A DNA stretch of 24,867 nucleotides. Origin: a virus. This document shows, piece after piece, positions 1-24,867 of the stretch. The position numbers and the translations under genes were made by a program. The DNA is taken from the IMG/VR virus record IMGVR_UViG_3300008339_000446, positions 1 through 24,867 of that record, one strand, 5' to 3'. How positions within the stretch are numbered: position 1 is the first letter of the stretch; each line of letters opens with the position of its first letter. Below the pieces are notes generated by a model. It was not told where the DNA came from. It ran no database searches and saw only the letters and a program-made list of their open reading frames with translations.

Positions 1-9
1 GGATATATC

Positions 10-984
10 ATGGCATTTGCTAACTCAGCAATCACCGATATTATCGCTACCACCATTCAAAGTCGTAGCGGTGAATTGGCTGATAACTTGACGCAGAACA
101 ATGCGATTCTGCAACGACTCAATTCCAAAGGTAACGTGCGCCCATTTTCAGGCGGTAACGTAATCTTGGAAGAGATTATGTACAACGACCCAAATACCAA
201 TAACGCTAATTCTTATAGCGGTTACGAAGTATTGAACATTGCTCCTGACAGCCCAATCTCGGCCGCTCAGTACAAGATTGCTCAATATGCCGCCGCTGTA
301 ACCATGAGCGGATTGGAAATGCTCCAAAACTCAAGCAAAGAGGCAATCATCGACTTGTTAGATGGTCGTATGCAAGTTTCTGAGGCTCGTCTTTTGAACC
401 GTATTTCCGGCGACCTATATGGCGACGGTACTGGTAACGGTGGTAAGAATATCGACGGTCTAGCCGCCGCTGTTTCTACATCCCCAACAACCGGCACATA
501 CGGTGGTATCAACCGCGCAAACTGGTCTTTTTGGCAGAACCAAGTCACAACCGGCTTGACCTCTACCAACACCTTGGCAAAGATGACCGAAGCCGCTATC
601 AAGCAAGTTCGTGGCACTGACAAGGCTGACCTTTACATTGCTGGTAATACTGCATATCAGTATTTCGTAGGCGCTTTACAGGCTATTCAGCGTATTACTA
701 CCGAAGAGAGCGGTGCGGCTGGTTTTGCATCCCTCAAGTTCTACGGTGGCGGTACTTCTGCTGATGTGGTACTCGGTGGTGGTATTGGTAACCAAGAGAA
801 TGCAAACTATATGTACCTCTTGAACACCAATTACATTTTCTTCCGTCCTCACAAAGAGCGTAATTTCGTGCCTATCGGTGGTGAGCGTCAAGCCATCAAC
901 CAAGACGCGATTGTAAAACTCTACGGTTGGGCCGGTAACTTAACTACCAGCAACGCATCGTTGCAGGGTATTTTGACCGTCTAA
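10..984 (+). CDS. Major capsid protein (HK97-fold type, inferred)
   Basis: A 324-aa protein that I read as the phage major capsid protein, which would form the icosahedral shell. It shows an Ala/Asn/Gly-rich composition with no signal peptide or membrane segment. The middle (about 120-150) has GRMQVSEARLLNR followed by GDGTGNGGKNIDGL, a pattern seen in capsid proteins around the E-loop/P-domain. The C-terminal part has FFRPHKERNF and a final GNLTTSNASLQG. The length fits small-podovirus capsid proteins. It sits just upstream of a small capsid-associated gene and the adaptor/nozzle pair, which is the expected position. Only nine bases precede the ATG, so its upstream context is not visible. 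The fold assignment is inference from pattern and gene order. Confidence 0.82.
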   Translation: MAFANSAITDIIATTIQSRSGELADNLTQNNAILQRLNSKGNVRPFSGGNVILEEIMYNDPNTNNANSYSGYEVLNIAPDSPISAAQYKIAQYAAAVTMSGLEMLQNSSKEAIIDLLDGRMQVSEARLLNRISGDLYGDGTGNGGKNIDGLAAAVSTSPTTGTYGGINRANWSFWQNQVTTGLTSTNTLAKMTEAAIKQVRGTDKADLYIAGNTAYQYFVGALQAIQRITTEESGAAGFASLKFYGGGTSADVVLGGGIGNQENANYMYLLNTNYIFFRPHKERNFVPIGGERQAINQDAIVKLYGWAGNLTTSNASLQGILTV

Positions 985-1003
985 TTTGTAAAGGAAAACT
1001 ATC

Positions 1004-1312
1004 ATGGCTTATTCAGTACTTCCCATTGCAGGAGTTGATTTAGAAACAATTACTCCTGAGTCCTTTGAATACACTAACGGCACAACCCTCATCGGAATCC
1101 CAAGTTATGGCCCACTCGGCTCACAAACTTTTGGTTCTGACGGTAAGCGTTATGTATTCGCTCAAGCCGCCGCAACGATTCCAGCAGGAACCACTGCTTG
1201 TACCGTTAACGCAACCACCTTCCAAGTAACGGCATCCGGCGGTTCTTATGTATCGCCTGCTGAATCTATGGTTTCAGGTGACTATGGCTGGTTTGGTGCT
1301 ACTAGCGTCTAA
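1004..1312 (+). CDS. Small capsid-associated protein, possible head decoration
   Basis: A 102-aa protein starting 19 bases after the capsid gene with a good ribosome site (AAAGGA). It is rich in Thr, Ala, Gly and Ser and probably all beta: GSDGKRYVFAQAAATIPAGT is followed by a C-terminal SGDYGWFGATSV. Short beta-rich proteins with a YVFAQA-type segment directly after the major capsid protein are often decoration or capsid-stabilising proteins, hence the call. An intrinsic terminator follows 22 bases after the stop, so capsid and this protein form the end of a transcript. The role is inferred from position and composition only. Confidence 0.55.
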   Translation: MAYSVLPIAGVDLETITPESFEYTNGTTLIGIPSYGPLGSQTFGSDGKRYVFAQAAATIPAGTTACTVNATTFQVTASGGSYVSPAESMVSGDYGWFGATSV

Positions 1313-1334
1313 CCGCAAATTGTAGTAAAAACAA

Positions 1335-1366
1335 GGGGCTATCTCGAAAGGGGTAGCCTCTTTTTC
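1335..1366 (+). terminator. Intrinsic terminator with GAAA tetraloop
   Basis: An 11-bp stem (1335-1345 with 1350-1360) is closed by a C-G pair around a GNRA tetraloop GAAA (1346-1349). It contains three G-U wobbles and is followed at once by TTTTTCTTT. This is a textbook factor-independent terminator. It separates the highly expressed capsid genes from the downstream virion genes and would lower their expression. Confidence 0.85.
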
Positions 1367-1405
1367 TTTAAACGCAGTACCTTAACCACTTAAGGAGTAT
1401 TAAAA

Positions 1406-2053
1406 ATGGCAATTGAAAGCGACGTTCAAGACGCAGATTCACGCTTGGCAGTTAAGTTTTATAAGCGTGCAGTCAAGCTAGAGCATGAATCTAACGAGGC
1501 AGGCCGCCCAATTTATAAGGACTTTGATTTTGTGCGAATCATGGTCGCAGGCGATAACCTGACCGAAATCGACACTTACGCACAGGAAAGCCACAAACAA
1601 CGGTTTCCACGTCAATGGTTACAGTATCAAGCCACCCAAGATTCCAACAGTGAAATCCTTGGGACACCGGTAGAACAATGGCCACTGATTAGCCAATCGC
1701 AAGCGCAGGAACTTAAAGGTGTGAAGTTTATGACGGTGGAATCCATCGCCAACGCATCTGACCTACAGCTACAGCGCATCGGCATGATTGCTGGTATGTC
1801 ACCTCACGCATTCAGAGATAAAGCCCGCACATTCTTAAATCTTGCAGAAGAAACCGCAGAGGCAAGCAAACGCGCAGAAGAAATTAACGCTTTGAAACAA
1901 GAACTTGCCAAAAAAGAGGAAGAAACTGCTAAAATTAAGGCTGAAACTGATGCGAAGCTGGCCTTGATGCAAGAACAAATGGCGGCGATACTTGCGGCAG
2001 TTGGTGAAAAGAAACCTAAAACTCGTAAACCAAAAGTCGTAGAGGAAGCATAA
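1406..2053 (+). CDS. Phage protein of unknown function with C-terminal coiled coil
   Basis: A 215-aa protein with a strong ribosome site (AAGGAG). Residues 1-140 look globular (VKFYKRAVKLEHESNEAGRP, then QRFPRQWLQYQ). Residues about 150-195 are a heptad-like run rich in Glu, Lys and Ala, clearly a coiled coil, and the tail is basic (KKPKTRKPK). I do not recognise a named family. Proteins of this build are common next to capsid genes in environmental podoviruses. It lies between the capsid terminator and the head-tail adaptor, so a head-assembly or minor virion role is plausible, but nothing in the sequence proves it. Confidence 0.75.
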   Translation: MAIESDVQDADSRLAVKFYKRAVKLEHESNEAGRPIYKDFDFVRIMVAGDNLTEIDTYAQESHKQRFPRQWLQYQATQDSNSEILGTPVEQWPLISQSQAQELKGVKFMTVESIANASDLQLQRIGMIAGMSPHAFRDKARTFLNLAEETAEASKRAEEINALKQELAKKEEETAKIKAETDAKLALMQEQMAAILAAVGEKKPKTRKPKVVEEA

Positions 2054-2054
2054 T

Positions 2055-2978
2055 ATGAGCCAAACGATGCTCCAGCTAGTTCAGCAAGTAACCGCTGAAT
2101 TAAACCTAGCAGTCCCCACCTATGTGGCCGGAAACACAAGCCAAGACGTACAGCAAGTCCTAGCGCTTATGAACGCGCAGGGATATGAATTGCTTAAAGA
2201 GACGGACTGGCAGGGTTTAGAGTTGGAGTATCGGTTTTATACCGATGCGGTGCAGTTCACTGGCGATACGGTCAGCGATAACAGCTATAACATTATTGTT
2301 ACTGGCGACGCTACCGCCTTGAACGGTGATTATTCAATTACCGGCACCGGCATTAACCAAGACACCTACGTTTCTAGCGTCAGCTACGATTCCGGACTTA
2401 ATAAGTCCACCATCGTTATGAGCCAGCTTGCAAGCGGAACTTATACCAATGTGCAGTTTAATTTCTCGCAGACCAAGTATGACTTGCCAGCAGATTTTGA
2501 GACGATTACTGATAACACCCACTGGGATAAGACCAAACACTGGCAGATGCTTGGCCCTGAAGACGCACAGCAGTGGCAGTGGTTAAAGTCCGGTTATATC
2601 TCGACCGGCCCACGTATCCGTTGGAGGATTTTAGGTCAGCAGTTTCAGATTTGGCCACCATATAACACCAAAGAATATCTAGGCTTTGAGTATCGTTCCA
2701 AAGGCTGGGCGCGTAGTGCCGCCGGTGCTGTCAAGAACAGCTTTACAGCAGATACCGATACCACCATTTATGATGACCGCCTGCTAGTACTTGGCACAAA
2801 GCTAAAGTATTTCCAAATCAAGTCGTTTGATACGACAGCGTTGCAACAGGACTATTTCAGAGTTCTTAACGTAGTCAAAGCCAATGACAAAGGTTCTGCC
2901 AATCTATCGTTTGCGCCTTACCCAAGCAAGGTGCTTATTGGTTACGCAAACATTCCTGATACCGGTTACGGAACTTAA
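2055..2978 (+). CDS. Head-tail adaptor-like protein (P22 gp4 / T7 gp11 type)
   Basis: A 307-aa protein. The N-terminal helices (LQLVQQVTAELNL, then SQDVQQVLALMNAQGYELL) match the start of podovirus adaptor or tail-tube-A proteins, which dock below the portal. The following KETDWQGLELEYRFYT is also typical. Residues about 72-135 are an inserted Gly/Thr/Ser-rich beta segment (DATALNGDYSITGTGINQDT), after which adaptor-like sequence resumes at KYDLPADFETITDNTHW and RIRWRILGQQFQIWPP. The gene starts 1 base after the previous stop and is followed 2 bases later by the nozzle gene. In podoviruses these two proteins work together to close the head and form the short tail. Confidence 0.7.
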   Translation: MSQTMLQLVQQVTAELNLAVPTYVAGNTSQDVQQVLALMNAQGYELLKETDWQGLELEYRFYTDAVQFTGDTVSDNSYNIIVTGDATALNGDYSITGTGINQDTYVSSVSYDSGLNKSTIVMSQLASGTYTNVQFNFSQTKYDLPADFETITDNTHWDKTKHWQMLGPEDAQQWQWLKSGYISTGPRIRWRILGQQFQIWPPYNTKEYLGFEYRSKGWARSAAGAVKNSFTADTDTTIYDDRLLVLGTKLKYFQIKSFDTTALQQDYFRVLNVVKANDKGSANLSFAPYPSKVLIGYANIPDTGYGT

Positions 2979-2980
2979 AC

Positions 2981-4984
2981 ATGGCAGTACCACAACAAAG
3001 ACGAGCCTTTACTGCATCGTTGGCCTCCCCGATTGGTGGGTGGAATGCCCGCGATTCGCTTGCAGAAATGAATCCCTTGGATGCGGTTCAGCTAACAAAC
3101 TTTTACCCTACCCCGACCGATGTCACGATGCGTCGAGGCTACACCCGCAATAGTCTTATTACGACCAGCACTGGGGTTGTAACCCTGTCGACCATTACCC
3201 ATGTTGGAGTGGTGGCAACCGCAACAACCTCAACCGCGCATGGTTTGGCTACCGGTGAATTTATTTCGATTACAGGATGCACCCCATCGGACTACAACGG
3301 TGTGTATCAAGTTACCGTCTTAAACAGCACCAGCTTTACTTACACAATGGCAAGCGTGCCTGCAAGTAATGCAACGGTGGTCGGAACCTATACCATCGGA
3401 ATCACCGACGCGATTGAGACGCTGATGAATTACAGCAGTCCAACCACTCAAAAGCTGTTTGCGGCCGTCAACGGTTCGTTTTATGACTGCTCGACCAATC
3501 CTGCGACTCTTGCTTATAACGGTTCGTTTGGTAATAACCGTTGGCAACACATTAATTTTTCTACGGCTGGGGGTAACTTCCTTGTAGCCGTCAATGGTCA
3601 AGATGCCGCAATGGTTTATGACGGCACAGATTGGTATAAATTGGCTACCACAGCCACCGCAGTCAACATTACAACCATTACAGCATCAACCACTACAGCA
3701 ACGGTCACAACGGCCACTGCTCATGGTTTAGTTACGGACAACAGAGTCGTTATTTCGGGCGCGACACAGCCTCAATACAACGGTACTTTTAGTATTACGG
3801 TCACCGGAACCACGACTTTTACTTACACAATGTCCGGTTCGCCAGCTAGTCCGGCAACCGGCTCACCAATTTATACCGTTTTGGGTATTGAAGGCATTAA
3901 CAACAACCTATTTGTTCATGTTAACAGCCTACAAGAGCGGATTTACTTTGTAGAAAAGAACAGCTTAGACTTTTGGTACTTGCCGGTTAACGCTTTGGGC
4001 GGCACTGCAAAGCAATTCCCGCTTGGTTCGATTGCTCGTTCAGGTGGTTACTTGCAGGCAATGGGTACTTGGACACTTGATGCCGGTTATGGTGTTGACG
4101 ACTTGGGCGCGTTTGTCACCTCGATGGGTGAAGTTATCGTTTATAAGGGTACTGACCCTGATGACCCAAATGCTTGGGCGCTCGTTGGTGTGTGGCAAAT
4201 GGGTCAAACCTTTGCACGACGCTGTTTCTTCAAATATGCCGGTGATTTATTGCTCTTGACGCAAGACGGCCTTGTACCAATGTCCGCATCCCTGCAATCT
4301 AGCCGACTTGACCCCCGCGTAAACCTGACTGACAAGATTTTCTATGCTGTCAGCCAAGCCGCAGACTTGTATTACACTCAATTTGGCTGGCAAATCAATT
4401 ACTTTGCACCGTTCAATATGCTGATTCTCAATATTCCAGTTTCTACTGGGGTTGAGCAGTTTGTCATGCACACCATTACAAAGTCATGGGGCAGATTTAC
4501 CAATATTCAGGCTTATTGTTGGGAGGTATCAGGCCCCGAAGGTATGTTCTTTGGTTCAGACGGCTATGTCGGCAAGTTTTACGACGGATTCTCCGATGCC
4601 GGCAACAATATCGTAGCCAACGCACAACAGGCTTACTCTTACTTTGATTCAAGAGGTACGCTAAAGCGGTTCACCATGGTTCGCCCCATCCTACAAACCG
4701 ATAACACAGTGCCTAATGTGCTTTGTGGCATTTCTACCGATTTTGACACCGTTAACCTATCCAACGAGATTAGTTTTAACCCTAGTTTGGCCAGCGTTGG
4801 CATTTGGAATACCAGCACTTGGGATAACGCAAACTGGGGCGCGGGTTTAACGGTTTCTAAGGTTTGGCAGGGTGTTACCGGTATTGGTTATGCAGGCTCG
4901 GTGAACCTTTCTGTGGCATCCCAAGGGGTTGATTTCCACTGGGCTAGTACGGATTATGTGATGGAGCGTGGCGGGGTTCTGTGA
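2981..4984 (+). CDS. Tail nozzle / DNA stabilisation protein (P22 gp10 / T7 gp12 type)
   Basis: A 667-aa protein. It opens with SPIGGWNARDSLAEMNPLDA and a segment ending in MRRGY, the typical start of podovirus nozzle or packaged-DNA stabilisation proteins. The middle (about 340-520) has repeated beta-strand motifs as expected for a beta-propeller-like body (IYFVEKNSLDFWYLP, VYKGTDPDDPNAWALVG, DLLLLTQDGLVPMS). Two copies of a roughly 75-residue beta module (about residues 64-138 and 225-300) are inserted in the N-terminal half. It follows the adaptor gene directly and its stop codon overlaps the GTG start of the acetyltransferase. The family assignment rests on pattern and gene order. Confidence 0.72.
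   Translation: MAVPQQRRAFTASLASPIGGWNARDSLAEMNPLDAVQLTNFYPTPTDVTMRRGYTRNSLITTSTGVVTLSTITHVGVVATATTSTAHGLATGEFISITGCTPSDYNGVYQVTVLNSTSFTYTMASVPASNATVVGTYTIGITDAIETLMNYSSPTTQKLFAAVNGSFYDCSTNPATLAYNGSFGNNRWQHINFSTAGGNFLVAVNGQDAAMVYDGTDWYKLATTATAVNITTITASTTTATVTTATAHGLVTDNRVVISGATQPQYNGTFSITVTGTTTFTYTMSGSPASPATGSPIYTVLGIEGINNNLFVHVNSLQERIYFVEKNSLDFWYLPVNALGGTAKQFPLGSIARSGGYLQAMGTWTLDAGYGVDDLGAFVTSMGEVIVYKGTDPDDPNAWALVGVWQMGQTFARRCFFKYAGDLLLLTQDGLVPMSASLQSSRLDPRVNLTDKIFYAVSQAADLYYTQFGWQINYFAPFNMLILNIPVSTGVEQFVMHTITKSWGRFTNIQAYCWEVSGPEGMFFGSDGYVGKFYDGFSDAGNNIVANAQQAYSYFDSRGTLKRFTMVRPILQTDNTVPNVLCGISTDFDTVNLSNEISFNPSLASVGIWNTSTWDNANWGAGLTVSKVWQGVTGIGYAGSVNLSVASQGVDFHWASTDYVMERGGVL
3170..3394 (+). 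repeat. First copy of duplicated beta module in nozzle gene
   Basis: This stretch encodes residues about 64-138 of the nozzle protein. Landmarks are TAHGL near residue 86, DYNGVYQVTV, and FTYTM at 119-123. The second copy has the same landmarks with the same 37-residue spacing from AHGL to TYTM. A 15-base identical segment ending in CACAATG is at 3335-3349 here and at 3818-3832 in the other copy, which points to duplication rather than convergence. Confidence 0.7.
3653..3880 (+). repeat. Second copy of duplicated beta module in nozzle gene
   Basis: This stretch encodes residues about 225-300 of the nozzle protein, with TAHGL near 247, QYNGTFSITV, and FTYTM at 280-284. Conserved spacing and the shared 15-base segment (3818-3832) match the first copy. 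Both are Thr/Ala-rich and look like small Ig-like or beta-sandwich surface domains. Confidence 0.7.
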
Positions 4985-5421
4985 GAACGGTTACTACAGA
5001 GAACCAACGTTACTTGGGTGAATGGCTTGTTAGAATACTTAACTTTCCGTTGCCCGAAACCACGCAGTGTATTGGCCAGTTAAAAGATGGAAATTTAGTA
5101 GCAGTAGCGGGATACACAAACTTTATGCCAAAGGCTTGTGAGATTCATATTGGTAGTGTTGGTGAACATTGGGCAAGTAAAGATTTTTTGTGGGCGGTGT
5201 TTGATTACCCCTTTAATAAACTTGGTGTTAGCGTTATACTAGGGCAAATCTGTAAGGATAATGAAGATGCCTTAAGATTAAACCGACACCTTGGTTTTAA
5301 AGTTGTAGCCGAAATACCGGATGCCCACATGGAAGGCGACTTGGTAATTATGGCGATGCGTAAAGAGGACTGTCGGTGGCTCAATATCCGATGCCCTCTA
5401 AAACAGACGATGGAGGCTTGA
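4981..5421 (+). CDS. GNAT-family N-acetyltransferase
   Basis: A 146-aa protein with a GTG start overlapping the nozzle stop (GTGA). The diagnostic feature is NEDALRLNRHLGFK at residues 94-107, the acetyl-CoA-binding C-terminal motif of Gcn5-related acetyltransferases. Earlier strands carry LVAVAGYTNF (39-48) and CEIHIGSV (53-60). The acceptor substrate cannot be read from the sequence. The gene is translationally coupled to virion genes on both sides, so it is made late and may modify a virion or host protein. The family call is secure; the role is open. Confidence 0.85.
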   Translation: MRTVTTENQRYLGEWLVRILNFPLPETTQCIGQLKDGNLVAVAGYTNFMPKACEIHIGSVGEHWASKDFLWAVFDYPFNKLGVSVILGQICKDNEDALRLNRHLGFKVVAEIPDAHMEGDLVIMAMRKEDCRWLNIRCPLKQTMEA

Positions 5422-5422
5422 T

Positions 5423-6889
5423 ATGGGTGGTGGTGGATTTTTAGGATTAGGGCCTGCGCCAAGTGCGCCAGCGGCCCCCGACTACCGAGGTGCGGCGCAA
5501 GAAACAGCGTCAGGAAATCTTGATGCGGCACGCGCAAATATCGCGGCAAACCGCGTTAATCAATACACCCCTTATGGCAACCTCGTTTATTCGATGCAGG
5601 GCGAGGACAAGTATGGCAACCCCATGTGGAGCGCCACACAAACATTTAGCCCTGACCAGCAAGCACTTTATGACTATGACGTAGCGGCCAGCAAAGGTTT
5701 AGGTCAGTTATCGCAGACCGGTCTAAATTACGTTCAAAACATGATGGCTAATCCGTTTAGCACATCATCGTTACCAGCACTGCAAAGCAACCTACAACAA
5801 GCCCAAATGCAACAAATCGCAGGCGGGCCACAGCTATCCCAAGTTGGTGACGCACAAGCCCAATTACGAGCAGGAAACGCGCCCAACCTACAAACCTCAC
5901 TGGGTCAAAACGTGGGCATGGCCGGCTGGGATAGGGCAAGCAACCTATTAATGCAACGTCTTGCCCCACAAATGCAAGTACAGCAAGAACAGCTAGACCA
6001 AAAATTAGCCTCGCAGGGCATTCCTATTGGTTCTGAGGCATACAATCGCGCCAAGGCTCAATTAGGTATGCAACAAAACGACCTGATGAATCAGGCTCAA
6101 TTGCAAGCCCAAGGCATCCAACAAAATCTGTTTGGCCAAGAATTGCAAGCCGGTCAATTTGGAAACCAAGCGCTGTTGGGTCAAAATCAAGCCCAGTTGC
6201 AAAACCTTGGATTTACTAACCAAGCGCAACAGCAAGACTTTGCTAACCGCATGGCTGGCATGGGATTCAACAACCAACAGATTCAGCAAATGTATGCCAA
6301 CCAAGTTGCACAGCAACAAGCCAATAACGCTATTGCACAGCAACAATTTGCTAACCAGCTTACCGGTGCTAATCTTTCTAACCAAGCGCGTCAACAAGGC
6401 TTTGGTGAGTTGTCCTATATGCGTAATGAGCCACTCAATACCCTTAACGCGGTTCGTAGTGGCGCACAAGTGCAAGGCCCATCGTTTGTTAATGCACCGC
6501 AACAAGCTGTTACTGCTGGCCCTGATTACATGGGCGCGGCACAAGCTGGATACAACGCTCAGTTGGCTAACTTTAATGCTCAACAGGCCGCACAAGCTAA
6601 CCTTAATTCAGGCTTGATGGGATTGGGTGGAAGCCTAGGAGCGGCCGCGATTATGGCGCCAGCAATGTCTGACATCCGCGCTAAAGAAAACATTCAGCCA
6701 ATCGGTGTATTGACTAACGGATTGACCTTGTACAGCTTTGAGTACAAAGACGAAATCAAGTCTCACCCATTAGCTGGTGAAGGTGTCCACGTTGGTGTAA
6801 TGGCACAAGAAGTAGAGCAAGTCTACCCATACGCTGTTACCACGCTGGATGATGGTTACAAAGTCGTTAACTATGGGTTACTGCCATGA
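5423..6889 (+). CDS. Q-rich virion protein with C-terminal S74 chaperone domain
   Basis: A 488-aa protein with a strong ribosome site (GGAGG). It begins with a Gly-rich stretch (MGGGGFLGLGPAPSAPAAPD). Residues about 100-400 are very rich in Gln, Ala, Asn and Leu, probably long helices, with repeats of the type NQAQLQNLGFTNQAQQQDFAN. The C-terminus (416-488) is an intramolecular chaperone / peptidase S74 domain: SDIRAKENI, LYSFEYKDE, HVGVMAQEVEQVYP, then VNYGLL at the end. Ser416 and Lys421 have the spacing of the Ser-Lys pair used for self-cleavage in endosialidase-type domains. These domains usually trimerise fibres; here the carrier looks like an internal or tail-needle protein. Its stop overlaps the next ATG. 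Confidence 0.82.
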   Translation: MGGGGFLGLGPAPSAPAAPDYRGAAQETASGNLDAARANIAANRVNQYTPYGNLVYSMQGEDKYGNPMWSATQTFSPDQQALYDYDVAASKGLGQLSQTGLNYVQNMMANPFSTSSLPALQSNLQQAQMQQIAGGPQLSQVGDAQAQLRAGNAPNLQTSLGQNVGMAGWDRASNLLMQRLAPQMQVQQEQLDQKLASQGIPIGSEAYNRAKAQLGMQQNDLMNQAQLQAQGIQQNLFGQELQAGQFGNQALLGQNQAQLQNLGFTNQAQQQDFANRMAGMGFNNQQIQQMYANQVAQQQANNAIAQQQFANQLTGANLSNQARQQGFGELSYMRNEPLNTLNAVRSGAQVQGPSFVNAPQQAVTAGPDYMGAAQAGYNAQLANFNAQQAAQANLNSGLMGLGGSLGAAAIMAPAMSDIRAKENIQPIGVLTNGLTLYSFEYKDEIKSHPLAGEGVHVGVMAQEVEQVYPYAVTTLDDGYKVVNYGLLP

Positions 6890-7188
6890 AAACAATGACC
6901 ATGCAAGATTTACAGGGAATGATGCCTCGTTTTCAAAACTTGGCAGACCAAGACCAATTTCAGCGTTTGATGGCTCAACAGCAAAATCAGCTAGTGCAGG
7001 CCGCAGGACAAGGCGCAAAAGGTGGCAACGCTACCGCCATGAACCCGCTTGCAATGGCCATGATGTTACGCAGAAAGCCTGACCCCTACATGAATGCACA
7101 GCGCGCAATGGATATGTATGGTGCTGGTAATGTTTATGGATTTGGTGGTCAGGGAACTGTACCAACCTTTACTACAGGCATGGATTAA
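6886..7188 (+). CDS. Small Gln/Met-rich protein in virion block
   Basis: A 100-aa protein whose ATG overlaps the previous stop (ATGA), so translation is probably coupled. It is rich in Met, Gln and Ala (MQDLQGMMPRFQNLADQDQF, then RLMAQQQNQL) and ends in a Gly-rich segment. It has no membrane segment and I recognise no family. Its composition resembles the flanking proteins, and its place inside the internal-virion block suggests a minor virion component or assembly helper. That is inference from context. Confidence 0.65.
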   Translation: MKTMTMQDLQGMMPRFQNLADQDQFQRLMAQQQNQLVQAAGQGAKGGNATAMNPLAMAMMLRRKPDPYMNAQRAMDMYGAGNVYGFGGQGTVPTFTTGMD

Positions 7189-7190
7189 TT

Positions 7191-8441
7191 ATGGCTGATA
7201 TATTAGGAACCGTATCCCCTGAATATGCTTTAGAGCAACAACGCTTAAACCGTCAGCAAAAGATGGCTGAATTGCTTTTGGCCACCGGTTCACAACCACA
7301 GGCCGCAGGGCAAATGGTCAGTGGCCGTTATGTACCTAATTCGTTTTTCCAAAATTTACAAGCACCAGTCAATATGATGTTGGGCGCTTACATGGCTAAT
7401 CGCGGTGACAAAGCGGCTCTTGATTTAGCGCAACGGTTACGTCAAGACCAACAGCGACTTGGTAATGAGTTTTTTGAAACAATGAACCCTGCACAGACAG
7501 AGTTGGCTGGCCCAACACCTACTGGCGCACCATTAACAACGGTAAACCAACCCGATTACCGTAAAGCAATGCAAATCGCATCTAATCCAAATGCTCCAGC
7601 ATACGCAAAAACTTACATTAATGAGTTGCTTAAACCAAGAGTATTTAAAGAAGGCGAAACATTGCAGTTGCCATCGTTGGTTGGCGGTCAGGTATCGTTT
7701 AATCAAATGGGTGGCGGCGGTGTTACATTGCCGTCTGACCTAAAGTCGGTTGCTATTCGTTTAGGTTTGCCATTAGATTCAACCAAGTGGACTGACCAAC
7801 AAAGACAGTTGGCTGATGCCGCAGTTAAAGAAGAAAAGAAATTAGCAGGCACAACGGTTAATATTCCTAACTTTACGGAAAAAACCTTTGGCGGTCAGTT
7901 GGCAGAAAATCAAGCCAAACGCTTTGACACACTACAATCAACAGCAGAAAAAGCGCCTGACACTATCAGAACTGTTCAACAAAACAGAGCAATATTGCAA
8001 AGCGGTAAGTTCTTTAGCGGTTCGCCTGCTAACGTACAGCTTGAAATGGCAAAAATGGCTGATGCTTTTGGATTGGGCGGTGCAGACACAAAAACTAAGG
8101 CCGCGAACTCGCAGACCCTTATTACTAATGCCGCGTCAGCAACCTTGGATAGCATTGCCGGTTCAGGTCTTGGCGCTGGTCAAGGCTTTACTGACAAAGA
8201 TTTGCGGTTCTTGCAAGATGCTAAGTCATTCCGCATAACCATGACGGATGAAAACATCAGAAGAATATTAGATTTGCAAGAAAGAGCCGCAAGACAGGCT
8301 GTTATTAGATACAACGACCGATTAAAAACATTGCCACAGGCATCAGTGCAAGTAATGGGTCTAAGACCAATTGAATTGCCTGTTGTAAGTGTTCGCGACC
8401 AAGCCGATGCAATCTTGAATCAAAGCAATCAAGGTCAATAA
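7191..8441 (+). CDS. Probable internal virion protein
   Basis: A 416-aa protein with no recognised catalytic motif. It is largely helical and Gln/Ala-rich (ALEQQRLNRQQKMAELLLA near the start, then DLAQRLRQDQQRLGNEFFE). The C-terminal third has RILDLQERAARQAVIRYNDR. It starts 2 bases after the previous stop and is followed 2 bases later by a 667-aa ejection-type protein. In podoviruses, runs of large Ala/Gln-rich genes between the nozzle and tail-fibre genes encode the proteins ejected ahead of the DNA. The call follows that gene order. Confidence 0.65.
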   Translation: MADILGTVSPEYALEQQRLNRQQKMAELLLATGSQPQAAGQMVSGRYVPNSFFQNLQAPVNMMLGAYMANRGDKAALDLAQRLRQDQQRLGNEFFETMNPAQTELAGPTPTGAPLTTVNQPDYRKAMQIASNPNAPAYAKTYINELLKPRVFKEGETLQLPSLVGGQVSFNQMGGGGVTLPSDLKSVAIRLGLPLDSTKWTDQQRQLADAAVKEEKKLAGTTVNIPNFTEKTFGGQLAENQAKRFDTLQSTAEKAPDTIRTVQQNRAILQSGKFFSGSPANVQLEMAKMADAFGLGGADTKTKAANSQTLITNAASATLDSIAGSGLGAGQGFTDKDLRFLQDAKSFRITMTDENIRRILDLQERAARQAVIRYNDRLKTLPQASVQVMGLRPIELPVVSVRDQADAILNQSNQGQ

Positions 8442-8443
8442 TT

Positions 8444-10447
8444 ATGCCTACAGCAGACGATTACGCAGATTGGATAGTCAAAAATCAGGCTAAAAAAGGC
8501 ACACCGGAATTTAATACGGTAGCAGAGGCCTATCGTGAGGCGAAACTGCAAGAGGATGTTACAGGCGGCCAATACGAAAGCGTTTTGGGTGGCACTCCTG
8601 ATGCCAGCACTGGCCGCAAGTTTGCCCAAAGTATGCTCAAAGGAGTCAGCAATTTAGGCGATATTTTTATTGGCGCTCCTGAAAACGTAAAGCGTTTGTA
8701 TCAATACGCAACCACTGAAAATATGCCTGTGCCAAGAGCGGCATCCCCTATTCAAAGCACGCTTATTGAAAAAGGGTACATTACCCCGCAAGCGGAATTT
8801 AAGTCGCCGGCAGGGCGCGTGGCTGGATTCACAACAGAGTTAATGACAAGCGGCGGCTTGAATCCGTTCTCAATGTCAAGGGCAGTTGCGACTAAGCCTT
8901 TATTGCCAGCAACAAGAGAAATTGGTAGCCAAGTCGGAAGAACCACCCTGCAAGGTGTGGTTGGTGGCACAACCTCTGAAACATTAAGCAGTTTAGGCAT
9001 CGACAGCCCAGTGACTCAATTCTTGGCAACCGGTGGCGCAATGACGGCCGCTGGCTTACCTTTTGGTGGCATTCGTAGCACCCCAAGTGACATCGTTAAT
9101 CGCGGCTTGCGTAATGTAACCCCTGAACAGATAAGAATGGCCCAAGCCCTGCAAAATGATTCTATTCGCATGGGTTCGCCGATTACTGGTGCTGAAGCAA
9201 TTGCTCAAGTGACCGGTAATAAGTCTTTAGTTGGCACACAGCGCTTTTTAGAGAACGCGCCACAAAGCCAAGCCGTCATGGGTGAGTTTATGGCTAATCG
9301 CCCAGCAGGACAGGCGCAAGCATTTAGAAACGTAATGCCTACAATTAGCGCGGAAATTCCTACGTCTGCAACACCTAGAAACTTGCAAAAAGCTGGTGAG
9401 CGATTAATTGCAGGGGCAGAAAAAAGCCTGACCGAAAATATTGACCCATTTTATAAACAAGCTGGCAAGGTGGGTGTTTACCCCGAACCCAGTGTTTTGG
9501 CCAATCCTAGAATACAAGAGGCTGTCGATGCTGTTACAAAAACAGCAGAATATGGTGTAAAGGATGGTTCGCCCAATTCAATAAAAACATTGATTGCGGC
9601 AAAAAAATATTTGGATGACCAATACCAAACCCAAACTTCTGCCGTTAGTGGTCTGCAAAAGGGCGCGGCTGGCTTTACACAGCAAGCCAAGCAGGAACTG
9701 AACGACTATTTAAAGCAAGTGTCGCCTGAATATGCAAAGGGTGCAAAAAAATACGAAATCGCTCAAGAGACGCAGATTCAACCATTAAAAGAAGGCCCTG
9801 TTGGAAGAATTGCCGAAGGCGAAACTGGCACCGATATATTGATGCCACCTAAACCAATGGCCTTGTATCCTACTGACATCAAGCGCGCCGCAGACTTGTT
9901 GCGTAGAAAAGACCCAGCCGCGTTGCCAACATGGACTAGACAGAACCTTGAGGGCATATTTAACGAGACCACACAAAACTTAGTGGGCGGTGAGAATCAA
10001 TTTGGTGGGCCTAAATTTGCCGCGACAGTTGTCGGAAACAAACAACAGCGGGATAACCTACGCACCTTGGTGACTGAAACAAGCGGAATGCAAGCATGGC
10101 AAGGATTTGAGAACTTCCTTGATGTGATGCAGGCCCAAGGTCAAAGAATGCCCGCAAACTCTGCAACCGCCTTTAATCAGATGGTTGCCGAGGAACTGGG
10201 CGGCGGTAAGTTCAGCAAAATGGCAACCCCATTAAAACCATCCAACGTGGTTAATTTCTTACAAGAAATGCAAATGGGCAGAAATGCTAACTTGTTGGCT
10301 AAAATGTTAGTTGAACCTGATTCTGTTAAAAAATTGGAAGAATTGGCAAGGACAGGCCCCAAATCAGCCAAGGCTCAAACATTGGTTAATTCAATTGTTG
10401 GTGGCTATATTTCACAAAAACCTGAAATAGTCGAGGAAGAAAAATGA
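8444..10447 (+). CDS. Large internal virion / ejection-type protein
   Basis: A 667-aa protein. The N-terminal segment DYADWIVKNQAKKGTPEF followed by NTVAEAYREAK is a pattern I associate with podoviral internal proteins. Residues about 100-210 are Gly/Ala/Thr-rich with membrane-active potential (LQGVVGGTTSETLSSLGI, FLATGGAMTAAGLPFGG), as expected of a protein that helps DNA cross the envelope. The remainder is helical. No lytic transglycosylase motif is visible. The stop overlaps the fibre-anchor start (ATGA). The role is inferred from composition and place; remote homologues would need a profile search. Confidence 0.65.
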   Translation: MPTADDYADWIVKNQAKKGTPEFNTVAEAYREAKLQEDVTGGQYESVLGGTPDASTGRKFAQSMLKGVSNLGDIFIGAPENVKRLYQYATTENMPVPRAASPIQSTLIEKGYITPQAEFKSPAGRVAGFTTELMTSGGLNPFSMSRAVATKPLLPATREIGSQVGRTTLQGVVGGTTSETLSSLGIDSPVTQFLATGGAMTAAGLPFGGIRSTPSDIVNRGLRNVTPEQIRMAQALQNDSIRMGSPITGAEAIAQVTGNKSLVGTQRFLENAPQSQAVMGEFMANRPAGQAQAFRNVMPTISAEIPTSATPRNLQKAGERLIAGAEKSLTENIDPFYKQAGKVGVYPEPSVLANPRIQEAVDAVTKTAEYGVKDGSPNSIKTLIAAKKYLDDQYQTQTSAVSGLQKGAAGFTQQAKQELNDYLKQVSPEYAKGAKKYEIAQETQIQPLKEGPVGRIAEGETGTDILMPPKPMALYPTDIKRAADLLRRKDPAALPTWTRQNLEGIFNETTQNLVGGENQFGGPKFAATVVGNKQQRDNLRTLVTETSGMQAWQGFENFLDVMQAQGQRMPANSATAFNQMVAEELGGGKFSKMATPLKPSNVVNFLQEMQMGRNANLLAKMLVEPDSVKKLEELARTGPKSAKAQTLVNSIVGGYISQKPEIVEEEK

Positions 10448-10722
10448 GTAGAAACGGTTCAGGAGTATATAACCTCCCTGCTGGTAATCCGGTAGTTGCT
10501 GGCACCACCATTACTGCAAGCTGGGCAAACAACACGATGAATGATGTTGCATCAGCTTTAACTGGTTCTTTGGCCGCTGACGGTCAGACCCCAGCAACCG
10601 GCAACCTCAACATGGCAAATAATCGTATTATTTCGGTTACCGACCCTGTTGGTTTGCAGGACGCGGCAACCTATAATTTTTTACAAGCTGGCACATATAC
10701 CGTTAACGGTGGAACTTTCTAA
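10444..10722 (+). CDS. Tail fibre N-terminal anchor, very short
   Basis: A 92-aa protein. SRNGSGVYNLPAGNPVVAGT followed by ITASWANNTMND is the virion-anchoring start found on many phage tail fibres, and GQTPATGNLNMANNRI with VTDPVGLQDAATYN is the usual linker. In the fibres I know this is followed by a long shaft and receptor-binding tip; here the ORF stops after TYTVNGGTF and the lysis cassette begins 10 bases later. No frame continues the fibre. It is either a stub adaptor to which another fibre protein binds, or a truncated fibre. The domain call is firm, the functional state uncertain. Confidence 0.75.
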   Translation: MSRNGSGVYNLPAGNPVVAGTTITASWANNTMNDVASALTGSLAADGQTPATGNLNMANNRIISVTDPVGLQDAATYNFLQAGTYTVNGGTF

Positions 10723-10732
10723 GGTGGAAGGA

Positions 10733-10963
10733 ATGGCATTCGAAATAGACCCAGTCAAGTACGGTGTGCTTTGGCAAAAAGTAGAGGACTACGAAAAAAA
10801 GTTTGACTCGATGGAAAAGAAAATCGACGTCATGGAAGCTGACATCAAAAAATTGGTGAACATGGCTGAACGCTCAAAAGGTAGCCTGTGGGCGCTCATG
10901 GGTGTTGCCTCGGTCGGCGGTGGTGTTATTACTTACATTACAGACTTTTTTGTACGCAAATGA
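10733..10963 (+). CDS. XhlA-like coiled-coil membrane protein
   Basis: A 76-aa protein with a good ribosome site (AGGTGGAAGG). Residues about 15-45 form a charged coiled coil (KVEDYEKKFDSMEKKIDVME). Residues 51-70 form one membrane helix (SLWALMGVASVGGGVITYIT), followed by DFFVRK. This build, including the SKGSLWALMGVA junction, is that of XhlA/hemolysin-type proteins that sit with holins in phage lysis cassettes. Its stop overlaps the next start (ATGA) and a holin and endolysin follow. I infer a role in lysis or its timing. Confidence 0.65.
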   Translation: MAFEIDPVKYGVLWQKVEDYEKKFDSMEKKIDVMEADIKKLVNMAERSKGSLWALMGVASVGGGVITYITDFFVRK

Positions 10964-11310
10964 ACGAACAAGAATCAGCAAAAGAAGTCGCCGGTAAAGC
11001 AATTGGCAAACAAGGTCTGTTTTACATCACCTTTATTGTGGTGATTGGTGTGGGCGCCTCAATTGTGTTGGAAGAATCCAAAATGGCCGCAGTCATGGGT
11101 CTGTTGGGCGCGGCACTTACCGCTCTTATTTCTATGCTAAACGGCATCGCGGGCGCGACTCCAAAGCAGGAAAAGCCGGAGTTCGAGATTATGAAAGAAC
11201 TCATCTTGCGCTTAGACCGTATGGCTGACCGCGACCCCATGAATGTGGTTGTCGATAAAGACAAGGTCTTGGTTACTAAAGGCTCCAACGAAACCGCCAT
11301 CGGGAGGTAA
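10960..11310 (+). CDS. Two-TM membrane protein, holin-like
   Basis: A 116-aa protein beginning at an ATG that overlaps the previous stop. It has two hydrophobic helices, LFYITFIVVIGVGASIVL (about 20-37) and VMGLLGAALTALISMLNGIA (about 45-64), then a soluble charged tail of about 50 residues. Small two-helix proteins between an XhlA-like protein and a 3-TM holin are commonly lysis effectors or antiholins. I do not recognise the family by name. The start is set by the ATGA overlap; upstream in-frame sequence would run into the previous gene. Confidence 0.65.
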   Translation: MNEQESAKEVAGKAIGKQGLFYITFIVVIGVGASIVLEESKMAAVMGLLGAALTALISMLNGIAGATPKQEKPEFEIMKELILRLDRMADRDPMNVVVDKDKVLVTKGSNETAIGR

Positions 11311-11311
11311 T

Positions 11312-11716
11312 ATGTTTCCACTAACCGCGCTGTTTGATGTAGGCATGAAGGTTTTGGATAAATTCATTCCTGACCCCGAAGCAAAAGCCAAAGCCCAGCA
11401 AGAACTCATGCGGCTCCAGCAAGAGGGTCGTTTGGCTGAACTGCAAGCGGACAATATTGAGGCCCAAGAGGTCACCAAGCGCCAACAGTCGGATATGGCA
11501 TCGGACTCTTGGCTATCTAAAAACATTCGTCCCATGACCTTAATCGCGATTCTTGCCGGATACTTTCTGTTCGCTGGAATGTCGACCTTTGGCTACAACG
11601 CAAACGAGAAGTACGTCGAACTGCTGGGCCAGTGGGGTATGCTGATTATGTCGTTCTACTTTGGCGGCCGGACGCTCGAAAAGATTATTGATATGAAGGC
11701 CAAGAAGGATGCTTGA
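11312..11716 (+). CDS. 3-TM holin
   Basis: A 134-aa protein starting one base after the previous stop, with GGGAGG as ribosome site. The amphipathic start MFPLTALFDVGMKVLDKFIP followed by DPEAKAKAQQELMRLQQEG, and then SDSWLSKNIRPMT leading into the first membrane helix (about 74-91), are characteristic of the 3TM/GTA-type holin family. A second hydrophobic stretch is at about 103-118. Holins permeabilise the inner membrane and release the endolysin. The next gene, an endolysin, overlaps by 8 bases. A longer upstream reading is possible but would overlap the previous gene by about 70 bases. Confidence 0.85.
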   Translation: MFPLTALFDVGMKVLDKFIPDPEAKAKAQQELMRLQQEGRLAELQADNIEAQEVTKRQQSDMASDSWLSKNIRPMTLIAILAGYFLFAGMSTFGYNANEKYVELLGQWGMLIMSFYFGGRTLEKIIDMKAKKDA

Positions 11717-12326
11717 ATCGCAGTTAATCGCTTTGGGAATTGACCCCAAATGGACTGAGGCCCTAAACAATACATTCAACAAGTATCAAATCAACACCCC
11801 CAAGCGCCAAGCCTGCTTTTTAGGCCAATGTATGCACGAATCCGGTGGGTTCAAGTTTATGCGCGAGAACCTCAATTATTCTGCCCGCGCTTTGATGGCG
11901 ACGTGGCCAAGCCGGTTCCCTGACGCTGACACCGCCGCCCAATTTGAGCGCAACCCCGAAAAAATAGCCAACAAGGTTTATGGTGGCCGGATGGGCAATA
12001 CCGAGGACGGTGATGGCTGGAAGTATATCGGGCGCGGTTTGATTCAATTGACCGGCAAAGATAACTATGCGGCCGCCAGCGAGGCTTTGGGCGAGGACTT
12101 GGTATCTAACCCCCAGCTTGTGGAAGAACCGCGTGTAGCCGCTTTAACAGCCGGCTGGTTTTGGAATAAACGCGGGTTAAATGAACTGGCTGACCAAATG
12201 GACATCGCCACCATGACCAAACGCATCAATGGTGGCAATTTAGGGATTGCTGACCGTCAGGAAAAAATCAACAAAGTGCTGACAATCCTAAGTTCTCAGC
12301 CAAACAATCAAAAGGACGAATATTAA
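11709..12326 (+). CDS. GH19 chitinase-type endolysin
   Basis: A 205-aa protein of glycoside hydrolase family 19, the lysozyme/chitinase fold used by many phages to cleave peptidoglycan. Visible landmarks are QACFLGQCMHESGGF with the probable catalytic Glu44, ENLNYSARAL with the second acid Glu53, GDGWKYIGRGLIQLTG (about 100-115) and the C-terminal TMTKRINGGNLGI. There is no signal peptide, so export depends on the holin. The start overlaps the holin gene, with AGAAGG just upstream. The last 39 bases overlap the end of a minus-strand gene. Confidence 0.92.
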   Translation: MLESQLIALGIDPKWTEALNNTFNKYQINTPKRQACFLGQCMHESGGFKFMRENLNYSARALMATWPSRFPDADTAAQFERNPEKIANKVYGGRMGNTEDGDGWKYIGRGLIQLTGKDNYAAASEALGEDLVSNPQLVEEPRVAALTAGWFWNKRGLNELADQMDIATMTKRINGGNLGIADRQEKINKVLTILSSQPNNQKDEY

Positions 12327-12491
12327 AGCCGCAAGGTAGGCTTTACGCATCCAATATTGCTTACGCAAGCGGGCTGGGTCGTAAATCAACCATGACTGCA
12401 AGTTCAGCATATCGGGGTCGTTCTCAATATATCGCGGTGGTTGATAGTATTTGCCAATTTTCACCTTGCCGGTGTTGTAAGGTACGCTCAT
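12288..12491 (-). CDS. Small protein with C-terminal membrane helix
   Basis: A 67-aa protein. The N-terminus SVPYNTGKVKIGKYYQPPRY and then MLNLQSWLIYDPARLRKQYW form a soluble head. It ends in a hydrophobic helix (AYLAALIFVLLIVWL, about 51-65) and a short RT tail. I have a memory of similar NTGKVKIG...QPPRYI proteins in phages of Burkholderiales, but know no function. Its start overlaps the stop of the 35-aa gene upstream (ATGA), and its 3' end overlaps the endolysin gene in the opposite direction. It is transcribed from the operator-carrying promoter at 12926-12954. Confidence 0.7.
   Translation of the reverse strand: MSVPYNTGKVKIGKYYQPPRYIENDPDMLNLQSWLIYDPARLRKQYWMRKAYLAALIFVLLIVWLRT
12324..12345 (+). 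terminator. Weak hairpin at end of endolysin gene
   Basis: A 7-bp perfect inverted repeat (12324-12330 TAAAGCC with 12339-12345 GGCTTTA) starts on the endolysin stop codon. No U-tract follows on the plus strand, and the site lies inside a minus-strand gene. It could slow the late transcript at the convergent junction, but it may be coincidence. Confidence 0.25.
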
Positions 12492-12595
12492 TTCCAGCCT
12501 GTCCTTTCAATAAAAACCCACATTAAAAAGCCTGCCAAAACAGCGCCCATAATACAGGCGCCCAAAATATCCAAAAACGATGGTTCTTTATTCAT
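12488..12595 (-). CDS. 35-aa single-TM mini-protein
   Basis: This short gene encodes 35 residues. It begins MNKEPSFLDILGACIM, continues with a membrane helix (ILGACIMGAVLAGFLMWVFI, about 10-29) and ends ERTGWK. Three things support it: a perfect AAGGAG ribosome site 9 bases before the ATG, a stop that overlaps the next gene's start, and a fully hydrophobic membrane span. It sits in a minus-strand mini-operon opposite the lysis cassette, so a membrane role in lysis control or superinfection exclusion is possible. No family is recognised. Confidence 0.65.
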   Translation of the reverse strand: MNKEPSFLDILGACIMGAVLAGFLMWVFIERTGWK

Positions 12596-12605
12596 GTCCG
12601 GCTCC

Positions 12606-12884
12606 TTATCGTGCGGTTACTTTTAAAGTAATCACTGCGGTGGTTTTGGTGTGCTTGGCAATCAATTCTGCTGGGATATTAGCCTCGGCAAACACCGCCT
12701 TGTTATCCACTACGTTGCGCTGTGAGAGCGTTACGCAGGCCTTGTAAAGGTTACCCTCAATCTTACCCTCAGTTTGCTTGAGTTCGGCTTTTATGGCCTC
12801 TGCTTGCGCCTCTAAATCGGCGATTTGAGCCAACAACATACCTAATTGGTCAACCTTGGTTACTGCGATGTCGATTACTTGCAT
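12606..12884 (-). CDS. Unknown phage protein with N-terminal coiled coil
   Basis: A 92-aa protein with an AAAGGAAAT ribosome site. Residues 10-42 form a coiled coil (DQLGMLLAQIADLEAQAEAI). The C-terminal half is conserved-looking: EGNLYKACVTLSQRNVVDNK, AEANIPAELIAKHTKTTAV, ending in LKVTAR. The latter pattern occurs in small unnamed proteins of many phages. It is the first gene of the minus-strand unit read from the promoter at 12926-12954 and is followed by two membrane mini-proteins. No function can be assigned. Confidence 0.75.
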   Translation of the reverse strand: MQVIDIAVTKVDQLGMLLAQIADLEAQAEAIKAELKQTEGKIEGNLYKACVTLSQRNVVDNKAVFAEANIPAELIAKHTKTTAVITLKVTAR

Positions 12885-12925
12885 TTTGATTTCCTTTCTA
12901 TCTCACTCCCCAATGGAGTAAGGAC

Positions 12926-12954
12926 AGTTTAGTTAAGAAAACTTAACAATGCAA
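12926..12954 (-). promoter_or_regulatory. Promoter for the 12884-12288 minus-strand unit
   Basis: Read on the minus strand: -35 TTGCAT (12954-12949), a 17-bp spacer and -10 TAAACT (12931-12926). The spacer is filled by the palindrome at 12932-12947. An A-rich stretch resembling an UP element lies upstream. The architecture is nearly identical to the plus-strand promoter at 16270-16298, sharing the TTGCAT box, spacer length, operator placement and the ACTGT after the -10 region. Confidence 0.75.
12932..12947. promoter_or_regulatory. Operator copy 1, perfect palindrome
   Basis: The sequence GTTAAG-AAAA-CTTAAC is a perfect 6-bp inverted repeat with a 4-bp centre, lying exactly between the -35 and -10 boxes. 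It is the best copy of a five-member family (also 15544, 15607, 16278, 23293). A protein bound here would block RNA polymerase. The likely binder is the Cro-like protein encoded at 15620, by inference. Confidence 0.7.
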
Positions 12955-12965
12955 GGTTTTTTTAT

Positions 12966-12978
12966 AGGGATTTACCCT
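12966..12978 (-). promoter_or_regulatory. Upstream element AGGGTAAATCCCT
   Basis: A 13-bp near-palindrome lies 11 bp upstream of the -35 box on the minus strand. The other TTGCAT promoter has AGGGTAAATACCT 12 bp upstream of its -35 (16245-16257). Shared sequence at a shared distance suggests a second protein-binding site, such as an activator or an upstream operator. Confidence 0.5.
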
Positions 12979-13041
12979 AGGTTGGGGTCAAGATTTGGCT
13001 TTTTGCAACAAATGGGCGGGAAAGCCACAAAACCGCGCAAT

Positions 13042-13128
13042 TTAGGCATCCTCTTGAGGTGGCTTAACAACCCCAGTACTCTGCCTACTCGGCACGTGAA
13101 TGGCGCTTTTGGCGCCACCTTTCGGCAT
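13042..13128 (-). CDS. Possible 28-aa ORF downstream of the exonuclease
   Basis: A short frame starting 3 bases after the exonuclease stop encodes MPKGGAKSAIHVPSR and ends VVKPPQEDA. No convincing ribosome site is present (only AGG close to the ATG), so it would depend on reinitiation. A GC-rich hairpin (13101-13117) falls inside it. Peptide composition is reasonable but not compelling. It is listed because the otherwise empty stretch 12885-13131 contains nothing else coding. Confidence 0.25.
   Translation of the reverse strand: MPKGGAKSAIHVPSRQSTGVVKPPQEDA
13101..13117 (-). other. GC-rich hairpin after the exonuclease gene
   Basis: A perfect 6-bp inverted repeat TGGCGC/GCGCCA has a 5-base loop. 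It lies 15 bases after the exonuclease stop on the minus strand. There is no T-run, so it is not a standard intrinsic terminator; it could protect the 3' end of the early mRNA. A smaller hairpin CCTC-TT-GAGG follows at 13050-13059. Confidence 0.35.
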
Positions 13129-13131
13129 TGC

Positions 13132-13899
13132 CTATATGTTATTACGAATCCGGTAAAACTTAAGCAGACACGAGAAACAATCCCATCCTTTTTGGAGGTC
13201 TTCTTCCGATACACCCACGACCTTGACCTCGTTGGTGGTGCCGTTGACAAAACAAATGGCCGCATTCGCCTTGGGGACACCTAAACCCTGTCGATACGCG
13301 GCTAATTGCATGATATGCTCAAAGTACACCTCGGCCTTGTCGAGAGGGGTATCCTTTGTCTTGAAATCAACGACCGCACCGTCCCACTTCTGATAAAAAT
13401 CGGCGCGGCTCATCAAATCGCACTTGCCACCAAACCCATCCGGATGTGCAAAAGACTTCTCTGAGAGCCACAAACGGCTCCCAAAGTGGGTGTTTATGGC
13501 CTCCTCCACAATCTTGACGTATGGCGGCAGTTCCGGAATGTACACACCCTCATAAAACGACTGGATGATTGCGTGTATGGTCTCACCACGCTCGGCGGCC
13601 TTGCGTCCGGTCTCTTTGGAGTCCTGCATGACCCTTGCGAGCCACTCCTGCTCCGGTTCACCGTCAAGCCTTGGTAAGGTCAGCGCGGCGAGGAGGACTT
13701 GTTGCTGTTTCCATGTATCAAGGCCTGCTTTTGATAGCAATCCGATAATTGTTGTAACACTTGGCAAAAGTCCAAGTTTCCGCGCGTCGCGTAGCGTTGT
13801 TGCACGCTCGTTCCCATTGGCCCCAACCGTTGTATAGGCTGGACTGCCGTCTTTTGAATACCAGTGTCCACTTTCTGCCACCTTTTCTTTAACTATCAT
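13132..13899 (-). CDS. PD-(D/E)XK exonuclease (RecB/Cas4-like)
   Basis: A 255-aa nuclease. Core motifs in order are AAERGETIHAIIQSF (101-115), GGKCDLMSRAD (157-167) with Asp161, VVDFKTK (176-182) with Asp178 and Lys180, and MQLAAYRQG (197-205), the QxxxY motif. This set is typical of phage exonucleases of the RecB/Cas4 type that process double-strand ends for recombination. It lies in the same minus-strand operon as an SSB-like protein, fitting a recombination module. Its start overlaps the preceding gene by 11 bases. No annealing protein of the Redβ or RecT type is obvious beside it. Confidence 0.88.
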   Translation of the reverse strand: MIVKEKVAESGHWYSKDGSPAYTTVGANGNERATTLRDARKLGLLPSVTTIIGLLSKAGLDTWKQQQVLLAALTLPRLDGEPEQEWLARVMQDSKETGRKAAERGETIHAIIQSFYEGVYIPELPPYVKIVEEAINTHFGSRLWLSEKSFAHPDGFGGKCDLMSRADFYQKWDGAVVDFKTKDTPLDKAEVYFEHIMQLAAYRQGLGVPKANAAICFVNGTTNEVKVVGVSEEDLQKGWDCFSCLLKFYRIRNNI

Positions 13900-14104
13900 T
13901 TTCTCTCGCTTTCATCATGGCATCAGCCCATTCATAAGCATATTTGCTTGTTGATTCTTGAACTGTAATAAGACCTTCATTGCCACCCCTTAGCATTGTT
14001 AATATTCCAACCATAGCCTGTGCGGCAAAATAATCTCGCAAGTCCATACCTTCATTAATTATGGTTTCATACCCATTCCATCCTTTGCTTGGAAATGCTT
14101 TCAT
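13889..14104 (-). CDS. Small phage protein with LRDYFAAQAM motif
   Basis: A 71-aa protein. I place the start at the ATG preceded by AAGGA; an upstream reading would run through the Cys-rich gene. Its centre has EGMDLRDYFAAQAMVGIL, a motif I have seen in many small phage and prophage proteins, usually unannotated. The C-terminus is helical and charged (YAYEWADAMMKARENDS). It overlaps the exonuclease start by 11 bases, suggesting coupled translation. No function is known to me. Confidence 0.75.
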   Translation of the reverse strand: MKAFPSKGWNGYETIINEGMDLRDYFAAQAMVGILTMLRGGNEGLITVQESTSKYAYEWADAMMKARENDS

Positions 14105-14112
14105 ATTAGTCC

Positions 14113-14262
14113 TTAGAAACAGTTTGTGTTGCAATTGCCGCCATAACAGCAAGTGGTGCAAGTCACATATTTACCGTTGATAAAGTAGCTGTGTGTGGTG
14201 CAGTTTGCATAAGCCACCGTTGCAACAACCGACAATAAAACTCCTGCGATTAATTTTTTCAT
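14113..14262 (-). CDS. Secreted Cys-rich mini-protein, 49 aa
   Basis: The gene has a perfect AAGGAG ribosome site. Residues 1-19 are a clear signal peptide: MKK, then hydrophobic LIAGVLLSVVATV and a cleavage site after AYA. The mature part is about 30 residues with six Cys (21, 35, 38, 39, 44, 48) in the pattern C-x13-C-x2-C-C-x4-C-x3-C. Such density in an exported peptide suggests disulfides or metal binding in the periplasm. It sits between the SSB-like gene and a small conserved gene in the early minus-strand operon. Function unknown; I recall similar unannotated peptides in related phages only vaguely. Confidence 0.8.
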   Translation of the reverse strand: MKKLIAGVLLSVVATVAYANCTTHSYFINGKYVTCTTCCYGGNCNTNCF

Positions 14263-14273
14263 GTTAATTCTCC

Positions 14274-14900
14274 TTAAAATGGGATGTCTGAATCTGCTGG
14301 GCCAAAATTATCATCATCTGCAATCTTGGGTTCTGCGTCACGCTTTTGTTTGCCGCGCCACTCGGATGATTCTGCAATCTTTTCTTTGTAATACTTTGGC
14401 AAGGTATCGTACTTGGCTTGGTCAAACTCCTGCAACCAAAAGTGCGTAACTGAGTTAATACCCTGTGGCAGGCTATTACGCAGGGCTGTTGGCACCGCGC
14501 TAATACCGGACACATTCGCGTACTTGCCGTCCTCCGAATGCACGACCGAGAGCATACAGAACTTGCCCAATAGGTTACGCACATCAAAGTTTTTTCTGTC
14601 CTCGGTAGTCATCTTTTTACCTGACCATGATTCAAGGTCTTTACGCAGGGTCGACTGGTCGCCAAGGCTTACGGTGTAACGCTTACTAACGATTAATGGC
14701 TTGCCATCATCCGTTAGTAATTTTTCGCCATCATCGGACTCACCATGCAATTCCCAAGTAAATACCATCTTGTGCATGATTTTGGTCTCACCTTTCCAAT
14801 CTACGGACTGGTGGCCAAGGTCAATACAGGAGTAAAGCCTTGCAAGGTGGTTGCCTGCGGGCGCGATTTTAAAGTCTCTGCTTGTATCTGAAATAATCAT
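14274..14900 (-). CDS. Single-stranded DNA-binding protein-like
   Basis: A 208-aa protein from the ATG preceded by GAGGAAAG; a TTG four codons upstream is less likely. The start RDFKIAPAGNHLARLYSCID is typical of phage SSB-like proteins, an OB-fold being expected from residue 10 to about 150. The C-terminal region is disordered and acidic (AEPKIADDDNFGPADSDIPF) and ends in DSDIPF, the tip used by SSBs to recruit partner proteins. It stands two genes before the exonuclease in the same operon. The call rests on this tail and context; the OB-fold was not modelled. Confidence 0.78.
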   Translation of the reverse strand: MIISDTSRDFKIAPAGNHLARLYSCIDLGHQSVDWKGETKIMHKMVFTWELHGESDDGEKLLTDDGKPLIVSKRYTVSLGDQSTLRKDLESWSGKKMTTEDRKNFDVRNLLGKFCMLSVVHSEDGKYANVSGISAVPTALRNSLPQGINSVTHFWLQEFDQAKYDTLPKYYKEKIAESSEWRGKQKRDAEPKIADDDNFGPADSDIPF

Positions 14901-14908
14901 GGCTTTCC

Positions 14909-15292
14909 TCAAAATGGTTCAAATTCTGTTTGTTTGCTGTACCGGTGAACAATAATGCTGTTGTTTTCGCGGTCAATGGTGGTGGAATAACTGCCTTTGC
15001 CCCAATGGGTTGACATATAGGCACACAGCGAACTGCGTAGCGTTTCCATGTCAAAGTCTTTAATTGGCACCTCGCCCACCGTATCGTCGGTCATATTCTT
15101 AATAAACGGCAAGTAGTGGTTACGCAGGGTTCCCATCGGATAATGCAGTGGCCCACGCTTTTTGCGCTTGTTATACAAGACCTCAAGCGCGCCATGCTTG
15201 TTGCCGTCGCTGTCCACGATGGCATACAGCAAATTGCAGGATTTGAGCATACTGATGGCTCGTTGCAGGGTTATCTTTTCTACGTTATTCAT
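14909..15292 (-). CDS. Unknown early protein
   Basis: A 127-aa protein with a strong ribosome site (GGAGGTG) and an ATGA overlap with the upstream gene. Visible features are an N-terminal helix (VEKITLQRAISMLKSCNLLY), an alternating middle (LHYPMGTLRNHYLPFIKNM) and KGSYSTTIDRENNSIIVHRY near the end. It has no membrane segment or catalytic motif I can name. It is encoded directly upstream of the SSB-like gene, its stop nearly touching that start, so it is likely co-expressed in DNA metabolism. Function unassigned. Confidence 0.75.
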   Translation of the reverse strand: MNNVEKITLQRAISMLKSCNLLYAIVDSDGNKHGALEVLYNKRKKRGPLHYPMGTLRNHYLPFIKNMTDDTVGEVPIKDFDMETLRSSLCAYMSTHWGKGSYSTTIDRENNSIIVHRYSKQTEFEPF

Positions 15293-15498
15293 TTGACACC
15301 TCCATAAGGGTTAAGGTCAGCAAACACTTCGCGCAGGAAGTTACGTTGCCGGTCTATCGGGGCAAGCCCACAACCATAACGCAGGAGGTCAATTTGCTCT
15401 TTAGATAAGTCTGTGCCGCCTTCTAGCACATCAAAGATGCGTTCAAGTTCACCTTGAAGCTGGAGTAAATCATTGGTTTGCGATTCTATTTCACTCAT
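15289..15498 (-). CDS. Small early protein, first gene of the left operon
   Basis: A 69-aa protein. I choose the ATG at 15498 because AAAGGA stands just before it; a reading ten codons longer would start without a ribosome site. It is acidic and helical in its first half (SEIESQTNDLLQLQGELERI), then DRQRNFLREVFADLNPYGG. No family is recognised. It is the promoter-proximal gene of the minus-strand early operon, with the operator-bearing promoter at 15541-15569 about 45 bases upstream. Confidence 0.7.
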   Translation of the reverse strand: MSEIESQTNDLLQLQGELERIFDVLEGGTDLSKEQIDLLRYGCGLAPIDRQRNFLREVFADLNPYGGVK

Positions 15499-15540
15499 AC
15501 GAGTTCCTTTCAAATATTCACCGGCCAATCCGGTAACTCA

Positions 15541-15569
15541 ATGTTAACCTATCTTAAATCTAAATGCAA
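15541..15569 (-). promoter_or_regulatory. Promoter for left early operon
   Basis: On the minus strand: -35 TTGCAT (15569-15564), 17-bp spacer, -10 TAACAT (15546-15541). The -35 box is identical to the two other TTGCAT promoters. Unlike those, the operator is shifted about 4 bp downstream and overlaps the -10 box. It is divergent from the cro-like promoter about 20 bp away. Confidence 0.6.
15544..15557. promoter_or_regulatory. Operator copy 2
   Basis: The core TTAAC-CTAT-CTTAA matches TTAAG-N4-CTTAA with one mismatch. It overlaps the -10 box and part of the spacer of the left early promoter, so binding would repress that operon. Confidence 0.55.
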
Positions 15570-15584
15570 ACTTTATTTGTAGTA

Positions 15585-15613
15585 TTGTGTTGATAGGCAT
15601 TCCCTGTTAAGAT
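15585..15613 (+). promoter_or_regulatory. Promoter for cro-like gene, leaderless
   Basis: -35 TTGTGT (15585-15590), 17-bp spacer, -10 TAAGAT (15608-15613). The expected start of transcription, seven bases after the -10 box, is 15620, the A of the ATG. No ribosome site precedes that ATG. Together these indicate a leaderless mRNA, as known for lambda cI made from its maintenance promoter. Confidence 0.6.
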
Positions 15614-15620
15614 ACCCTAA
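15607..15620. promoter_or_regulatory. Operator copy 3, on the start codon
   Basis: The core TTAAG-ATAC-CCTAA has one mismatch to the consensus. It covers the -10 box and the first base of the start codon of the Cro-like gene, the right place for autorepression. Confidence 0.55.
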
Positions 15621-15850
15621 TGAATCCAACAGCCATTATTAATATCTTGGGCGGCGCCACCAAGGTCGCTAAACTCTGCGGAGTTTCAGTGCCGGCGGTC
15701 TCTATGTGGCAAAAAAGCGATATTCCGCGCGATAAATTAATATTCTTGGCCGCAACACTGGAGCGCGAAACAAACGGTTTGATTACCCGCAAGACCTTGT
15801 TTCCAACGACTTATGAGGTAATTTGGCCGGAGTTGCACAACAAGCAGTAA
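15620..15850 (+). CDS. Cro/YdaS-like helix-turn-helix regulator
   Basis: A 76-aa protein. Residues about 12-34 form a helix-turn-helix (ATKVAKLCGVSVPAVSMWQK) followed by SDIPRDKLIFLAATLE, the layout of small Cro and YdaS-type regulators. The rest (TNGLITRKTLFPTTYEVIW) is short, leaving only a dimerisation extension. It is the only obvious transcription factor in the window. It is encoded divergently from the left early operon and immediately before the candidate ncRNA. A palindromic operator overlaps its own -10 box and start codon. YdaS proteins are sometimes listed as antitoxins, but no toxin partner adjoins it. Confidence 0.82.
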   Translation: MNPTAIINILGGATKVAKLCGVSVPAVSMWQKSDIPRDKLIFLAATLERETNGLITRKTLFPTTYEVIWPELHNKQ

Positions 15851-15862
15851 ATTGGTTATACT
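15833..15862 (+). promoter_or_regulatory. Promoter for candidate ncRNA
   Basis: -35 TTGCAC (15833-15838), 18-bp spacer, -10 TATACT (15857-15862), at the very end of the cro-like gene. The predicted start is near 15869, just before the first structured segment. Both boxes are close to consensus. No operator copy overlaps it, unlike the other promoters here. Confidence 0.6.
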
Positions 15863-15868
15863 GTGTGG

Positions 15869-15994
15869 GCAGATTAGACCCTGTTTAGTTTTAATTCCAC
15901 ATCAGACCCTTTAGGGTTGCTTTGAGCGTTTTGGAAAGTTCGTGGAGTGCTTTCTTAAGCGGGTCTAACTTAGAGCAACCTTAAGGGGTTTTTC
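15869..15994 (+). ncRNA. Candidate ~125-nt structured RNA
   Basis: This RNA has its own promoter and ends in an intrinsic terminator. Near its 5' end TTAGACCC (15874-15881) is perfectly complementary to GGGTCTAA (15961-15968), which lies in the loop of the terminal 15-bp stem. Both helices together give an H-type pseudoknot; otherwise they compete. Two smaller pairings are TCCAC/GTGGA (15896-15900/15942-15946) and GAAAG/CTTTC (15934-15938/15950-15954), plus CCCTTTAGGG (15907-15916) within the terminator arm. No ORF with a ribosome site lies in it. It could be a regulatory RNA or a terminator/antiterminator leader for the downstream genes. I recognise no known RNA family. Confidence 0.6.
15907..15993 (+). 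terminator. Terminator closing the ncRNA
   Basis: A 15-bp stem (15907-15921 with 15974-15988, two G-U wobbles) encloses 52 bases and is followed by five T residues. The long loop is unusual for a plain terminator and holds the strand that pairs with the 5' end of the RNA. Confidence 0.6.
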
Positions 15995-16053
15995 TATTTC
16001 TGCCGTACTTCTCGCGTTAGAAATGGGGTTAAATCGCCCGCTGGAAAGAAAAG

Positions 16054-16152
16054 ATGGGCTGGTTTACACCTAACAGCAAGCCCCGCGAACTTGAGTGGGT
16101 ATCGCACAAGACGGACAGGACAACGGTGATTGACAACCTGACCATCGAATGA
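16054..16152 (+). CDS. Possible 32-aa ORF between ncRNA and early promoter
   Basis: A short frame begins with MGWFTPNSKPRELEW and ends VIDNLTIE. A purine-rich ribosome site, GGAAAG, lies 5 bases before the ATG. Codon choice resembles the neighbouring genes. No family is recognised. Read-through past the ncRNA terminator would be needed for expression, unless it has its own promoter, which I do not see. It may be a real peptide regulated by the upstream RNA, or chance. Confidence 0.38.
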   Translation: MGWFTPNSKPRELEWVSHKTDRTTVIDNLTIE

Positions 16153-16269
16153 ACACTACCTTCGGGAGCATTAGTTCAAGATAAACTTCTTGAATGGATG
16201 GGGTGCTATCACCATTGGGGACTTATTGCAAAAAAACAACAATAAGGGTAAATACCTACAAAATAAATA
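16153..16269 (+). other. Noncoding stretch with two inverted repeats
   Basis: No gene is seen here. There is a 7-bp hairpin TTCAAGA/TCTTGAA (16175-16181/16188-16194) with a 6-base loop. A second 7-bp repeat CTTATTG/CAATAAG (16222-16228/16240-16246) flanks an A-rich loop. The second repeat touches the upstream element of the 16270 promoter. Neither has a T-run. The stretch 15851-16340 as a whole holds the ncRNA, one doubtful ORF, these repeats and the promoter. Confidence 0.4.
16245..16257 (+). promoter_or_regulatory. Upstream element AGGGTAAATACCT
   Basis: This is the same 13-bp element, with one difference, as that found upstream of the minus-strand promoter at 12926-12954. It lies 12 bp before the -35 box, followed by an A/T-rich UP-like stretch. 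Probably a second regulatory site. Confidence 0.5.
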
Positions 16270-16298
16270 TTGCATTATTAAGATTTCTTAACTATACT
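16270..16298 (+). promoter_or_regulatory. Promoter for the right early operon
   Basis: -35 TTGCAT (16270-16275), 17-bp spacer, -10 TATACT (16293-16298). The predicted start is about 16305, giving a 35-base leader before the ATG at 16341. It is a near copy of the 12926-12954 promoter, including the operator in the spacer and the upstream element. Confidence 0.8.
16278..16291. promoter_or_regulatory. Operator copy 4, perfect core
   Basis: The core TTAAG-ATTT-CTTAA is a perfect 5-bp inverted repeat in the spacer of the right early promoter. It is placed as in copy 1, so both promoters should respond to the same protein. Confidence 0.7.
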
Positions 16299-16340
16299 GT
16301 AGTTACTGCATCGGGCAGTGAGATAGAAAAGGAGCAACAA

Positions 16341-16520
16341 ATGAGTGAGTGGAAAAAAATTACAGTTTATGTAGTTAAAGCAGACGGCAAATTCATTGAC
16401 CAAGTTCACACAAAAGAAAAGGCCGAGCAGATAGCCTTAAAACACAAAACCAAAGGTTGTAAGGTCACCATCAAAAAAACAACCGCAGAAACGATGTCGG
16501 TTAGTTTTGGTGTAATTTAA
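16341..16520 (+). CDS. Small basic early protein
   Basis: A 59-aa protein from the ATG preceded by AAAGGAG; in-frame sequence further upstream runs through the promoter and is not coding. It is Lys-rich (EWKKITVYVVKADGKFIDQV, EKAEQIALKHKTKGCKVTI) with alternating hydrophobics suggesting a small alpha/beta fold. As the first gene behind the right early promoter it would be made immediately after infection, the usual place for host-takeover proteins. No family is recognised. Confidence 0.7.
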   Translation: MSEWKKITVYVVKADGKFIDQVHTKEKAEQIALKHKTKGCKVTIKKTTAETMSVSFGVI

Positions 16521-16534
16521 CAGCAAGGTTCCAC

Positions 16535-16825
16535 GTGAAACATATTGAATTCTTTTGCATTACATTTTTTATAACCATGTGCGTTGGTATTCAAACCACC
16601 AAAGCGCAAACCTACGTTATTACCAACCCCCAAGGTTTTCAGACCGGCACCGTTCAAATACAGGGCAACCAAGCGCAAGTCGTAAACAACGCTGGTGTTA
16701 CGGTGCAAAACCTGACCATTTACCCTAATCAAATCGTGACCCCGCAAGGCTACGCAATCGGCACACCAGCCTACACCGTACCGCCAAACCCACCATCACC
16801 ACCCAGCCCAAGGGTGTTGCAATGA
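16535..16825 (+). CDS. Predicted secreted protein
   Basis: A 96-aa protein with a GTG start preceded by AAGG. Residues 1-24 are a signal peptide (MKHIEFFCITFFITMCVGIQ, then TTKA) with cleavage expected before QTYV. The mature part is Gln/Asn/Val-rich with strand repeats (TGTVQIQGNQAQVVNNAGVT, then VQNLTIYPNQIV) and ends in a Pro-rich tail (PPNPPSPPSP). It resembles small periplasmic proteins of beta-solenoid-like composition seen in betaproteobacteria and their phages. Export suggests action on the cell envelope, for example superinfection exclusion; this is inference. Confidence 0.72.
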   Translation: MKHIEFFCITFFITMCVGIQTTKAQTYVITNPQGFQTGTVQIQGNQAQVVNNAGVTVQNLTIYPNQIVTPQGYAIGTPAYTVPPNPPSPPSPRVLQ

Positions 16826-16980
16826 CTTACCTTATTTATGATGAGTTTGGTGACCTGATTCGCAAAAGCAGTTCGCGGCAAGAGGCGCGGTACTTGCTTA
16901 AGATTTATCAGGGCTGGACGATGAAGGCCATTAAAAACAAACCGGTCGATTTATCACACCTTGGGGAGGCGCCATTTTGA
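16822..16980 (+). CDS. Small phage protein, 52 aa
   Basis: The frame begins MTYLIYDEFGDLIRKSSS and ends LSHLGEAPF. Its ATG overlaps the previous stop (ATGA) and its stop overlaps the next start (TTGA), so it is embedded in a coupled chain. The sequence has a basic centre (RQEARYLLKIYQGWTMKAIK). No family or function is recognised. Confidence 0.6.
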   Translation: MTYLIYDEFGDLIRKSSSRQEARYLLKIYQGWTMKAIKNKPVDLSHLGEAPF

Positions 16981-17075
16981 TTGAAACTGTCATGATTGTG
17001 TTTGGCATCGGAGTGTTTGCAGTTTTCTCGGTGTTTATGATTGCGGCCGCATTTCTTTACTATTGGATGGACTAA
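16977..17075 (+). CDS. 32-aa single-TM mini-protein
   Basis: A TTG start is chosen because GGGGAGG lies 7 bases upstream and the codon overlaps the preceding stop; an ATG five codons later lacks a site. The peptide starts MIETVMIVFGIGVFA and is almost wholly hydrophobic, ending YYWMD, so it is one membrane helix. The next gene starts directly after its stop. Its role is unknown; small membrane peptides in early operons often affect host membrane functions. Confidence 0.58.
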   Translation: MIETVMIVFGIGVFAVFSVFMIAAAFLYYWMD

Positions 17076-17447
17076 ATGAACGCATACGAATTAGCAGATG
17101 AATTTGATTGGATGACTGAAGAAAAGATTGTTCAATGGTGCAACGATGTAGTTAATATGCTACGACAACAAGCAGACCGCATAGCGGAGTTGGAAGACAG
17201 GCTATCAATGTATGAGATTAAAGACCTTGATAGAGGAATTATTGGCAGAACAAAAGATTATGTAATACATGATTTAGTTCACAGAACCACACCACAAATA
17301 AAAGAGTTAAGTGATGAGGAAATAGATTTGAAATGGTGGATTTCGTCTTTTGAGCATTTAAAAGCGCTGGGTGGCGGCATCAGTGATGAGATGGAAACAA
17401 AGCTAAAAGATATGAAAGAAAGATTAAAGAAAGCGAGTGAGAAATGA
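17076..17447 (+). CDS. Unknown early protein with coiled coil
   Basis: A 123-aa protein. Its start MNAYELADEFDWMTEEKIVQ followed by MLRQQADRIAELEDRLSMYE is a pattern seen in numerous phage early proteins: NAYELAD then LRQQADRIAELE. The second half is helical and charged (ISDEMETKLKDMKERLKKAS). Codon use is more AT-rich than in the structural genes. It overlaps the replication-type gene by 4 bases (ATGA). The function is unknown. Confidence 0.72.
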   Translation: MNAYELADEFDWMTEEKIVQWCNDVVNMLRQQADRIAELEDRLSMYEIKDLDRGIIGRTKDYVIHDLVHRTTPQIKELSDEEIDLKWWISSFEHLKALGGGISDEMETKLKDMKERLKKASEK

Positions 17448-17821
17448 CATTTGAGGCTTTCTATTCCCTGTACCCGCGTAAGATTGGCAAGCGTGCGGCA
17501 GAAAAGTCGTGGAACCGGTTAACTAAGGATGAACAGCAGGAGGCTTTGGCCGCGTTGCCTAACCACCTTGCATACTGGAAGTTTAAGCAAACCGAAAAGG
17601 ACTACATTTGCCACCCAGCCACATGGTTAAACCAAGGTCGCTGGGAGGACGAGTTGGAGTTTGAAAAGGCCAAAAAGCCGGAATTGCCTTGGTATAGCAC
17701 CAACGAACTAACGCTTAAAAAGGCCGCCGAGGTTGGTGTCAACCCTTACGCTGGTGAGGATTGGCCACAGCTACGCGCCCGCATCAGCGCACAAATGAAA
17801 CGGTTGGAAGAGCAAATGTGA
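17444..17821 (+). CDS. Replication protein, helicase-loader/DnaT-like
   Basis: A 125-aa protein. FEAFYSLYPRKIGKRAAEKS with W near 23 and KDYICHPATWLNQGRWEDEL (about 52-71) form the signature of the C-terminal region of phage replication initiators and helicase loaders. In longer relatives this follows a DNA-binding domain; here only this region is present. It would recruit the host replicative helicase. It lies in the right early operon with overlaps on both sides. No phage helicase or polymerase is in the window, consistent with use of host machinery. Confidence 0.7.
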   Translation: MTFEAFYSLYPRKIGKRAAEKSWNRLTKDEQQEALAALPNHLAYWKFKQTEKDYICHPATWLNQGRWEDELEFEKAKKPELPWYSTNELTLKKAAEVGVNPYAGEDWPQLRARISAQMKRLEEQM

Positions 17822-17991
17822 ACAAAGAAAAACAACGAATTGAATATTTAGCCCAGTGGTACATAGGTGTTGGGCAACGAAGAGGTTGGGATGAGGTTAA
17901 ACGATTAATTGAGCAGTACCCTGAAGATGCCGAAAAGGTGAGAGAGAGGATGAAGGAAATATGGAAAAATACGACCCACACGAAGCGATAA
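17818..17991 (+). CDS. Small unknown protein, 57 aa
   Basis: The GTG start overlaps the previous stop (GTGA), with GGAAGAG as ribosome site. The sequence begins MNKEKQRIEYLAQWYIGVGQ and continues RRGWDEVKRLIEQYPEDAEK, an acidic and helical protein. It overlaps the next gene by 31 bases. No family is recognised. It may be a small partner of the loader-like protein, but only position suggests that. Confidence 0.6.
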   Translation: MNKEKQRIEYLAQWYIGVGQRRGWDEVKRLIEQYPEDAEKVRERMKEIWKNTTHTKR

Positions 17992-18290
17992 ACTACATTT
18001 ACACGCACTCTAATGCGTATGCCGAGGCCAAAGGACACCTTGCAGAACTTGAGGTTTGGAAGTCCAGCCTAAAGTCCATCAAGATGGCAGAGTCCAACGA
18101 ACAGTCGGTGACCGCGCAAGAGCGTGAGGCTTACCGGTCTGAGGATTATCAAAACCTTTCCAAAGCAATTGGTGAGGCAACCCGCCAAGTTGAGGCCCTG
18201 CGCTGGAAGTTGGAGGCCGCTAAGATGCGGTTCCAAGCATGGCAAACCGAATCCGCAAATAACCGTCAAATTGAAAGGCTCACCACATGA
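17961..18290 (+). CDS. Unknown coiled-coil early protein
   Basis: A 109-aa protein with AAGGAA before its ATG. The core KMAESNEQSVTAQEREAYRS and then EALRWKLEAAKMRFQAWQTE matches an unnamed phage family I remember by its VSAQERxAY and LRWxxxxAxxRxExW pattern, often near replication or recombination genes. It is entirely helical. Its stop overlaps the next start (ATGA). Function not known to me. Confidence 0.72.
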   Translation: MEKYDPHEAINYIYTHSNAYAEAKGHLAELEVWKSSLKSIKMAESNEQSVTAQEREAYRSEDYQNLSKAIGEATRQVEALRWKLEAAKMRFQAWQTESANNRQIERLTT

Positions 18291-18457
18291 CCCTGACCGA
18301 AGAGTTGTTAATCCTTAAGATGAACATTAAGTTTTTTGAGGCCGCGCTTGCTAAAAACGAGATTGACCTGATGTTGCAAGTGGTTGTTGATTTGTCGGAA
18401 TCCGCGCAAAAGCTGGAGGAAAAGACCTTTGAACACGCAAACAAAACTGATGCGTAA
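18287..18457 (+). CDS. Small acidic helical protein, 56 aa
   Basis: It begins MTLTEELLILKMNIKFFEAA and continues LAKNEIDLMLQVVVDLSESA. It is fully helical and leucine-rich, with an ATGA overlap at its start and a 29-base overlap with the nuclease-like gene at its end. Coupled translation and a sensible amphipathic sequence support it as a gene. No function recognised. Confidence 0.62.
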   Translation: MTLTEELLILKMNIKFFEAALAKNEIDLMLQVVVDLSESAQKLEEKTFEHANKTDA

Positions 18458-18809
18458 TCCGTATGCCACGCATACCGACTACTCAGAATTTAAAGGACTA
18501 ATACCGGACAACCCAAACTTTGTGCCAAGCAATGTGGACGGTATCTGTGAACGCAACGGCAAGTTCTTGGTCATGGAATGGAAACGCGACGGTGAAAAGG
18601 TCAGCAAAGGTCAGCAAATACTGCTACAGTCATTGGCCGCACTTCATAACTTTATGGTTGTGATTATTTACGGAGACACTGACAACGAAACGAGGATTGG
18701 AAAGTATTACATCGTCCAACCCACTGGAAGTTGTATTTTGGCTGGCAACGGCATTAATATGTTTAAAGAATATTACAGAACATGGTACGACTGGGCAGAT
18801 GGCAAGTAA
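18429..18809 (+). CDS. PD-(D/E)XK-like nuclease with MEWK motif
   Basis: A 126-aa protein from a TTG with GGAGG 9 bases upstream; an ATG seven codons later (18450) has no ribosome site. NVDGICERNGKFLVMEWKRD (36-55) gives Asp37 followed by Glu50-Trp-Lys52, the D...ExK arrangement of restriction-like nucleases. GQQILLQSLA (61-70) supplies a Gln after the core. It resembles VRR-NUC/endonuclease-like phage proteins, but I cannot name a family with certainty. It clusters with a Ref-like nuclease and RusA, pointing to DNA branch or end processing. Confidence 0.62.
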   Translation: MNTQTKLMRNPYATHTDYSEFKGLIPDNPNFVPSNVDGICERNGKFLVMEWKRDGEKVSKGQQILLQSLAALHNFMVVIIYGDTDNETRIGKYYIVQPTGSCILAGNGINMFKEYYRTWYDWADGK

Positions 18810-19074
18810 ACAGGAACGGCAACATAATCAAAAAATGGCATCCATCGGGTGCATTCTTTGTTCGCATCTCGGCTACACCGAGTCGCCAGCCGAACTTCAC
18901 CATATACGAAATGGAAGTACTCGAAGAAGTGACGCGCCTGTTATCCCCCTCTGCCCTAATCACCATCGATTTCCACCCGATGGATTTCACCACTTGGGTC
19001 GGAAAGCATTTGAGCGCAAGTTTGGACTCACCCAAGAGCATTTACTACAAATGGCATTGGAGAAACTGTGTTGA
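18799..19074 (+). CDS. Ref-like HNH nuclease (RecA-dependent type)
   Basis: A 91-aa protein. Metal and catalytic landmarks are C18-x2-C21, AELHHIRNG (31-39), IPLCPNHHR (49-57) and a His near 64-65 followed by KAFERKFGLTQEHLL. This is the arrangement in the Ref family of phage P1, an HNH nuclease that cuts DNA at RecA-made D-loops. The first 12 residues are basic. Its gene overlaps the upstream nuclease-like gene by 11 bases and RusA by 7. The ribosome site is weak, so coupling is likely. A generic HNH function is firm; RecA dependence is by analogy. Confidence 0.75.
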   Translation: MASKQERQHNQKMASIGCILCSHLGYTESPAELHHIRNGSTRRSDAPVIPLCPNHHRFPPDGFHHLGRKAFERKFGLTQEHLLQMALEKLC

Positions 19075-19427
19075 TATTGTCACTCCCACTGCCGCCATCT
19101 GTGAATCATTACTGGGGGAGCGTAGGAAACCGCCGATTCGTAAGCAAAGCAGGAAAAGAGTTCAAACTCAGGGTGCAGGAATATGTGATGGAGTATCGGG
19201 TACCCAAGCTGGGAACCGCCCGCCTGCAAATGACGGTGACATTGCACCCCCGCGACAAGCGTAAGCAGGACATCGACAACCGAATTAAGGCATTGTGGGA
19301 TGCGCTGGCTGATGCCGGTGTGTTTGATAACGACGAGCAGATTGATGTTTTGATGGTGCAACGCGGTGCAATTGTTAAGGATGGGGCCTGCCGCGTAGAA
19401 ATCGAGGTCTTAGATGCTCGTGAATAA
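19068..19427 (+). CDS. rusA: Holliday junction resolvase RusA
   Basis: A 119-aa protein, the usual RusA size. Motifs are PLPPSVNHYW (7-16) and KQDIDNRIKALWDALADAGV (66-85) followed by FDNDEQID. Asp68, Asp70 and Asp87 fall where RusA has its catalytic acids, with a Lys (Lys74) after DIDN. RusA homodimers resolve four-way junctions in recombining or replicating phage DNA. The GTG start has GGAG 5 bases upstream. The gene overlaps both neighbours and belongs with the Ref-like nuclease and the left-operon exonuclease and SSB as the recombination set. Confidence 0.92.
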   Translation: MLILSLPLPPSVNHYWGSVGNRRFVSKAGKEFKLRVQEYVMEYRVPKLGTARLQMTVTLHPRDKRKQDIDNRIKALWDALADAGVFDNDEQIDVLMVQRGAIVKDGACRVEIEVLDARE

Positions 19428-20094
19428 CCTGACCGTCACCGAATACACCGAGGCCTATTACGACGAGCATAAGGATGCTGGGCTAGATTACCTTGGGCAT
19501 GGGTACTGGCAGGAAGAATACGCAAAAATGGTCACTGAGGCCTGCAAAACCCCCACAGACGGCTTTGTTGTTGACGCTGGGTGTGCGTGTGGCTCAATCC
19601 TAAAAGGCTTTCACAAGCTGAATCTGCGCGTTTTGGGGGCTGATTTAAATCAACACATGATTGATATTGGGCGCGAACACTTTGGGTTTTATACCAATGA
19701 ACTGATATGCGAATCCATTTCATCCCTGCCGGCATTGACCGAGAGCGTTGATTTAGTCCACACCGCCCAAGTTTTAGAGCATATCCCGCAAGAACACATG
19801 GACGACATCCTGCACGAATTTAGGCGCATTCTAAAGCCATCCGGCCGCGCGTTTATCTGCTTGGATGCAGTTAAGGACGGTGAAACCAAGGAAATGTACA
19901 TGGGCGACCCCACTCATGTGAATATCCAGCCTATACAGTACTGGTACAGGCTGTTTGCAAAGCATGGTTTTATGTTTGATGTTGAGGCATACAACCGGTT
20001 CGTGCGGTCAAAATACAAACCCACAGCAGACAAAAATTTGAATTTTTTTGACGAATATCCTTATTGGAGTGTGTGGATTTTGCAAAAAACCTAA
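19414..20094 (+). CDS. Class I SAM-dependent methyltransferase
   Basis: A 226-aa protein. Motif I is VVDAGCACG (52-60), the acidic strand end is GADLN (75-79), and the post-II region VDLVHTAQVLEHIPQEH (112-128) is typical of UbiE/class I methyltransferases. No DPPY or other DNA-methylase motif is present, so the substrate is more likely a small molecule, sugar or protein than DNA. The N-terminal YTEAYYDEHKDAG, then HGYWQEEY, resembles enzymes from surface-polysaccharide loci. It overlaps RusA by 14 bases. Its function in the phage is open. Confidence 0.85.
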   Translation: MLVNNLTVTEYTEAYYDEHKDAGLDYLGHGYWQEEYAKMVTEACKTPTDGFVVDAGCACGSILKGFHKLNLRVLGADLNQHMIDIGREHFGFYTNELICESISSLPALTESVDLVHTAQVLEHIPQEHMDDILHEFRRILKPSGRAFICLDAVKDGETKEMYMGDPTHVNIQPIQYWYRLFAKHGFMFDVEAYNRFVRSKYKPTADKNLNFFDEYPYWSVWILQKT

Positions 20095-20100
20095 TATAAT
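20095..20100 (+). promoter_or_regulatory. Consensus -10 box TATAAT
   Basis: A perfect TATAAT lies 23 bases before the ATG at 20123, starting right after the methyltransferase stop. The expected transcript start (about 20107) gives a short leader containing AGGAG. No good -35 is found at 16-18 bp (the best is TGTGGA), so it may be weak or need an activator. No operator copy is nearby. Confidence 0.4.
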
Positions 20101-20122
20101 TGCGTAACTACAGGAGTTTCCT

Positions 20123-20482
20123 ATGCAAGAAAATTGCTCACTCTTCTTGGCAACGTTGCTACATTCGGCAACCAATACGCATTTTTTCCATTGGAGTACG
20201 GACTCCTACGCAAAGCATCAGGCGCTTGGCACCTACTACGACGAAATCGTAGACTTGGTCGACACGCTGGCTGAATCGTATATGGGCAAGTATGGCAAGT
20301 TGACCAGCTTTCCAAGCGTTTACCATCAGCCAAGCGAACCCATCAAATACTTAGAATCACTGCAAAAGTTTGTGGCCGAGGCTCGCATGGATTTGCCGCA
20401 AGATACTGAACTGCAAAACATTATTGATGAGATTGCAGACCTTATTAACACCACGACTTATAAACTTAAGTTCTTGAAATAA
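20123..20482 (+). CDS. Ferritin/Dps-like helical protein (DUF5856-like)
   Basis: A 119-aa protein with AGGAG before the ATG. LFLATLLHSATNTHFFHWST (7-26) and then YAKHQALGTYYDEIVDLVDT with LAESYMGKYG resemble the first two helices of Dps/ferritin-like proteins, with His, Asp and Glu at metal-site-like positions. I recall an unnamed phage family of this pattern as DUF5856; that name is from memory. Dps proteins bind iron and protect DNA. Whether this protein oxidises iron or only shares the fold cannot be decided here. It has its own -10 box. Confidence 0.68.
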   Translation: MQENCSLFLATLLHSATNTHFFHWSTDSYAKHQALGTYYDEIVDLVDTLAESYMGKYGKLTSFPSVYHQPSEPIKYLESLQKFVAEARMDLPQDTELQNIIDEIADLINTTTYKLKFLK

Positions 20483-20493
20483 AAGGATATTTT

Positions 20494-20679
20494 ATGCCAC
20501 TCGTTAAATCCGCAAGCAAAGAGGCAGTCGGTAAAAACATCAAAAAAGAAATGGAAGCCGGCAAACCTAAAAAGCAGGCAGTCGCGATTGCTTTGTCAGA
20601 ACAGCGCCGCATGGCAAAAGGTAGCCGCAAAGCCAAGCTGGAAGACGCTTACGCTAAATACATTGAAGAAAAAGCATGA
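20494..20679 (+). CDS. Basic mini-protein (DUF6496-like)
   Basis: A 61-aa protein with an AAAGGA ribosome site. PLVKSASKEAVGKNIKKEME followed by AGKPKKQAVAIALSEQRR is a motif found in many environmental phage proteins, which I remember as DUF6496. It is strongly positively charged. Its stop overlaps the next start (ATGA). It starts a chain of four small basic genes. DNA binding is plausible from charge alone. Confidence 0.75.
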   Translation: MPLVKSASKEAVGKNIKKEMEAGKPKKQAVAIALSEQRRMAKGSRKAKLEDAYAKYIEEKA

Positions 20680-20942
20680 GTAGACGCGACCAAATTCGTG
20701 CGGCTATGGATAAGCACGATAAGCCTATTGCTAAAACGACAAAGGGCAAAGGTCGCCACTACTTATCAACCGAAGAGGGCGCCGGCATGACTGCGGCGGG
20801 ACGTGCGGCTTATAACCGCAAAAACAACGCTAATCTACAAGCACCACAAGCCAGTGGCCCGCGCCATGATAGTTTCTGTGCAAGGTCAAAAGGCTGGACT
20901 GGTGAGCGTGGCAAGGCGGCTAGAGCAAGGTGGAAATGCTAA
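20676..20942 (+). CDS. Basic mini-protein (DUF6321-like)
   Basis: An 88-aa protein. EEGAGMTAAGRAAYNRKNNA (54-area) followed by APQASGPRHDSFCARSKGW and the C-terminal AARARWKC form a pattern I know from phage proteins called DUF6321 (name from memory). The two conserved Cys (SFC and the terminal WKC) could bind metal. It is very basic. Its stop shares a base with the HNH gene start. It is likely co-expressed with the other basic mini-proteins; function unknown. Confidence 0.75.
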   Translation: MSRRDQIRAAMDKHDKPIAKTTKGKGRHYLSTEEGAGMTAAGRAAYNRKNNANLQAPQASGPRHDSFCARSKGWTGERGKAARARWKC

Positions 20943-21439
20943 TGAAAACTTGTTTTTGTTGCAAGGAAACTAAAGAACGCTCTTTGTTTTTCAAGCATAG
21001 CCAAACCCCTGATGGACTGCATAGTTGGTGTAAGTCTTGTTGTAGAAAAGGCAACGCTAAAAGTCGTGACAAACTTAATTCCAAAATTGAAACCAGAGCT
21101 AAGATTTTTTTACGCAACGCAAAAAACAGCGCAAATAAACGCAAACAAGAATTTTCTTTAGAAATCAACGACATAGTTGAATTTTGGAATAAACAAAACA
21201 AAATTTGCCCTTATTCAGGATTAGAAATGACCCTTGAAGCTGGCAAATTAAATACTGTATCGATTGAACGCATTGATAGCAACATTGGCTATACCAAAGA
21301 AAATACAATATTGGTATGCCAAGCCATTAATCGCATGAAATCTGATTTTAGTTATGAAGATTTTTATATGCTTTGCCAATCTGTAGCCAAGTTTTTAGGC
21401 GACGATGAACTTAAACTAGCAGTAGGAGCGTACAAATGA
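20942..21439 (+). CDS. HNH-type endonuclease with N-terminal zinc knuckle
   Basis: A 165-aa protein from the ATG sharing one base with the previous stop. The N-terminus has C4-x2-C7 and C30-x2-C33, a treble-clef-like zinc finger (FFKHSQTPDGLHSWCKSCC). The C-terminal half has CPYSGLEMTL (89-98), VSIERIDSNIGYTKENT (106-122) and VCQAINRMKSDFS (125-137), the pattern of phage HNH enzymes. The DNA is visibly more AT-rich than its neighbours and the gene interrupts a run of basic mini-protein genes, both signs of a mobile, free-standing homing-type endonuclease. Confidence 0.75.
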   Translation: MKTCFCCKETKERSLFFKHSQTPDGLHSWCKSCCRKGNAKSRDKLNSKIETRAKIFLRNAKNSANKRKQEFSLEINDIVEFWNKQNKICPYSGLEMTLEAGKLNTVSIERIDSNIGYTKENTILVCQAINRMKSDFSYEDFYMLCQSVAKFLGDDELKLAVGAYK

Positions 21440-21618
21440 AACATGGTCTATATGCCGCAATTCACGCAAAACGCGCTCGTATCAAGGCGGGTTCCGGTGA
21501 GCGTATGAAACGCGCAGGCGAAGAGGGTAGACCAACCGCCAAAGACTTTAAAGAATCTGCTAAGACTGCTAAAAAACCCCGCCGGCAAGTGATTGCTGAC
21601 GCTATGAAGGATATGTAA
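21436..21618 (+). CDS. Basic mini-protein, 60 aa
   Basis: KHGLYAAIHAKRARIKAGSG followed by ERMKRAGEEGRPTAKDFKES is a pattern common in phages (HAKRxRIxAGSGExM), usually unannotated. It is strongly Lys/Arg-rich. ATGA overlap with the HNH gene and TAATG overlap with the next gene put it in a coupled chain. It shares the AGxGxxMxxxG style with the 88-aa protein before the HNH gene. Function unknown. Confidence 0.75.
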   Translation: MKHGLYAAIHAKRARIKAGSGERMKRAGEEGRPTAKDFKESAKTAKKPRRQVIADAMKDM

Positions 21619-21767
21619 TGGAACACATGAACCGCAAATTTAAAAAGGGCGACAGTTTACTAAGGCCACATCAAGAAACTACGCTCGAAAAGAATCAAAA
21701 AGCCCGCGAAAAGCGCAAGGCCATGTTGATGAAACATTTTAATAAGTTTGCCAAAGATATTGCCTAA
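21618..21767 (+). CDS. Basic mini-protein, 49 aa
   Basis: It starts MEHMNRKFKKGDSLLR and ends MKHFNKFAKDIA, with a Lys/Arg-rich helical centre (EKNQKAREKRKAMLM). Its start overlaps the previous stop and its stop overlaps the next start (TAATG both times), which strongly supports it as coding. No family recognised. It is the last of the run of small basic genes. Confidence 0.68.
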   Translation: MEHMNRKFKKGDSLLRPHQETTLEKNQKAREKRKAMLMKHFNKFAKDIA

Positions 21768-23071
21768 TGGACAGGCTGGTTGAGGCTTTACGCTTGTTGA
21801 GTGACAAGGTAGTCAATATACCGACAGAGGCCCAACGCTTTTTATACAATCCGCAAGCCTTTACCCAAATGTTTGGGGTCAACAAACTGCCCAACGAAAC
21901 AGGATTTGCCGAGGGCGCGATGGTTGGTAGCCGCAAGTACGGTAGCCAAGCAGGGTATGAGCAGGGCGAACCGTTGGCCTTACCAATTGCTGTAGCCTCG
22001 ATGGGCGCGCCATTTGCCGCCCCAGCAGCCAAAGCATTAGCACCCAAGGCCGCAAGCATGGCAGAAGATTATCTTGCCAAGATTGGTGGTGTCCAGTACA
22101 TCGCCCCGCAAAATAAAGCCTTGGCAGACGCAATCCGTAAGACCAACATCGGTGAGTTTGACCCACGCTTTGACCCAAGAGTCCTAGAAAAGCAAAAAAT
22201 CAGCGAAACCGTACCGGTGGTCGAGCAAACCAACAAGACCCCGATTCCTAGAGTATCGCTGGCAGACTTTGAGGGCAGGCCATTCATTACCAGTATGTCT
22301 GACCGTACCGCCGCCGGTGGTGACCTTTTAGGGGTCAACGATGTTATGTTTAAGCGGCCGGTTCACCTTTACGGCGGGCAGGACTATATGTTTAATGCCC
22401 CAAATCAGGTATGGGCATCGGCACAGCAGGCAGTCTCACCAATTACTAAAAACGCTGAGATGCTCAAAGAGATTACCGGTCAGAATCCGCTCTATATTCC
22501 TTGGCGCATGGCCCCTACCAGTGGGGACTTTGCCCACATGACCGGTGAGAGTATGCTCGGATACGCAGAGGCCGCGATGAGCAGGGGTGACAAAAAACAA
22601 TTAAACACCGCGATTAAAGACCTCATTCCAAACTGGAAGGGTGTCGATAACGCTGAGAGCATCGCCCAGTACAGAGCCGCGCCCAAGGTCGTAAGAGATT
22701 CAATTATGCAGATTATGGACAGAGACTTTAGAAATGCCGGAAGCCTTAACATTGGTCAGGCACGACTCTCGGTAACCGACCCGCGTCAAATCAATGCGGC
22801 CGAAGGTGGAATACAGAATGTCGGTGAGATATTTGCAGGCCAGCCCATGATTATGAAATCAGGCCACCCATCTTACCCACGAGGTGTAGCCGGTCAAGGA
22901 CTAGGAACACTGGAAAGAGAACACAATATTTTTGAATTACTGCCAAACGTGGTGAAGGAGCGCAACATTGCAAGCCCCACCGCGCCAGCACAAACAGACT
23001 TGAGAGCATTACAGATGAAGCCTTATGCAGGAATCATAACCGCAGACCTACTCAGAAAGCTAGGATACTAG
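21767..23071 (+). CDS. Large unknown phage protein, 434 aa
   Basis: The start overlaps the preceding stop. Residues about 68-100 are an Ala/Pro-rich hydrophobic stretch (ALPIAVASMGAPFAAPAAKA). At 173-209 lies FITSMSDRTAAGGDLLGVND followed by FKRPVHLYGGQDYMF, a motif I associate with large polyvalent or injected proteins of podoviruses. No catalytic signature is visible. Its style (Ala, Gln, Arg, Pro) resembles the virion block more than the neighbouring small genes, so it may be packaged and injected. The 3' end overlaps a convergent gene by 4 bases. Confidence 0.65.
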   Translation: MDRLVEALRLLSDKVVNIPTEAQRFLYNPQAFTQMFGVNKLPNETGFAEGAMVGSRKYGSQAGYEQGEPLALPIAVASMGAPFAAPAAKALAPKAASMAEDYLAKIGGVQYIAPQNKALADAIRKTNIGEFDPRFDPRVLEKQKISETVPVVEQTNKTPIPRVSLADFEGRPFITSMSDRTAAGGDLLGVNDVMFKRPVHLYGGQDYMFNAPNQVWASAQQAVSPITKNAEMLKEITGQNPLYIPWRMAPTSGDFAHMTGESMLGYAEAAMSRGDKKQLNTAIKDLIPNWKGVDNAESIAQYRAAPKVVRDSIMQIMDRDFRNAGSLNIGQARLSVTDPRQINAAEGGIQNVGEIFAGQPMIMKSGHPSYPRGVAGQGLGTLEREHNIFELLPNVVKERNIASPTAPAQTDLRALQMKPYAGIITADLLRKLGY

Positions 23072-23253
23072 TAAAGGTATTCCGGCCTAAACTGGTTTGC
23101 CATCTGTTCGCCAAAGCGCTTAGATAGAAAATCACAGACAGACTCATGCGTAACCGTCTCAATTCCCGATGCAATACAAAAGGTCTCATGCAGGGTAAGA
23201 GCGTCAAGCATTGGTTTAGGCATTGCAACATCAACATTTACAGTGGGGGTCAT
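23068..23253 (-). CDS. Small minus-strand protein, 61 aa
   Basis: An AAGGAG ribosome site lies 9 bases before the ATG, and a promoter sits at 23280-23309, so it is probably real. The sequence begins MTPTVNVDVAMPKPMLDALT and has a helical end (ESVCDFLSKRFGEQMANQFR). It is acidic to neutral without a membrane segment. The upstream region is shared with the terminase operon and contains an operator copy, so it may be an early gene under the same control. No family recognised. Confidence 0.65.
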   Translation of the reverse strand: MTPTVNVDVAMPKPMLDALTLHETFCIASGIETVTHESVCDFLSKRFGEQMANQFRPEYLY

Positions 23254-23279
23254 TGCAAACTCCTTGTTTTGTAATTACA

Positions 23280-23309
23280 ATTGTATCAAAGATTAATATA
23301 TCTTAACAA
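23280..23309 (-). promoter_or_regulatory. Promoter for minus-strand gene, with face-to-face plus promoter
   Basis: Minus strand: -35 TTGTTA (23309-23304), 18-bp spacer, -10 TACAAT (23285-23280), predicted start near 23273. On the plus strand the same bases give a weaker TTGTAT (23281-23286), 17-bp spacer and TAACAA (23304-23309) toward the terminase genes. The two polymerases could not bind together, so the site may act as a switch. Confidence 0.5.
23293..23306. promoter_or_regulatory. Operator copy 5
   Basis: The core TTAAT-ATAT-CTTAA has one mismatch to the consensus. It lies within both overlapping promoters of the 23253/23325 intergenic region. It would let the Cro-like regulator control the start of the packaging and late genes. 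Confidence 0.5.
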
Positions 23310-23324
23310 CTACTTGGGTAAGGT

Positions 23325-23627
23325 ATGGAAGAAAAACAATCAAAACCTATCAAAGGTGGAAAGCGAGAGGGTGCTGGCAGGCCTGCTGGTATACCTAACA
23401 AGTCCACCACACTGGCTAGAGAGGCTATTGCACGCTTTGTTGACGGTAATAGCCACAAATTACAGGAGTGGCTTGAGGCCATTGCTGAAGACCCCAAGTA
23501 TGGCCCTAAATACGCATTTGACTGCTTTATGCAAGTCGCTGAATACCATGTACCTAAACTAGCCCGAACTGAACACACCGGAAGTGAAGACAAACCCATC
23601 CGTTATGTGGTTACATGGAAAAAATAA
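23325..23627 (+). CDS. Terminase small subunit-like
   Basis: A 100-aa protein. KGGKREGAGRPAGIPNKST (10-28) is the typical start of this class, followed by REAIARFVDGNSHKLQEWLE and GPKYAFDCFMQVAEYHVPKL with ARTE. Such proteins, located directly before the large terminase, recognise phage DNA and load the motor. It lacks a long C-terminal extension, so it is a short form. An AAGG stands very close to the ATG as ribosome site. The call rests on pattern and neighbour. Confidence 0.78.
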   Translation: MEEKQSKPIKGGKREGAGRPAGIPNKSTTLAREAIARFVDGNSHKLQEWLEAIAEDPKYGPKYAFDCFMQVAEYHVPKLARTEHTGSEDKPIRYVVTWKK

Positions 23628-23812
23628 ATCATTCAATAACCCCAACCTTTTATTTTTGTAAATGGTGTGGCAAATCAATGGAATATTTGATTAATAACAA
23701 TCAAGAATCTTGCCTTGGTGCTGTTGGTGTAATTCATATTGATTACTTAATAGCCAAAAAAAAATGTAATGAAATATTTGAGCCAATATTGAAAAATGCT
23801 CGATTATTGTGA
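23615..23812 (+). CDS. Zinc-ribbon-like small ORF between terminase genes
   Basis: A 65-aa protein overlapping the small-subunit gene by 13 bases and the large-subunit gene by 17. TFYFCKWCGKSMEYL (11-25) has a C-x2-C-G zinc knuckle, with further Cys at 33 and 51. It is AT-rich and Asn/Lys/Ile-rich, unlike both neighbours. No clear ribosome site is seen, so coupling would be needed. It may be a small accessory of packaging or a recently acquired gene. A chance ORF is possible but the conserved-looking knuckle argues for coding. Confidence 0.5.
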   Translation: MEKINHSITPTFYFCKWCGKSMEYLINNNQESCLGAVGVIHIDYLIAKKKCNEIFEPILKNARLL

Positions 23813-24867
23813 TGTAAACATTGAGCTTTATAAGCCAAGAGATGTATTCTTAGACTTTCACGACAGAACCCAGCGCTGGTCTGTAATTATTGCCCACAGG
23901 CGCGCAGGAAAGACCGTAGCCTGCATTAATGATATTCTGTGGCGGGCATTGACTGAAACCAAAGAAAACGCTCGATACGCTTATATTGCACCGTATTATG
24001 CACAGGCCAAATCGATTGCTTTTGACTACCTGATGCAGTTTAGCGAGCCTGCAAGGGTCAAGCACAATATCTCAGAACTATGGGTTGAACTTTTTAATGG
24101 GGCGCGAATCAGGCTGTTTGGTGCTGACAATCCGGACGCTTTGAGGGGTCTGTACCTTGATGGAGTAGTGCTGGACGAGTACGCTGACATGAAACCCAAG
24201 ATATGGGGCGAGGTCATACGACCATTACTAGCTGACCGGCAGGGCTGGGGTACGTTTATCGGCACACCAAAAGGCCACAACACCTTTTACGACATTTACC
24301 AGTATGCGACCCTGCATCGGGACGAATGGTATTGCAAGGTGCTACGAGCCAGCCAAACCAAGCTGATAGCCCAGTCAGAACTGGATGATGCCCTAAAGTC
24401 TATGAGTATTGACCAGTACCAGCAGGAGTTTGAATGCTCGTTTGAGGCGGCCATCATTGGTGCAATCTACGGTACAGAGATGCGCCTGCTTACGGATGCC
24501 GGCAGGATTACTAAGGTTGAGTGTGACACCATGTATCCAGTTCATACCGCATGGGACTTGGGGTACAACGATGCCACAGCTATTTGGTGGTTTCAGGTGG
24601 TGCATGGCGAAATACGCGTACTCGATTACCATGAGGCGCATGGCCAGCCCATTATTTACTATGCCAATCAAATCAAGGAGCGACCCTACGAATATGGCAC
24701 GCATTGGTTGCCGCACGACGCACGAGCCAAGACACTGGCAAGTGGTGGCAAGTCAATAATTGAACAATTAATTGACAAATTACCCCAAAAAAGTGGAAAT
24801 TTGTTTAAAATAGTTCCAAATCTGTCACTTCAAGACGGTATTCAAGCAACGCGCATGGCACTAGCCC
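23796..24867 (+). CDS. Terminase large subunit, 5' part
   Basis: The frame runs off the window after 357 residues. The ATPase half has Walker A HRRAGKT (34-40), Walker B VVLDEYAD (124-131, Asp127-Glu128) and the coupling motif IGTPKG (155-160). The RNase H-like nuclease half starts at AWDLGYNDATAIW (252-264, Asp254), with LDYHE (276-280) as second strand and HDARAK (307-312). This is the packaging motor and headful or site nuclease. A stop codon lies two codons upstream of the ATG, fixing the start. The C-terminal nuclease residues lie beyond the edge. Confidence 0.93.
   Translation, partial: MLDYCDVNIELYKPRDVFLDFHDRTQRWSVIIAHRRAGKTVACINDILWRALTETKENARYAYIAPYYAQAKSIAFDYLMQFSEPARVKHNISELWVELFNGARIRLFGADNPDALRGLYLDGVVLDEYADMKPKIWGEVIRPLLADRQGWGTFIGTPKGHNTFYDIYQYATLHRDEWYCKVLRASQTKLIAQSELDDALKSMSIDQYQQEFECSFEAAIIGAIYGTEMRLLTDAGRITKVECDTMYPVHTAWDLGYNDATAIWWFQVVHGEIRVLDYHEAHGQPIIYYANQIKERPYEYGTHWLPHDARAKTLASGGKSIIEQLIDKLPQKSGNLFKIVPNLSLQDGIQATRMALA

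Follow-up and report, generated by a model that had tools for sequence, protein, structure and literature searches.

Phage-encoded small periplasmic proteins that act on proteins of the outer membrane have a precedent in two described systems. T5 Llp is presented as a periplasmic, early-expressed protein with an intramolecular disulfide (PMC9586334). Rtp45 of phage Rtp is described as an LptD-binding exclusion lipoprotein of about 6 kDa, with one disulfide and a beta-hairpin, which forms a beta-sheet with its outer-membrane target (PMC12685063). How does a locus compare for which a preliminary description, made from the letters of the DNA, proposed a secreted six-cysteine mini-protein within a phage early operon? 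The window, by which is meant the whole stretch of 24,867 nt that was analysed (IMG/VR record IMGVR_UViG_3300008339_000446), has the mini-gene in the following setting.

13132 to 13899, minus strand: exonuclease gene (phrog_298; PDDEXK_1)
13889 to 14104, minus strand: downstream ORF of 71 aa (phrog_2201, unknown function)
14113 to 14262, minus strand: gene for the 49-aa mini-protein, ATG 14262-14260, TAA 14115-14113 (from the ORF, homologues and pN/pS)
14270 to 14275, minus strand: ribosome-binding site AAGGAG, which shares bases with the TAA that ends the upstream gene
14274 to 14912, minus strand: upstream gene, 212 aa, called SSB-like for the acidic tail ...DSDIPF (phrog_862)
15620 to 15850, plus strand: divergent Cro-like regulator (P22_Cro)

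This gene order we take to be comparable to that of a lambdoid leftward early operon. The 49-aa gene with a ribosome site proposed at 14113-14262 is indeed there, on the minus strand, with 7 nt between AAGGAG (14275-14270) and the ATG; the plus-strand frame with these coordinates is not open. The gene had been said to be sandwiched between SSB-like and exonuclease genes, which is right for the adjoining upstream neighbour and not for the other side, where the 71-aa ORF at 13889-14104 separates it from the exonuclease gene. The 3′ end of that ORF overlaps the exonuclease start, and in close relatives the ORF is missing along with the mini-gene. The label SSB-like likewise stands for the acidic ...DSDIPF tail and not for family membership, as the upstream protein matches no Pfam family and its PHROG matches are all of unknown function. 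No promoter-like or terminator-like site closely flanks the mini-gene in a scan that gave no more sites than shuffles did. Elsewhere in the window, at 16535-16825 on the plus strand, the rightward cluster encodes another protein whose N-terminus is signal-like (...KAQTYVITNPQGFQTGTVQIQGNQ...); it has no match in Pfam, NCBIfam or PADLOC, and by motif scan similar ORFs are in 11 of 348 viral loci. A relative of the window capsid protein was in one of 399 sampled Burkholderiales genomes, at 58% identity, which is too thin for host assignment.

The mini-protein consists of MKKLIAGVLLSVVATVAYA, the putative signal peptide, followed by NCTTHSYFINGKYVTCTTCCYGGNCNTNCF, the mature part.

14206 to 14262, minus strand: signal peptide, residues 1-19, with AYA cleavage site (by inspection; A19 in 163 of 163 aligned residues)
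14116 to 14205, minus strand: mature 30-residue peptide with six Cys including CTTCC (pairs C21-C38, C35-C48 and C39-C44 predicted from strand register)

Can so short a frame be due to chance? The mini-gene is a real gene and not a chance ORF, because it has more than 500 relatives encoded in viral contigs and because, judged by its substitutions, it is under purifying selection: comparison of the mature part with that of 120 relatives gave a pS of 0.81, at which synonymous sites are saturated, and a pN of 0.18. An IMG/VR search with the window protein gave at least 531 relatives among the 599 pattern stretches listed, an alignment query there at least 523 among the 599 matches listed, and an HMM run over six-frame ORFs of 416 fetched viral loci had matches in 328, amounting to 164 distinct proteins; this share is no frequency, as most loci were chosen because they match. 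The neighbourhood survey gave one mini-gene per locus with the exception of L194, which from 10209 has a second, naturally truncated copy ~0.9 kb from the intact one. tblastn against 50,697 phage records and 72,556 plasmids gave zero relatives, for which masking is no explanation since the window query still matched 285 of 348 fetched viral loci in a control run at a database size of 2.3 Gb with the default filter on, though divergent members could escape. Family peptide patterns run over ~85,000 bacterial and archaeal genomes gave 49 stretches, none confirmed as a member. This is a stronger negative than that from a scan of the same genomes for the Cys spacing, with at least 119 stretches, the translations read being mostly low-complexity Cys-rich and none member-like. 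At E <= 0.01 the HMM selected 10 of 399 genomes of a Burkholderiales sample, eight of which were inspected and held no member, and at E <= 1e-4 it selected 0 of 398 and 0 of 395 in samples of two further phyla, run without a positive control. Profile searches with the mini-protein gave nothing significant (best E 0.04 in Pfam, 0.18 in PHROGs and 0.043 in NCBIfam, with no match in PADLOC), and a literature search, by words and not by sequence, gave no description of the family. UniProt does hold a member, A0A6J5M8Q5, 49 aa, entered under the bare name ‘Lipoprotein [uncultured Caudovirales phage]’; it resembles the window protein with 72% identity over 29 aligned columns and a TM of 0.86 (normalised to the query model). 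The family is thus large, occurs in uncultivated phages and is without a family name: a frequent and strictly conserved small phage gene that is in no annotated phage record searched and in no confirmed bacterial genome.

The conserved Cys spacing on which the preliminary description had staked its case is kept throughout the 164-protein set. Among the 159 complete proteins the number of Cys after the signal peptide is six in 151 and eight in 8, with no other number, and the six family Cys are invariant in all 159. The five odd counts are from incomplete sequences, of which L169, L226 and L244 either begin at the edge of a contig or locus or are without a signal peptide, L388 is cut at the locus end, and L194 contributes its truncated second copy. 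Cys-based pattern searches favour intact Cys; a sample anchored on SSB genes is free of that bias, and each of its six distinct members has all six. Elsewhere in the peptide Thr46 is present in 162 of 162 and Thr37 in 159 of 162, and the peptide ends in Phe or Tyr in 156 of the 156 sequences aligned at that position (the other 8 have a gap there), with two exceptions, Asn and Ile, in the 115-sequence set. His24 is present in 159 of 164 and with C21 (C21xxH24), and together with C35xxC38, would give something like the ligand set of a zinc ribbon, as expected of a periplasmic metal-binding peptide (CxxH...CxxC). However, the other five have Ser, Asn or Thr in its place with all Cys kept, the ligands C21, H24, C35 and C38 would leave three Cys over, and the extra pair of Cys in the eight-Cys members implies oxidation. 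As His24 varies and no Cys is lost in complete sequences, metal binding is unsupported, and we give it very little chance indeed.

The signal peptide and the ~30-residue mature part with six Cys and a CxxCC run, here CTTCC, were both correctly described: the former was called by inspection from Lys2/3, a hydrophobic core and the AYA site, and its A19 is family-wide. Residue 18, at position -3 to C21, is Trp or Tyr in 155 of 164. The lipobox consensus is [LVI][ASTVI][GAS]C, and by inspection the window protein, with Tyr at -3 and Asn at -1, is without one at C21. Might the N-terminal helix instead remain uncleaved in the membrane as a small toxin, as with some host-takeover mini-proteins? Its hydrophobicity and the small early-type gene are compatible with this. 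A helix that disrupts membranes would, however, not be expected to keep its cleavage position constant or to be followed by a C-terminal sheet with six conserved Cys, and the mature peptide is almost uncharged, with one Lys and no Asp or Glu, so that we regard such a toxin as highly improbable. A cationic antimicrobial or defensin-like peptide was also considered and set aside, the net charge not being clearly positive. Export and oxidation of the peptide are well supported by these sequence features.

For the mature part, AlphaFold2 with 83 mature sequences predicts a three-stranded sheet (pLDDT 89.8, pTM 0.40), a prediction that may be guided by the Cys themselves.

14179 to 14202, minus strand: strand 1, residues 21-28, predicted by AlphaFold2
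14143 to 14172, minus strand: strand 2, residues 31-40, predicted by AlphaFold2
14119 to 14136, minus strand: strand 3, residues 43-48, predicted by AlphaFold2

In the register, which was read from two-residue turns and not from measured distances, C21 would be opposite C38, C35 opposite C48 and C39 opposite C44. Complete pairing of six randomly placed Cys has p ~0.0008 with that register given, and 0.146 with any register. The optional Cys27 and Cys32 would also face each other; they always co-occur (8 of 115 distinct sequences), apparently for the most part within one clade, so that one or two gains may account for the pair. An eight-Cys member gave the same three strands, and family insertions are at or beside the two predicted turns. 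Foldseek against the PDB (best E 0.58) and VIA-align (Z <=3.3) gave nothing convincing with a 30-residue query, which is too short to decide. Since in the predicted sheet both the six Cys and the additional two lie opposite one another on different strands, three disulfides are favoured; the modelled placement and the co-gained pair support three cross-strand disulfides, not metal binding, and of the earlier ‘disulfide-bonded or metal-binding’ it is the first half that survives, with His24 replaced in 5 of 164. The same register bears on the idea that a Cys-rich peptide with an export signal and a conserved CxxC, here CTTC, serves as a decoy, burdening a periplasmic chaperone or machinery of the DsbA/DsbB type. 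With C35 predicted to pair with C48, and C38 with C21, CTTC would be no active-site pair, and the invariant Thr46, conserved Thr37 and aromatic end suggest a binding surface and not a mere thiol load; the decoy seems to us improbable. The rows of Thr on the modelled sheet (TCT motif) also invite comparison with antifreeze proteins, a matter of resemblance only, and that reading was set aside.

What kind of gene is it in the life of these phages? It is an accessory cassette, moron-like in its clean presence or absence among similar phages, a status that follows as close relatives, and a phage with an identical SSB protein, lack it cleanly. Nine phages encode an SSB-like protein with 83-93% identity to that of the window; in seven of them the SSB-like gene is directly followed by the exonuclease gene, and the remaining two have there a different ORF in one and ~110 nt of filler in the other. 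L480 and L481 have identical SSB proteins, with the mini-gene in the first and absent from the second; their sequences come together again at the stop codon (...TTTTGA in one, ...TATTGA in the other), after which both continue with the same TTTTCGGGGGG. In the SSB-anchored sample 49 of 68 loci were examined (the 19 left out were mostly partial matches), two of them were too short, and the mini-gene is in 10 of the 47 evaluable ones. Another of the 47 (L517) has, from about 990 and directly after its SSB gene, a different exported-type peptide with four Cys; it shares with the mini-protein the post-SSB slot and a signal peptide plus Cys-rich tail of ~20-25 residues, and differs in Cys pattern, being unrelated in sequence by eye. 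This suggests that the slot recruits more than one kind of exported Cys-rich peptide. The clean behaviour after SSB genes makes the mini-gene a marker for an accessory-gene slot, and one such locus also has an Acb2/Tad1-type counter-defence protein: in L506, from 2269 onward, a hairpin protein of that kind (Pfam PF24729) is between SSB gene and mini-gene. L381 and L157 encode one too, thousands of bases from the mini-gene. A Cys-rich lipoprotein-like gene (GCEDRFRYPCQDPKNW...CKPPICTATGTCP and variants) recurs in L429, L432, L436, L446, L225, L176 and L044; the one copy searched had no Pfam match.

Across the family, 201 distinct contexts gave an upstream ORF in 196 and a downstream ORF in 181; they include near-identical phages and so are not independent, and the window's own neighbours were read from its ORFs. 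Upstream, the top cluster is SSB (44; phrog_7364), followed by Cro-like (26; P22_Cro), a 55-aa protein without match and a short DDIPF-tailed protein (16 each, the latter phrog_18187, unknown function), HNH (15; phrog_131), a 124-aa protein without Pfam match (10), and canonical SSB (Pfam SSB) and the upstream protein of window type (6 each). Downstream, the top cluster is DUF1376/primosomal (38). In 61 of 190 contexts the gene just before the mini-gene encodes an acidic tail of SSB-like type; in the same loci such a tail is present in 148 of the 5,549 ORFs with at least 80 aa, by a slightly stricter pattern and with SSB genes counted in. Among the annotated neighbour clusters, of which the largest were considered, there are no phage tail genes, the recurrent ones being SSB, Cro-like, HNH and DUF1376/replication. 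These early-type clusters around family members bear out the proposed early-operon setting, and from such neighbours we infer early expression. Accessory status and early-type setting also suit the main rival account, counter-defence, where an exported peptide that is shuffled with counter-defence genes would shield the infection from a host defence in the periplasm or linked to the inner membrane. The hairpin protein between SSB gene and mini-gene in L506 speaks for it, against which Acb2 is adjacent in only one of three Acb2-bearing loci and PADLOC gave no match for the peptide; furthermore most known defences are cytoplasmic. It is unlikely, if worth keeping in mind.

The function that we propose would begin with early expression of the pre-peptide from the accessory cassette of an uncultivated tailed phage, its export by Sec and cleavage by signal peptidase I after AxA. 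In the oxidising compartment the 30-residue product would fold into a single three-stranded antiparallel sheet with three cross-strand disulfides, as predicted with support from covariation, and would bind a conserved component of the host envelope and not a phage-specific receptor. A conserved target is most likely because the sequence is near-constant in phages with unrelated early modules. The benefit may be an infected-cell envelope that is altered, or closed to further phages, i.e., a superinfection exclusion not tied to a single receptor. That the mini-protein is an envelope-acting accessory peptide of some kind we consider reasonably probable. The full statement, an exported disulfide peptide on a conserved envelope component with exclusion of re-infection as the single likeliest benefit, is put forward tentatively, and two points count against exclusion: known exclusion proteins are lipoproteins encoded beside receptor-binding genes, and the mini-protein is neither; and an arms-race protein is seldom so strictly conserved. 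A more specific version, in which the sheet, exported early, joins a conserved protein of outer-membrane assembly or transport (Bam or Lpt type) as one more beta-strand, is rather doubtful; were it true, phage entry points would not be displayed or opened, whatever the receptor of the next phage. Should the general proposal be correct, a 30-residue three-disulfide sheet on a conserved envelope target would be a new form of phage management of the infected cell, and the peptide a ready scaffold for the study of envelope proteins.

The comparison with which we began can now be drawn more closely. T5 Llp and Cor are small envelope proteins encoded by phage, as the mini-protein is proposed to be. 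However, they are lipidated and receptor-specific, with the gene beside a receptor-binding or gpJ gene, whereas the mini-protein is without a lipobox, is encoded with SSB, Cro and replication genes and is near-constant in sequence. Rtp45, compared here by description and not by sequence, differs in being a lipoprotein with one disulfide. Near-constancy of sequence and a site away from tail genes argue against the mini-protein being a receptor-specific exclusion lipoprotein of the kind that Llp and Rtp45 represent.

Follow-up and report, generated by a model that had tools for sequence, protein, structure and literature searches.

The window analysed here, i.e. the whole stretch of 24,867 nucleotides, covers positions 1–24,867 of the viral record IMGVR_UViG_3300008339_000446, described as a freshwater-type phage, in which genes for head, lysis and replication were recognised. 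As judged from the sequence, it encodes a discrete phage RNA of about 125 nt, hereafter RNA1, with a promoter of its own where a Cro-like gene ends, its own terminator hairpin and two predicted pseudoknots. The features of the locus are the following:

15620–15850, + strand: Cro/YdaS-like repressor gene (Pfam PF14549 P22_Cro, E 3e-9; PF15943 YdaS, E 2e-7; phrog_35, transcriptional repressor)
15833–15862, + strand: predicted RNA1 promoter, TTGCAC (15833–15838), 18-nt spacer, TATACT (15857–15862) (from the sequence; −10 box kept in relatives)
15869–15993, + strand: RNA1, ~125-nt double-pseudoknot RNA (5′ end placed from the promoter; relatives, alignment A1, covariance model R1)
15869–15884, + strand: P1, 5′ hairpin, 15869–15872 with 15881–15884, U-turn-like UNR loop (100% of A1 cells paired)
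15874–15881, + strand: PK1 5′ strand, TTAGACCC, in the P1 loop (covariation with 15961–15968)
15894–15900, + strand: PK2 5′ strand, ATTCCAC, in the linker; partner in the apical loop (own-versus-permuted complement test)
15905–15926, + strand: P3a, outer terminator stem, 5′ strand; partner 15969–15990 (folding, alignment A1)
15927–15939, + strand: P3b, inner stem, 5′ strand; partner 15949–15961 (compensatory changes at 9 of 13 pairs)
15942–15948, + strand: PK2 3′ strand, GTGGAGT, in the apical loop (own-versus-permuted complement test)
15961–15968, + strand: PK1 3′ strand, GGGTCTAA, in the bulge between P3b and P3a (covariation with the PK1 5′ strand)
15969–15999, + strand: intrinsic terminator formed by the P3a 3′ strand and the U-rich tail TTTTTCTATTT (all or almost all of the 59 sequences agree in the columns TTTTT.TATTTC, in part by selection because the pattern belonged to the search)
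16001–16235, + strand: RNA2 type A, directly 3′ of the RNA1 terminator (23-sequence alignment A2)
17444–17821, + strand: replication-initiation-like gene of the downstream operon (phrog_270, E 3e-18)

The P22_Cro and YdaS matches agree with the original prediction, made from the letters of the window, which had placed the segment directly 3′ of a cro-like gene; promoter, RNA1, RNA2, small genes and the replication-initiation-like gene follow in this order. Near 15530–15620 this rightward gene diverges from a leftward operon that includes, among others, an exonuclease-like gene. Next to the Cro-like gene, at 14274–15620, no repressor of the CI type was recognised. The divergent operon begins with genes of unknown function, followed by the exonuclease-like gene. 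In an Acinetobacter phage with a related Cro, cII directly follows cro, with no room for RNA1.

The view of this segment as a noncoding, compact and bounded phage RNA is supported by the absence of any ORF across RNA1 in the window and by its fold, far more stable than that of shuffled sequences (z −5.9; hairpin alone, z −6.4); the covariance model R1 scores it at 129 bits. Both predicted promoter boxes and their 18-bp spacing are present. Taken in this window alone, such a promoter is at chance level (2 found versus 1.6 expected); in 97 distinct upstream sequences, however, the −10 box (TATACT or TATAAT) lies mostly 12–13 nt 5′ of the start of the RNA1 model, with a mean of 3.4 promoter mismatches out of 12, against 4.5 in shuffles. 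In many contigs the genes 5′ of RNA1 belong, besides repressors, to several other families, each time with this promoter, and RNA1 with its promoter and terminator thus behaves as a unit. At the 3′ end, as in intrinsically terminated small RNAs, a G+C-closed hairpin with a stem of 22–23 bp is followed by a U-run, which is the T-run noticed originally.

The relatives of RNA1 were collected by two routes. A scan of IMG/VR with the Cro-like protein gave 41 loci, most of which, where enough downstream sequence was available, have an RNA1-like element 3′ of the gene, and a DNA pattern search of the same database gave at least 120 stretches; together, the Cro-like loci and the pattern matches listed comprise at least 112 distinct relatives, from which 59 representative sequences were aligned (A1). 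Because part of the outer stem and the T-run were prescribed by the pattern, their conservation is partly due to selection; P1, PK1, PK2 and most of P3b were left free.

The covariation in A1 is the main evidence for the predicted fold. P1, P3a and P3b are paired in 94–100% of the cells, and the whole-structure covariation score is 0.379, compared with 0.158 ± 0.006 for shuffled and at most 0.076 for slid versions. By itself, a single 8-bp complement within 125 nt is weak evidence (a rough estimate is about 0.1 per sequence); the perfect complement originally noticed between the 5′ segment and a downstream stretch is indeed present, and covariation keeps its strands paired. All seven counted PK1 pairs (15874–15880 with 15962–15968) show compensated changes, 98.5% of the cells are paired, and no pair changed on one side only in the 59 sequences. 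Thus, the covariation analysis, in which relatives without covariation or with both helices broken were to count against the original prediction, did not refute it. Two of its details had to be corrected: the terminal stem, proposed to be of 15 bp, extends over 22–23 bp with five G-U pairs and is continued by the inner stem, and the downstream complement, though correctly identified, does not lie in the loop of that stem but in the 3′ bulge between outer and inner stems. Since PK1 has its 3′ strand in this bulge and uses no strand of the terminator, the helices are compatible and are predicted to form a kissing pseudoknot. Of the two arrangements originally considered, only the pseudoknot is therefore retained; a terminator/antiterminator switch of the two named helices was rejected because they use different strands and PK1 is kept together with both stems.

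A second predicted pseudoknot, PK2, overlooked in the original prediction, is as clear as PK1 on this comparative evidence. It joins the linker (15894–15900) to the apical loop (15942–15948) and was tested without alignment because the length of this region varies. The best complement between linker and loop has a mean of 7.4 for own partners and of 4.7 ± 0.14 for permuted ones, with none of 5000 permutations reaching 5.3, and, by the complement score, at least six pairs are present in 90% of the sequences. An alternative pairing between the 5′ leader and the linker gave a small excess (5.03 versus 4.59), open to effects of relatedness, and is not claimed.

RNA1 is present in a single copy per locus (100 matches at 100 loci). 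One 44-kb contig, IMGVR_UViG_3300047557_000594, contains two copies (L077, 279–412, and L087, 8261–8394) with different PK1 alleles, GTGACAT and GTGATGT, which may mean either that one phage has both copies or that the assembly is chimeric. When 84,980 prokaryote genomes were scanned once with a pattern, three matches were obtained, one of them a real RNA1 copy; the other two (L163 and L164) were discarded as chance matches, neither being found by the RNA1 model at E 0.01. The real copy (L165) lies on a 3.5-kb contig, JAURIG010000133.1, binned as a Bacteroidota MAG, which carries an RNA1 of family T1 and an RNA2 and is probably of phage or viral origin. Among isolate phages no nucleotide match to RNA1 was found. 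However, a divergent RNA1 of the same plan is present in one complete podovirus genome, MW202674.1, at 4979–5114 of the record, with PK1 strands TTGGCGGA and TCCGCCAA, as well as a type-A RNA2. Small hypothetical proteins that the annotation of this genome places on the opposite strand, overlapping its RNA1 and RNA2 or next to them (L166, about 2914–3214), are probably spurious.

The same plan was found in two further families, T2 (AAGGYTTCACATGRATAC) and T3 (CCGTTTWARTCTGTGTCTTG), with stem sequences unrelated to those of RNA1 and located mostly 3′ of YdaS-like genes, in which the inner 3′ side of the terminator hairpin contains a complement of the loop of a 5′ hairpin; a few of the pattern matches in these families are clearly chance coding sequence. 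Examples of loop and partner are:

L200: GTGAGAA and TTCTCAC
L203: GTAGAAA and TTTCTAC
L170: TTGGTCGGG and CCCGACCAG
L173: TTGGTGG and CCACCAA

The pairing between linker and loop is seen mainly in T2, where at several loci a DUF1376/O-like replication gene starts about 12 nt 3′ of the end of the T-run. The contig of the T3 example L200 also carries an int-alpA RNA (RF02996) at 7307–7373.

The sequence of PK1 varies considerably, with 28 combinations of its strands among the 112 sequences in the matches listed. In sequence pairs differing at eight positions or fewer, PK1 changed at 0.085 per column and pair in each strand, compared with 0.019 in P3a, 0.011 in P3b and 0.058 in the linker, i.e. 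at a per-site rate 4–8 times that of the P3 helices, and equally in both strands. Four sequence pairs differ in PK1 only; in L024 and L025, whose flanks are 1.8% different, there are four PK1 changes and the rest of RNA1 is identical. Moreover, all loci, with identical RNA1s included, provided 21 independent phage pairs whose flanks differ by no more than 8%. Their median difference is 3.5% in the flanks and 16% in RNA1, and in 10 of the 21 RNA1 is the most divergent of the segments compared (Wilcoxon p 0.002). The distribution of the RNA1 difference is two-peaked, with 6 pairs identical and many above 15%, and the most conserved neighbour is the first 150 nt of RNA2 (median 0.7%). From these comparisons, the variation looks like the replacement of whole alleles between conserved neighbours, combined with compensated change in PK1. 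The initial impression of a PK1 hypervariable against all else had to be moderated: PK1 is fast compared with the other helices, but it outpaces the flanks in some comparisons and not in all, its rate being close to that of some of them, and diversifying selection on PK1 is therefore only suggested.

Directly 3′ of the terminator lies a second structured RNA, RNA2. Type A, present in the window, has 34 predicted pairs in the 23 sequences of A2, of which 19 are compensated, and gave no match in Rfam, the Betaproteobacteria-1 model (RF02932) included. In many relatives the RF02932 RNA is found instead directly 3′ of RNA1. It is a different RNA in the RNA2 place, and the RF02932 model did not match RNA1 itself at 15869–15993. 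Matches to this model were located as follows:

L002, 3385–3506
L003, 3385–3506
L012, 2317–2438
L041, 3245–3367
L202, 2057–2182
L210, 9953–10077

At L041 the TATACT box is directly followed by the RF02932 RNA, with no RNA1 between them. In L045, L049, L074 and their relatives, the RNA2 place is taken by at least three further sequence types, which begin with CCACCCGAAACGACAGGG, CTAGCCCGTACTCATTGG and GGAAGGGAAAGAGAAAACACCAG right after the RNA1 terminator. The occurrence of one RNA1 family with different RNA2 types indicates that the RNA1–RNA2 pair is modular. RNA1 is an uncatalogued structured RNA, common in environmental phages, whose covariation is exceptionally clear and which has 3′ of it another structured RNA that exists in several alternative types; the RNA1 loci provide a genomic context for the Betaproteobacteria-1 RNA of Rfam.

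The comparison with known families bears out the statement, made originally, that no known RNA family is recognisable. The covariance models of all 4227 families of Rfam 15 gave no match in the window at gathering scores, and a permissive scan of 15800–16340 gave only chance-level hits (best E 0.24). The scan of the 4227 families also gave no match to C4 antisense RNAs, whose families we take to be counted among them, nor to the GOLLD and ROOL models, ornate RNAs of several hundred nucleotides, compared with the ~125 nt of RNA1. No description of RNA1 was found in the literature searched.

We tentatively propose, with somewhat less than even confidence, that RNA1 may be a self-recognising kissing riboregulator, specific to its allele, that controls read-through into the early/replication operon, possibly of the IsrK or plasmid copy-control kind and a determinant of superinfection or incompatibility. 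The short RNA1 would accumulate, and its kissing strands would act either in cis or, in trans, on newly made read-through RNA from the same allele, setting the passage of the polymerase past the terminator or the folding of the read-through RNA. As only matching alleles pair, these strands would act as an identity code and, as at the incompatibility loci of plasmids and in the immunity regions of phages, their diversification and the swapping of whole alleles would be favoured. In the Gifsy-1 prophage (PMC4825925), the short terminated RNA IsrK targets, in trans, the transcript made by read-through of its own terminator, and its layout, with a phage promoter, a short terminated RNA and phage genes downstream, is like that of RNA1. 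In contrast, IsrK adjoins anti-repressor and antiterminator genes and not cro and replication genes, and the portion of that description compared contains no double pseudoknot of the RNA1 kind; the likeness proposed here is one of layout. The plasmid copy-control RNAs, R1 CopA/CopT and the IncI-complex RNAI with the repZ pseudoknot (PMC10798244, PMC10724649), share with RNA1 the U-turn loops, the kissing pairs, a pseudoknot in the leader of a replication gene and a specificity residing in fast-changing loops. Their partner is, however, a counter-transcribed antisense RNA, whereas RNA1 carries both strands in one molecule and no antisense gene was found, a promoter-like site on the − strand at 15581–15610 being at chance level. 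The U-turn (YUNR-like) recognition loop of kissing antisense and copy-control RNAs is found in RNA1, where the P1 loop reads [U/G/C]UNR in 111 of 112 cases, a strict Y being limited to some of the alleles; according to Franch 1999, as cited in PMC10798244, this motif speeds the kissing of antisense RNAs.

From the UNR loop, the place between Cro-like and replication genes, the terminator and the IsrK precedent, we infer that the riboregulator is the best-supported reading. Also counted in its favour are the PK1 covariation, the PK2 partners, the promoter and terminator kept in unrelated upstream contexts, the single RNA1 per locus, the fast change of PK1, the allele differences between close phages and the T2 terminator before a replication gene. 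Against it, we counted the non-repressor genes 5′ of RNA1 in many contigs; moreover, the rapid change of PK1 could be neutral drift plus recombination. Further PK1 targets showed no significant excess in neighbouring phage DNA (same strand, 46 versus 45.8 expected; complement, 67 versus 56.6, p 0.10). A more far-reaching form, which we consider unlikely, is that RNA1 may be an identity system made of RNA only, in which the kissing strands form an allelic code and replication-gene expression would be silenced by any phage with the same allele, whether resident or co-infecting. This would give homoimmunity or incompatibility that needs no repressor protein, and alleles would be exchanged under selection between near-identical phages. 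If the allele-specific model is true, RNA1 would be an RNA counterpart of immunity and incompatibility loci in phages, readable from the sequence.

The main rival to the riboregulator is an architectural or protein-binding role. RNA1 might be a stable trans-acting structured RNA or scaffold, monomeric or homo-oligomeric, that binds a host or phage protein, its pseudoknots being purely architectural and its alleles swapped because change is driven by the host partner or by a defence system; we regard this as somewhat unlikely. The discrete RNA with promoter and terminator and the highly constrained stems agree with it, and the near-absence of RNA1 from cellular genomes points to a phage function. 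A precedent is offered by GOLLD and ROOL (PMC12286853), likewise structured phage RNAs with covarying kissing contacts, which can assemble via intermolecular kissing loops; they are several times longer than RNA1 and unrelated to it by Rfam search, and their contacts are partly intermolecular by cryo-EM. As this work shows, the PK1 covariation by itself cannot tell pairing in cis from pairing in trans, i.e. intramolecular from intermolecular. On the other hand, a protein-binding scaffold is expected to keep the letters of its loops, which in RNA1 are the fast part, and the fixed place 5′ of early/replication genes suggests relevance in cis.

A role entirely in cis, which seems to us distinctly unlikely, would make RNA1 a put/nut-like element whose nascent fold, bound by the polymerase or a phage factor, decides on the passage of its own terminator. 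In the cro-nutR-tR1-O-P region of lambda, nutR-tR1 with a terminator lies between cro and the replication genes. RNA1 has the same position 3′ of a Cro-like gene, with its terminator 5′ of the replication genes, but differs from nutR-tR1 in having its own promoter at the 5′ end and a double pseudoknot, and hypervariable loops are unexpected of a factor-binding site. It is far less probable still that RNA1 is the ordinary terminator of the Cro-like gene with an incidental 5′ pairing and no role beyond termination. Although a good terminator hairpin directly 3′ of a gene speaks for this explanation, covariation disfavours it: a bare terminator needs neither its own promoter nor two covarying pseudoknots in more than 100 phages, and the same layout recurs in two further families of unrelated sequence.
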